NCBI GenBank assembly: GCA_030267965.1
Contig: BRYA01000112.1
Coordinates: 25,944-89,943 of the forward strand
Direction: 5' to 3'
DNA length: 64,000 nucleotides
Source: Triparma columacea
Taxonomy: Eukaryota > Sar > Bolidophyceae > Parmales > Triparmaceae
The notes beneath the pieces are model-generated. The model was not told the origin of the DNA and did no database searches. It saw only the letters and a program-made list of their open reading frames with translations. Below are positions 1 through 64,000 of this stretch, one piece after another (the first letter of the stretch is position 1; each line of letters starts with the position of its first letter). The position numbers and the translations under genes are program-made.

Positions 1-1340
1 GTGGAGATGTGCGAGATGAGATTTGCGTGTGCGTGTGTGAATGTTAGAATGAGAAGCGAATGTATTACTTAAAATAGAATGCAGCAAATATAACACGCAA
101 ACCATGAAGACCTCATCTCCAAAGCATCTCTCAATACTCACGCGAACATTTGTTTCATGTAAGTGACACTCGAGACATTCCAACTCCCAATATCCTGGTT
201 GAAGACATAAACGTTACTGCGTTTGATTCAAGGCCGAGTGAAGATGTGCGAGATGAGATTTGCGTGTGCGTGTGTGAATGTTAGAATGAGAAGCGAGTAT
301 ATTACTTGAAATACAATGCCGCAAAATAGCACGCAAACCACAAAGACCTCATCTCCAAAGCATCTCTCAATACTCACTTGAACATTCCAAACATGGTAGT
401 GACACTCGAGACATCCCACCTTCCAATATCCTGGTTGAAGACATAAGCGCCACTGCGTTTAATTTGATGCCGAGTGGTGATGTGCAATATGAGATTTGCG
501 TGTGCGTGTGTGAATGTTAGAATGAGAAGCGAGTATATTGCTTAAAATAGGATGCAGCAAAGATATCACGCAAACCACAAAGACCTCATCTCCAAAGCAT
601 CTCTCAATACTCACACGAACATATTATCCATGTTAGTGACACTCGAGACATTCCAACTCCCAATATCCTGGTTGAAGTTTTCTGCGCGACTGCATTGAAT
701 TCAATGCCGAGTGGTGATGTGCGAGATTAGATTTGCGTGTGCGTGTGTGAATGTTAGAATGAGAAGCGAGTGTATTACTTAAAATGAAATGCAGCAAAGA
801 TAGCACGCAAACCACGAAGACCTCCACTCCAAAGCATCTCTCAATACTCACTAGAACATATCAGACATGTCAGTGACACTCGAGACATCCCAACTCCCAA
901 TATTCTGGTTGAAGGCAGAAGAAGAAGAAGAAGAAGCCTGACTGCGTTGAATTCAATGCCGAGTGGAAATGTGCGAGATTAGATTTGCGTGTGCGTGTGT
1001 GAATGTTAGAATGAGAAGCGAATGTATTACTTAAAATAGGATGCAGCAAAGGTAACACGCAAACCACGAAGACCTCATCTCAAAAGCATCTCTAAATACT
1101 CACAAGAACATATCAGACATGTCAGTGACACTCGAGACATTCCAACTCCCAATATCCTGGTTGAAGACACTAGCGCCACTGCGTTTATTTCAAGGCCGAG
1201 TGGAGATGTGCGAGATGAGATTGGCGTGTGCGTGTGTGAATGTTAGAATGAGAAGCGAGTGTATTACTCAAAATAGAATGCAGCAAAGATAGCACGCAAA
1301 CCACAAAGACCTCATCTCCAAAGCATATCTCAATACTCAC
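1..1340 (-). repeat. 237-bp tandem array, each unit = one 75-nt exon + one ~162-nt intron
   Basis: The motif atgtgcgaga recurs at 6, 244, 480, 717, 969 and 1206, a period of 236-238 bp with one 252-bp unit. Read on the minus strand, each unit holds one coding exon (142-216, 378-452, 615-689, 852-941, 1104-1178) between a GTGAGTA donor and an AACGCAG-type acceptor. The introns are 161-162 nt. The 252-bp unit is longer by exactly 15 nt (five Ser codons), so the frame is kept. Introns differ little between units. Exon differences cluster at the two exon edges around a constant core. The array starts beyond the left edge. Confidence 0.9.
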
Positions 1341-2168
1341 AAGAACATACGATACATGTTTTTGACACTGGAGACGTCCCATCCGCTGATGTCCTCGTTG
1401 AATGTAGACCAGCCAGAGAATGCACTTGACATGTCAGTGACATCCCTCGTGCACCTGCTCAGCGGGCGATTTAATTTGGGTCCGCAGGGGGCGGATTGCC
1501 GAGAGGAGAATATAAGGGTTAGTTGTTACTGGGGCTCGCGTGTTCATCCTCCCGTGATGCTTCATTTTCCCGTCCTACTTTGTCCGCCTGCCCACCACAT
1601 AGCCCCATCTGCATCCTCTCTACTTGCTCGTTCTTCAAACTACTTACCAGTCCGTGATGTTGCCGTATGTCCTTGCCGCAAGGGTAGGATTAAAAAACCA
1701 GGCATCAAGTGCCGGTTTGAAGGTTTGATCGTCGAGGCAGGGAAACACAGGAGTAGGCACGGGAGTGGGCGCACGCCTAGGGGGAGTAGTCGCGGGAGTG
1801 GGCGCAGGCGTCGGGCTGTTGCCCTTGTTGCCCTTGTTGCCCTTGTTGCCCTTGTTGCCCTTGTTGCCCTTGTTGCCCTTGTTGCCCTTGTTGCCCTTGT
1901 TGCCCTTGTTGCCCTTGTTGCCCTTGTTGCCCTTGTTGCCCTTGTTGCCCTTGTTGCCCTTTTTGCTCTTCTTGCCGTTAGCAAAGATAATGTTGACATT
2001 GTCGCTGATGTCATTACCGCCAAAGGCAAAGTCCTGTAGGCCTCTTGAAGGGGACCTTAGCGATTTGTCAGTCCCGTGGGTAGTGATGACGAGGAGTACG
2101 AAAACTAGCAGCAAAGTAGCGAACAAAGTGACTAGTGACTTCATCTTTGTCAAAATGAATATGATCAA
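142..2168 (-). CDS. Secreted BspA/DUF285-repeat protein with collagen-like KGN tract (partial, 3' end off window)
   Basis: Model: exons 2168-1648, 1454-1341, 1178-1104, 941-852, 689-615, 452-378 and 216-142, continuing past base 1. Introns are all phase 2 with GT-AG ends. Exon 1 gives a hydrophobic signal peptide (a second Met, MKSLVTLFATLLL, is an alternative start). After it come about 16 KGN triplets, a Pro/Thr linker, and a BspA-family lead-in ending LAARTYGNITDW. Exon 2 continues that lead-in with VTDMSSAFSG and the first repeat. Each later exon encodes one 25-aa repeat of the form FNQDIGSWNVSSVTDMSDMF, the DUF285 surface-protein repeat. Gly at every third residue in the KGN tract is compatible with a collagen-like helix. 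The product is probably an extracellular or cell-surface adhesion-type protein; ligand unknown. Splicing across the repeats gives an uninterrupted frame, which supports the model strongly. Confidence 0.85.
1818..1962 (-). repeat. 9-bp coding minisatellite (about 16 copies, Lys-Gly-Asn)
   Basis: Near-perfect repetition of gttgccctt on the plus strand, read as KGN on the minus strand inside exon 1 of the BspA/DUF285 gene. The unit is a multiple of three, so copy-number change would keep the frame. The plus-strand frames across it also stay open (VAL and LLP repeats), but these are shadows. Confidence 0.9.
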
Positions 2169-2572
2169 TGTTCAACGGCCGAGGGCGAAGGAAAAGGGCA
2201 ATTTTGTGTGAGATATCGCACGCTATGAGGGCAGGATAAGTATTTTATATTGTTTTGAAGGTTGTGTGTGCCTTATATACGTATATTTACACACTTCTAA
2301 GGGCTCAATCGACCAGAATTCTGAGTAGAAATCACAGATGTCGAGAACGAGGCGGAAATCACAAAAAATCTCCATATTTGGGGGCGCATGCAAGAAAAAA
2401 ATCAATAAATGGTATAATGAAAGCAAGATTTGTACTTTGAAGGAGAGTGTAGGAGGAAGGGCGCCCGATTTGGTATAAATCCTGACCTTTTAATTTGCTT
2501 ACAGAATTTCCTTCAGAAGGGAATCGAAACAAGGTAATGGTTGAGTTTTAGAGCCTCCAAAAAAGAAAACGT
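2169..2572. other. Intergenic, 5' of the BspA/DUF285 gene
   Basis: 404 bp between the start of the minus-strand BspA/DUF285 gene and the 3' end of the methyltransferase gene. It should hold the promoter and 5' UTR of the former. I see no RNA gene or conserved coding stretch. Confidence 0.5.
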
Positions 2573-3652
2573 TTACAGGTAAACACCATAGCTTATCGAG
2601 CTCCGGCTGCTGTCTACATCCTTGTAGAATACGTCCTCGTACACCGCTCCCGCCTCCGCTACAATTCCCTCCTCCTGCATGTCCCTCCAAACGTCCCCCA
2701 CCCCCCCCTGGTTCGTGTCGTCTACGATAAGGAGGTGACCTCCGGGGTCGACGGCGGCCCCGAAGCTGGCGATGTCGCTCCTGGCGACGGCCGGGGTGTG
2801 TCCGCCGTCCACGAATACGACGTGGCAGGGATCCTCCAAACCTGCAGAAACGAGAGAAGCAAAATGAGGGACAGTCTCCAAACTGTCACCGAAGGTTATC
2901 CCGAACCTACCCGACCCAAACCTCTCCTCCAAATGCCTGCTCGCTGGTAAGCTATACTCGTGCTCCCCTATATCGAATGCCCTAACCCTAATCCCTCCGT
3001 CCTCCATCAGCCATATAAGTGAGCTGTGTCCCATATTGTATCCGACCTCGCAGACCTCGATCGTCCCCCCGTGTCCCCCCCCCCTCTTGGCCCTAACGAA
3101 CTCCCCCAGCAGGTTCCTCAGGTACTGGTACTTGAACCCGTAGAAGAGCGTCCCCCCCTCTATTACGCAGGTCTCCCTTGCCTCGGTAGCATTTTGTCGT
3201 TCAAAGTGTCATTCCTGTAAAGGTAGGCTTGGCTGCAGTCCTTACCGTACGGTGTGTTTATCTTGTTTATACTATGCGCCATCGCTTGCTAAGATGAAGG
3301 GAAGGGGAGAGGGGTTAGAGTTTGTGTGGGTCAAAAAGCCTTCTCACGTTTTCCTCGTTCTCACCTGAAATAAGTATTCAGCTGCGTCTTCACCTTCCCC
3401 CATAATTTGCCTTCGTTCCACAAGTTCCTTGAGGCTTTCGATCGTCGCTTGTCTGTCGTAGCTGTCGTAGCATATTTTAACGATCTCCCCCGAGACTATT
3501 ATTAGCATGTCATGGTGGTGTGGCCGGAGGGAGAGATAGTGGGGGGAGGGGAAGGTGTTGGAACAGGGGAGGGGGGGGGGGGAGGAGGATGTGGGGGGGA
3601 GGAAGAGAAGGAGGAGGGGAAGGAGGAGGGGGGAGAAGAGGGGAATCAACAT
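2573..3652 (-). CDS. Class I SAM-dependent methyltransferase-like protein (one frame break)
   Basis: Exon 1 (3652-3365) gives a hydrophobic N-terminus rich in Leu/Pro (signal or anchor). A 76-nt GT-AG intron (3364-3289) follows, then QAMAHSINKINTPYGKDCSQAYLYRND. The rest reads in a different frame: CVIEGGTLFYGFKYQYLRNL, then VCEVGYNMGHSSLIWL (SAM-binding loop), VVFVDGGHT, and LLIVDDT near the C-terminus. This order matches the Methyltransf_24-type Rossmann fold; the substrate is unknown. The two frames overlap between about 3166 and 3208 and I find no splice sites joining them, so there is an assembly indel, a real frameshift or an unrecognised intron. A run of ten C sits in coding sequence at about 3075-3084. 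The upstream exons are plausible from phase and splice motifs. Confidence 0.65.
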
Positions 3653-3961
3653 GGCAGAAATGGAGGAGGGGTCGAGGGGGGGGGAGGGGGGGAGGGTTGG
3701 GGAAAGGCTGGGGAGGAGGATTTAGAGCTAGATGAAGTATCGTACTGAACCGAGGTGCGTGGGTTCAAGGTACCGAAATATAGGTGGCGGGAGAATTAGA
3801 GGCTTGATGGGTTTCCCAACATTTATTTGCTTCCTTCCGGAATCCACATTTCCACAAAATAACAACAATGTTTTGCTTATTTTTGGTTGAATTCGTCCAT
3901 TAGTTTTAGGTGTTGTTGTTCCCTTCGTGGTTTTAAAAATGCATGTTCCTTCACTCCCCCC
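3653..3961. other. Intergenic, very G-rich on the plus strand
   Basis: 309 bp between the methyltransferase start and the 3' end of the coiled-coil gene. The G-rich part lies mostly at 3653-3720. Open plus-strand frames here encode only Gly/Glu low complexity, and I see no gene. Confidence 0.5.
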
Positions 3962-5569
3962 TCACTGTCCCCCGGGGCTCAAGCTGCTTCTCCTACCTCC
4001 TCCTTGCAATGCATCCCTAAGTTGGTCTCTTTCCCCTCTCATCCCATCCCTTTCCGCCTGCATCGTAACCAGCTGTGCCCTGCATACCTTAACCTCCCTT
4101 ACCAAAAGTTTCTTCGCCTGCTTAAACGATGCCTCCTGTGTGGCTAGGTTTTGACGTTCGAATTGGAGCATGTCCTCTAGTACCTTGAGTTGTTTAGTCT
4201 TCTCCTCTTTAACTCTCTTAAGCTCCAACTCAGCTTTCCCTCTCTTCCCTTCCCCCACCTCAATAACTTTCTCCATCTCCCTAACCTTCCCATCGAGAAA
4301 ACCAATAACCTCTTGATCAGTCATTCTTTGTTTATCAACCCTTCTACTATCCTCCTCCATCCTTTTCAAATTCCCCGTAACATCACCAAGTTTCTTAGTT
4401 AAGAACTCCTTTACGTTATCAGCGCCCTCTAACCTAACCCCTAAATCCTCCTTCTCGGCTCTAGTTTTAGCGAGTTCAACTTCAGCTGATCGGAGTTTAG
4501 ATGTGAGTCCAATAATACTCTTAAGCTCAGCCGCTGTAAGTTTGTCGGCGATGCTAGCTGCGAAGAGTGCCGAGGATTGGTTACCACTCGGGGATTGAGA
4601 GGGGTTCGTAGTAGCTTGGTTTTGCAAATCGTTACCGTGACCTTGAGTGTTCGAGTTCGTGTTAACCTCCTTATTAGAAACCTGCGTTACCTTCTGTTCC
4701 CCCCCCGTCTGTTGTTGTGTTGTTGTTGGTACCTGGTTTCTACCAAGTAGTGAAAGCCCCGCGTTTACAAGCGTGTTCGCCGCCGCGCTCGCTACTGATT
4801 TTCTTTGTGGTGATGGTGTAGGGTTCGCTGATTTCGATTCTGACGATCCGTTACTCATACCCTTTCCTTCAACCTGGTCCTGTGAAACTACTCTAGGGGT
4901 TGGAGTGTCCGTGTTAACTGCGGAACCTATACCGAAGAGATCGTCAACCCTCTTGAAGAAGGACTTGTCAACCTGGGCGGCTGAGAGGACGGAGTTGGGG
5001 TCGAGGAAACCGAAGACCGTGAAGAGGCAGGCGTCATCGAGGAGGGAGAGCCCGTGGGGGGGGGGGGGGGGGAGGGAGGGAGTTTGGGGTGGGGGGAAGG
5101 GGCCGGCTTCGGCATAACCTTGGGGAAGGGAGGAGGGGGGGGGAGGGAGGTTGGTGTCTACGTTGGCGTTCCTGCTGTTGGATGCCCTCCTCTCAAGCGT
5201 CCTGACCCTCTTCTCGCTGTCCTCCAGCTGCCTGGCTAGGTTGCTGACTGCCTTCGTGTTGGCCTCGTGGGCAAGAAGCTCACCCTCCATCCGGGAGAAC
5301 TTCAGGGACGCCCTAACCAGGTCCCTCAAGAAGCCGATGCCACCCTGGAGCCTGAGGGATCTCCTCTCCCTCTCCAGTGCTATGTACTCGTCGCATGCCC
5401 TCTTCAGCCTGGCGTTCTCCCTCTGCAGGGCCTGGACTGTGAGGGTATTGTGTGTGTTGGTGTTTAGGGCGTGGGTGGTCTCAACGTCGCAGAGGATGTC
5501 GTTTAGGACGTCTTTAACCTCATTGTTGTTGTTTGTGTCTTGTAGTAGTTCTTGTATGCGTGAGTACAT
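3962..5569 (-). CDS. Coiled-coil protein with central F-box-like motif
   Basis: A single 535-aa frame. Residues about 45-130 are a charged heptad-rich coiled coil (QALQRENARLKRACDEY, LEDSEKRVRTLERR). A Pro-rich linker covers about 140-172. An F-box-like segment lies at about 176-211 (LDDACLFTVFGFLDPNSVLSAAQVDKSFF), followed by a Ser/Thr/Gln/Asn-rich region. A second long coiled coil runs from about residue 340 to near the C-terminus. F-box proteins usually recruit substrates to SCF ubiquitin ligases; here that role is inferred from one motif. The Pro linker contains a 17-bp homopolymer (5056-5072), unusual inside a coding frame. The start was chosen as the first Met of the frame. It diverges from the LRR gene on the right. 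Confidence 0.75.
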   Translation of the reverse strand: MYSRIQELLQDTNNNNEVKDVLNDILCDVETTHALNTNTHNTLTVQALQRENARLKRACDEYIALERERRSLRLQGGIGFLRDLVRASLKFSRMEGELLAHEANTKAVSNLARQLEDSEKRVRTLERRASNSRNANVDTNLPPPPSSLPQGYAEAGPFPPPQTPSLPPPPPHGLSLLDDACLFTVFGFLDPNSVLSAAQVDKSFFKRVDDLFGIGSAVNTDTPTPRVVSQDQVEGKGMSNGSSESKSANPTPSPQRKSVASAAANTLVNAGLSLLGRNQVPTTTQQQTGGEQKVTQVSNKEVNTNSNTQGHGNDLQNQATTNPSQSPSGNQSSALFAASIADKLTAAELKSIIGLTSKLRSAEVELAKTRAEKEDLGVRLEGADNVKEFLTKKLGDVTGNLKRMEEDSRRVDKQRMTDQEVIGFLDGKVREMEKVIEVGEGKRGKAELELKRVKEEKTKQLKVLEDMLQFERQNLATQEASFKQAKKLLVREVKVCRAQLVTMQAERDGMRGERDQLRDALQGGGRRSSLSPGGQ

Positions 5570-6039
5570 TTTGTGGGGTTGGGGGTTCCTCCTCGAGGAG
5601 TTATGGGGTGCTAAAAATGTAGTGAGGATATTGGTGCGTGTTTTTGTGTGTAATGTTTGTTATATATTCAATTTGAGTGCGTGTATGTGAATTTGAATGT
5701 CGTAAATGATTGCTAATGAGGATTAAAACGAGGATTAAAATGGGAAATCTTCTTTTGCTTTCCACTTCTCATTTAGACTGTATTATAGACTGCATTTTAG
5801 GATTTAGCGACTTTTAACAACATTCAGACGCTTCACAAAACAATCATCGGCACTACTACCTACATCATATCCAAATAAATAGGCTTTAGCTCCAATTTGG
5901 TCACCAAAAACACTCCGCCCAAATCCCTACCTTCCAATCTCCTCCTCTCCATCTAAACATTCACGCCATACCCCAGCATACTCTAGCTCGAGCGCTGTCA
6001 GCACCACACACACACACTATTACTTTCATCCTTCCCACA
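5570..6039. other. Divergent promoter region (coiled-coil gene / first LRR gene)
   Basis: 470 bp between two divergent starts. The right-hand ~200 bp (from about 5835) is conserved upstream of all three LRR genes, including the stretch centatcccagcatactctagctcgagc-like at about 5970-6000, and so probably contains the LRR genes' shared promoter and 5' UTR. Confidence 0.5.
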
Positions 6040-7080
6040 ATGCCCAACTCAGTAGTGTACTCTGGCATAGAGAGCTTCTGGGATGATCGTGAACTCACAG
6101 AGGTGACTTTTGCAAAGGGAGTGACGACGATTGGCGATAGCGCCTTCAGGGGATGCTCCTCCCTCACGGCCATCACAATCCCGGAAGGAGTTACGTCGAT
6201 TGGCTATCACGCCTTCCACGGATGCTCCTCTCTCACGGCCATCACCATCCCGGACGGAGTGACAAAGATTGACAGAAGGGCCTTCGCTGGATGCTCCTCC
6301 CTCACGGCCATCACCATCCCAGATGGAGTAACGACGATTGGCAATTACGCCTTCTCTGGATGCTCCTCCCTTGCAGCCATCACAATCCCAGACGGAGTGA
6401 CGTCGATTGGCAATGAAGCCTTCAGGGAATGCTCCTCAATCGCAGCCATCACAATCCCGGATGGAGTGACGACGATTGGCTATTCCGCCTTCTTGGGATG
6501 CTCCTCCCTCACGGCCATCACCATCCCAGATGGAGTAACGACGATTGGCAATTACGCCTTCAGGGGATGCTCCTCCCTCGCAGCCATCACCATCCCGGAC
6601 GGAGTGACGACAATTGGCGAACACGCCTTCGAAGACTGCTCCTCCCTCGCAGCCATCACCATCCCAGATGGAGTAACGACGATTAGCGATTTTGCCTTCT
6701 ACGGATGCTCCTCCCTCGCAACCATCAAAATCCCGGACTCGGTGACCACGCTTAATTATGTGGCCTTCTCCGGCTGCACCGCTCTGACGAGATTCATTCT
6801 ATCTCCTGCCGTCTCCGTCGGTTTCGACTGCTTCTCAAACTGCACTGCCCTAATCTCCGCCGCTGCCTCACAAAACATGCCGACTGTCGAGGACCTCCTC
6901 AATTCTAGGTGGCACGCCATACTTGAACGCGTCACCGTTCTGACCTGCCTCAAGATACTCTTTACGGACCAAAGAAAGAGGAAGCGACAGGACGGAGGTG
7001 AAAAGCAAACACTTGGGGTTACTGCGACACGCAAGAGACTCCCGAAAGTTATGTGGAGAGTTATTCTGGAATTTCTGTAA
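6040..7080 (+). CDS. BspA-type leucine-rich repeat (LRR_5) protein, copy 1
   Basis: Intronless, 346 aa, about ten 23-residue repeats of the form GVTTIGNYAFSGCSSLAAITIPD, the LRR_5 pattern of BspA-like proteins. An N-terminal cap begins MPNSVVYSGIESF. The shared C-terminal tail (FSNCTALISAAASQNMP, RWHAILERVTVLTCLK, a basic stretch, then LPKVMWRVILEFL) has no repeats. There is no signal peptide, so a cytosolic or nuclear protein is likelier than a surface one; the basic KRKRQ stretch could be a nuclear signal. The binding partner is unknown. The start is fixed by conservation with copies 2 and 3. Confidence 0.88.
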   Translation: MPNSVVYSGIESFWDDRELTEVTFAKGVTTIGDSAFRGCSSLTAITIPEGVTSIGYHAFHGCSSLTAITIPDGVTKIDRRAFAGCSSLTAITIPDGVTTIGNYAFSGCSSLAAITIPDGVTSIGNEAFRECSSIAAITIPDGVTTIGYSAFLGCSSLTAITIPDGVTTIGNYAFRGCSSLAAITIPDGVTTIGEHAFEDCSSLAAITIPDGVTTISDFAFYGCSSLATIKIPDSVTTLNYVAFSGCTALTRFILSPAVSVGFDCFSNCTALISAAASQNMPTVEDLLNSRWHAILERVTVLTCLKILFTDQRKRKRQDGGEKQTLGVTATRKRLPKVMWRVILEFL

Positions 7081-7505
7081 GCTCTAAAATCAATGTTTAA
7101 CAATGTAGGCAAGAAAGTTTCATAGTCTTTAGCTCGTTTCAGAAGTGATGTGCTCATGCTGCTCCCTGAGCTATTTTAGAGTAGCTCTCACAAGTAGAGG
7201 AAAAATAAATGAGGAAAATGAGGAAAACCTTGGGGGGGGAGATTTGGGCAGAATTTGACAAGAAAACTGTATCATACACTTGAGCTACGTTTCACAACCA
7301 ACCTAACTCTTCGTAATACCAACAACAATACTACTACCTACATCATATCCCAACACATTGTAGTTTTAGCTTAAATTTGGTCTCCAAAACTACATCGCCA
7401 AATACCTACCTTCCAATCCCCTCCTCTCCATCTAATCATTCACGCCGTACCCCAGCATACTCTAGCTCGAGCGCTGTCAGCACTATTACTTTCATCCTTC
7501 CCACA

Positions 7506-8408
7506 ATGCCCAACTCAGCAGTGTACTCTGGCATAGAGACATTCATTGATGATCATGAACTCACAGAGGTGACTTTTGCAAAAGGAGTGACGTCGATTGG
7601 CGATAGCGCCTTCAGCGGATGCTCCTCCCTCGCAGCCATCATAATCCCGGACTCTGTGACGTCGATTGGCAATTACGCCTTCAGGGGATGCTCCTCCCTC
7701 GCAGCCATCACCATCCCCGACGGAGTGACAACGATTAGCGAACGCGCCTTCTACAGATGCTCCTCCCTCGCAGCCATCACAATCCCAGATGGAGTAACGA
7801 CGATTGGCGGTTACACCTTCTTGGGATGCTCCTCCCTCACAGCTATCACAATACCGGACGGAGTGACGATAATTGGCGGGTGCGCCTTCTACGGATGCTC
7901 CTCCCTCACAGCCATCACAATCCCGGACTCAGTGACGATAATTGGCAGAAGCGCCTTCAACAGATGCTCCTCCCTCACGGCCATCACAATCCCTGACGGA
8001 GTGACGACAATTGACGAAAATGCCTTCTACGAATGCTCCTCCCTCACGGCCATCATTATCCCGGACGGAGTGACAACGATTGGCGAACGCACCTTCTACG
8101 GATGCACCGCCCTGACTCGACTCAGTTTATCTCCTGCCGTCTCCGTCGGTATCTACTGCTTCTCAAACTGCACTGCCCTAATCTCTGCCGCTGCCTCACA
8201 AAACATGCCGACTGTCGAGGACCTCCTCAATTCTAGGTGGCACGCCATACTTGAACGCGTCACCGTTCTGACCTGCCTCAAGACACTCTTTACGGACGAA
8301 AAAAAGAGGAAACGACAGGACGGAGGTGAAGCGCAAACACTTGGGGTTACTGCGACACGCAAGAGACTCCCGAAGGTTATGTGGAGAGTTATTCTGGAAT
8401 TTCTGTAA
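7506..8408 (+). CDS. BspA-type leucine-rich repeat (LRR_5) protein, copy 2
   Basis: Intronless paralogue of the neighbours, with about eight 23-residue repeats, the same MPNSAVYSGIE start and the same C-terminal tail ending LPKVMWRVILEFL. The frame is open upstream to 7377, but the start at 7506 aligns with the paralogues and the preceding bases match their 5' UTRs. Repeats differ mainly at the residues after TIG and at the residue before CSSL, the exposed positions; the Ile/Leu core is constant. 3' flanks also match copy 1 for over 150 bp. Confidence 0.87.
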   Translation: MPNSAVYSGIETFIDDHELTEVTFAKGVTSIGDSAFSGCSSLAAIIIPDSVTSIGNYAFRGCSSLAAITIPDGVTTISERAFYRCSSLAAITIPDGVTTIGGYTFLGCSSLTAITIPDGVTIIGGCAFYGCSSLTAITIPDSVTIIGRSAFNRCSSLTAITIPDGVTTIDENAFYECSSLTAIIIPDGVTTIGERTFYGCTALTRLSLSPAVSVGIYCFSNCTALISAAASQNMPTVEDLLNSRWHAILERVTVLTCLKTLFTDEKKRKRQDGGEAQTLGVTATRKRLPKVMWRVILEFL

Positions 8409-8837
8409 ATCTAAAATCAATGTTGAACAATGTAGGCAAGAAAGTTTCATAGTCTTTAGCTCGTTTCAGAAGTGATGTGCTCATGCTGCTCCCTGAGCTA
8501 TTTTAGAGTAGCTCTCACAAGCAGAGGAAAAATAAATGAGGAAAATTAAATGGAAAATGAGGAAAACCTGGGGAAGAGATTTGGGCAGAATTTGACAAGA
8601 AAACTGTATTATACACTTGAGCTACGTTTCACAACCAACCTAACTCCTCGTAATACCAACAACAATACTACTACCTACACCATAATCAAAAACATTGCAG
8701 GATTTAGCTAAATTTGGTCCCCAAAAAACTACATCGTCCACACACACCTAACTTTCAATCTCCTCCTCCCCATCTAAGCATTTACGCTATATCTTAGCTC
8801 AAGCGCTATCAGTACTACCACATTTATCCTCCCCGAG

Positions 8838-10241
8838 ATGCCCAGCTCAGCAGTGTACTCTGGCATAGAGAGCTTCCGTGATGATCATGAACTCACAGAG
8901 GTGACTTTTGCAAAGGGAGTGACGTCGATTGGCGATAACGCCTTCAGGGGATGCTCCTCCCTCGCAGCCATCACAATCCCGGACTCAGTGATGACGATTG
9001 GCATTAACGCCTTCAGCGGATGCTCCTCCCTCACGGCCATCACCATCCCGGACGGAGTGCCGACGATTGGCGATGAAGCCTTCGCGGATTGCTCCTCCCT
9101 CACGGCCATCACCATCTCGGACTCGGTGACAACGATTGGCGGTGCCGCCTTCAACAGATGCTCCTCCCTCGCAGCCATCACAATCCCGGACTCTGTGACG
9201 ATGATAAGCGATTACGCCTTCGCAGCATGCTCCTCCCTCGCAGCCATCACCATCCCGGACAGAGTGACAACGATTAGCGAACGCGCCTTCTGGGGATGCT
9301 CCTCCCTCACGGCCATCACCATCCCGGACGGATTGACAACAATTGGTGAAGGCGCCTTCTTGGGATGCTCCTCCCTCACGGCCATCACAATCCCTGACGG
9401 AGTGACGACAATTGACGAAAGTGCCTTCTACGAATGCTCCTCCCTCACGGCCATCATTATCCCGGACGGAGTGACGACGATTGGCGAATACGCCCTCTTT
9501 GGATGCTCCTCCCTCGCAGCCATCACAATCCCAGACGGAGTGACGAAGATTGGCGAAAGAGCCTTCTTGGGATGCTCCTCCCTCACGGCCATCACCATTC
9601 CGGACTCAGTGACATCGATTGGCCCTTACGCCTTCAGGGAGTGCTCCTCTCTCGCAGCTATCATAATCCCGGACGGAGTGACGTCGATTGGTCAATGCGC
9701 CTTCTACGGATGCTCCTCCCTCGCAGCCATCACAATCCCGGACTCAGTGACGAAGATTAGCGTTCACGCCTTCATGGGATGCTCCTCCCTCGCGGCCATC
9801 ACAATCCCGGACGGAGTGACGTCGATTGGCATTTGCACCTTCGACGGATGCTCCTCCCTCGCAGCCATCACAATCCCAGACACTGTGACGACGATTGGCT
9901 ATTGGGCCTTCGACAGTTGCACCGCCCTGACGAAACTCAGCTTATCTCCTGCCGTCTCAGTTCATATCGAAAGTTTCTCAAACTGCACTGCCCTAATCTC
10001 TGCCGCTGCCTCACAAAACATGCCGACTGTTGAGGACCTCCTCAATTCTAGGTGGCACCGCATACTTGAACGCGTCACCGTTCTGTCCTGCCTCAAGAAA
10101 CTCTTGGAGGACCAGCCCAGGAGATCGGATAGGCTGAAGCGGAAGCGCATTGACGGAGATGAAGTGGTCGCGCTTCAGGGAACAAAGGCATTCAAGAAGC
10201 TCCCGAAGGTTATGTGGAGAGTTATTCTGGAATTTCTGTAA
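8838..10241 (+). CDS. BspA-type leucine-rich repeat (LRR_5) protein, copy 3 (longest)
   Basis: Intronless, 467 aa, about fifteen 23-residue repeats between the same N-terminal cap (MPSSAVYSGIESF) and C-terminal tail. The tail is more diverged here: the basic region reads RRSDRLKRKRIDGDEV and lacks the LGVTATRK block shared by copies 1 and 2. The repeat number differs by whole 69-bp units among the three genes, as expected from unequal exchange. Function unknown beyond probable protein binding. Confidence 0.88.
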   Translation: MPSSAVYSGIESFRDDHELTEVTFAKGVTSIGDNAFRGCSSLAAITIPDSVMTIGINAFSGCSSLTAITIPDGVPTIGDEAFADCSSLTAITISDSVTTIGGAAFNRCSSLAAITIPDSVTMISDYAFAACSSLAAITIPDRVTTISERAFWGCSSLTAITIPDGLTTIGEGAFLGCSSLTAITIPDGVTTIDESAFYECSSLTAIIIPDGVTTIGEYALFGCSSLAAITIPDGVTKIGERAFLGCSSLTAITIPDSVTSIGPYAFRECSSLAAIIIPDGVTSIGQCAFYGCSSLAAITIPDSVTKISVHAFMGCSSLAAITIPDGVTSIGICTFDGCSSLAAITIPDTVTTIGYWAFDSCTALTKLSLSPAVSVHIESFSNCTALISAAASQNMPTVEDLLNSRWHRILERVTVLSCLKKLLEDQPRRSDRLKRKRIDGDEVVALQGTKAFKKLPKVMWRVILEFL

Positions 10242-11791
<1,550 letters not shown>

Positions 11792-12142
11792 GGGACAAAT
11801 AATTTATGTTTTGTTAAGTTAAGGGGAAGAGGAAATTGAGCAGCGTTTTGTTAATGAAATACTATATATACACACACACTAACAAAGACGTCTTGAAAAC
11901 GCACCTAGTTGCCCCAAGACAACCCATGTTAAATGTTTCCCATTGGGACCCTTAAACGGACCTGAAGACAAAAATTGGGGCACTCAAAAAACAAGCAAAA
12001 CTTGTCTCCCTATCTCCCGTCCTATCCTCCGTCCACTGTACCTCTCCAGTCTCCATCTGTCTCCTTTAAAGTCTTCCTAACCTCCCCCCCTACCTTTTTT
12101 CCTCCACCTCCCTTTCAAGAGAGTGTCCTCTTCACATCCAAA
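11792..12142. other. Intergenic
   Basis: 351 bp after Arl1. The last ~150 bp are pyrimidine-rich, in keeping with a 5' UTR or an unannotated 5' UTR intron of the next gene. I see nothing else. Confidence 0.4.
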
Positions 12143-12574
12143 ATGCAGGTCCTCCTCCACGCCCCCCACCCCCACGCCCTAACCGTTACCCCCACCACAA
12201 CAGTCTCCTCCCTCCACTCCCTAATATCAGAGACCGTCCCTCTCCCTACTTCAGACTACTACCTAACGACTGCGCAGGGGAAGCCCCTCAGTAACCCAGA
12301 CCTTTCGCTTCGTGACTTCGGCGTCCTCCCCCACTCCACCCTCCACCTCCACCCCCGTCGTCGTGGTGGTGAGTTAGTATTCTATTTCATTGCCACCGTA
12401 TTCGCCATAGCTTTCGGCGTCCCCATCGTATCCTACGTGTACAGGAAGTACGTTTACAAGATTATAGAGACGGCGGCGGAGAGCGTGGCGAACGCGAGGA
12501 AGAGAACGACGGAGAGGATGAGCGGAGCGGGGAGGAGGGTTACGAGCAATAGGATTAGTGGGAGGTTTAAGTAA
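12143..12574 (+). CDS. Ubiquitin-like domain protein with diglycine and membrane anchor
   Basis: 143 aa from the Met at 12143. The frame is open further upstream, but MQVLLHAP is the natural start of a ubiquitin fold. Residues 1-75 read as a ubiquitin-like domain (LTVTPTTTVSSLHSLI, LTTAQGKPLSNPDLSLRDFGV, STLHLHP) ending RRRGG. A single membrane helix follows immediately (LVFYFIATVFAIAFGVPIVSYVY), then a basic Ser/Arg-rich tail. The domain end resembles FUBI/FAU-type ubiquitin-likes, but the ribosomal eS30 part is absent. It could be a membrane-tethered ubiquitin-like protein or a precursor cleaved after Gly-Gly; neither can be decided from sequence. Confidence 0.65.
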   Translation: MQVLLHAPHPHALTVTPTTTVSSLHSLISETVPLPTSDYYLTTAQGKPLSNPDLSLRDFGVLPHSTLHLHPRRRGGELVFYFIATVFAIAFGVPIVSYVYRKYVYKIIETAAESVANARKRTTERMSGAGRRVTSNRISGRFK

Positions 12575-12764
12575 AGGGGATCAAGACGAGGAGAGAATAT
12601 ATACACACGCATATACAGGATACTCACAAACCTTAATAGAACGACGGAAGGGATGGGTGGGGGGGAGGACAAGTAAAACGTTGTGTCTGTGTAATATTTG
12701 AATTTTAATTTTTTTTCAAAAAAGGATATATTTACCCCGTCCCCCCCCCCCCCCCTCTCCCTTT

Positions 12765-14133
12765 TCACTCCATCCCCCCGTCCGCCGCCGAGTATGGTGT
12801 AGACCTCAGCGCGAATGTCATTTCCTTTGTCTCAACAACCTTACCACCATTACCTTCCGAACCCTCGACACCTACACTACCACCTCCGTTGATTCTTGAT
12901 GTCCCCCCTTTATTACCACCACCACCGCTGTTGCTGCGAGAGGTTCTGTTACTACCACCACCACCACCCCAGGTTGTCCGTCTTGTCATTGAGGATTTAA
13001 TGAAGCTCCGTTTCTCAGATACACCCTTCTTGAACAATGCTATCTTCTCCATCAACAGCTATAGGGGTGGTGGGGGTTTTTGGGGGGTACGTAAAGCGTA
13101 AGAAAAAATGATGAGGGTGGTGGGGGGGGGGGAGGTGAAGGTGTTCTGTTGTGCTGTGTGTGTTGTATTTTTGGTTTGTTCACGCCCCCAACGTTTCCTC
13201 ACCTTCTCCCCCAATACAATGCTTCCTCTAATCCTTTTCCTTTCCTCCCAACTAATCCCCGCTAGCCCCTTGGTTTCCTTATTAACAGTCTCCACCTTCC
13301 CAGTGTCTAAGCACTTAACCTCCAATACAAAGTCATCGTAATCGTCATCCTCAGCCATGCTAGGGACGGAGGGGGGCTTGAAGGTTAACGTCTCGGATGC
13401 GGTGTTACGCTGGGCGTAGTTGGGTTGGGAGGGCTCGGGGAGATTAAGGATACCACCGCCACCAACAGTGTCAGGGATACCTGTATCAGAACCTGGGGGA
13501 CTGCTTCCGAAGCCTGTCGTGTCTATGGAGGCCCTAGGGCTGGTGCCGAAAATGTCCTTGGAACTGCCTAGGGAACCGGTGGGACTAGGCTTAGACTTAA
13601 GCTCACCTACACCGCCGCTACTACCCCTCCGACGGGGTGGAGGTACGGAGTTTGAACGACCGTTTGCGCGCCCCTTCTTGTCGAACTTCCTGTTACCAAT
13701 ACTTAGGGATAGGGCTCGGTCGAAGAATGTTGGGGGGGGCTTCGAGCTAATATTTAACTCTTTGTCTGCCTCCTCAATCGTCCTCACGCTGCATGGGGGG
13801 GGGGGTGAGATGAGGGGGTTGGGGGGGGGGGTGAGCTTCTGNNNNNNNNNNNNNNNNNNNNNNNNNNNNNNNNNNNNNNNNCTTCCCCCCGATCGTTCGT
13901 TTCCTTCCTCTTCCCCCCCCCCCTCCCCGCACGCGCCCCAACCCCCCCAAAGCCCCCAACCCCCCCAAACTCACTCACCCTTCGGCTGCAGACCCACCCC
14001 TATTACCCTCCCCCAATACCTCTGCAACCACAGGCTCGAGTCCTGTCTTGAACGTGATCTCCTGCTTCGCAGAGCTGGACGAGTGAAGGCCGGACTGGTG
14101 GTCGGGGAAATCTGCCTCCCATGAGCTGGACAT
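12765..14133 (-). CDS. Unknown low-complexity protein, three exons
   Basis: Model: exons 14133-13979, 13788-13203 and 13058-12765, phases 2 then 0, 344 aa. The first exon starts MSSSWEADFPDHQSGLHSSS. The second has FFDRALSLSIGNRKFDKKG, Ser/Pro/Gly-rich sequence and an acidic stretch AEDDDYDDFVLEVK. The third starts LLMEKIALFKKGVSEKRSF and ends in Gly/Asn/Ser-rich sequence with MTFALRSTPYSAADGG. No domain recognised, no membrane segment or signal. Intron 1 contains the 13842-13881 gap. Splice sites GTGAG/AG and phase agreement support the joins. Confidence 0.6.
13842..13881. other. Assembly gap (40 N)
   Basis: Forty undetermined bases flanked by poly-G and poly-C, a typical place for sequencing failure. 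It lies inside intron 1 of the unknown gene, so no coding sequence need be missing. Confidence 0.98.
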
Positions 14134-14278
14134 TGATGGGCGATATCCTGTTACTTGGGGGGGGGGGGGGGAGAAATATATTGTTGGGGGTAGATTTTTG
14201 CAATTATTCTTAAGGTGGGGTGCGTCCGATGTGCAGAAGTTAGTTGTGGGGGGATTTCAGGGGGCGAAAGAGGATTGG

Positions 14279-14584
14279 CTAGTCAGGTTTCTGGAAGTTA
14301 TATTTGCCAGATGAGCATCTGTAATCTTTCACAGCCTCTCTCATAACCTCTGTTGACCCCAGGTTCGCTGGGGTGTCCTTTGCCGCGTCGGCTCTCCCCG
14401 TCGACTTGCACTGGGTGGACGAATCCGTTGATATCGAATGGTTTTGCTTTTCTCTTGACACCAGACTTGCCGAGGGCGATGAAGAAGGAGGAGGGGCATA
14501 ATAGGCAAAGGGGGAGGCAAAATGTGCGGGCACGGGGGGTATGGGGGACGGCACGTCTGGGTAAGTGGGGGTAAAGAAGGTCAA
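14279..14584 (-). CDS. Doubtful 101-aa reading frame
   Basis: An open frame with a Pro/Ser-rich N-terminal half and a Ser/Thr/Lys-rich remainder, between the cupin gene's stop (14628) and the start of the unknown gene (14133). No domain, signal or membrane segment. It may be a small gene or a 3' UTR shadow of the cupin gene. Apart from this frame, 14134-14627 holds nothing recognisable. Confidence 0.2.
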   Translation of the reverse strand: MTFFTPTYPDVPSPIPPVPAHFASPFAYYAPPPSSSPSASLVSREKQNHSISTDSSTQCKSTGRADAAKDTPANLGSTEVMREAVKDYRCSSGKYNFQKPD

Positions 14585-14627
14585 TTGTTTTTACACAACA
14601 ACAAAATGCACATGGTGTTTCACTTCT

Positions 14628-15137
14628 TCATCTCTCGTCCTTGAAGTCGAACGTCTTGTTGTGAACGTAAACAAGCTTGCACTTGGTCTTGTACTTGGCG
14701 TCGTGGATGCAGCCGCCCTTGATGAACCCCGTTTGTCCAGCTACTAGAGTAACGAGGGGACCATCCTTCATCAATTTCCCGTCAGCCAACTTCGTGTAGA
14801 ACTGAATCTCCATCTCGCCTTCGATCATTATTGTGGCGTCGTCGCCAGGGTGAGAGTGGGGAGGCTCGTAGTCTCCGGGAAGCCACTTCTCGAGGAACGT
14901 GTTGAACCCCTTATCCCGCATGGTAAATCCTAAGGGCGTATCAGGGGGGTGGGAGAATCCTTGCGAGTCGTCCCAGAGGCCACTCGAGTCGCAAGGTCCG
15001 ACGGGAGGCTTCTTCTTCTTGCAAGCTGAGGGCGACCAGACGTGAGCAAGGCCGATGGCAGTGACAGCTCCCACAACGACTCCTCCCATGACGCAGGGGA
15101 GGATGTTTGTAGTGTTCTTATTGCTGAAGTGGTTCAT
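14628..15137 (-). CDS. Membrane-anchored cupin-fold protein
   Basis: Single exon, 169 aa. An N-terminal membrane helix (about residues 12-33, ILPCVMGGVVVGAVTAIGLAHV) precedes a cupin barrel. Cupin motif 1 is visible as LPGDYEPPHSHPGDDATIMIEGEMEIQF, with His residues and an acidic metal-ligand candidate. Motif 2 is shorter (GFIKGGCIHDAKYKT), with one His. The metal site may therefore be intact, but enzyme activity is not implied. Likely a lumenal or cell-surface anchored domain; substrate unknown. Confidence 0.8.
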   Translation of the reverse strand: MNHFSNKNTTNILPCVMGGVVVGAVTAIGLAHVWSPSACKKKKPPVGPCDSSGLWDDSQGFSHPPDTPLGFTMRDKGFNTFLEKWLPGDYEPPHSHPGDDATIMIEGEMEIQFYTKLADGKLMKDGPLVTLVAGQTGFIKGGCIHDAKYKTKCKLVYVHNKTFDFKDER

Positions 15138-15388
15138 GGTTTGAGTCTTGTAAGCGAGTGAAAAATTACGGTGCTGCGTGGGGTTCTGTTAGGGTTGCAC
15201 GTGAAGCTTAACACGAAACTTTTATGAGATTTGGATGCAAGCAATTTTTGTGTCAGAGGTCTTCTTCCCAAACGCCTAGTTTCGGCCTTCTTACTGCGCC
15301 GTTTGTTTCTCACCAACTATCAGTAATCGCTGTCAATTTGTGAATTAGCTCTTGTGTTTGGTTGGTCATCAAAATCAAAAAGGAGAAA

Positions 15389-18376
15389 ATGTCCCCCGCC
15401 CCCGCTCTTCTCTTCATCTCTCTTTTATGTGTGGCACACGCCTCTATCAATTGTCCTAGGCTTTCTTCAACACTGTCTTATACACAGTCAAATGCTCCAA
15501 GAGATATATCTTCCATTCTAAGAGTCGTTGTGGAGAAAGTCAACCGTGAACTAGAAGGTGAGACATTGGGGCGGCAACCCTTTTCTATTTTCAAACAACG
15601 TTGTGAGCCTATTTAGGGTTACCAGGGAGAACCACCATGTGACGGTCTCCACGCAATTGCTCTCCACGCAATTGCTAACCTACTAAACGGCACCTTCCTC
15701 CCTCCCTTTCCACCCCTCCCCCAGGTGTCATAGATGTAGATGTGGAATGGACAGGCAGTGAGCTCCACCGCAAGGTCGGCAAGTACGACGTCACCGCCAA
15801 AGTGACCCGCCGGATAAAGCAGGCCGGAGGTGCCATGGAGGAGTCCACTGACTGCTTCAGCGTCCCCTTTGTCATCAACGATGACGACGAGTGCAACCTC
15901 CCCGTGGGGCACGCCATGAGGCACAAGTGCCATGAGTCCGCATTCTGCGTCAACACGGTCGGAGGCTACCAGTGCGAGTGCCGCAAGCCCCCCGCCAGCT
16001 CGAGCTCCGAGGCCTGGGCCTTGTCCCTGCTCTCCTCGTCCTGCCCCCTCTCCGCAACCTCGGACTGCTGCTCCACGGATGACTGCAAGGCGGACTTTGT
16101 GTGCCCTGTCGACCCATGCGGTGCTAATGGTGGGTCTGACTGCGGCGCCAAGTCTGGTGCCAAGTGCGTTTCCGATGTGTTCGAGGACGGGTCAGGTGCC
16201 ACCTACAAGTGCCAGTGCCCCTCCGGACTTTACGGAAACGGTCACGTCTGCAACCCCGGGGACTCGATTCCCAACCCCAAGGTTGGGTTCGACGGCCTCC
16301 CCACCGAAGCCACCCGTACCGCCAACTTCTGCGGGTGCACGAAGCCCTCCGTCGACCAGTGCGCAGGCTTCCCCACCTGCGAGGCGAAGAACACCGCGTG
16401 CACGATCGCGGCGGACGGGAAGGGGCCCCCTACTTGCGAGTGCAAACCGGGGTACGTCGACACACCGGAGCATGGGTGTGTGGACGAGACCCCGCCTACG
16501 CTCAAGCTCCGGTGCGACCAGAACAACGATGGGGTCATGAAACTCAAGCAGGGGGACAACTACGAGGAGGTGAGAAGGGGGCACGAGGAAGGAGGGGACG
16601 AAGAGACGACGACTGGAGGGTTGCACGAGCCCACGATGTGTAAACCCCACGATATATTGTTCCGGCCCCGAGCAAAACGTTTCTCACAGCCCTTGTCCGA
16701 TTACTAAACAACTCCCTTCGCTCCTCACAGTGTGCTGTTGACATCATGGATGACAACGCGGAAGACTTAGCCCGAACCCTCAAGATCAAGTACTCCGAAC
16801 CTCTCCCCTCTGGCTGCCTTCGCAAGATGGGATCGTTCACCGTGAATTACTCGGTCGCAACCCCTTGGACCGACCCCCCCTTCCAGGAGGTCACCCGAAC
16901 CGTAGAGGTGGGCGACCTCGACGAATGCAAGATCTCCTCCAAGCAGGCGCAGTTCTACTGCCCCGAGGCCATGCCCCGCTGCGACGTCGCGTCAGGGGCG
17001 CTCTGCAAGAACACCATCGGGAGCTACACCTGTGAGTGTCCCAAGTGCACGACCGGCGACGGATTCCTGCCCATCTCTGGCCTCAACCCTGACGACCCGC
17101 TGAAGCCTTTCAACTACAACGGAGGGACCGGATGTGTGGATAGCTGCAAGCCTGAACTCAAGCTCCACGGCCCCAACCCGAGGGTCTTTAGGGTCCCCAA
17201 GAACAATGGTCTCCAAGGTCTCACAAGCAAGGGCAAGGAAGTCAGCTCGGGTTTCATCAAGAGCGACAGCGGCGAAAGGTGAGAATAGGCAGATCTCCCA
17301 CACGATGATAGTTGTAAATCACTAACGCAACCCCTTCCTCGATTCGCTTCGCTCATCGCTTCGCTCATCCCAGGAACTACGACTCCGAGGTCAAGGCCCT
17401 GATCAGGGGTTCCGGGGGTTTAGAGCTTTGCGCGACGAAAAATAACGCCGCCACGGTGACTGGCAAGCACTGCGCCACCGCCAGCGACACTACCCCCAAC
17501 GGAATCATCGACCTGAGTGACAAGATAATTGTCGGGGACCCTGTCAGGTCTCCCAAGCAGCCCAACATGTGGAGGGTGCCGTACAATGTCGTCGACTCCA
17601 TCGGGAACAGGGCGGACACAGTCTGGAGGGATGTTGTTGTGGAGGAGATGAGCTTCGAGGAGTACGAGGTGACGCTTAGGAAAGACTTCGATGAGGAGAA
17701 GAGGAGGGCGGTCGAAGAGGCCGTGGCCAAGGCCACCAGGAAGGAAAAGGGGGACTGTGAGGAAAAGGTCAGGAGGCTGGAGGAAGGGGAGAGGGTGAAA
17801 GGAGGAGGTAGGAATAGCAACAAATGCGCGAAGTGCCCTCCCCCTCCCAAGTGTCCGGACTTTGATGGGAAGGACGACAATGGACTCAGGAAGGAGCTCA
17901 GGGCTTGCCAGAGCGACTTGGGAGATGTGAAGAGGAGCTTGACAGATAGGACCAATGAAAGCGGGGGGGGCGGAAGGGGAGGGGGGGGAGGGGACAAGAC
18001 TCTGGCCAGCACCTTGGAGGAGATCTTCCCTCTCTTTTTGATTTTGATGCTGGGATCGTCGACGCTAGGCCTGCTGGTCCTGGTCCTTCAGCGCGCCAAG
18101 AGTGTCCTCATGGGAACCAGCGGCGTCGTCAGGGGCAAAGGTGATGACGAGAGGGCCTCGAACCTCGCCAAAAGTGTGACATACCACTCCCCCAGACACG
18201 GAACCGGCAGCGTCTCCGTCAACGGGAGCACGGCAGGGACAGTGCAGCCCCAGACCCCCCAGAGCGCGAGGAGTGGAGTATTCTCCCCTGGAAGCGTCGG
18301 GAGCGCGAAGAGTATGCAGAGCCCAGCGAGCTACAATCTCAGCCCAATCACGCCAAGTCGAATGTCTAAGCGTTAG
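15389..18376 (+). CDS. EGF-domain type I membrane protein, SIG1/mastigoneme-like
   Basis: Four exons (15389-15557, 15725-16569, 16731-17278, 17374-18376), 854 aa, all GT-AG with matching phases. The signal peptide is MSPAPALLFISLLCVAHAS. The ectodomain is Cys-rich with EGF-like modules (DDDECNLP through GGYQCECRKPP; DLDECKISS through GSYTCECPKC). One Ig-like or HYR-like piece (WRVPYNVVDSIGNRADTVWRDVVV) precedes a charged coiled-coil stalk. One membrane helix (about residues 690-710, LFLILMLGSSTLGLLVLVL) and a Ser-rich cytoplasmic tail follow. Arrangement and the early GVIDVDVEWTGSELHRK block recall the sexually induced/mastigoneme glycoproteins (SIG1 family) of heterokont algae; that link is from memory, not alignment. 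Likely role: flagellar hair or cell-surface component. It converges with the RRM-like gene, 60 bp apart. Confidence 0.8.
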
Positions 18377-18436
18377 GGTTATGCGGGAAGGGCGCGTGCT
18401 AATAAAGGGCGATATGTTTCACTTAAAACATTAATT

Positions 18437-20414
18437 TTACAGCGCTCCCTCAACCATCTCTGGACTTGTTTCCATGCCATGAATGGCCATTTGCTGGTTT
18501 CTCAGGCATTGAGAGTGGTCCGTCTCGCAGCCGTGGCAGACGCTGCAAATAGCTACACTTTTTTGGGAATACGGGCCTACTGCACCTCCTTGCTTCGGCG
18601 CCTCCAAGGACCAAGGGTTGGTGGTGGTGGAAGCTATCCCCGTAGGGATGTACTGGACATCTTGGATGCTAATGATGGCTTTTAGGTAGTCAAGGATGAG
18701 AGTCTTATCCTTGACCTTTTGCTCCGACTGGGGGTTCTTAAAGAGGTCGTTAAAAGGGGGGTAGAAGTGGGCCTTCACAATGCGCTGAACGCCGTCGACG
18801 CGAACCTTGAGGCACCGCAGTATGGAAGGAGCTTGAGGTGGCAGCGGTATAGGGGTAGGAACGGATACCGATATGGTCCTAGGTTTGCGCTTCAGTCGTT
18901 TCTTTCCCTTGTAAATCGGTTGGTGGGTCTCTGCGACTGGGGGGGCGTCTGCTGCTATGGCTGCGAGGGAGGTTTAGATTGAGAATAGGCATGGGTTAGA
19001 GAAGGCCCTTGTGAATATATTATTTATTTGTTATAGATGCGACGCCCTCCGCCTTCTCACCTTTCTTCAATTTCGACCATGTTGCCCCAAAGTCTGACGT
19101 AGAATACTTCCAACCGCTGGCTGCTGTTATAATTTCTGCTTGACCTATTCCCGTCGCCTTCACAGCTTCGACCCCGCCCTCCTTCATGACATCCTCGGGG
19201 AGAAAGCATTTCTTCCAAGTTTTGCCCCCATCACAGGTGTAGAAGATGAAGTTTGGAATGTTCGGCTTGTCGTTAATCTTCCCAATGATATTCTCGTCCT
19301 CGTCATAAATTAGCTTTTTGGAAATTATCAAGTTGTTGACCTTTGAACGGACGATAGTCATGTTCACGGTGGGAGGAGGGGGGGTGGATTGGGCGGAGGG
19401 GGAGTTGGGGGAGGGACCGTCCTCAGGCTTGGCGGGCTTGATCGGAGACTTTGGTTTGGCAGGAGATTCGGGTTTGGCAGGTTTGGCTGGGGATCCGGGC
19501 TTTGTAGGAGACCCAGGTTGCGAGGACTGCGATGCAGTGGTGTCGGCGAGCGTGCGTTAGTGCATAAACAAAGGTTTCTTTTTTCACTGTTTGTCTGCTC
19601 TTACCTCTCCTTCCGGCTCTTCAACGGCGATTCCTACTTGCTTGGCCAAATTGTCGAACTGCAGGCCCTCGCCTGCCAATATCCAGCCCTCATCAGAGTA
19701 GAAGGAGACAGTGTTGCGCTTCACAATGTTGACATCGTTGTCGACACCGTAACCTGAGGTCACCAATTTCTCGTAGTCTATCGTAGTCTTATCTAAGGCC
19801 AGTGCATGCTCAAGCTGCTTCTCATCGGGGTACTCGAGGAAGGCAGTGCCGTCGCAATTATTATTTTTATCCTGGCATATGTGGCACCTCACAAAATTCC
19901 CCGCCTTGAAGGGTTCTTTCTTCTCGGGATTTATGGTTTGATCGAAGTGACAGCGCAACATGATTTCGTCCGTGATCTTTGACAGGTTAGTCACCTTGAT
20001 GATGAGCGTTGGGTTGTTTGACTTAGGGAAGTTGAAGCGAGTTTCCGGCTTCTTTCTCCTTGCAGCCTTCCTATCCTCTTCGGCCTTGTCGGCCAACAAG
20101 GTTTGCATCAGCTCCCCCTCCGGCTCCTTCTCTGCCTCCTTCCACTCCCACGCTTTCTTGTAATCTGCAACCCGAGCTTCTGCAAACTGGTGATTCACCA
20201 AACGGTGCAAGTGCTCAGCCCTTCCGACAAGCTTAGTGTTGGTTCGGTTGTAACCCTTGTCATCGGCCACGTCAATTGCCCCCTCGAGCATTGAAGGGTT
20301 TAACTCCTTCTTTCGCTGCTCCAGCATGGCATTTTCAAGCCTGTCTATCACTTTCTGTGCCTCTAACCATTTGTCCTCGTTAGTGGGGAGGGTGTGGGGT
20401 ATACCGTTGCCCAT
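18437..20414 (-). CDS. RRM-like domain protein of unknown role
   Basis: Model: exons 20414-19605, 19526-19061 and 18960-18437, phases 0 and 1, 599 aa. The middle of exon 1 has an RRM-like pattern (TLIIKVTNLSKITDEIMLRCHF, then CDGTAFLEYPDEKQLEHALALD), interrupted by an insert with RCHIC. Exon 2 starts with a Pro/Lys/Ser tract (repeated SPAKP). It continues with a segment resembling a beta-propeller/BNR blade (FYTCDGGKTWKKCFLP, GWKYSTSDFGATWSKL). Exon 3 is basic, then CLKVRVDGVQRIVKAHFYPPF. Reading through the exon 2 donor would give a stop at 19020, so both forms are possible. Probably an RNA-binding protein; no specific orthologue recognised. Confidence 0.65.
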
Positions 20415-21214
20415 AGGGGGGAAGAGGTGGGATGAGGGCGGAGAAAATTGGAAACTGGAAGGAGGTCGTTGGGGTGGGGGGGGGTGGATGGGGAGGTGAA
20501 GGGTAGGGGTGGGGGGTGGGGGTGAAGGAGGGGGGGCAAGAGCGGGGGGGGAAGGGGGGAGGGGGTGCGAAACGGCTAATTTATTTGCAAAGTCCCAAAT
20601 AAACAGAAATGTGCAAAAAAACGCTTCTCACTTTGAAATTACATCCACATAGATTAATATTTGTAATTAAGTATATTGAATCAAATCAATACTCTAAAAA
20701 TACATATTATGATCTGAAAACATATTTTAACCGTTTTTGAATTATTGAAATAATTTTTTAATCGGCGATTCAAAATACAAAGATCAGCTCAACTCAATGA
20801 ATATGATCATTTAACATTTTAAAGGAAATAAATTGAATAAATATGAAATTCAAATATTTGTTTTGTTGCCAAATTTCTATATTTTGTTTAATTGTCGTAA
20901 TATATTTTACAATATTTATTTGATCAATATAAAATCTCCTTAGTATAGAATCATTTTCAAAGCGATGAAAGAAAAATTCAAAAAAAAATCAAATGCTGTA
21001 CAAATGCGCCTCACAGCGCCGCCAAGACGCTCTTGCCGCCGTCTCTACGGCTCTCTCCTCCCCCCCGTCTACGTCTCATCTGCCCCATCGAGTCCCAGAA
21101 GACCAAGATCGCAGAGAACTTCCCTAGAGGAAGCGCAAAGTAGGAATCCAAAAAATAATTTCGCGTTTTTTTCAACAACAAGAATCTACAGTTCCGCCCC
21201 CACCCATCATCTCA
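20415..21214. other. Intergenic: G-rich block then AT-rich island
   Basis: 800 bp. About 20455-20570 is strongly G-rich on the plus strand with many GGG runs. About 20575-20985 is strikingly AT-rich with runs of A and T, unlike the rest of the window. About 21000-21214 returns to ordinary composition; the 87-aa plus frame there is not convincing. It holds the promoter of the RRM-like gene and the 3' flank of the next gene. Confidence 0.6.
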
Positions 21215-24200
21215 CTACTCGAAAATGATCGTAGAGAGCATAGTCAAAGCCACGAGGCTCTGCTCGTTGACGATCATCCTGCTTCCAACTCCCTTCCTCT
21301 TTTTCTTCTTGACAACATCGGCATAATTCTTGAGCCTCTTGATGCATATTCCGACGACACCTAACCTGAGCATGATGCTCCTGTTGGCTGGTACCTTAGC
21401 GAAGAGCCAGCAGAGGGCCATGACCGGCGACAAGTGCTCTACGTGGTAGCTCTCAGCGGCGCAGCAGAGTAGCTGGACCATGTGGGGGTCGGCGAAGGTG
21501 GCGTTCCTCTTGAAGCGTTTCAGGCTCTTGTGGCTGTGCGCGTGGAGCTTCAGGAAGGCGCTCGCGGTAGGGAGGAGGTCCTTGGCGTGGTTGGGTTCTA
21601 GGGCAAAGTTCATGAATTCCATTTGCTCGCTGACGCTCGTTTGCTTGAGGAACTCGTAAGTCTCCTTCTGCTCAACAGTCACATCCTTCGGTTGCCTGAT
21701 GTCTAGGAGGAGCTTGTAGTAGAGGGGGCAACCGTCGTCATTGGTTTGAATCTCAGCGCTCGCTCCAGTGACGAGGCTAGTAGTCTCAACTCCGTCCCAG
21801 AGTTCCTTCAAAAGATCCTTCTCCTTCCTCTTACCCTCCGGCACCCCCTCTAGCGCCTCATTCCCTACCTGTTTCAGCGTCTTCTTCCCTTGCTCCTGCT
21901 TCTTTTTCCTCCTTTTCCCCTCCTGATCTCTCTTTCTTCTCCTCCTCTCCCTAAGTCCCTCCAGCCCCCCTACCACCTCTCCCTCAGAGGCTCCGCTCGC
22001 GCTATCTCCCTCGCTCTCAGCCCCGCTTTCCGCCCCCCCCGCCTTCTTGCCCCCTCCTCCACCCCCTTGGTCCATCAACCTCTTCCTGCTGTCCTGTAAG
22101 TTCTCCAGCATTTCCTCCATCTCCTTAATCTGCCCGTCCGCGTTTCTTTTGGCCGTCTCAAGTTTCTCCTTAACGGCTACGAGATCTCCCAGGGTTCCGT
22201 CCTGTCTCCCCCTCCCCTTCTGTAGCTTGTCCACCCTCGCGAGGTTCTTCACGAGTGTCCTTTTGTCCTTCTTCGTCTTTTCAATATCCTCCCTGATGTC
22301 AGAAATCGTTTCCAGCAGATCCTTGAGGGTCGCGGCGTGGGTGACTCTGTGTAGCTCATTGTGAGCCTTCTGAATATCCTTCACCCTGCTGTCGCTTCTC
22401 CACTCCAGGCTCTGGTTGGTGTCGTAATCTTTCAACTCTGCGATGAGATAAGGAGGTTAGTTTCAAAGTACATTATGCCGTCTTCCTCACGACACCCATT
22501 ACCCCCTTTGATAATTCTCACCTCCTTCCTCCGCCCCATCGTAGGCCATCGGGGGTGGCGGTAGCTGCATCTTCGTCCACCCCGCTGCTCCGCTCGAATC
22601 TTCCCCTTGAGAAATTGTGTTTGAGTCTGCCGTGATCGTCTCTTTCACCGCCGACAGAACGGCTCTATTGTGCTTGATGATTGAGTTCACCTTTACCGCG
22701 TCTCTCTTATAGGATAGGGTCGGTGGTGGAGGTGGGAGTATCTCTCCGTCCCTCTCCCCCTCCTCTTCCAGTTCACTCTCGCTCTTCCCTCCACTCTTAA
22801 GGTCGCCGTAAAAGTCAGCCCTCCCCCCCCCCTCCTCTACCTCCTTCCCCTTCTCGGCCTTCCTCCTCTCCTTGTCCTCCGCTCTCTTGCTCTGTATTTC
22901 CGCCCTAATATTTTTGAGTCTCTCCGGGTTCATCTCCGTTATCCTATGCGACCTCAAAGCGGCGTTCTCCCTCCTCTTCGTCCTCTTCTGTAGCCTGACC
23001 TTGGGGTCGAGTTTCCTGGGTGGGGACGTGTGGGGTTTGGGCGCTGACTTCGTACGTTTCATCTTCTCATATTTATCAGGGTCGTAATCCTCCTCCTCCT
23101 CGGATGCGTCATCAGGGACCGCCGAAGGTGTGACGTCCTCAACGTCGTCGTCATCTGAGGAAGAAGACGACGAGTCGTCTTCGTATTTCTTCTTGTCGTT
23201 CTTCACTTTCGCCACCGCCTTGCTCAGGTCCAAGCCCTCACCAAAATCATCCATCGGGTCCGGCCCCGCCCCAAACGCGTCCTCATCATCCCACCCCCCT
23301 CCCCCCCCCCTCCCCTCCCTTTCCTTCATGATCTGTAGTTTCCTTCTGAGGTGTTTCTGCTTCCGTTCTGAGGAGATGTACCCGCCTCGGACCTTCTGGG
23401 ATGCGAAGATGAACTTATCCATCGACGACTCCTCGTTCCACTTAGCTTCCATCTCTTGGGCCTCCGACCAACTGATACCACGACCGTACATGTTGTCACC
23501 TGCCATTTTTATCCCAGCCATCTCAGCCCTAAGAAACAATCCATACGCTCCCTTGCCGTCGTCCTGCGGGGGAGGGGCAAATTCGACGACGGAGGATATG
23601 TCGGTCAGATGCACATTGTCCATTTTTAGCATTCGCTCATTCCCCTTTCTCCACCTTCTCACCTTTTTAGGATGCGGTGACCTTGCAACAACCGGTGCAA
23701 AGTTCTCGTCATCATACTCGTTGAAGTAGTCCCTCGCGTCCACTCCCCCCCCCTTCCCCTTCTCCACATAAACCGTCCTAGTCTTCGCTTCCTTAAGGCT
23801 CTGTTGTTCCTTAATTCCCCCAACACCCCCAGGTCCCCAGTGTCTAGTCTGTCCAGGTGTTGCGTTCCTCGCATTCTTAGCCTGATCAAGGAAGGCTTTC
23901 TGTGCGTCCTCGAGACTCATGCGACCGAGGTTCGCGGCCTCTACGGCGGCAACGTTGGGAGAAGGCACACCAACCATGGAGGGGAAGGGCATCATCGAGG
24001 GCATACCTGGCATAGACATTGGAAAACCTGACATTGGCATACCCGCCACCGGACCGGGTCCGGGAATTCCTACCCCAGCCCCCGTATTCGTCGGCATTAT
24101 CCCGGGGGACGCAAAGGACTGGTGAGATTGATGGGAAGGTCCATCCGGGGAAGGTTGAGGGGGGGGGGCACTAGCAACTCCTGCTGGGATTGAGCCGATA

Positions 24201-24262
24201 TCATACTCTTTAACTTGGTTATGAGACGTGTCTATCGACACCCGCCGTCCTCCGGGGACCAT
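21215..24262 (-). CDS. Large charged, probably nuclear protein of unknown function
   Basis: Two exons (24262-22522, 22437-21215), phase 1 join giving EEGELKDYDTNQ, 987 aa. The N-terminal 160 residues are Pro/Gly/Met-rich and disordered. Next comes a well-conserved-looking region (VRRWRKGNERMLKMDNVHL, WSEAQEMEAKWNEESSMDKF), then Ser/Asp/Glu-rich and Lys/Arg-rich tracts. A coiled coil follows (about residues 590-720). The C-terminal helical domain (FLKLHAHSHKSLKRFKRNATF, LLCCAAESYHVEHLSPVMALCWLF) looks like ARM/HEAT-type solenoid. Acidic and basic tracts suggest a chromatin or RNA-processing role, but no family is identified. Confidence 0.7.
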
Positions 24263-24549
24263 TGCGGGGTTTTAAAAGGTGGGTAGGTGAATTTGAATGT
24301 TTGGGATGATTTCCTGAATATTTCTGGAATATATTGGACCCAAACTTCATCATGTCCCAACGTTAGACTTTTAAAATTCAACCTCGAAGCGTCAAGTAAT
24401 ATCGAGGTTCGAGAACGACATGAATTTTAAAGCAGAATGCGGAATCCTTTACACTCCCCCAAACCCAGCCGAAGGTTCCCACTCAGGTCCCACAAGCTCA
24501 TTCCAATGCATTTCTACCTTGTTGTCTTGTTTGGCCAAAAATTTTGTGA

Positions 24550-26415
24550 ATGAAGTTTTGTAAGGTATGTTATGTCACTACGGTTGTACGTATGTTGTGA
24601 TGATATAGTGTGTGTGTGATATAATGCCAAAATGGGCCAAAATGAGGCATAAATCTCTTTGCATAAATGAGGGTCGTGGAGATTCATGCCTAGAATTGTC
24701 CTCTATTCTCCTCTATTTCCACCTATCTCTCTCTATTATGTCACATTTTGGAAGTTTATAACGATATAATACTCGTCACATGCACACACTATAATTTAAT
24801 ACCCCTACACACACATATATTAGCTTCATTCTCTAACCCCTTCGACCTCCCCTTCCACCTCCCCTTCAAACTCAAACCTCATTTGCTCCCCACCCACCCA
24901 CATCCACCAAATAGAACCTTCAAAAGGTTATCGACCTATCAGACCCAGAATGGACACCATTCTGGGTGAATTATAAGATGTTAAAGAAGATTATAAAGGA
25001 GCTCGTATCAGGGAAAAGTGAATCTGATCAAGAGGAGCCAAATACTGCACCCCAACCGACACTGCAGCCCGTTACAGCAATGAATAAGAGCCCAGGAGAA
25101 GGTGAGGAGGAGGAAATAGGGGAGGTCAAGGCTGGCTTTGGGGGAAGGTGCAGCATGTCCAACAACTTGCCGGGGTGGGAATCTGCTGAAATTTAAATTT
25201 AATTCCTCAAATTCGTCGCGGCGGTTCTTTGGCCGGTACGGAGCCTTCATTTCTACCAAATCAAGGACGGGAGGGGGGGAAGGGCAAGCCGATTACCGCC
25301 TTAAAGGGCAACTCTTCTAGGAACCTCCCGACACCTGGCGCCCAGCCCTGGAATCTGCAGTTATAATCAGCTCCCGTCTCTCCCCCCTCCCCCCAACCCC
25401 CCAACCTACCACTGCTGACCCCCCCCCCCCCCCCTCCCCCCCCCACCTCCGCGCCCCCAGTAACCTTCTTCAAGCTGCTCCACTCCGAGCTGAAGAAGTC
25501 AACCCATTTCTTCAGCCGCGCCCAGGCCGAGTTCGGGATCCGTCACGAGCGCGTCAAGGACGCCGCCGAGTTCTGCGCCCAGCCCGGCGCCCTAATGGTC
25601 CAAGACCGCTGGTCCCAGCTAGCCAAGGCCCTGTACAGGTTCTATAAGGATCTGCTGCTGCTGGAGAACTACGCGATCATGACGTACTGCTCGTTCTCGA
25701 AGATACTCAAGAAGCACGACAAGAACACGGGGTTCGTTACGAGAGAGGCATTCATGAAGAACGTGGTGAGCACAGCTAACTTCACCAATTACCCGACCGT
25801 CGCTAACATGATCAAGGAGGTGAGAAGGGGCTGTGGAAATAGGCGTCGAAAGTTGAAAGAACGACGGGCGCCGCAATGTACATTTCGTTACTAACCCCAT
25901 CATCGTCTTTTCGCTCCCTTCCTCCTCCCCCCCCTCTCTCTCTCTCTCTATAGACGGAGGCGCTCTTTGGGGAAGTCACAAAGAAGGTAATGGAGGAGGG
26001 TAAGGGTGACCTCCACAGGGACGAGAAGCTCTTCATCGACATGGTCCACAAGCTCAACGCCCAGGCGACAGGGGTTCAGCAGGAGGAGATGAAGGAGATC
26101 GGGGTAAGCGGGGGGGTTGGGGGGGCAAAGAGCCAGGAGGTTGAGGAGGGGGGGGGGGGGGAGGGGAGTGGGATTAAGGTGAAGGAGATTATCGGGGGAT
26201 TCAACGATAACGACGCGGAGGATATTAGCGCGAAGCTTGACCTAGTCAGGGAGCTCGTGGGGGCACAGGGGGAGAAGGAGGAAGAGAAGAAGGAGGAGGG
26301 GATTGTGAACAAGGTAGAAGAGGAAGACAGAGGGATTAAGAGAGGTATGGGGGAAGGGGAAGGGGGAATATATGGAAGGGTGGGAAAGAGACGTAACCCT
26401 ACAGAAGCTGTGTAA
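24550..26415 (+). CDS. Stand-alone SPX-domain protein (15-nt first exon)
   Basis: Four exons: 24550-24564, 24915-25101, 25461-25819 and 25954-26415, 340 aa. Joining the 15-nt exon (MKFCK) to exon 2 gives MKFCKNLQKVIDLSDPEW then WVNYKMLKKIIKEL, the canonical SPX opening with the Lys cluster that binds inositol pyrophosphates. Exon 3 has VTFFKLLHSELKKSTHFF, LYRFYKDLLLLENYAIMTYCSF and ILKKHDKNTG, the usual SPX helices. The C-terminal part is acidic, with no EXS, MFS, VTC or RING domain, so this is an SPX-only regulator. Role by family: reports phosphate/inositol-pyrophosphate status to partner proteins. Introns 1 and 2 are about 350-360 nt; intron 2 ends in a long poly-C tract. Gene finders could start at an internal Met and lose the first helix. 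Confidence 0.9.
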
Positions 26416-26562
26416 CGAAAAGAGGACGGGAGAGGGAGGAAAATATAGGACTACCATCCTGGAAAAAAATGCTGTGTTTTCACCATTTTCATACACCTCC
26501 GTTTCCCAAGCGGGAAAGGTTATCTTAAAAGGTTAGCCCCCCCTTCTCTCTCCCCGTCTCCT

Positions 26563-27403
26563 TTACTGAATTTGTGGGTTAGTCCAATCGCTCCCCTCAA
26601 TCTCTTCCATCATATCTTGGAAGTCCCAAACTTTGCCTCCCCCTCCCTCCCCCTCCTTCCCCACGCACTTAACGTTACCCCCCTCTAAGGCCTTCCCGAA
26701 TTTACCAGCCCCGTCCCTTACGAACGCCATGTATGGGTGACCCGTAGAGGGTTTGCTTAGTTTCTTGTTGTTCAATACGATTAGGACGGTGTCATGGACG
26801 TTATCCAACTTGAGGGAGTGTAGTTTGGAGGCGCAGGTGTTGGAGAGGGGGGTTACGGTGGAGTCGTCGAGACGGGAATTCGCGGTGTACCAACCGATTA
26901 TGGAGGTGGGGGAGGCGGGGGTGATTATACCACTGGAGGGAGTGTGGAGGGACTCAATCGCAGACTGAGGGAGGGGGGGGGGAGAGGAGGGGTTAGATTA
27001 AGTGTTTTATGATGAGATACGTTGGAAGATGAGGTTGAAAAGGCTACAGTATAGGCTTTCAGTATAGATTACAGGGCCCACTGTGCGGGTTAACTCAAGT
27101 CGCTGAAGCTGTAAATTCTCCTAAATCCGACGAAAGCCCCGAATACTTCAATGTCTGAGGAAAGCTATATTCTCCCCACTTATCACCCTTCAACAAACTA
27201 GCAACAATCTCCCTCCTACTAACCTCAAACATTACGGGTGTAAATGGTCCATGGAAGCATGGTACAACATCAGTGATTAAGAAGCCTGATTCTGTGCTTC
27301 TTCCCAACAAGCAACCGTGAACCGAAAGATGGTTGTGTGAGAGTGCATGAGAGGAGAGCTTTTGAGATGCCAAAGGAGCTATTTCCACCGTGGCTGAGGA
27401 CAT
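26563..27403 (-). CDS. EMC8: EMC8/EMC9 homologue (ER membrane protein complex subunit)
   Basis: Two exons (27403-27224, 26964-26563), phase 0, 193 aa. Residues VHGCLLGR, VVPCFHG and PVMFE followed after the splice by SAIESL, then SIIGWYTANSRLDDST, match the MPN-like fold of the UPF0172 family. The C-terminus SDWTNPQIQ matches the DWTNPEI signature of EMC8. As in that family, the metalloprotease JAMM motif is absent. EMC8/9 is a cytosolic subunit of the ER insertase for weakly hydrophobic membrane helices. The intron acceptor is preceded by a C-rich tract. Confidence 0.88.
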
Positions 27404-27714
27404 TGTGGGAATGAGGCTGATTTACGGCTATTTGTTTAGTGATATGGTATTATGTATACGTTAGAGAGCGTTCAGATGATATTTTAATGAATGAGGGCGC
27501 TTGTAGAATTAATTTGAGAAATGGGAGAAAAGGAGAAAAATGGGAGGCCCGAAAGTCCAGAGAATAGTCAAGCAGGACTTCTTCACATCAGTCATCAAGT
27601 CTTCCCTTCCTCATTTTACGATATTATTCACATACAATCGTACATTACATCAGAATCATAGTCTAATACACAAAAATCCACTCATACAAGCCAGTCAGTC
27701 CGAATTGAGCCAAA
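27404..27714. other. Divergent promoter region (EMC8 / ABC1 kinase)
   Basis: 311 bp between two divergent starts. AT-richer than its neighbours in its left half; no other feature seen. Confidence 0.5.
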
Positions 27715-30700
27715 ATGACCACATCTCAAATCTCTTCTTTCGGTAATGTGTCAATCTTTGCCTCATTTACCCTCACACTTTGCCTTTTCCTTCTCATTAT
27801 ATCACCCACTACTCAACTATCACCATCAACTCCCTCCTCAACACGTTCTTCAACGTCAAATCGTTATAGTTCCTCCAATGTATTAACAACTCGTTGCCCT
27901 TCTTCCAAATCAACTGCCAGTAGGGAGGCTTATTTTCACGCAAACAGACACACAGTTAGACACACAGTTAAGGAATTTAGTAGCACTAGTAGCACAAGAC
28001 TCGCAGCTTCAGTAGAGGACGACCAAATAATCGACTTGCAATACAAAGCGACATCAGATGTCCCCCCATCTCCAGGAAGCTCCTCCCCCCCACCCCCTCA
28101 CTTTTCTGCCCCCGTTCTCGACTACAACAACATAACCTCCTCCTTCTCATCCGTCCTCACCTCCCTCCAGTCCACCACCGACCAGTCTGTCACCGAGATA
28201 GAGTCAGCCGTCCAGGCCCTAATTCACTCCTCTGTTAACCTCACCTCCTCAGACTCCGTACAGGAGCTCGAGCGCGTTCTCTCCGAGGTCAGGACCTCTC
28301 AACAGCGGCAGGTGAGACGGAGCGTTGAAGCGACCAACACGAATCCATCTCGCCGCCTATGCATCTCGCCGCCAATATGCCAACACAAATCCATCTCACA
28401 CCTCCACCTCCCCCCCCCCCCTCCACCCCCCACACTCCCCTCCATCCTTCCTGCGGCTCGCTTCGCTCGCCGCGCAGGTCAAGTCCTTGACCCGCACGCT
28501 CTCCGACGTCGAGCGCAACCTCGCCAGACTGACTGGGGACATTGCGTACGCTGACACCCCACTTAGCAACATACAGATAATCCCACGTGAGTTCAAGGCC
28601 AGCAACCAGATGGAGGGCAAGATAGTCGCCGCCCAGGGCTACACCGACACCGAGAAGCGCAGGCTAGTCACGAAGAAAATGAGGACACGGTCAATCATGG
28701 GGAACTGGAGGGTTACACCACTGTACGCAACAGCAGCGCTGCTGGCAAGGTGGGGGAACAAGTGCCTGAACCTACCCCTCATACCCGTACAGGTCTTCAC
28801 CAGGATCGTCAGGTCCTCGACGTTCGGCCCAGGCGTTTCCTCCCCACGTGGCACAGTGGCTTGGTCGGCAGGCATGGGAAAAGAGGACGCGGAGAGGACA
28901 GCTGAAGCGATGCAGGAGAAGTGGAAGAGGTCGGCGACGACAGGGAGCTTTAGGAGGAGCGTGGAGATCTGGGGCTACGCCCTTAACTTCGTGAGGAAGG
29001 AGAAGAGACTAACGAGCAAGTTTGTAAGAGGGAGAATCACAGAGAAGGAGGTGAGCATTGAAGGGACGGAAGCAGTTATGACGGAAAGAATTTCGCACTA
29101 ACGCATCACTTGCCGTCCTCCTCCGCTCCCCCCCTTCCCCCCACCAACGTCAGTACGAGGACAGGAGGAGTGCTTTGGGTCAGGAGGTAACCCAAATTCT
29201 GCTCAAGCTCGGTCCAACTTTCATCAAAGTCGGTCAGCTCCTGAGCACCCGCATCGACATCGTGCCGAAGGCCTACATCGAGGAGCTCAAGCTCCTCCAG
29301 GACAACGTTCCCCCGTTCCCAGGGGAGGTTAGCAAGAGGATAATCGAGGAGGAGCTAGGGGGGGAGCTGTCCGAGCTGTTCGACTCATTCAATATGGAGA
29401 GCCTGGCGGCCGCAAGCCTCGGTCAGGTGCACGTGGCGACGAAGGGGGACAAGACGTTCGCGGTAAAGGTGCAGAGGCAGTACCTTCGGGAGCTCTTCGA
29501 GGTCGACCTCAAGAACCTAAGGCAGCTGGCGGTATTCCTAGACGCCGTTGACCCGAAGGCTGAGGGGAGCCTACTAGACAGGAACTGCGAGAGGGACTGG
29601 CTGAGCATATACGAGGAGAGCAAAAGGCTGCTCTACGAGGAGATCGACTACAGGAAGGAGAGGGACAACTGCGAGCGCTTCGCGGCGAACTTCGACCTGC
29701 CCAAGTTCTCCCACATAAGGGTGCCCAAGACTTACCCTGAGTACTCCACCGACAAGGTCCTCTGCATGGAGTACGTCCCCGGGGTCAAGATCACGGACAA
29801 GCCTGCGCTGGTGAAGATGGGGTTGGACCCAGTGGACATCGGGCTTAAGTCATGCGAGGCTTACCTCGAGCAGCTTTGCAGGCACGGGTTCTTCCACTGC
29901 GACCCCCACCCCGGGAACATCGCTGTCGAGAGGGATGACGAGGGCCAGGCTAGACTGATATACTACGACTTTGGCATGATGGACACGTTCGGGGAGCAGA
30001 CTAGGAAGGGGTTCGTCGACTTCCTCTTCGCGTTCTACGAGAACGAGCCGAGGGACGCATGCAACGCGTTGGCGCAGCTGGGGATATTGAGGGAGGACCC
30101 GAACATTGACAGGATCGCGGTGGAGAGGGTCGGGAAGGACTTCATGGACAGGTTCCAGGATACGCTTACCGCGGGGGACGACGCCAAGTTCGAGAACCAG
30201 GTAAGGGAGAGGGCGAAGGAGGGGGGGGGGGGCACCCGCTTATCATGTCTAGTGGTGGCTAACGCTCCCTTGTCGGTCGGCTCTAATCACAGCTGGGGGA
30301 GGAGGAGAAGAAGAGACTTGCCAGACAGAAGAGGCAGCAGCTAGGCGAGGAGTTCCTGACGATGAACTCAGACGTCCCTTTCGTCTTCCCTCCCACGTGG
30401 ACGTTTGTTTTTAGGGCCTTCATGTCCCTTGACGGGATAGGGAAGACCTTGGACGAGAAGTACGACATGACCAGGATCGCTAAGCCCTACCTGAAAGAGC
30501 TCATAGACCTGAAGGACGGGAGCGCGCTGAGGACCGTCACGCTGAAGATCGCTAAGAGGTTTGGCCTCCGGCCGGTCGACCTGAACATGGCTGTCACGCA
30601 ACCAAGGAGGACGGCATTCATAGAAGACGTGACCAGGAGGCTGGAGCAGGGAGACTTCAAGCTCAGGGTGCGGGCCCTCGAGACCGAGAGGGCCCTGGAG

Positions 30701-30958
30701 AGGAGCGCTATGGTCCAGTCCAACATCTTCAACGCCGTCTGCTGCGGCGTGCTCCTCAACGGCGCCCTTACCCTGGCGGCGACGGCGGCGGGAGGGGGGG
30801 GGGGGGCGGTGGGGACGAGGCTGGGGACGGCGGGGGCGAAATTACTTGCGAAGGCCATGGTGGTGGCGGCGACGGTGTTTGGGGTACAAGTACCGTATGG
30901 AATAAATAAGGTTCGGAACTTGGACAAGTACTTTGAGAAGTATGGACGGAAGAAGTAA
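27715..30958 (+). CDS. ABC1/UbiB-family atypical protein kinase
   Basis: Four exons (27715-28311, 28478-29050, 29154-30200, 30293-30958), all phase 0, 960 aa. A hydrophobic N-terminal segment (residues about 14-33) followed by a Ser/Thr-rich stretch fits a signal plus transit peptide for a secondary plastid or a mitochondrial leader. ABC1 hallmarks are present: KVGQLLSTR (KxGQ), [12 protein letters not shown] (Ala-rich loop), [16 protein letters not shown] (catalytic loop) and YYDFGMMD (DFG). The C-terminal part has Ala/Gly-rich hydrophobic segments that may anchor it. Relatives support ubiquinone or plastoquinone/tocopherol metabolism. No classical signal decides between organelles; plastid is inferred from the bipartite-looking leader and the long N-terminus. 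Confidence 0.9.
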
Positions 30959-31413
30959 CGCAGGGGCGGACGAAAATTATAATTGCGATGCAGAAAAAGT
31001 AGAGCGAAGCAATTTTTTGGCCAAAACAGTATGGCTTTTTATCTTGATGATCTGGTCTTTCACTTTTTGTTTTTTTTTGTTGTCATCAGGACCTTATTAA
31101 ATGACACGTTCCGCAAAGCCATTGCCGCTCAGGATCTTAGAGTGTTCTTCGGAGAGGGCTGCCACAATGTTGTGGAAGCCGCTTCTTCGAAACTCACCCT
31201 CAAATCCGTGGAGAGCGTTTTACTTTGCTTCGTGTACCGTAATCTCATTTTTATGAATGTCAAGGGTGCGAACTGTGTTAAAGTCGGATGTTGATCCCTA
31301 GCTCGCCGCGTTACGAACGAATGAACGCAACACAACGCCAACGCACCGCAGAACAATTTTTTTTCTGGTTTTTCCAAGTGGATGCACTCTCCACTTCTCA
31401 CTCATTGAATCAC

Positions 31414-31450
<37 letters not shown>

Positions 31451-31496
31451 GCACGCTTCCCTCCAACCTAACAAATACTCCTAATTACTTCGACCC
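30959..31496. other. Convergent intergenic with CT microsatellite
   Basis: 538 bp between the ABC1 kinase stop and the cyclin stop. A T-rich stretch ending in CAG (31062-31089) and an open plus frame to 31294 could be mistaken for an exon, but I find no family match. About 31413-31446 is a CT dinucleotide run. Confidence 0.5.
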
Positions 31497-32502
31497 TTAC
31501 GCGACAGCACCTGACACCCTTCCGTTAAACGGAGGAGCCTGCAAACAGGGGATGTTCGGGTTGAAGGGGTTGGATTGGTGGGGAGGAGCAAAGTTCGTGT
31601 TCGGCGGCTTGTAGAACTGCTGCTGCTGCTGGTACTGCTGCTGGTACACCTGCGGTTGCGGTGGCTGCTGGTTCTGGTAGGCTCCAGGGCCGCCGCTGTT
31701 CCAGACGCCTTGCACGTTCATCATGGTGCCGGGTGGTTGCTGGGGAACCATGGGAGGCGATGGTGGCACGATAGACACCCCATTTGGGGAGGGTGGCTGT
31801 TGCTGTGAACCATCTGCCGCTACTGCGTGCGTCACGAGCTCAGAGTGGTACTTGTTGTAGAGTTCTGTGATTTAAGCAAGGAGGTAAGGTTAGCCATTTC
31901 GTCGCTGTTAAATTGTATTTCAATCTTCTTACCAGGCGTCACGTGGAGGCTGAAATTGATGCGGAAGAGGAACTCTACTTCAAGGCTGTTCATCTCCGTC
32001 GGAGGAACGCCGCCGACCTTGGCGTAGTAGGCGTTGTTAAAGTACTGGTCGTCGAAAAACTTGGCAGCCAACATGATGGAGGTAATCACGACACGGTGAA
32101 CGTTGAGGTCAGTGAGGAGGAAGTTGTTACGCTGAAGGTTGGGGAATAGGAGATGGGGGGAGGGGGTGAGTGAGCCGCAAAGGTCACATGTCGACAAAAG
32201 AAGTTGTTCGGACTTGTTCAAGCAGTAAATAAATCTCTTTCCCCCAATCTCACCTGAATTAGCCTGTCGATGTAGATGAGAGCGAGGATGAAGCACTCGG
32301 TCGAACAGCTGGCATATTTGTGTATGCGCTGCAGGTAGCTGAGGACACTTATGGACGGGGGCTTGAGGGCATGGAAGCGGGTAATGACCCCAGGATCCAT
32401 CTCAGCGATCTTGCCGTTTGCCGAAACGAGTCTCTCAAGAACAGCCGCCAACACTTTGATGACAGCCGCTCCCTCCGCGAGTTCCGTGGGAGTGGACTCC
32501 AT
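31497..32502 (-). CDS. PHO80/P-U-type cyclin with Gln-rich tail
   Basis: Three exons (32502-32254, 32131-31933, 31864-31497), phases 0 and 1, 271 aa. The cyclin box includes [32 protein letters not shown], joined after the splice to [28 protein letters not shown] and [23 protein letters not shown]. This is the PHO80-like (P/U) class that pairs with PHO85-type CDKs. The C-terminal third is Pro/Gln/Asn-rich ([14 protein letters not shown]) and disordered. PHO80-type cyclins act in phosphate and nutrient signalling; here that is family knowledge only. Confidence 0.9.
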
Positions 32503-33774
32503 GAAGAAAGAGGGGAGGGGTGGGAGGGGGGGGGGGAGGAAAGGGAGGGGTTTTTGGAGGTGGAAGGGGGTTTAAAGTCTATTTTGGGCGAAAAGAGCGA
32601 CGACGAGTTAGAGACAAACGGTCTGACATCACGGGGCCCTCCGCCCTTCCACCCACATCCCAATGTTCTGACTCTCTGGCTGCCAGCTGACTCGACTTCA
32701 TCCCCCCAAAATCTCACCTTTAAGGGACTGTGGATGGATATCAGAGGCTTTTTTGGTGAAAGCTTAGATAGGTCGATATCAGGGGTCTCTCAAATGAGTA
32801 AAGGAGTGCTGTTGTGCTCTCAACTTTTTTCACAATTCTCGAGGCCGTGAATTCTGGGGTCTTTTGCTGGTCGGTTTGGGGGGGTCTGCGTCGATGCTTT
32901 GGCTAAATATAGGTGTTATGCTCTAAGCTAGGGTCTGGGCGCGAGAACAGGTACGAAAATAGATCTAGTACGCTGTAATCGCTTATTTATTGGGTCATGG
33001 TTGTTCGTGATAGTTATTCTGGATTATCTGGGTCAGTACCTCGTCAACGTGTTCCGAAACGTGAGAGAGCTGCTCAAGTTGTTTAAAGACTGAGTCTGGG
33101 GGGGTTTAATAAAGCTTTACCGCAAGGGATTTCGTAAAAAATGTGCAGATGCTCCACGGGTGGCTGGTGGCCTCTCACCTTTCCTGGTCCTTTGAAAGGT
33201 GACAGGTGACACTTGGAGCTTGTGAGCTTGGCATTGAAATTTGGGTTAAGGATTTTGACAATCCAGGGCGTTGCTCTTCACCAAAATTCGTCGGGCTCTC
33301 CCTCCTCTAACATCTCCTCCCACGTCACCCATCCCCATCCCACACCTTTACGCATAAGATATATTTCAGGTTTGAACAATCTTAACCCCAACGCTTTGAC
33401 GTCGAGTAAATGGAAGCAGCGCTATGAAACTTATACCACAAACGTAGCCATTCCCGCTCCCGCTGCGCGCTTAGCTTGCAGCTCGCCATCTCAAAACCCA
33501 AATCATTGGTGAAACCAAAAACAAGAAATTCAAGTGGAAGTCGTCACTTCTCGGTGCACTTTGAGAAAATAGCTGAAGGCCCTCAAAGCCCCAATCACTC
33601 CCTCCCGGCCTAGACACACTCGGAAAACTTCGAACCCCCCCTCCCCCCCTCCCAGGTTCCCCCCCCTGCCTTGGTAAAGAATTAGATTTGCAGAAGTAGA
33701 CTGCCAAACCTGCCAAGCCGTTAAACCACCCTGCCAAGCCATAGGTGACCCTATCTCTACCACCTAGAAAATCC
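32503..33774. other. Long intergenic region
   Basis: 1272 bp, the longest spacer in the window, between the cyclin start (minus) and a small plus-strand gene. A purine-rich block lies at about 32505-32565. Short frames (for example 33213-33512 plus, 33471-33860 minus) show no domain, good codon pattern or splice context. An RNA gene cannot be excluded by eye, but I recognise none. Confidence 0.4.
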
Positions 33775-34225
33775 ATGGGTGCATGTTCGACGAAACCCTC
33801 TCGCGTAACGGAGGAGAATCTGACCGAGCCCGGCACTCCTCCTCCGGAGGAGGAAGACAAAATTAGCGGGGGGGGGAGCAGGGATAGTTACTCCAGTAAC
33901 ATCAGCGCGGGAAGCAGGACATTCGATGCGCAGGGGAAGCTACAATTCAAGGTGTCAGCGAAACAGAAGGAGGCGATGGGGAAGATTGGTGAGTAAGGGG
34001 GAGTGTTAGAGTCCTTCTTCTTGATTCTCCTTGCCCCTTCTTTCTCCTCGCTGCTGCAGCTTTTCGTGGAAGCTTCGCCCTCCTCTCCTCTTCTCTTACT
34101 TCCCCCCCTCCCCCCTCCACCCTCTCCCCAACTCAGATGCCCTTACATTGCAGAATATGGCAGACTTTGCTAAGGACATGGACAACATGTCCGAAGCGTC
34201 GGCGAATTCCAGCAGCAAGCAGTAG
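33775..34225 (+). CDS. Small probable lipid-anchored protein (MGAC N-terminus)
   Basis: Two exons (33775-33988, 34137-34225), phase 1, 100 aa. It begins MGACSTKPS: Gly2 suits N-myristoylation and Cys4 suits palmitoylation, so plasma-membrane or vesicle attachment is likely. The middle is Ser/Glu/Gly-rich (PPPEEEDKISGGGS) and the end helical and Met-rich (LTLQNMADFAKDMDNMSEAS). No family recognised. An acceptor CCCAACTCAG and matching phase support exon 2. Confidence 0.65.
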
Positions 34226-34389
34226 ACAATGGGGGGTCCGCAGCTCTTACCGACCACAGGCAGGACTTGCGAAGCAATTTTGGAACATAAATCGGATGTA
34301 ATGCGGAAAGGAAAAGACCCTTCAATTCCAATAAACTCCACTCGAACATAAAAAAGCGAAGATCATTTTTGTTTTCACAGCTTCAAAAT

Positions 34390-34656
34390 CTAGTTGGACT
34401 TCTTCGCCTGAGTGCCCTCCTTGAAACCATTCTTGAACCTCCTAGTCATGGTCTTCATGTAGCGCATACGTCCAGTACCGGTGGTCCTCCTTCCCTTCGC
34501 CTTCTGTCCCCAGTTGTACTGGCGGGTCTTGGCAGCAGGGTATCCGCAGCTGGAGCAGGTCTTCTTCTGGATGTGGTACGAGGACTTTCCGCAGCGACGG
34601 CAAATTGTGTGCGACTTGTTGTGCCTCTTTCCGAACGAAGTAGTTCCCTTAGTCAT
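34390..34656 (-). CDS. RPL37: 60S ribosomal protein eL37
   Basis: Single exon, 88 aa, the usual length. The N-terminus [22 protein letters not shown] and the second zinc knuckle CSSC give the C-x2-C ... C-x2-C finger. [28 protein letters not shown] is diagnostic for eL37. A cytosolic large-subunit structural protein. The intronless form and short flanks fit a highly expressed gene. Confidence 0.97.
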
Positions 34657-35320
34657 TGTATAGGATTATTCTGCGAAGGGGTCGAGCAAAGATAACGGGG
34701 TGTTAGAAGGGTGGCAAGAAGAGAGAGAGAGAGTAGTGTGTTACAGACACGGCAGTTTAATAATGGGGAAAATTGAGTTTGGGGATCGCTTGGGGATGGG
34801 CGGATGAGCACTATTTCACCCAATTTGTCATTTGATACCATATTACTCAGTAGAGAAGGGCATTAGGCGTATATTATTTCGCACGTAGCGTCGAAAGGGG
34901 AATTCGAAGCCGGACAAGCCTGTATTTGGCAAAAACCTGAGGCTCGATATCGGGTCACAAGGTGGGCTTGTTCGGGCTGGGTGGCACATATATCGCATTT
35001 CGTTCGTTCGAGAGGTCTTAAAAAGACACAGGTGGCACATCGCTGAAAGGGGACGGGGTGTTTCGCACGTTTGGAAGAGTTTGGAGGTTGAGGACTCACT
35101 GTCGATTTTGGCTTTTTCTTGATGAGGAAATTGGGTGATGAGACATGTTGGAGAGCTCTCAAAATTTGATGATTTTTTTTTTCCACGATGCGGTTGGCGC
35201 ACACGACCGGAATCAACGGAAATGAAGTTTTGATCACTCAAAAAGTGGACGCTTATTGCACAACAATTCAACCCCCCCCTCTTCATGTTTCGATTTGAAA
35301 CCTCCACTTTCCTTCCACCC
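34657..35320. other. Intergenic, promoter side of RPL37
   Basis: 664 bp. Includes a GA run near 34720-34733. Overlapping minus frames at 34843-35340 do not resemble protein. No RNA gene recognised. Confidence 0.4.
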
Positions 35321-37987
35321 TCATGCTCCCCCCTCCCCACAAAGCACCTTTAACCTCTCTCCAGCACCCTCCTCCCCCCCCCCCTCCGCAAATCGCTCCC
35401 CCTCCCTAACCCTCCTAATATCCTTGTCCCTCCTGATGCCGTCAAAGTAGCTCATCTCCATGACCTCAACCGCTGTCTTCCTCCCCCCGTCCCAAACTCT
35501 CAAGCAACTCTTCAGAACCTCTTCCACCCCCCCCCCGCAAGCTACCCCTATCCTCCCTCCTCCGCCCTCGTCAGCGTCCCTAAAGAACTCACCCACCTTC
35601 CCCTCATTAACGTACTCGCTAACGTCCTCTATGCGCTTACCTACAACCCCAAGCACCATGTTCATCTGCTCCACGTAGTTACTACCGGGAAATAGAGGCC
35701 GCCGCGAAACGAGCTCACCCAAGATGCACCCGATGCTCCAAACATCCACCGCAGCCGTATAGCTCGTTATCCCTAAGAGCAGTTCGGGGGCTCTGTAATA
35801 CCTCGTCACAACGTATTCAGTGTTGTTCTTTCCCCCCTCTGCCCGCCCCTCCCCCTCCACAACACCTTCCACTCCCCTCGCCATCCCAAAATCGGCAACC
35901 TTAACGTTACACTTCCCATCCACCAAGATATTCCCTGGCTTCAGGTCCCTGTGCATCACCCCTCCCTCATGAAGTTTCGCAACCCCCCTGACCAACCCGT
36001 AAGCAATCTTGAGCACGTGGCCCTCCCCTAGTTTCGCGCTGCTACCGATGACTCTCCCAAGGTCCGTCCCCACCAGCTCCATCACGAGCCAGACGTCATC
36101 TCCTTGCCTTCCCCACCCCCAGACCTCCACGAGCCCCCTTTCTCCCTTGAAGTGCCTCAAAATGCGAATCTCCCTTTCGGTTTGCAGGCTCAAGTAACTG
36201 CTGGTGAATGGATTCTGGATCCTTTTCAGAGCGCGGATCCTGCCTACGCTGTCGGTAGCGCTATATATCGTACCAAACGCCCCTGCTCCGATTGATGAAT
36301 TCACTTTATATGACTCCTCTCCGATACGCATGTTGAAGAATTTGCCGTCCTCAATCCGCTGTCCATCTCCCTGTCCATCCTCTGACAGTGTTTCACTTTG
36401 TTTGTGGTCGCCTTGCTCGCCGACGCCTTGCTCGCCGACGCCTTGCTCGCCGTCACAATTTCGTTCACCGCTCAACCCACTCTTCCTCCTCTCGACCTCC
36501 ATTCTATTCCCTTCCCTAACAACGACCCTTATTCTCTCCTCTTCCAATCTCTTCGCAACACTCTTCAAACCCTTACCCAATATTCTATCCTCTGTGCCCC
36601 TTTCTCCTGTACCTTTGGCCCTCTTCAATAACTCGAGAACCTCTACAAATGCATGCTTGAGCATCCCCAACGACGACGGCGACGACGAAAAAGCCATCCC
36701 CAGCTTCTTGTGGTTGAGGACGCAATCGACCGCCTTAACTCTTACCTCTACGTTTTCATCGGGACTTTCCGCTACCTCGAACTCAACCTTCCCCTCTTCT
36801 CCCGTCTGCCGGTTCCTCCATTTCCCCTTAACTTCGTCCCCTACCCCAACCAGTGCGTACTCCTCTCCACCGACCCTAACAACCCTTGTAACATCTTCCC
36901 CAATCTCCACTTCTATAACCCCGTACTTTACCCAAACTGCAATTTCCGCCATGGCCCTCGGCAAAGTCCTCAGGTCCTCCTTCTCGCACCACCACTTCCC
37001 GCTCCTACAAACCTTCGCCTCCAACTCTGCTAGGCCCTCGAGAATTCCGGCAGGCTGTCGGGAGCCGATGCCCACCGTCAGGAACGTTAAGGAAGTCGGC
37101 AGTGAGGCCAGGGCAGACGCCGCGTTCTTAACAAGGTTCAGCACTCCGTAAGTGTCAGTTACGCCAATGTTGGGGTGTCCGTCTGTTATCAGGACAACGT
37201 AGTTTGATTTCATGACGGTTGTGTCAGGTGACGTTGAGTCGGTAGACAGAAGATGGAGAGAGCTTAGGAGAGCCTGAGGGGACGGAGAAATGCGGAGGGA
37301 GGGGGAAAGGGGTGAGGGGGTGAGGGGGGGGGAAGGTTCAGCATGTCATATCAAGGACAGGAGACGACGAGTTCCTCATTCACTTCTCGTATCCCTTCAC
37401 TCAGCGTATCCCTCCGCTCATGAGCAGCCTCGCCTCACCTCCCCCAAATCACTCTTCCCTTTAACCTTCAAATTCTTCGCAATCATTTCAATTGCCTTCC
37501 TCCCCCCATCAGATATTCTCTCCCTCTTCAATATAACGTGGGTCGTTTCGTTGTAGAGCAGGACAGAGAGTTCTGTGTTTAGTGGAAGTGTCGAGAGGAA
37601 AGTTGATAGAGAGGGCAAGAAAAGGGGACTGGAGAGAGACGTCGACATAGACCCCGACGTATCAAGCAGAAGTACAACGTGAGGAAGGGACGGAGGAGCG
37701 ATGGCGGACCCCACACCTACAGGAGAAGGATGAGGGGTTGCGAGGAGGGGCGCAAGAGAGCATGCAAATGTCAACAAAACCCGTCCATTCGAGTTTGCGG
37801 CCGTAGATGTCGCATGGAATCTTATATTTATGGGCTGTTGAGATGGAGGAAGTTGGGGGGGTTGGGGTGGGAGGGGAGATGAAGGCGGCTGAAGAGAGGG
37901 AGGGGGGGGTGGGTCTGTGTGTGTGGCCATTGTGGACTTTGCTTTCGGCACTGGATTTGTCCTGGGTACTGAGAACTGCAGCGACAA
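35321..37987 (-). CDS. Von Willebrand factor A domain fused to a TEY-type MAP kinase
   Basis: Two exons (37987-37439, 37273-35321), phase 0, 833 aa. After a Pro-rich start, a VWA domain begins near residue 105 with the MIDAS core DTSGS (residues 109-113). It continues across the intron (VVLITDGHPNIGVTDTYGV, FLTVGIG). A spacer of about 180 residues includes a GVGEQ repeat (15-bp DNA repeat, about 36414-36460). A complete kinase domain then starts near residue 510: GAGAFGTIY, ALKRI, HRDLKPGNIL, ADFGMARG and the activation segment TEYVVTRYYRAPE, the ERK-class dual-phosphorylation motif. Catalytic Lys, HRD Asp and DFG Asp are all present. The fusion is a single uninterrupted frame in exon 2. VWA domains bind metal and partner proteins; a scaffolded MAP kinase is the inference. 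Confidence 0.85.
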
Positions 37988-38203
37988 CCCAGCGCGTGGG
38001 GTCTTCTATTTCGTACTTTGTCGTAAACAATTTCTCTTCTGGAAAACTGATATATATCTCAAGCTTGATACAATATATTGTCCAAAACTGTTCCTCCCAC
38101 CGTCAGAGGAAGCACGCGAAGCAGTTCGAGTACGCGGAATGAATTCTGAATAAGTTAGTTGATCGTGAAACACCTCCCCCCACCGTCAGAGCACCACGGG
38201 TCG

Positions 38204-39249
38204 ATGATTCTCAAGAGGGCGGCCCTCACCGCCCTTCGAAGCAGCAGGGTGGTGTGCTTCTCCACCTCCTCCTCGTCCTTCTCCTCTTCCTCCCTGTCGC
38301 GGCACCCCCCGTTCGTGTATCACCCCGCGTACACGGCTCCAGACTGGCCAGAGAACCACACTTTTGCTATGTGGAAGTTCGAGGACGCGGCGCAGCGCCT
38401 GCTGGACGATGGGGTGGTGCGCAGCCCCGGTGACTTCTTCGCACCGGAGGAGCCCATTCCCGACGACATGTTCCTCCTTGCCCACGACCGGGCGTACTAC
38501 GAGGCCTTCGTGGACGACACGCTGGAGCCGGCGCTGCGGCGGCGGATCGGCTTCACGCAGCGGCCCAGCCACGAGGCGCTGGTGCGCCGGACGCGCCTCG
38601 AGGTCGCCGGCACGCTCCTGACGGCGCGGTTGGCGCTGGAGCACGGCATCGCTGCGAATGTCGCCGGGGGAACGCACCACGCCCACCGCGCCTGGGGCAG
38701 CGGCTACACAGCCCTCAACGACCTGGCGATCACGGCCCTGGCCCTGGTGGACGAGGGCTGCGTGGAGCGCGTGGCCGTCGTCGACCTGGACGTGCACCAG
38801 GGCGACGGCACTGCGGAGATCCTGGGCGGCAGCAGCGGCGGCGGCGGCGGCAGCTGCAGTGGTGGGCCCTTCTTCACCTTCTCGATGCACTGCGAGGACA
38901 ACTTTCCGCTCAAGTTCCACGCCCCGCACCTCGGGAACGACCGGTCGGACCTGGACGTGGGGCTGCCGTCGGGGACCGGCGACGAGGCGTTCATGGCGGC
39001 GCTGCGGGCCCACCTCGGCCCCACCGTCCTCGACGGATTCAAGCCGGACCTGGTGCTCTACGACGCCGGCATCGATCCGTTCGGCGGAGACCGGCTGGGC
39101 AAGCTGGAGCTGACCGAGGAGGGGCTCTACCGCCGCGACCTCTTCGTCATCAGCGAGTGCGCGCGCCGCGGCGTGCCCGTCGCGTGTGTCATCGGCGGCG
39201 GCTACGACCGCAACCGCACAGCCCTCGCCAAGAGGCACACCATCGTCCA
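38204..39249 (+). CDS. Histone-deacetylase-like hydrolase (3' end lost in gap)
   Basis: About 348 visible residues in one exon. The N-terminus (ILKRAALTALRSSRVVCFST plus a Ser-rich run) looks like a mitochondrial presequence. Zn-hydrolase motifs are intact: GGTHHAHRAWGSGYTALND, VVDLDVHQGDGT, SMHCEDNFP, LYDAGIDPFGGD and CVIGGGYDRN. This is the class IV/AcuC-like arginase-fold deacetylase pattern; the substrate may be acetyl-lysine or an acetylpolyamine. The reading frame enters the N run at 39250, probably 20-40 residues short of the end. The gene is visibly more GC-rich, with GCG/CTG/GAC codons, than all its neighbours. Confidence 0.85.
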
Positions 39250-39269
39250 NNNNNNNNNNNNNNNNNNNN
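39250..39269. other. Assembly gap (20 N) cutting two convergent genes
   Basis: Twenty N, possibly an arbitrary size. The HDAC-like frame enters it from the left and the Na+/H+ exchanger tail from the right, so both C-termini are missing and the real gap must hold two stop codons. Confidence 0.98.
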
Positions 39270-41391
39270 TCGTAGGTGTCTTCTTTGCTCCAAAGTCAAA
39301 GATATTCCTACTGCTATCCCTTCTGCTAAGTTGCCTTTGCCTCGTCGACTTATTCGTCATGGCGCTCCCAATGCTTCCCACGCTTCCGACATTCCTCCCT
39401 CTCCCAACCTCCTTGGCACTCTCGGGAAAGAAAATCCTCCCAGCGCCCCCGTCGCCCCCGTCGCTGTCCCTTGGTGTTTCCCCGACGACGCCTCTCTCCA
39501 TCATGCCGTCGTGAAGCACGAGGGTCCTCCCCTCCATCTCCACGCCGTCCTCCTCTTCCTCCCAGCCCTGGCGCTGCTGTTGATCTATTTCACACCTCTC
39601 CCCGACAGTCCATCTGTAAACGACCTCGTGGACCCTCCTTATGCCTCCAACCCCCCACTTAGGCCGTGGTATGCTGGCGTCGTCGAACCCCTCTTCGTCG
39701 ACCCCGGTGTCGATGCCCAGGCCCTCTAGCATGCTCTCGGTCCCTCCACCCATGGTGAAAGTGGTGACCAAAACGACAGCCATTGTTGTGACGACAAATA
39801 CACCCCTGTTCCCGTAGTCGTCCGGGAAAGTTTGCGCGCACGCGAACGCCACGGCCCCCCTCAGTCCAGACAGGTATAACATGTGCTGGGTCTTGGGTTT
39901 AACGAGCATCTCGCCCGAGGGCGACTTGTCGTACACCACGTAGTTCAGAAAGTAGGAGATCGGGTACACGTTGACAGCCCTCGCGAGGAGGCAGCAGGCT
40001 AGTGTGGCGAGCACGAATGCGGCGTTTAGGGCTTCTGGTTCTGTGCTGGTGAGGCCGAACACGCTGAGGCCTAGCTGGAGGAATATCGCGGTCTCCGCGA
40101 GGTGGGCGAGGATCCTGAAGAAGTCGTCCATGACGAGCTTGGACTCTGGGGTCAGGTTCTTGGCGCCGTAGCACTTGCACATGATGCCCGTGAAGAGGAT
40201 CGTGACGATGCCGCTCATGCTCAGGACCTCCGCCACGAGGAAGGGCAGGTAGACTACGAGCGAGAACATGCCGCACTCGATCAGCACGCCGTCTTCCCCG
40301 CCCTTGACGAGCCTGGTGATCTTGGACGCGATTATGCCGCACACGAGGCCGAGCAGAGTGCTGCAGACAAAGATTATGCCAAAGTCGAATAAAGCCGTCC
40401 CCACGCTGGAACCGGAGTGCTGGATGCCGACGAACTTACGGAGGGTCTCGTACATTACCAAGCCCACGGCATCGTTGAGGACGGACTCCCCAAACACTAG
40501 GTAGAACAGCGTCGGGTCCACTCTCTTTGACTGGAAAACAGCGAGGGTAGAAACTGCACGGGCGGGGGGGGAGGGGAGGGGTAAAGAGTTAAGGAATCAG
40601 TCAGGGAAGAAGACGGAGGAAGCGACTTGTAGGAGCAAAGGGTTACATGCCTGTTACTGTCCATTCTCACCTGGATCAGTAGCGCTTATGAGAGCCCCGA
40701 ACGCCAGCGTCTCCGACAGAGTCGGTTGGAACCCGCTGCAATTTACAGCTTGCGTCACCTTGTACAGTCCCAGCCCTATAACGGCCGAGCTTATGGCCGT
40801 GCCTAAGATGGCGTAGAAAGAAATAGCGGGGAGGAGGGGGTAGAAGAGGGACCTGTTCATGTGGTAACCCGAGTTGAATATGATAGGAGGGAGGAGGAGG
40901 AGGAAGAAGGTGGTCGGGGAGAACTGGAGGAGGTAGTCCTGCACGGTGGACGTAGAGGACGTGGACTCCTCAGTGCTGCTTGTCTTGGTGGTGTTGGTCG
41001 TTATGACCGACCGAGAGTCACCAGTTATCATACACATTAGCCAACCAGCTACTATACCCACTAGCATGACCAACCCGGCCTCCGGCACGTATCTCCCCAA
41101 TACGCTGTACAGCCGACCCTTGATACGCGTTGATAACTTTTTGGTGTGTTTGCCCACCTTGTTTGAGGGAGAAGATTCCCCTTCTATTTGTTCCTCTAAA
41201 AGCATTATCCTCGCACCTTCATGCTTCAAGTGCTCTAACAGCCTAGTTGACCCCAACGCCAGAGCTAACAGGGACAAAAAGACAAGGAAAAAAGAGGACA
41301 ACAATGCCTCCACTGACGGTGACCCAAATGGATGTGAATGGAAACCTGAGAAAGGGGACAATAACGGATCATCATCTTCAGTTGACATCAA
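39270..41391 (-). CDS. Na+/H+ exchanger, CPA1/NHE family (C-terminal tail cut by gap)
   Basis: Two exons (41391-40671 and 40553-39270), phase 1. Across the splice the sequence reads LISATDPVSTLAVFQSKRVDP, then LFYLVFGESVLNDAVGLVMYETL, the NHE core with the essential ND pair. Membrane helices fill about residues 25-470 (for example FFLLLLPPIIFNSGYHM, GIVTILFTGIMCKCYGAKN, LYLSGLRGAVAFACAQTF). A hydrophilic tail with Ser/Arg-rich sequence (RQRQLSRRDSSRN) follows and is truncated by N. Likely role: electroneutral cation/proton exchange at plasma or endomembranes. The second exon starts directly after a poly-C/pyrimidine tract and GTGCAG. Confidence 0.92.
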
Positions 41392-42058
41392 CTCTGGGAC
41401 TATGGGGAATAGATGGGGAATAGATGGTCTTAAAGTGTTCTAGTGGAAATGGACGGTGCCGAGCCAGAAAAATCCAAAAGGAGGAGGGAGAGAGGGAGGA
41501 GGGAGAGAGTCAGTCAGTCGAGGAAGGGAGGGGAAAAGAAGAAGAAGAAGAGGGGAAATGGGACAGGGAGGGAAGAAGGAGGGAAAGGAACAGGGACGAC
41601 ACCAAACGAGAGGAGGAGGGGAGAGAGGAGAGAGACACCCAGAGAGACAGGGAAGGGGAAGGGGAGGGGAAGGGGAAATTCGATGTTGTTCGTCGGGTGG
41701 AAGATTGATTTAATAACACTAATTGCTAAGATATAGCCAGTATTAGATGAACTAATAGTAACTCCAGAGGAATTAAAGCGCTAGTGTACTCGTTAAGATA
41801 AAGGATACAGGGAGTGTAAGATGTGGATTAGGGTTGAAAAATGGGACAATGCAAAATCCACATACATCCCTCCCTTCGCTCCTCTCCCCAATCCAAATTC
41901 CGAACAATTTCATTTGCCCTCTCCTGCAAATTTGTCGCGTTTCACCTCTCCACATCACCCTTCCATAACATTGATTACCAAAAATCAAACTATCATCCCT
42001 TTAATCACTAAATTCCACCTACTTTCAACCTTTCCATCTCAAACACTCGAGAATACAA
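41392..42058. other. Intergenic with polypurine tract
   Basis: 667 bp between divergent NHE and ENY2. About 41462-41680 is almost purely A/G on the plus strand (over 200 bp), a sequence able to form triplex DNA. Open frames across it (RRER-type) are composition artefacts. The right part, toward ENY2, is AT-rich. Confidence 0.6.
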
Positions 42059-42565
42059 ATGACTGAGTAAGTGGTCCTATGATCGTTTTCGCGACTCTTT
42101 TCGTTACTACCCCCCCAAAGCCTTCTACGGATAAGCCACTTGACCGCTTTTTACTCTCCCTAAGCCAAAGTGACCTTAAAATTTCCCCCCTTCCCCTCCC
42201 GTCTTCCAACAGTAAATTTATTTTACTCTAACACCTCCCTCCCTACCCCCCCCCACCCCCCCCATAGCACTCAATCCGACCGCCGTAAGAAGGACGAGGC
42301 CGTCCGCGCCACAATCATGCAAAAGTTGATCGAGACAGGTGAGAAGGACCGTTTAAAGCAGATCCTCCGGGACAAGCTCGTAAAGTGCGGCTGGCGCGAC
42401 GAGCTCAAGGAGTACTGCAAGGAGGTCATCAGGAACAAGGGGCTGGAGAAGATCACGGTCGACGAGCTTGTGTCGGAGATCACCCCGAGGGGAAGGGCTA
42501 CGGTGCCGGAGAAAATCAAGGGGGACCTACTGCAGGATATCAGGCGCTTCCTGCAGAGCACGTAG
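42059..42565 (+). CDS. ENY2: ENY2/SUS1 transcription and mRNA-export factor (8-nt first exon)
   Basis: Exon 1 is only ATGACTGA (42059-42066), exon 2 is 42268-42565, phase 2, giving [18 protein letters not shown], 101 aa, the exact family length. [56 protein letters not shown] and LLQDIRRFL match ENY2. The protein sits in the SAGA deubiquitinase module and in TREX-2. The intron acceptor CCCATAG follows a poly-C tract. Confidence 0.93.
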
Positions 42566-42764
42566 GGTTTTGGTTGGGGGTTGAGCCGGGGAATCTTTGC
42601 ACCTAGCATGGCAATCCGTGGTAAGGAATAGTGGGAGAAACATTCCTTCACAAAAGTCTTTTTCCCTATCTTTTCCCCTATCTTTTTCCCTATTCCATGT
42701 CTTGCGTCCCCAGCCCCGTTCCACCCCCCTACACCCTTGTCTACCCTACTGCACTGCGCCGTGA

Positions 42765-45082
42765 TCAAACAAGCTCCACATCGACGCCCCCCTTAATATC
42801 CTTCCTATCATCTGCCCCCCCAGCCTCCTCCTCTGACGGATTATTATCAACCTGATCATGATGTTTATTCTTGGGGTTGAGTCTCTTGATCCTCTGCCTA
42901 AGCTTCTTGACGACGACCTTGGCGTCAGGCAGCGACTTCTTCTTGCTCTCCAAGTCCCCTATCGCGTTCCTCCACTTCCTCACAAACTCAACCTCCACGC
43001 CGTCCTTCCTCAACTTGTCCGCAGCGGAGATGCGGAGCGTGACAATCAGGATGTACATCATGCACAAACCGATCCCGATCTGAAACATTGAGGGTATGAA
43101 GTTCAAGGCCGCGGATTCGAGGAGGTTGAAGGTTCCCACCACGCCGCCGACGCAGATGAAGAAGATGGTAATGCCCAGCCAGCGGCGCCTTGTCAGCTGA
43201 TGGAACAAGAAGTCCGTGTTGGCGGACTGGCTGAGAACCTTCAGGTCATTCAGGGAGAAGTGGTCAAGCAGGTCTCCTAAGCTCTTTTCTTCTGCGCTCA
43301 TGCTTCCGACGGCTGGCACGATCTTCTTCGTGATTGGATCCTCGGCCGGAAGCCCTGCTGCGTGCAGGGCAATCCCGTCAGAGATCGCCCTGTTGATCCC
43401 CTCGTGAGTGATGGGGTAGTAATACTTGATGTAGAAGCTGAATATGTTCATTATCACCGGGAAAGCAATGTATATGATGGAAATGACGTTGCGGACGGCG
43501 GCAGGCTGGGCCTGCGGCACGCCTGCCTCTGTTGGCACGAACCCTGCAGCCGCAATCAACGCGATTGGCAGCGCCTGGGTGGGGATGCTCACAACCTTGG
43601 GAACAAAGGAAATGAACATAGTGAACTGGGCCTCCCTGCGCTCGCCGGTTATGAACTCGTCGTAGTCGATGGTGTCGGCGAGGGTAGAGTCGTTGAGGAA
43701 GCGGGCGCCCAAGGGTGCACCGTTGAGACAGGTGACGAGCATGGCGGGTATAATATCTCCCTCCCCGACAAACACAAAGAGGCTGTTGGTGATGCCGTTC
43801 ATGAAGTTGAAACCCAGCCAGGTGTTCCTCTTCCCAAACTTTCTACAGCACCAGAGCCAGAAGGGAGTCGCAATGATGGCCGTGATGAAGAAAGCAGTGA
43901 GGCCGAGGGCAAGCCAAACTTCATCCTCTGTGTCAGAGTGTGCGGAGGGTCGGACGACGTACTTGAGGTAGAAGGGCATCGTGGCGGCGACCGCAAACCA
44001 ACCGACGGAGTCAAGGAAAGAAGCAAAGAGAAGGGTGGCGAAGGGACCGTTCCTAAAGGCCCTATTCATGGACGCAACTAGTGGAACGGGCTTCTGCTTC
44101 TGGCTCTCAGGCCTCTCCCTCAGGGAGTGAACAAGGTACATTTGTGTGCACACGAACCAGGTCCCAAAGAAAAGGCCCACGATGCAGAATGACCACTCCT
44201 TCGAAATGCCAAATGCCATTTCAACCCCCGGCGGGCCGGCAGCTCCTATCAGGGTTCCGACCATGCCAAATACATTCTGGACGAAGTACATGTTGCTCCT
44301 CTCGACCGTGTCCTCAGTTAGCTCCGGCCCGAAGGCGTTGTAGGGGACGTTGCAAAGCGTGTCAGAGAGGTAGAAGAGGACAAACGTGAAACCGTACCAG
44401 AAGCTGCGAGGAGTGGAGGTGGGATATAAAGAGGTTAGTAGGAGGAATGTAGGAGGAGTGTAGGAGGAGTGTAGGAGGAGTGTAGGAAGAGCGCAGGACG
44501 AGCGAAGCGATGACCTCCTAAATGCAGACGCAGTGTAGGAGGCGTAATTCTTCGCACATTTCATCATTCTCACCTCACGCCGTTTGTGTTTTTAAGGCCT
44601 GGGGCAATCACACCCGGGCTCATCAGGAGAAAGGCACTGAAGGCGAAGCACCAGCAGCCGACAAAGATGAAGGGTCTCCTTCTCCCGTACTGGGTCCTTG
44701 TCGAATCGCTCCACCAGCTCATGAGGGGATCAGTGAGTACGTCAAAGCTCCTAGCGAAGGCCGTGAAGAACGCCAGGTAACTGAGCTGGGCCCCGAGGTA
44801 CTCATAAAAGAGAGTTGCATGGACTGATATTAGCATGTATATGGAGAAGATGGAGAACTGCGGCGCACCGAAAGTGAGCTTGACCTTCATTGGCATTCTT
44901 GAAATCGGCTCCAGGTGGTCATTGGCGTCGACCGTTAGGTTGTCAGTTTCCCCCATATTAATTTTGGGCTCCCCGGCAATGTTTGTCCCAGTTTGAGACG
45001 TTGAGTAACGGAAAGTTCCAGAACGAAGTTCATTTGTTAGTGCCCGGATCTCCTGGGACTCCGATCTGTTGAAGCTTTTCAT
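42765..45082 (-). CDS. MelB/GPH-type major facilitator transporter (MFS_2)
   Basis: Exons 45082-44574 and 44403-42765, phase 2, 715 aa. The Met at 45082 is the first in frame; non-ATG frame extends upstream. A hydrophilic N-terminus precedes 12 predicted membrane helices. The loop DVLTDPLMSWWSDSTRTQYGRRRPFIFVG is the GPH-family cytoplasmic loop signature, and LNDSTLADTIDYDEFITGERREA the central one. A central hydrophilic insert (PITKKIVPAVGSMSAEEKSLGDLLDHF) and a charged C-terminal tail are present. GPH members are cation-coupled sugar or lysolipid symporters; the substrate here is unknown. The intron contains an imperfect gtaggaggagt tandem repeat (about 44438-44490). Confidence 0.88.
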
Positions 45083-45655
45083 GCCTGTGATCTTTGGGCT
45101 TGATTCAGGCGCAGGGTTCACCCTGACCGCCGAGCTGGATGAGAGGGGTATTTTGAAAGAATTTGAGGGAAGCAAGAGTCACCCGAACCACCACACGTGA
45201 ATTGGAAGGAGATGAATCGAGCTACACCGTAGAATACTATTAGATTTCGAATCCAACTACTTTTTAGCCCCAAAGGGAAGCTGAATTTTTGCCTGGATTC
45301 TGCGCCCGATTGCCCGAACTGAAATTTTATGAAATCAAATTGAACCAAGTCCAACACGTTTCTTGGGGAAAATTAGCACATAACGGCTAGGTGAAGTTAC
45401 GTGCGTTGCGTCATCATTTGTTCTCCCCAACGGCAATATTTCAGTTTTTCCTAAATTTCAATAATTCCAAGAAAATCTTTCTTGAAAAGAAAACTCTCCA
45501 AGAAGGTGAGACACGCGATGTGACCTCTTCAGCTGCACGTCCTTCCACTTCTTGCTACTTATATTACTCTAATACCTCTGTTCTAACCCTGTCTTTGACT
45601 TTTTGTGTGTATGGTCGAAGGCCATCCACATTTTCTGAGTCTACTTTGAGCTTCT
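45083..45655. other. Divergent intergenic (transporter / TSR2)
   Basis: 573 bp. The minus-strand frame upstream of 45082 is open to 45175 but lacks an ATG, so a missed upstream exon of the transporter is possible. Nothing else is recognised. Confidence 0.4.
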
Positions 45656-46417
45656 ATGTCATCATTTGCGTCAAATCAAGTCCACCAATCGGCTCAAATT
45701 ACCCAACAAGTCGTACAACAACAACAACAACAACAACAAGAAATATACAATGAGTTCTCTGCAGGAGTTACTGCAACCCTTAGAAGATGGTCAGCTTTGA
45801 GAGCAGCAGTGGATGGGGAGTGGGGGGGGATTGACTCGCATAAGAAGGCGGAAGACATGAGACAGGGGCTTATCGGGATGTTCTTCGGTCCCACTGCGAA
45901 GAAGAATGTGGAACCTTCTGACGTGGAGGATGCACTTTATATTCACATGGAGGAGGAGTTCAGTTGCCAGCTTGAGGATGGCAGCCCGAAGGACTTGGGA
46001 GGGATCCTCTTCGAGATGGCCAACAAGTGCGTGAAGGGGGACTTCGCGCTGAGCAGGCAGATGGTGCAGTTCGCCGAGGCTGAGAGGGCTCAGTTGGAGA
46101 AGCACGCCCCCCCCACTGTGATGGTCGAGGGGGAGATGGAGGAGGACGAGAACGACATGGTTATGGGAGATGATATTGGAATGCAGGGAGGGATGTCGTC
46201 AATAACGGCAACAACTGCGGCCGACTACGCCTCCGGTAATCTCTTTGGTGGGGGACCTGCTGTTGAACCTCAGCAGAACCTTCCACCCCCGAGGCAGCTT
46301 GGCGAAGCCGCTCCCGACAAGGCAGCGCCGGTCCTGGATGATGATGGTTTCGAGGCGGTGGCGCCGAGGAGGAGCAGGAGGAAGAACAAGGGACAGATGC
46401 CTCAGGGGGGTTTTTGA
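45656..46417 (+). CDS. TSR2: TSR2-type pre-rRNA processing protein (eS26 escort)
   Basis: Single exon, 253 aa. After a Gln run (encoded by CAA repeats at about 45718-45740) comes the TSR2 domain: EFSAGVTATLRRWSALRAAVDGEWGG (WGG motif), MFFGPTAKKNVEPSDVEDALYIHMEEEF, and VCKGDFALSRQMVQF-like sequence about 60 residues later. The C-terminal half is acidic, then PRRSRRKNKGQ. Tsr2 releases eS26 from its importin and carries it to pre-ribosomes. The C-terminal acidic region fits binding of a basic ribosomal protein. Confidence 0.88.
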   Translation: MSSFASNQVHQSAQITQQVVQQQQQQQQEIYNEFSAGVTATLRRWSALRAAVDGEWGGIDSHKKAEDMRQGLIGMFFGPTAKKNVEPSDVEDALYIHMEEEFSCQLEDGSPKDLGGILFEMANKCVKGDFALSRQMVQFAEAERAQLEKHAPPTVMVEGEMEEDENDMVMGDDIGMQGGMSSITATTAADYASGNLFGGGPAVEPQQNLPPPRQLGEAAPDKAAPVLDDDGFEAVAPRRSRRKNKGQMPQGGF

Positions 46418-46566
46418 GTGAGAAGTTTTACGGATGAGGGGGTGATAAGTGACAAAATGAAACCTTTTCCCAAAGACAATCGCCGTCTATGTATCGCAAC
46501 AGTATATCCACCTAGCTACTACCTGCTAGCTCGCCACAGCTCTCGCTCTGTTCTATCCCCCTCCGT

Positions 46567-48162
46567 TCAGTCCATCTTCTTGTGCCTCTCGCAGAAGTCC
46601 TTAATTCTCCCGTAAGCCTCTCCCAACTTCTCCTTCGGCGCGCAGTAAACCACCCTGAAGAAGTTCGGCGCTCCGAAGCAGCTTCCTGGCAGCGCGAAGA
46701 CGTTCTCCTCGTCCAGAAGTAGCTTCGTGAAAGTGACATCGTCAGTGAAGCTGCCGTCGAAAAGAGAAGGGACGACCTCGACCATCACGTACATGGCGCC
46801 AGAGGAGCGGACGACGCGGAGACCGTGACAAGATGAGAGGTAGTCGCAGGTGAAGGTGGATTGTGAGGCGAGGGTCTCATTTAGCTGGGTCTGGGGTTCG
46901 GGTGGGGTGGGGTGGGGTGGGGTGGGGGGGGAGGAGGGAGGGGAGGGAGGGGAGAGGGAAAGGAGGAAAGAGTTAGATCGATTATTGAGGCACAACCACG
47001 AGGCATACGTCTCTTGTGGCTCATCTCGCCTCGCCTTGCTCGCAGCGCGCTCGCTGACTTACCTTGAAGTCAGCCATGGCCTTAATATCCTCCTCCTTCT
47101 CAGGGTCCAGAACTTTCTCAACCGTAGCTTGCACCAGGTGGCTCGCCCCTAGGACAACCTGCGCCAGGCTCATGACCCCCTTCTTAACGTCCTTTATCGC
47201 CCCGAACGGGGTGTCGTAGAAGGTGAGCCAACCCACCCTCCAACCGGGGACGAGGAACTGCTTCGCCAGACCAGACGCGGAGATTATGGGAGCGATCCCG
47301 CCGAGCTTAGCGGATACGGTGGAGAGGGGTACGCATTGAACATCCCCGAACGTCATTCCCCCGTAAACCTCATCTGCCACGATGGGGAGCTTGTGCTTGG
47401 CAGCGAGCCTGATTATGTCCTCCAGGTGACCCTCGGAGAACACGCTCCCGCAAGGGTTGCTGGGATTATTGATCAGTATACCCCTGGTGTTCTCATCGAT
47501 CTGACTTTCCATGTTCTCGAGGTCGCACTCCCACCCAGTGGCAGGGTCCAGCCTGTAAGGCTTCACCCCAGCCCCATGGGAGTTGGCTATGACCTCGTAG
47601 AGCGGAAAACCCGGGGCCGGAACGAGAAGGTTAGTCCCATCGTCGAGAAGCGCTGTGAGGGCGAGCTCAAGGGCCCCCGAGCAGCCGCTTGCAATGACGA
47701 CATCGTCTGAGGTGAACTTAACGTGTTCTGTGCTATAGTGCTTCGCAATGGCGGCGCGGGCGGAGGGGGTCCCGCAGGCATTTACATACCCATTGAACTT
47801 GTTGGAATGCGCGGCAGCTGCCGCCGCTTCAGTGAGGATCTGGGATGGAGGGAGGTTTCCGAACGCTGTTGGATCTCCCAGTGATAATGGGACTGCGGGG
47901 AATTCATGGGCAAAAAAGGTCGGTAGGGGGATATATAGGGTTAGAAAAAATATAAAAATGGCAAAGTTATACCTCTAAACGTATCCATTGATAACAAAAA
48001 AGGATTCTCGGGCAGACGTCAAGGACCGCTTTACTTACTTCTCTCTTTACCATCAGTCCTCTCAACGACGGGTCCGCCCACAACTTTGTCAACAATGGCA
48101 CGGATAGGATTCACAGTCCTCAACGCCTTGGCGCTGGGTTTGCAGGTCCAGAAATCAGACAT
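46567..48162 (-). CDS. Class I PLP aminotransferase, tyrosine aminotransferase-like
   Basis: Three exons (48162-48051, 47892-47063, 46890-46567), phases 1 and 0, 421 aa. The N-terminus MSDFWTCKPSAKALRTVNPIRAIVD leads into VPLSLGDPTAFGNLPP after the splice. PLP-site features follow: SGCSGALELALTALLDDG, INNPSNPCGSVFSEGH, DEVYGGMTFG, the Schiff-base Lys in SASGLAKQFLVPGWRVGW, and a C-terminal FFRVVYC Arg for the carboxylate. This is the TAT/alanine-type subgroup of fold I. No targeting peptide is clear, so cytosolic. Intron 2's acceptor is preceded by repeated CCCCA. Confidence 0.9.
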
Positions 48163-48689
48163 TTCAATTTGGAAGAAAAAATGAGAAAAAAGTCAGAGAA
48201 GGACACCTGCTCTTCTCCCCAAGTCCCCTCGTTACCTGGGAATAATTGAGACCAGTACCATCGAAAGCATTGATGACACTCCGTTAAAAGGCAAACGCCA
48301 ATGTCGCTCGTTCATGGTGACTTTTCATTAGGCTTTTCCTTGACTTTGAGGTTTTAGTGACAACAAACGTTTACGGGAGCAAAGCAGCAGGAAATTCATC
48401 GCGCCACACTGAGTAATACCAACGGCAAAATATCTATATTGACCCACTGCGGTCGATAGTATAACCAAGGACTCTTCACATCTCAATTTCACGGCACAAT
48501 TAATTTTCGGACTAACGGGTCTTGGGAAGGGCTCTTACTTCACGGAAACCCACCCGACCCACCGTTCCCACCCATCCTCTCCGATAACACACCCCGTCCA
48601 CCACCCCATTCACTCGCCAACGTCATCCCCCACACATCCCCAAAGGAAGCTTCTATCTGCTTCCTTCCTCGAACGAACACCTCCCCATA
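48163..48689. other. Divergent promoter region (aminotransferase / voltage-sensor-LRR gene)
   Basis: 527 bp between two divergent starts. The right-hand 150 bp is pyrimidine-rich, consistent with the 5' leader of the large gene. No other feature seen. Confidence 0.45.
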
Positions 48690-51600
48690 ATGGTCAAGGA
48701 GAAGCGTTACAAGGTGATTCGTCGGGTGAAGGTCCCTGTCCAGGCGACATCACCCGACAGTTCTACCTCACTCAGCGTAAAAAGCGACAGGAAGGTTGGA
48801 TTCAGTGACCTTAATGGCAACGACCAAACTGATGAGGGGGGAGATAGGCCCAGGGGGGTCATGTTCGCGGACGATACCAAGTCAGGGGGACCAATACACG
48901 AGAACGAGCGGGATAAGAAGGAGAAAGAGGAGGAGGAGGAGAAGGGGGATAATATTGTGGAGAGACCACCCTCACCGGAGTTGCCCGAGGGTGAGTTTGT
49001 AATCTAGTTAGGGAGGGACGGAGGAAGGAGGGTGGGATGCGCTTAAAACGCACGCACATATCACTTAAACTACTGTTACGCACACGCACATCCCCACTTC
49101 TAACCCACCGCTCTGACTCACACACCCAGGCGAGTACAAGTACGCAAACTTCATCGTTGGTGGCGAGCACGCAACAGACCCTGACCTCAACCCTTTTTCA
49201 GCCCTCAACGCAAAGAAACGCGCGGACGAGAAAAGGAGGAAAGAAGAGGAGGAGAATGCGATCGAGGACGCGAAGAGGAAGCGCAGCGACGAGGAACACA
49301 GGAAATTGAGCATGTTAGAGACGGAGAGGAAGGAAAAATCAAAGGTGAGTGAATGTCCGGCATAAAGGGCAGAGCAAGTTGGCATGCGGCATCAATCGCC
49401 TTAACCCCCCCCCCCCCCCCCTACCCCCAGCGCTCTCGAGGCTCAATACTACAGATAAAGAATACGTTCGGCAGCTACATTACAAACACGTCAATGAAGC
49501 GCGGATCCATCCTCTTTGTATCCAACAAAAAGGAAGCACCCGCATCAGCTAAGCAGGAGACAATACAAGTCTTCGACGAGGAAGACAAGGAGAAACCAAG
49601 GAAACACTTCATGATACCCAAACCTGGATTCATGACGCCGGACCTGCCGCCGTCTTCGAAAGGTGCCGCGGCCTCTCCATTAGAACAACAGAATAAACCT
49701 ATTTCACCGAGCACGAAGCCCTCCATGTTAAGGAGAATGTCCAACGCTATATTCGGCCCCCCCGCATTCCTGAAGCCCTCGAAAGTGCCCGAGGACGTGG
49801 AGATGGTAGCACCAATCAAGGAGGACAAAGACGACGACGACGATGGCGACGAGAGCAAGAGGAACGAGGAAGAGAAGAAACAGGACGAGGAGGATATGCA
49901 ATTTCTCCTCAATGCAGACAACGAGGTCGAGGAGATTGATGAGACGGAGAAAATGAGGATAAAAGAGGGTAGCAAGGAAGAGAAGGAAGAGAAGGAAGAG
50001 AAGAAAGAGAGGGAAGGGAGGGAGGATAAACCGCCGCCGCTCCAGCCGGCAGCGTCTTCGGACGACAGCCCTAACAAGGAAAGGTCGGGGAACGCTAGTG
50101 GGGTGGACTCAGCCGAAGAAACTGCCTCGCAGTCGTCGGCGAGCGACGATGTCGACTCTGAGGAAGACAACACAGGACCCGGAGACCAGAGCCTTGCGGC
50201 GAGGAAGAAAGAGAAGAGGAAACAAAAGCGTAAGGAGGAGGCGGAAGCTGAGGCCAAGGGGGGCGAAGAAAAGGAAAAAGTAAGCGAAGTGGTCAAAGTT
50301 TCCATTAAAGGTGAGCAACGATTGAAAGAGAAGTGAAGAAACCAACTACAAGATCTAACAAATCGCCACGATCTCCATCCACCCTTGCAGAGGTTAAGAA
50401 GCAAGAAAGGGCTCGGCGACGGCTCGCCTCGGTACACGCAATTCCCGACATGTCTGCAGTGGTCGAAGAGCCCGCAGAACCTGTTGAGTCCCTCGAGGAA
50501 AAACTCGCCAAACAAAAGGCGATAGACGATGCCGCTTTAGACGCGGCCGACAGGATGAAGAAGGAGAACGAAGAGTTCCTGAGGAAGCTCAGAGGTGGGG
50601 ACGGGGACGGATCTGTCGACTCTCAGGGAAGGGAACTCTCAGAGACAGTTGTTGACACCATCAACGGATCGAAGCTCTTCAAGTTTGAGAGGTAAGAAGG
50701 ACGAGAGAGAGAGAGAGAGTGAAAGTGAAGTGATAGCAAGGAAGCGTTTAGGCACGCACGCAGGTGCACTCGCAGGCACGGCAAATCGAACGCTAATATG
50801 CAAACGCCCCTTCGGTTATCTGTTCGCTCCTCCTCGTCGTCGCAGGTACTTTATCTACCTGCAGTTCACATCCGTGATACTAACTGTCAATATAAACTGG
50901 CCATCAGCCTTCAATTACTCGTTCGGGGTGGCGGCTTGGTTGACCCAGGAATGGTACGTGATGGCCTTCCACCTTGCGTTCGACATCCTGAGGTTCCCCG
51001 AGCTCGTGGACATAGTAGACCTGGCCTTTTACTACTGGCTTGTGAACTTCGCGCTGAAACTGTGCTCAGTCGTGATCTTTCTCACCGCATTCTTCAACTT
51101 CTGGGTTATCAAGGACTACACGGACCCTAAGTACACGGACAACTGGATTATGATTTACATCCACCACTGGTGGAACCTTGTGCTCTTCTGGAAGAGCGGA
51201 TTCATGAGGTGCGTCTTCTTCACCAGCTGCCTTTGGGGGCTCGTCGTAGCGATAGGCACCATCCTGTGGGTTGCCATGGACAAGAAGAGGGGAGTCGCCT
51301 TCATCGTGTCCGGATCCCTCTATCTGGCTGTCTGGTTTGTTATCTACATTATTGTGGTGCAGTCTGTCAGATACGCATTCCAGAGGAAGACGCAGAACAA
51401 CGAGTATTACACTATGAGGATCATGATGAAGAACGTCGTGGAGACGAAGAATAAGGTCTGCCTCTTCCTCCTCACGGCCCTCTACCTGCCCACGATTGTC
51501 TGTATCCTCAAGTCGATCATCCCCATCTACGACTGGAACGACACCCACGCACCGACCCCACGACAGGACCAGATCAAGTATGTTATCTACGAGAACTTCT

Positions 51601-54600
51601 TCTACAAGAGCGCGAACCATGGCCTCAACACCTTGACGAATCAGGTCAACTACCATATCTCGTGCTACCTCATGGCCTTCCCCCCCAACGTGTCTCCCAT
51701 CACAAATATTACCACGTCCATTGTCGACTGCAACTCGCCCACCGGCTATTCGCTGCTTTCGGGGATGTCCCTGTTCGTCCCCATTTACATGCTTGGGTTC
51801 CCCATCATGTGCTTTTACTTGGCATTAGTAAGCTACAGATCCATGAAGAGCAGCAACTGGTTTCCCAACTACCAGGCCCAGGTGCTATCGTACACTAACG
51901 CGAATAGGAGCCTCAGGAAGGAAGCTCTAAAGGACGGGAAGATTTTCTTGCTTATCAAGGTGAAGGTTCTCGTGTTCGTGCATGAACTATTCAAAGGTAT
52001 CGTAGCCGATGTCAAGGGTGCCCTCCTCGTTGTCTTTTTCCAGGAAACTAAGCAGATCAGTAAGGCCGAGCAGAGGAGAATCAAACTTAAGAAACAAGAG
52101 ATAAGGCAGAAGGAAGAAAAGTGGCTCGAAGCCCGCGCGGACTGGAGGAAGAAGACGGACCTCTTCGCCAACGGTGGAAGGTTCACAGCCTTCATCTACA
52201 TCATGATCTTTGCAAACTTGGGAGTCATGGGGCATGAACGTGGGATGTACGTCATCGATTTTGTCACGGAGGGGGTGGACGAGGAGGGAAATCCCGTCAA
52301 CAACAAGGACCTACTGAGCCTCCTCAACTACTTCTTCGCCTTAATTTTCTTTATCGAGCTCGTACTGAAGTGGACGGGAATGGGCGCAAAGTTCTACCTT
52401 CGCGACCCCTTCAATGTCTTTGACTGCTTCCTGGTCTCTTTCTCCATCTTTGAGATTTTCATTGTACCTTACGTCTTTCCCAACGACGATGGCCTCAATG
52501 TACTTGGAGGCAACTCTACTTTCACAAACGTGACCTCGGTCGGCGGAAGCAGCGAGAGCTCGGGCGGTAGCGGTGTCGGCGGTGCAAAGGCCCTCAGAAT
52601 GCTGAAGTCTGTCAGGATCCTTAAAATGCTTAGGCTTGGGAAAATCGTCAAGTCCATTCGAATGAAGATCAACAGGCATTTGAAGCGCGTGGAAGGAATG
52701 TACGACATGGACGACTATGAGTGGCCCGAGTGGAGGAGAAATCTCAAGAAGAAGGTGACTGGAAACCTTTTCACAAACTTCATCTACCTTTGCATCTTTG
52801 TGAACCTCGCAGGAGTCTTCAAAGGGGACGACTTCAAGGCCGAAGAACCTGACCTCGGCTATCCTGTCATGTTCTGGAGTGACAGGGTGTTTGGTATAAT
52901 CTTTTCCTTCGAGATGTTGGTGAAGTGGGTTGGCCTTGGGCCCAAGCTTTACTTCATGGACCCCTTTGAGATGCTCAACTTCTTGCTTGTGTGCAGCGGG
53001 TGGGCAGAGATCATTGCCATCCCTGGCTCCCCGGATCCGCCCTTGGAAGGTGACGTCGTGGACGCCGGAGGCGGAGGCGGTGCCGGTGCGGCAAAGATGG
53101 CACGCCTTGCGAGGTTTGCCCGTTTCGCCCGTTTTGCCCGCGTCCTGCGCCTCCTAAAGATATTTAAGCCCCAGACCCAGACGGCCTGGCGCTTCCAAAA
53201 GTCCCTCGAGTTCAGGTGCTCCAAGGTGAACCAGAAATTTAGGGCGAGTTGCGAGGAGTACATCAGCACGGTCAAGGCCTTCACCATCGACCACGAGCTG
53301 GTCATCCTAACGTGGGACAGTCTTCTCGACGCGTCCTCTACAATCTATCTCGTCCAGCCTTTCAAGCACGCCTTCCGCTACTGGAAGTCCATCCACTTCT
53401 TGGAGATTCTCACCTTCACGAGCACCGCGACTGTAATGAGGCGGAACTTTGAACCTTCGACGCAGCTCATCTTCATGCTGGCAATACTCACCTTCTTCCA
53501 GTTCATTCACATCATCTTTCTCCCCTACCTCTTCAGTAGGGAGAGAAAGCTCGACTTTTTCTGCAGGCTTTGCTGTATGTCGAACTGCGGAATGGGGATC
53601 TTGATCGACCAAGAAATTTTGACTGGCGACGCCGCTTCGGGGCTGATCGTCCTGTGCAATTTGGGCCTCCTCTTACTCTTCGCTTTCTTGATGGAACTGC
53701 CCCAGCTCGTCAAAAAGAGCCTGTGGGGGTTGAGGAACAGGGTGGACAGTGGTGTTGTCAAGTTTTTGTTCAAGCAGCTCGACAGAAAGAACCTTGCTCT
53801 AGAGAACGTCCACACTGGACTGCTGACACTGCAACAGTGGGATAATATGGTCGAGGACGAGCAGTGGATGGGCTTCGTAGGGCTCAGCAAGACCAAGCCT
53901 ACGAACCTTCTTTCCACAACGCAAAGGCTGAGGTACTTGAAGTGGGCCGCCATCAGGAATATGAAGCTCATCAACATCAGGGACCCAGTTGGGGTCACCG
54001 TTCTCCACGAGGCCATGGCTAGGGCCGAGCCCGAGATGTGCAGGTGGCTCGTATTCCACGACCGTGATTTCGTAGACCTGGAGGACGATGGGAGGGACAC
54101 CCCACTATTAATTGGCCTGAAGGAGTGCGCAAGGGCCCTACTTGCTTTGAACGAATCTCCCAGCAACGAAATGAGCTGGAGGCGTGCTAGGTTTGCCGAT
54201 ATTTTCCTCAGCGAGCAGATCCACGGCAGTCACCCTTACTGGAACAGGTTCCATTACGCGACCTTGGAAGATTTGGCGCTCCCGATGCTGGGGGAGCTGA
54301 CGCAGCAGCTTTCAAGCGCCTTCGACCTTAACCCACCCGAGGGCTACGTGAGGGTTTCGAAGTGGAGCAAGTACGGCGATAGCATTATGGAGTTCTTGGC
54401 CGAGATGTATGTGGCAAGCAGGCTTGAGCTGAAACTGTACAACATGGAGCTTGGGGACATTGGTTTCAAAAGTCTTATTGCAATGTGCCAGAAGATGAGT
54501 GTTAGGCACACAAGCTTTACTGTGCCGACGAATTTCAAGCTCTTCTACAACATCAATGTGATTAAGTTGGACTTGAGGATGAATCGTCTCAAGCACGATG

Positions 54601-57098
54601 CCGGCATAGCCATTGCAAATATGCTGGAGACAAATGCAACGCTGCGGGTGCTCGACCTGAGTGACAATGCCATCGACGATGATGCCGGCGTTGCCATCAT
54701 GGAGGCCCTGAGGCACAACCATAGTGTGACCAACCTCGGGTTCAACAGGAACCTTTTGGGCCCGGCAGCCGGGAAGGAGCTCGCCCATTGCCTGAAGAGG
54801 AACCAGGTGCTTATGGAGGTGCACTGTGGATTCAACAGCATGGGCGCAAAGAGATTCTGGAAGGACGCCGAAGTGGAGGAATTTGTCGAGGGTGCGGGCC
54901 ACGAATTGGGAATGAGCCTTAGGCACAACAAGAGCTTGACGGTGCTCGACTTGGAGGGGAACCGGCTGGGGGCCGATACCGGTGACGCTTTCGCCCAAAT
55001 GATGAGGAAGAACACTACGCTGTTGCAGCTCAACCTTGGGACGAACGAAATCTTGGTGGAGGGGGGGAGGCATTTGGCCAACAGCGTCAGCAAAAATAAG
55101 GGCATCACCTACCTTAACTTGAGGGACAACCAGCTTGGGCCCAAGGCTGGGATGGCCTTCGCAAGAAGTCTCAAGGACAACCACGTGCTTGCGCACCTTG
55201 ACCTCAGGACAAACAAGCTTGGTTATAAGGCCGGGCAGGCTTTCGCCATTGCGATGATGCACAACACCTCCCTGATTAGCATCAACCTCGAGAACAACGA
55301 CTTTGGGCCGAATGTCGGGAAGAAGTGGGCAACAGCAATCCAGCGGAATGTGGGGCTCACCGATATTGACTTTAGCAACAACGACCTTGGCAAGCACAGC
55401 CACTTGGGAGGCGAGCCTGACGAGCTCGGCGTTATGCTCAAGAGAGCGCTCGAAGCGAACTGCCAGCTTACGTCTCTCAACTTCAGCGGCTGTCACTTCG
55501 ACAGCAAGACCTTCATTGCCGTGTGCGGCGCCTTCATGAGGATGGAAGCCTTGCGGGTTCTGAAGCTCGACGACCTGCTGTTGGACGAACCCAGCACGCT
55601 GCAACTGTGCAACGCCCTGGAGCATTTCCCGGTGAGAATCCTCAGCCTGGCCAGGTGCAACATTGGAGACAGCGCCAAGGCTGCGAACTTGCTGGCGAAC
55701 TGCCTGAGGTCGCTGCAGACGTTGGTTTCCCTCGATTTGAGCGGTAACATTCTCGGGAGCCGAAGGGAGATGAATGAGGCCCTCAGCGATGCGTTCCAAT
55801 CCCACGGCATGCAAATTAAGGAGCTAAACTTGAGTGGCAACCGCCTTGGGCCTGAGGGTGGAGCTCTCGTGGCGACAGGTCTGGGGCACCTCCATACTTT
55901 GGAATGGCTCGACATCAGCAACAACGACCTCGACGCCGACGTGTGCAGGGAGCTCGCAGAAAGCCTGAGGGAGATAATTAGCTTCGGGGTCGTTACGAAG
56001 GAGTGCACCATCAAGCACTTCGAGGGAAGCAATAACAAGTTTGGAGATGAGGCGGCGAGCGAGCTCGTCATGGCCTTTTACAACGAGGTCACTCACTTTA
56101 TTGGGCTTCAGAATTGCAACTTAGGACCCCTCACAGGCGCTAGCCTCGGAAAGGGCCTCGGTCGCCCGACGATTTCTTGGGTGGAGCTGAATATTGCCGA
56201 CAACCTGCTGGGGAAGGATGGCGCCAATAGCATCTGGTGGTCGCTGAGAAAGAACCACTCTCTACTGAATCTCAACATGGAGAACAACAAGGTTGGGCCC
56301 GAATTTGGCACGGAAGAGGACGAGCTAGGCCTTCACGGGATCAGCATTGACACCGCGCTCGAGAGGAACTTCACCCTAAGACATGTAAACATGGATAACA
56401 ATGGCATTTCTGCGAAGGCAGGAGTGATGTTTGCTGGTAGCTTGAGTTTTAACAAGGGCTTACAGAACATCTGCTTTCAGAACAACGCCCTTGACCACGT
56501 CGTCGGGGAGTACATTGGCGAAAGGCTCGAGTTCGACAAGCAGATTGTCAGTCTCAACTTCAACGGCAACCATCTCGGTTGGGAGGGCGGAAAGGCCATT
56601 GCAAACGCACTCTTTACGAATAGGTTCCTCGTCAGCCTCGACTTGGGAAACAATATGATAGGGGAGAACGGCCCAAGGGTCGGCATGATGTTCGCAAAGG
56701 CAATCTACCAGAACAATGTATTGAAGAGTTTGAAGCTCGCAGGCAACAGGTGAGAGGCAAGGCAAAGAGGGAAGCTGCAGCTAGCGAAGCGAAGTTCAAA
56801 ACGATTTGCAGTAGTTGTTGCGGGTCGATCCCTCTCTTCGAACTGCCTCTTACCCTGTACACCCACTCACCACAGATTCGGAAGCCACGCGGGGCAAAGC
56901 TTCACCGAGGCCTTGAAGAGGAACAAGACCCTGACGGAGCTCGACTTCTTTAACAACAGGCTCACTGAGGAGGTAGGAGAAATGTTTCTTGAAATGCTAG
57001 AGGACAACAACGCCCTAGTAAGGCTGCGGCTGTGCGAGGTCGAAATTGGAAAGGAGTGTGCCGACAAAATTAATAGCATCGTGTCTGCGCGGCAGTAA
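48690..57098 (+). CDS. Giant membrane protein: tandem voltage-sensor-like modules + ankyrin-like + RI-type LRR array
   Basis: Six exons (48690-48990, 49130-49344, 49431-50310, 50391-50691, 50846-56749, 56876-57098) with consistent phases, 2607 aa. Residues 1-565 are charged and disordered. From about 566 there are roughly six membrane helices (FIYLQFTSVILTVNI, AFIVSGSLYLAVWFVIYIIVV and others). About 1000-1160 is a voltage-sensor-like bundle ending in ALRMLKSVRILKMLRLGKIVK. About 1200-1345 is a second, ending in ARLARFARFARFARVLRLLKIF, with Arg/Lys every third residue as in S4. Neither is followed by an obvious pore loop and S6; only two to three further helices come before about 1520. Around 1610-1660 is ankyrin-like (VGVTVLHEAMARAEPEMCRWLV). 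From about 1750 to the end is a long ribonuclease-inhibitor-type LRR array (LRVLDLSDNAIDDDAGVAI, NLGTNEILVEGGRHLA). Probably a membrane voltage sensor coupled to a binding platform; function inferred. Confidence 0.85.
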
Positions 57099-57710
57099 TA
57101 AAAGAATGTATGTATGTACGATAAAAACCCCTCTTTACGATGACGAGAAAGGTCGTTTTGTAAAATTGTTAACCCTTGTGAGAAATATGTTTTTTGGGAG
57201 AGGATTGACCTGTTACAAAACCTCGAAACCCGATTGCCACCAAGAACAGGAGCCACATTCACGTCCACGATATCACGCCTGTCATCGCGCAACATTTAAA
57301 GGTCAGGGGAGCTTCAAAATGAAAAACTGGTCAAACCTTCGGAACCTTGGGGAACAGAACAGCAGGCAAAATTCTCTATCTGATCTCTCACCTGTAACCT
57401 GACGAAAAAACGAAAAAGTGAGTTCAGAGGAGGGAGACGGGGAACGAACAAGAGTTATGTGACGCAGAAGCTCTTTTTACGCGCGGAGTGATGTGATTTG
57501 CAAAGTGGCCCGAGATGGAGATGGCAAGAGGCCAAGGAGGGGGGGTTCAAGAAGCACGTCGTGTGTTTTTGGATGACGTCAGTCGTCTTTTTTGGATTTA
57601 TTCCCCTCGGAGGACCGATGGTATTCAATATTTAAGTGAGTAACTAACTCATCTTGCCCCCTCCCCGCTTAACATCCTTCCTCTAGGTTTGAGAATTCTG
57701 CAGTGGCAGC
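57099..57710. other. Intergenic
   Basis: 612 bp. AATAAA occurs just after the stop of the preceding gene (about 57094-57101) and may serve as its poly(A) signal. CCTCTAG at about 57680 could be the acceptor of a 5' UTR intron of the next gene. No gene recognised. Confidence 0.4.
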
Positions 57711-60700
57711 ATGGATCGCCGCGTCATGGAACTCAGCGAGGAAATTGGATCGTCAACGGACCAACGCGGGGAAAGCGATCGCGAAGATCCCTCTTTCAAA
57801 GGCATGGAGGGGGAGAAGCCTCCCCGCAGGATTGATGCTCCAGACCAAGAGGCTGCTCCCGGTGATGGTAGTCAACCAGACGACGACGCATCGAAGCAGC
57901 ACGACAATGTTCTCCTGAAGACCAACTCAAAAAACATTGCCCGGTCCAACAACAGACCACCCATAGACTCCAACCATAATACCTGCAAGCTGTTTCAATC
58001 AAAGCTTTTATCGAGGGGAGCAGTGGAGGGTCTCCTCGACGATTCGACGGGAGACGACACAAGGAAGTTTTTACGGCTAGCTGATCTCGGCCACGAGACC
58101 CCAGACAAGGTCGTTGACTTTCTCCTGTCCGAATCAAAGGAGGGGAAATTCCGACGCCACATCGTCCACGAGTATTCTCGCAGAAGGAGGATCTTGTACT
58201 GGCAGCACTACAGCAGCGGGAATAAGTTTGTAGAATTTCTCCTCGACATGCGGGTCAAGCGTAACGCCACAGATAACCTAAATAATTACACCATTGACGT
58301 TAACTCAATTAATATCAACGAAGACAATAAGGAATTGCCAGAAGAGGCTGTCTCGAAGCTCGCGGAAATCCTGGGCTCTACGAGAAAGGCAAAGCGAGGA
58401 AAGATAGACATGGGCCTGATGACCGTCACAGAGATTGATTACGGGCAGTCGGCGGTTGTGTTCGTAGGGACGTTGGTTTCAGAGGACAGAGAGACTGACA
58501 TTGTGTCCTCCTCCAACGCTAGCTCCAAGCCAGGCAACGTCCGTAAGCAGGCCTCAAAGGCATTCATTGGCACCCCATCTAGCGGCAAGAGGGGCTTCAG
58601 CTCCGGTAAGACTTTCAACTCAACATTCAGCGGGGGAAGTGTCAAGGAGGTTTTTGACTCTTTCAAGGAGGTATTTAAGGAGGTTGGGAGACAGTTCAGG
58701 CAGCCTGATGTCATTGACATGAGGAGGAAGAAACACTTTGTAGAAGTGGTCATGCCCAATGTGCCAACTCTTACTGAGGAAGAGGACAGGATGCTGGAAA
58801 GTGTTGCAGGGCTGGAGGAGGAACTCTACAAGAAGGGAAAGAGAGTCAAGGGGACACTGAAGGAGGGCATTGACAAGTTCCTGTGGAGAGAGGAGGACAA
58901 GGTGTGGGCAGCCTTTGGGGTAACTGTGGACAAGTCAGCAGAGGCTGTGTTGGCAGAGGAATTTCTGCTTGACGCATTTGAGTGGTCAGAGGAGCACTTC
59001 AAAAATAATGGGAATTTACCAAGGGTTATCAGGAATGATTTTGAGGGAACTAGAAGCATGCACTTTCATTTGGGTGTGAAGGTCCCTGCCGCCACCAACC
59101 GACTCTTTGAGATGTGGTTTGTGTGGAAGGAAGTCAAACTTGAGAATGGCCGGACTTCGTACATGTTAGCTTTTGTGCCACTGACAGAGTACCCAGGAGG
59201 AGGCTTCAAGGACCTTAGTAAGGAAGGATTTGTGCTAGCAGAGACTACAGGTGTCCACTTCTTCAATGAGATTGCCCCAAATGTCTGTAGGGTGACACGT
59301 ATTCAGACAGTTGATCTGCATTTCAAAGGCCTTCAAAAGACACTGATGGACAATGCCATTAACTACCTTGCAAAGAATCAGCTTGTTGAGGCCAACAGGT
59401 TGCAGAAGAAGTTCAGGAGGAATGGGAAGGAAGTTGATGCTGAGGTTAGGGGGGCCTTGGTGGAGAGGATGAGGGAGGGTGTTGAGTTGAAGGAGGACCA
59501 GAAGAAGGTTTTTGGGCAGTTGGAGAAGTTGTTTGGAGGTGTTGGTGGATGGGAGGATATTGCTTCACCTTATCAAGGTGTCAAGATGGGGGTAAAGCAT
59601 GAGCAGCAAGCGACAAATGAGAGGAGCATCACGCTTGTGCAAGCTGAGGGAATGGCGGATTGCACGGCTGAGGAAGGTAAGTGGTATTAAGTGGGGGGGG
59701 AGAAAAGAAATGCCAAATGTTATTAACCACAATAAACCCACAGCTGCTGCGTGGTATTTCTTGCTCTGCAGCAGGGCAAGAGCCTATACGGACAGAGAAG
59801 AAGGAAACCCAGCAAGGTTTGAGGTCAGAAAACAGGGAGGGAGGATCAATGAGAAATTCTTTGCGTTTGTCAGAAAGATGCCGGGGCTGCTACAAAATAG
59901 AGAGTTTTTGATGCAATTCATTTGGAAGCAAGACAAAAACGACAGAGTGTCAGTAGGTATCAACCCAATCGGTGAAGAGGTTGACTACGGAGGCAACATG
60001 GGCAAATTGGTAAGGGGGAAAACCACAGCAATCTTCACTGCTACCAATGTGCACGCTGTTGAAGGTGGAGTAAATCAGTGCTATATAAACATAAGACAGA
60101 AGTTCGATTTGGGAGGTCATATTCCAGTTTCTGTCTTGAATCTCTTGGCCCCCAAAGTTTTAGGAGTTGTTCACAACATTGCAAAAACTTTCCAGCGGGA
60201 TGATGAGGTTGATACAGCTGCACTGGCCTCCCTTGCCAACATCATAAAGAATAAGCCTCAAGATTATACAGATGAAGAGGAGGATTCAATCAGGAAGGGA
60301 AAGGAGTTTTATGAGAAATGCAAGAAGGATGAGAACTTTGATGATCTGAAGAGTCCTGATGAGAGGGTCAAAATGAAGCTAGTTCATGTTGATGGGGAGA
60401 GCGTCATAAGTGGGATAGCTACAACTGTAGTTGATGCTAGTGTGGAGGAGTGTGCTGCCTATGAGTACTCAAGCGTCTACAGTAGAAGTTGGAAAAAATT
60501 GGCTTCACAGTCAGGTTTTTCTCAAGTGAACACAAGGTTTGTAAACAACCACACTCTCTACTACATCACAACTAGGAGTCTTGGCGTCCCTGGATTTGCT
60601 CCTCGTGATGGGAGGAGTAAAGTGACTTGGTTCAAGCAAGATGATGGCAAAGTAATTATTGATGTTGCAGACACAGGCGAACTTCAGGTAGACTTCCCAG

Positions 60701-63700
60701 TGAAGGCTAGGAATGTATTAGTGGACTTCCATGGAGTTTGGTTTTTTGAGCCACTAGAACCTATTGGAGATGTGCCACAAACATCAGTGACTTTCACAAC
60801 AAAGTTAGACCTTGGTGGTGTCATTTTCTCCTCCATCATGAACAAGATTGCACCAAGGTTTCTTGCACAAGTCTCAGACTTAAGAAAGGAGTTTGACAAG
60901 AGCGAAGAGATTGATGCCTTCAAGAGACAGCAAATCATTGCAAAATTTGAGGAGATTGCAATTGAGGGGGCACCAGGGATTCAAAGTCACTTTGATGAGA
61001 TTGATGGAGCTCAAGAGATCAGTAGAGGGTTGACTGGACAGACATTGATAAAGGCAGAGAAGAGAATGGGTTGGGGGAAGACTTCAATAACTGTGAGAGC
61101 ATCCTACAAGGAAGTTGCAGCATTCTTCTGGGACCTTAAAAATGGAGCCGACTCTGAGCTTGAGGTTCACAGAGTTAACAACAAGACACTTGTAATCACA
61201 GTTGAACACAAAGGGCATCTCACAGCTGTAAGGTTCTCAGAGGCTGGCCAGATGAAGACAGATGTTGAAATGACGACTAGACATAAGGGTTTAGGAAAAG
61301 CTGCAAGCAAACAGAGTGTAATTAAGCACCTGAGCATGGCAACTGACGCTGTTCACTACTTTGACAACCTTCTGAAGAGCACAGAAGCAGGGGAACAGGA
61401 TGGGAGGAGGTTTGGAGAGCAGCTGATGGAGAGGGTGAAGGAAAGGAATACTGGGGACAGTAAGGTAGAGGTCGTGAGGGAATATATTGCCGCCAATAGG
61501 GCACTAGGAGAGATTACAGAGCAGCATGGTTTCATGAGAACTATGCTGTTTGCTCTGGTTATGAACAAACTAAGGAGGAGAGCAACAAATGAGGGAGAAG
61601 TTAAGAGTGAGGAGGAAGCCAGGGGGTGGGAGATCGGGAGTGCAATGACAGCAGTCATGTTGACCACAGCAACTGCAGCACATGCTGTTGATGAATGGGC
61701 ACATCAATTTACTGAAGTGCAGGAGGTTATGAATGAACAAGTGTGGTTAAGGCCCATGCTTGAGGAGATAGTTATGAAACTATTCATGAAGTCTAACTTA
61801 GGCTTAAAGGCAAGAGTTACTGTTGGGGCTATTACTAGTATGTCTGATTTGCTGACTGATGTGTATGTGACGCAAATGTTTTGGAGAGATGAAAAGTATG
61901 GGTACTTCATGGCTTCTTTGGCAAGTTTGGCAGTCTCAATTGGGATTCAAATGTTTACTGTTTGGGCACAGAACAGGAAGTTGGGGATGTTCAAGGTGAT
62001 TAGGGAGTGGTTCCCTATTTTGATTGGCTTTAAGCCCGCAGTTGATGCTTACAGGGTAGCAAAAGGCGAAAAACAGAAAGTAGGACAATCATTTGATGTT
62101 CTGACAGAGTTGACTACCATGAAATGCGCAGAAATGTTTGCTGAGGCAATCCCTGGAGTGATCATCCAACTTATGGCTATTGTGACAAGCGTAAACGAGG
62201 TTTCAAGGGCAGCCTGGTTATCACTCGCAGTTTCTGCTCTAACAACAGGCTTTGCATCAGCAAGTATCAGTTATGACTTTGACACTGACCCAGTGAAGAG
62301 AGAACAAGTGCCTGACTTCTATGGGTATGTGCCTGCAAATCCCACCAAGAGATCTATTGTATTTGGTTCAATGATGCTATTTAGCGCATGTATGCTTGTG
62401 GTAAGGTGCACGACAATAGTTGTGTTAGGGCTGCTTGGTGGTAGATGGGTCTCTATCTATGTTGGGACTGACCTTGGTCTGTATTTGTTGGTGAAGATCT
62501 TGAGAGGAGACTTTTGGTATTGGATTCCTGCTGGGGGAACGGTAGAAATATTGAGTAGTATTGTCTGCAGAGTGTTGGTGAAAGTGGTGGGAGACTTCAC
62601 TTCAATTGTGCAGTTTAGGCATCCTAATGAGGTTGGAGGGATGTATTGGATGTTTGGCTTTGTATTGACAATGGGAAGTCTTCCAGTAGCTATAATGCTA
62701 GCTGCAAGGGAAGATAATGTTGAGGAGCAACTTGAAATTGCATGGGCAGTAGTTGGAATATTTATACCATGTACAATTGTGTTGTTTGCTGTATTTTTTT
62801 TTACCATTAAAAGAAAATACTTAGGCACCTTCTACAGCTTGCAAAGGGGTAAAGATTTAACAGTACAAAGTTTCAGAGGGGGCACAGATACTATCAAAGC
62901 AGTCTTTACACTCAAAAGGTCAAAGCATCATTGGAAGTCGATTGAAAAGGAAGTAAGAGCTTGGGTAGAGGCTAACTGGGATAGATGGGAGGAAGAGAAG
63001 CCAGATTGGTTTGATGATGCTATGAGAGCTAGAGTGCCAGTTGAATACATTCCAGGAGCAGGAGATGCTAGAAGGAGAGAGAGTGTTAGGAGAGCAAGTG
63101 TTGATGCCGAAGCTGAGGGTGGTATAGCAGGTGCTTTGAGAGCAAGTATGAGGAGAGCAAGTGTTGGCTTGGACAATGGAGGTGCATTGGTTTCTTCACT
63201 AGCAGTGAATAATACTGCACAAGGCTATGCAGGTTTAGATCCTGACCAAATAGGAAAGTTGTTGAGTGAGCAACTGTTGGTTGCATTAGGTTTCAGGAAG
63301 AAGGGAATGACAAAGGAGGAAGCTGTCAGGTCATTTATTAGGAAAAACTACATTCTAAGACAGGTTGCAGGAAAGTACCCGTTTGTCACACCAATGTTTG
63401 GCGCTGTTGTCAAGAATAAGCTGTGCAAGTTGAGGAAGGTAGAGGGTAAGGCTATAGAGCTGGGAGAGGAGGAAGGAAGGGAGATTGGAGAGTCTCTAGC
63501 GAGGAGCTTGGCCATTAATACTCAGCCAGTTGCTGCTGTAGATGCCTTCATATTAAATTTCCCTGCTCTACAGGAGCTTGACGAGGAATATGAGTGGTTC
63601 AGACCTATGCTTGAGACAATTAGCTACAGGCTTTTGGAGGAAGTGCCTTGGGGGTTGAAGGCGAGAGTGACTGTTGGTGCTATCACAAGTATGGCAGATT

Positions 63701-64000
63701 TGCTAACTGACGTGTATGTGACGTACATGTTTTGGAGTGACAAAAAGTATGGGTACTTTAAGGCATCTTTTGCAAGTTTGGCAGCGTCAATTGGGATTCA
63801 AATCTTGGTTGTTTGGATGCAGAACAAGAATTTGGGCATGAAGAGGGTGTTAAGGGAATGGTTTCCAATTTTAATTGGATTTAAACCTGCTGTAGATGCT
63901 TACAGGGTAGCAAAAGGAGGAAAGCAAGAGGCTGGACAAGTTGCTGATGCCTTGACAGAGATGAGTGTCATGAAAATTACTGAGATGTTTGCTGAAGCAA
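57711..64000 (+). CDS. Multi-START-like polytopic membrane protein (runs off the right edge)
   Basis: Exon 1 57711-59676, exon 2 59744 onward with no stop to 64000; phase 1 join (EEAAWYFLL). About 2070 residues are visible. The soluble part carries about five successive START/Bet v1-like modules, recognisable by their helix-strand ends such as KVWAAFGVTVDKSAEAVLA, VHFFNEIAPNVCRVTRIQTVDLHFKG, TSITVRASYKEVAAFFWDL. From about 61500 follows a membrane module starting WLRPMLEEIVMKL, with ARVTVGAITSMSDLLTDVYVTQMFW, GFKPAVDAYRVAKG, MFAEAIPGVIIQLMAI and further helices. A second copy of this module starts at about 63580 and continues off the window. Between the copies lies a Ser/Arg-rich linker with two RRASV-type motifs. 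I recall large families like this in Parmales genomes; the function is undescribed, and lipid sensing or transfer at a membrane is inference. Exon 2 is more AT-rich than its neighbours. Confidence 0.75.
61735..64000 (+). repeat. Internal duplication of the membrane module (two copies, second partial)
   Basis: About 61735-62170 and about 63590-64000 align at DNA level without gaps that break the frame: ctgactgatgtgtatgtgac, aaaagtatgggtactt, tcaattgggattcaaat and gatgcttacagggtagcaaa occur in both. Identity is high by eye (roughly 80 percent or more). Confidence 0.85.

Follow-up and report, generated by a model that had tools for sequence, protein, structure and literature searches.

Two pore-less voltage-sensor domains look inserted into an LRR-bearing, probably TRP-like membrane protein of Triparma columacea

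In the tiny marine alga Triparma columacea, which belongs to the sister group of diatoms, we identified a gene whose product carries two tandem voltage-sensor domains (VSDs), each limited to S1-S4, between two multi-helix blocks that are followed by weak ankyrin-like repeats and a long platform of LRRs. The DNA analyzed was a stretch of 64,000 nucleotides (the window; contig BRYA01000112.1, positions 25,944 to 89,943). We consider it somewhat probable that the two VSDs act as an inserted, voltage-sensing regulator of a TRP-like/LRR membrane protein, which suggests that non-channel proteins, too, can be brought under voltage control.

The gene lies on the + strand at 48690-57098 and comprises six exons encoding a protein of 2607 aa (P0001). 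The first-pass annotation had described the region 50846..57098, which corresponds to exons 5 and 6; the gene begins upstream of it, at 48690, with four further exons. Sequence comparison showed that Triparma laevis P0004 keeps the order of the N-terminal motifs of exons 1-4, and at the place of exon 6, P0003 and P0004 continue with matching LRRs. The domain order is a hydrophilic N-terminus, a multi-helix block, VSD1, VSD2, a second multi-helix block, the ankyrin-like part and the LRRs (Table 1).

Table 1. Features of the P0001 gene (window positions).
Feature	Position	Strand	Basis or remark
Exon 1	48690-48990	+	GT-AG splice model, one open frame
Exon 2	49130-49344	+	GT-AG splice model, one open frame
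Exon 3	49431-50310	+	GT-AG splice model, one open frame
Exon 4	50391-50691	+	GT-AG splice model, one open frame
Hydrophilic, acidic N-terminus, ~565 aa	48690..50691 (exons 1-4)	+	
Exon 5: helix blocks, both VSDs, ankyrin-like part, most LRRs	50846..56749	+	
N-block, first part of host membrane protein (P0001 residues 89-450)	50847..51932	+	Hydropathy; P0122 homology
VSD1, S1-S4 only (residues 527-696)	52161..52670	+	Ion_trans profile 4-119/241
S4 of VSD1, basic residue every third position	52572..52664	+	
VSD2, S1-S4 only (residues 720-866)	52740..53180	+	Ion_trans profile 3-114/241
S4 of VSD2, basic residue every third position	53085..53168	+	
C-block, second part of host membrane protein (residues 871-1046)	53193..53720	+	Homologous to P0122
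Connector with weak ankyrin-like repeats	53721..54368	+	Ank_2 match at 53970-54149; kept in P0122
Ribonuclease-inhibitor-type LRRs, at least 21 repeats, into exon 6	54558..57095	+	
Exon 6: last LRRs and stop codon	56876..57098	+	

Two stretches of P0001 matched the Pfam profile Ion_trans, with E 3e-30 for the whole protein; the better of them covers residues 534-696 (profile 4-119/241), and a six-frame scan of the genome likewise placed two separate matches in the gene (profile 4-119 and 3-114). This search, proposed in the first-pass annotation, bore out both of its S4-like helices, each closing an S1-S4 unit, as well as its reading that neither sensor is followed by a clear pore loop or S6: the two matches stop at profile positions 119 and 114 (of 241), short of the S5-pore-S6 half. 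A pore after the VSDs was rejected on this ground. P0001 thus has the S1-S4 sensor of Ion_trans voltage-gated channels, twice, and lacks their S5-pore loop-S6; by the same matches, the layout of two-pore channels (two six-helix repeats with pores) is absent. VSD1 is followed by VSD2, and VSD2 by the C-block of the host. The stretch between S4 of VSD1 and S1 of VSD2 is only ~35 residues long, too short to hold an S5-pore-S6 unit.

Four other proteins (P0002-P0005) share the domain order, with 45-77% identity to P0001 over the searched part, which argues that the architecture is not due to chance. P0004 is from Triparma laevis; P0005 is a partial sequence (70% covered). The first-pass annotation had proposed to look for orthologues in other algae; when P0001 residues 88-450 were used as the query, only three were found. 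Both VSDs are kept in all five sequences, with S4 charges at every third residue. The Phe and Glu of S2 are invariant in both VSDs (5/5), as is the Asp of S3 in VSD1; VSD2 has an Asn at this S3 position in every sequence and may therefore sense weakly. For S4 of VSD2, identity is 82-100% in P0002-P0004 and 50% in P0005, where the charge run is shorter. S1 also carries an invariant Asn (N545 in VSD1, N741 in VSD2; five sequences). In the Hv1 proton channel, the selectivity filter is an Asp in S1; N545 aligns with an S1 Asn of Cav3, in a comparison that took in Cav3-type proteins. Voltage sensing by the two VSDs is inferred.

The ~850 residues of LRRs reported in the first-pass annotation are real. 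We counted 21 motif matches, spaced by exactly 28 residues in 11 of 20 intervals, and Pfam LRR_6 matched P0001 at E 1.1e-22, showing tandem ~28-residue repeats of the ribonuclease-inhibitor type. The ankyrin-like stretch fared less well: a weak match is present, but Ank_2 in P0001 (E 0.043, 14.8 bits) stays below its curated cut-off of 27.3. Four of the five sequences match there at E up to 1, the best at 0.0073. Identity to P0002-P0004 reaches 77-89% in the connector, 72-84% in the LRRs and 71-91% in VSD2. Sequence matches in the PDB include RI-like, LRRC34 and DRC5 entries, which share the 28-residue repeats of ribonuclease-inhibitor-type LRR proteins, whereas here the LRRs are attached to a membrane protein.

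A relative lacking the VSDs, the predicted gene product P0122, has the same helix blocks, connector and LRRs, with a Ser/His/Gln-rich spacer in place of the VSDs. One-sequence searches matched it with the N-block (E 2.8e-17), the C-block (2.8e-9), the connector (1.1e-45) and the LRRs (2.5e-109), and a database search with residues 880-1330 retrieved it at E 2.1e-36. VSD1 gave no match to P0122; a weak match of the VSD2 profile in a one-sequence search (E 0.0052) fell on a host helix and was taken as chance. Judged by this homology, the two flanking helix blocks are parts of one host protein, which is new here, and the VSDs look like an insert within it. The N-terminal helix block, for which the first-pass annotation had envisaged a role as a separate source of the pore, is instead the first part of this host, the second part lying after the VSDs. 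No further copies of the host blocks turned up in this genome by single-sequence search, and profiles of each block drew nothing from the PDB sequences at E up to 10; Pfam named no domain in the blocks when run on the whole proteins of the five-sequence set. The protein database shows PF27087 for P0002-P0005 and P0122.

We regard a kinship of the host with the TRP-like (PF06011) proteins as probable: it is favored by shuffle tests, but neither by hhalign nor by the Pfam cut-off. With a profile built from this genome's TRP-like domains (22 rows, 21 places), P0001-P0004 scored 20.9-32.8 bits once the VSDs were cut out and bias correction was off, and none of 500 local shuffles of each reached its score. 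Under the same settings, the best score was 5.9 among 165 other ORFs or proteins, mostly calcium channels (148 gave a score), and reversed sequences scored -0.1 to 6.6. The swapped-order control was non-discriminating (swapped 5.8-32.5 versus 5.9-32.8), and 28 of 500 shuffles of P0122 alone reached its score. With default settings, the full-length scores of P0001-P0005 were just 1.3-12.5 bits, and in all four sequences that have the first of the three pieces, this piece scored under 0 bits. The hhalign probabilities were at most 17.7%; at E up to 1, PF06011 did not match P0001, nor is it one of the nine Pfam families listed across the five sequences. Both host blocks match the TRP-like profile weakly and collinearly, with the VSDs at about profile positions 186-225, whereas each of the 22 aligned rows is an unbroken run of ~290-350 residues without room for VSDs. 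Several of the TRP-like proteins have Cys-rich repeats in front.

Structure predictions from five sequences were of low confidence (mean pLDDT 36.6 for the 1153-aa membrane part and 45.7 for the 364-aa tandem VSDs), and from the latter model only the 4+4 helix order was used. A Foldseek search with this poor model gave 185 matches at E up to 10 and 0 at <=0.001; the best 50 of the 185 were Nav, Nax and Cav chains, one of them titled only 'structure of a channel', which is supportive at most. An alignment with Cav3-type proteins placed VSD2 on pore segments and was not used for folding. Four-domain Cav/Nav channels hold the closest solved VSDs by sequence, and by fold too from the poor model, but P0001 lacks S5-pore-S6 after either VSD. 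Similar pore-less VSDs occur in the same genome: an ABCA transporter has two of them ahead of its ATPase domains, and an NCKX-type exchanger has one between its halves. Two trees differ in their placement: one grouped them with the P0001 VSDs, near the second (domain-II) sensors of Cav/Nav, and the other kept the VSDs outside the channels. We tentatively propose, with less than even confidence, that the VSD is a transplantable module, possibly from Cav/Nav domain II, inserted in unrelated TRP-like/LRR, ABCA and NCKX-type proteins. If true, this would mean voltage-controlled transporters and scaffolds of kinds so far undescribed.

In the proposed mechanism, the host would consist of a multi-helix domain, probably TRP-like, followed by the connector and the LRR platform, with the two VSDs inserted into one cytosolic loop of the host domain. 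Because a VSD begins and finishes on the cytosolic side, such an insert would preserve host topology. A voltage change would move both S4 helices, whose motion may pull on the linkers to VSD2 and to the host domain's second half. This pull could alter the state of the host, that is, conduction, if the host conducts, and/or binding by the LRR platform.

Each of these outputs may be taken as a separate explanation. The protein could be a voltage-gated channel built in a new way, with the host domain as pore, the VSDs as gates and the LRRs as anchor or regulator; we find this rather unlikely, given that neither a pore nor a selectivity motif could be recognised and that no solved structure convincingly matched a profile of four algal TRP-like domains (best E 1.6), even though the host weakly resembles a family named TRP in Pfam and voltage-gated channels do work by sensor and pore in one chain. 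By analogy with the sensor that drives the enzyme of voltage-sensing phosphatases, S4 motion might instead alter binding by the connector and LRRs of a non-conducting scaffold. The connector and LRRs are among the best-kept parts, but their conservation names no binding partner, and we regard such a switch, too, as possible with low confidence.

Loss of voltage sensing, the VSDs acting as structural or dimerising helices, appears improbable. The Asn in S3 of VSD2 and the shortened charge run of P0005 would fit it, but the three-residue register is held in both S4 helices of all five sequences and S4 of VSD2 is strongly conserved in P0002-P0004. Although the gene is known here from genomic DNA, we reject a fusion of two adjacent genes by assembly or gene prediction as very improbable, since a single open frame of 2056 codons in the genomic DNA holds the domain order and four other records repeat it. 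The reading that we retain is that of a voltage-sensing insert regulating the host; the VSDs in other non-channel proteins of this genome and the established precedent of SLC9C1 speak for it.

Voltage-sensing phosphatases have a VSD near the N-terminus and an enzyme output, and, as far as the accessible part of the source goes, so do the VSD-cyclases of stramenopiles and alveolates. Both resemble P0001 in coupling a VSD to a cytosolic output, but its VSDs are nested and in tandem, and an enzyme domain was rejected, none being found by Pfam. No PTEN-like phosphatase, Na_H_Exchanger or cNMP-binding domain was among the Pfam families listed for the five sequences; another gene (L024) has both of the latter two. 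SLC9C1, a sperm-type Na+/H+ exchanger with a VSD and a cyclic-nucleotide-binding domain, also carries a pore-less VSD on a membrane protein other than a voltage-gated channel, but it has one VSD after the exchanger, whereas P0001 has two between two parts of an LRR-bearing membrane protein, with no exchanger or CNBD match. The accessible part of a 2023 paper gives SLC9C1 as the only known transporter under VSD regulation, and that of a 2024 review names channels, SLC9C1, phosphatases, Hv1 and TMEM266 as voltage-sensor proteins. On these partial sources, the first-pass statement that known sensors carry only a pore, phosphatase or proton path left out SLC9C1 exchangers and VSD-cyclases. Its view that two sensors joined to LRRs are new agrees with our literature searches, which found no VSD-LRR, VSD-ABC or VSD-NCKX proteins in print. 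Two pore-less sensors nested in a host, together with the ABC and NCKX-type inserts, would widen what voltage controls, and the VSD-less relative P0122 offers a natural comparison for how a sensor gains control over a new partner.

We modelled the P0001 gene of the window as six exons with GT-AG introns at 48690-57098, which gives a protein of 2607 residues. The coordinates of the first-pass annotation hold for exons 5 and 6, but the gene as modelled starts earlier, at 48690. TL16_g05422 of Triparma laevis f. inornata, a close relative, is 61% identical to P0001 over the part searched, which points to a parmalean (Bolidophyceae) source. The T. laevis orthologue P0004 repeats the exon 1-4 motifs, and then the ending, in the same order. 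A neighbouring long frame at 59596-63999 (plus strand) has a weak XK-related match and segments that appear repeated by eye.

Profile analysis with Ion_trans returned two matches in P0001, each covering S1-S4 only. The earlier observation of two pore-less sensors joined to leucine-rich repeats (LRRs) is confirmed. The domain order of P0001 is secure, and its function is what we infer. In P0001 and its four orthologues (P0002-P0005), S4 of both voltage-sensor domains (VSD1 and VSD2) has basic residues spaced three apart, with a shorter charge run in VSD2 of P0005. The S2 Phe and S2 Glu are invariant within each sensor. At the S3 Asp position, VSD1 keeps Asp and VSD2 has Asn in all five sequences. 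About 35 residues separate the sensors, and the segment after VSD2 is homologous to a VSD-less protein, P0122.

This relative, a EukProt record of 2385 residues, was one of five proteins obtained with residues 880-1330 of P0001 (E up to 0.5, 6173 candidates), the others being the four orthologues. Ion_trans is absent from P0122 in both its database annotation and a Pfam scan. Searched against P0122 alone, our block profiles matched for the N-block (E 2.8e-17), C-block (2.8e-9), connector (1.1e-45) and LRRs (2.5e-109). In these one-sequence searches nothing matched the linker and VSD1 profiles, and the VSD2 profile matched at a host helix (E 0.0052). About 205 residues lie between the matched host parts of P0122; they include a single stretch of moderate hydrophobicity as well as a run rich in Ser, His and Gln. 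The VSDs thus look like an insert in a host protein, either gained in the P0001 line or lost in P0122; since P0122 is a gene prediction, an exon may also have been missed there.

Identities of P0001 to P0002, P0003 and P0004 were 80, 67 and 69% in the N-block, of which P0005 spans 46 residues only. With P0005 as the fourth value, they were 72, 53, 54 and 50% in VSD1, 91, 73, 71 and 51% in VSD2, 72, 55, 57 and 50% in the C-block, 89, 84, 77 and 68% in the connector, and 84, 78, 72 and 61% in the LRRs. In P0002-P0004, VSD2 but not VSD1 is more conserved than the host blocks. PDB sequence matches of the LRRs include RI-like, LRRC34 and DRC5 chains, and a flagellar location of the protein is possible.

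The blocks flanking the sensors presumably resemble two parts of an algal TRP-like domain. With a limit of E 1, PF06011 matches 52 places in the genome (37.85 Mb, 789 contigs), and 14 of these exceed the cut-off; it is chiefly the C-terminal part of the profile that matches. This family is large here (for example L029-L060), and several members carry Cys-rich repeats before the membrane domain. We built a TRP-like profile of 22 rows from 32 loci, omitting 10 as partial or near-copies; the L036 and L060 rows are the same place, leaving 21 places. At default settings P0001-P0005 scored 1.3-12.5 bits. The four proteins with an N-block matched in three collinear pieces, the first below 0 bits in each, and the partial P0005 in one. 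The second piece ends at profile position 186-225 and the third begins at 213, so the VSDs fall in that loop. With the VSDs removed and bias correction off, P0001-P0004 scored 20.9-32.8 bits, which none of 500 shuffles of each within 10-residue windows reached (highest 16.2). P0122 scored 5.9 bits, a value reached by 28 of its 500 shuffles. At the same settings the best of 165 other ORFs or proteins (148 scored) reached 5.9; these are mostly calcium-channel relatives and hence not independent. Against this, hhalign probabilities were 17.7% or less, and PF06011 is absent from the Pfam matches of P0001-P0005 at E up to 1. On balance the host is probably of the TRP-like kind.

From 150 scored Ion_trans matches we chose by eye 13 rows ending by about position 131 with no second half nearby. 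They lie on 11 contigs, the window's included; each locus was read, and the remaining rows were judged from the table alone. C210 apparently holds an ordinary complete channel on reading.

Other loci of the genome (G000) with voltage-sensor domains
Locus	Architecture	Contig	Position	Strand
L021	ABCA-type transporter, S1-S4-only VSD before each of two ATPase domains	C321	1720-8898	+
L064	NCKX/NCX-type exchanger, S1-S4 module between two Na_Ca_ex halves	C392	3837-5273, 2748-3833	-
L022	RyR/IP3R-like, with VSD	C206		
L023	RyR/IP3R-like, with VSD	C147		
L025	Resembling RyR/IP3R, with VSD	C39		
L026	RyR/IP3R-like, with VSD	C329		
L024	Na+/H+ exchanger, VSD and cyclic-nucleotide-binding (cNMP) domain, one frame	C35	2351-5893	+
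L061	VSD then nucleotide cyclase, one frame	C300		
L063	VSD then nucleotide cyclase, over two frames	C83		

In L064, the first Na_Ca_ex half and the VSD share one frame and the second half lies in the next; these are apparently two exons, with S4 split by an intron. RIH or RIH_assoc matched in L022, L023 and L026. A separate Ion_trans pore-half match lies near the C-terminus of L023, in the same frame. L024, from a unicellular alga, shares the exchanger-VSD-cNMP layout of sperm SLC9C1. VSD-cyclases are reported from Phytophthora, and the kind is known in stramenopiles and alveolates, according to PMC12223298. Judging from architecture, the VSDs of these other loci would sit in cytosolic parts.

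In a first tree (39 rows, with channels of the four-domain kind only), one branch (96/95) splits all 16 insert rows from all 23 channel rows. A second tree (44 rows) omits P0002, P0003 and overlapping loci and adds five of 12 further channels; the VSD matches of the other seven were too short or too weak for inclusion. There, the VSDs of the TRP-like/LRR protein fall together with those of the ABCA and NCKX genes (81/96; 78% of bootstrap trees), in a fork (83/88) with the second sensors (domain II) of the channels P0006, P0030 and their likes. Another group (75/96), beside one long-branched channel, holds the VSDs of the RyR/IP3R-like, exchanger and cyclase loci. The P0001 sensors group with those of ABCA and NCKX in both trees (91/79 in the first) and possibly derive from domain II of channels. 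The insert sensors may have one origin or several, and VSD1 and VSD2 need not be each other's closest relatives. On insert VSDs versus channels the trees disagree; branches are long and channel sampling is partial.

The VSD proteins named in the parts consulted of two reviews (2024, PMC13095418; 2023, PMC10651576) and a 2023 Nature paper (PMC10620092) are, together, channels, SLC9C1, phosphatases, cyclases, Hv1 and TMEM266. We found no VSD-LRR, VSD-ABC or VSD-NCKX protein in literature on VSDs (stramenopiles, algae, diatoms, protist fusions, ABC/exchangers, NCKX, LRR/ankyrin, insertions) or on Triparma ion channels, in searches largely outside subscription papers and covering long result lists in part. 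A membrane/LRR protein in which two pore-less sensors are nested is a new form of the known VSD-effector type, and P0001 may belong to a broader pattern across the genome.
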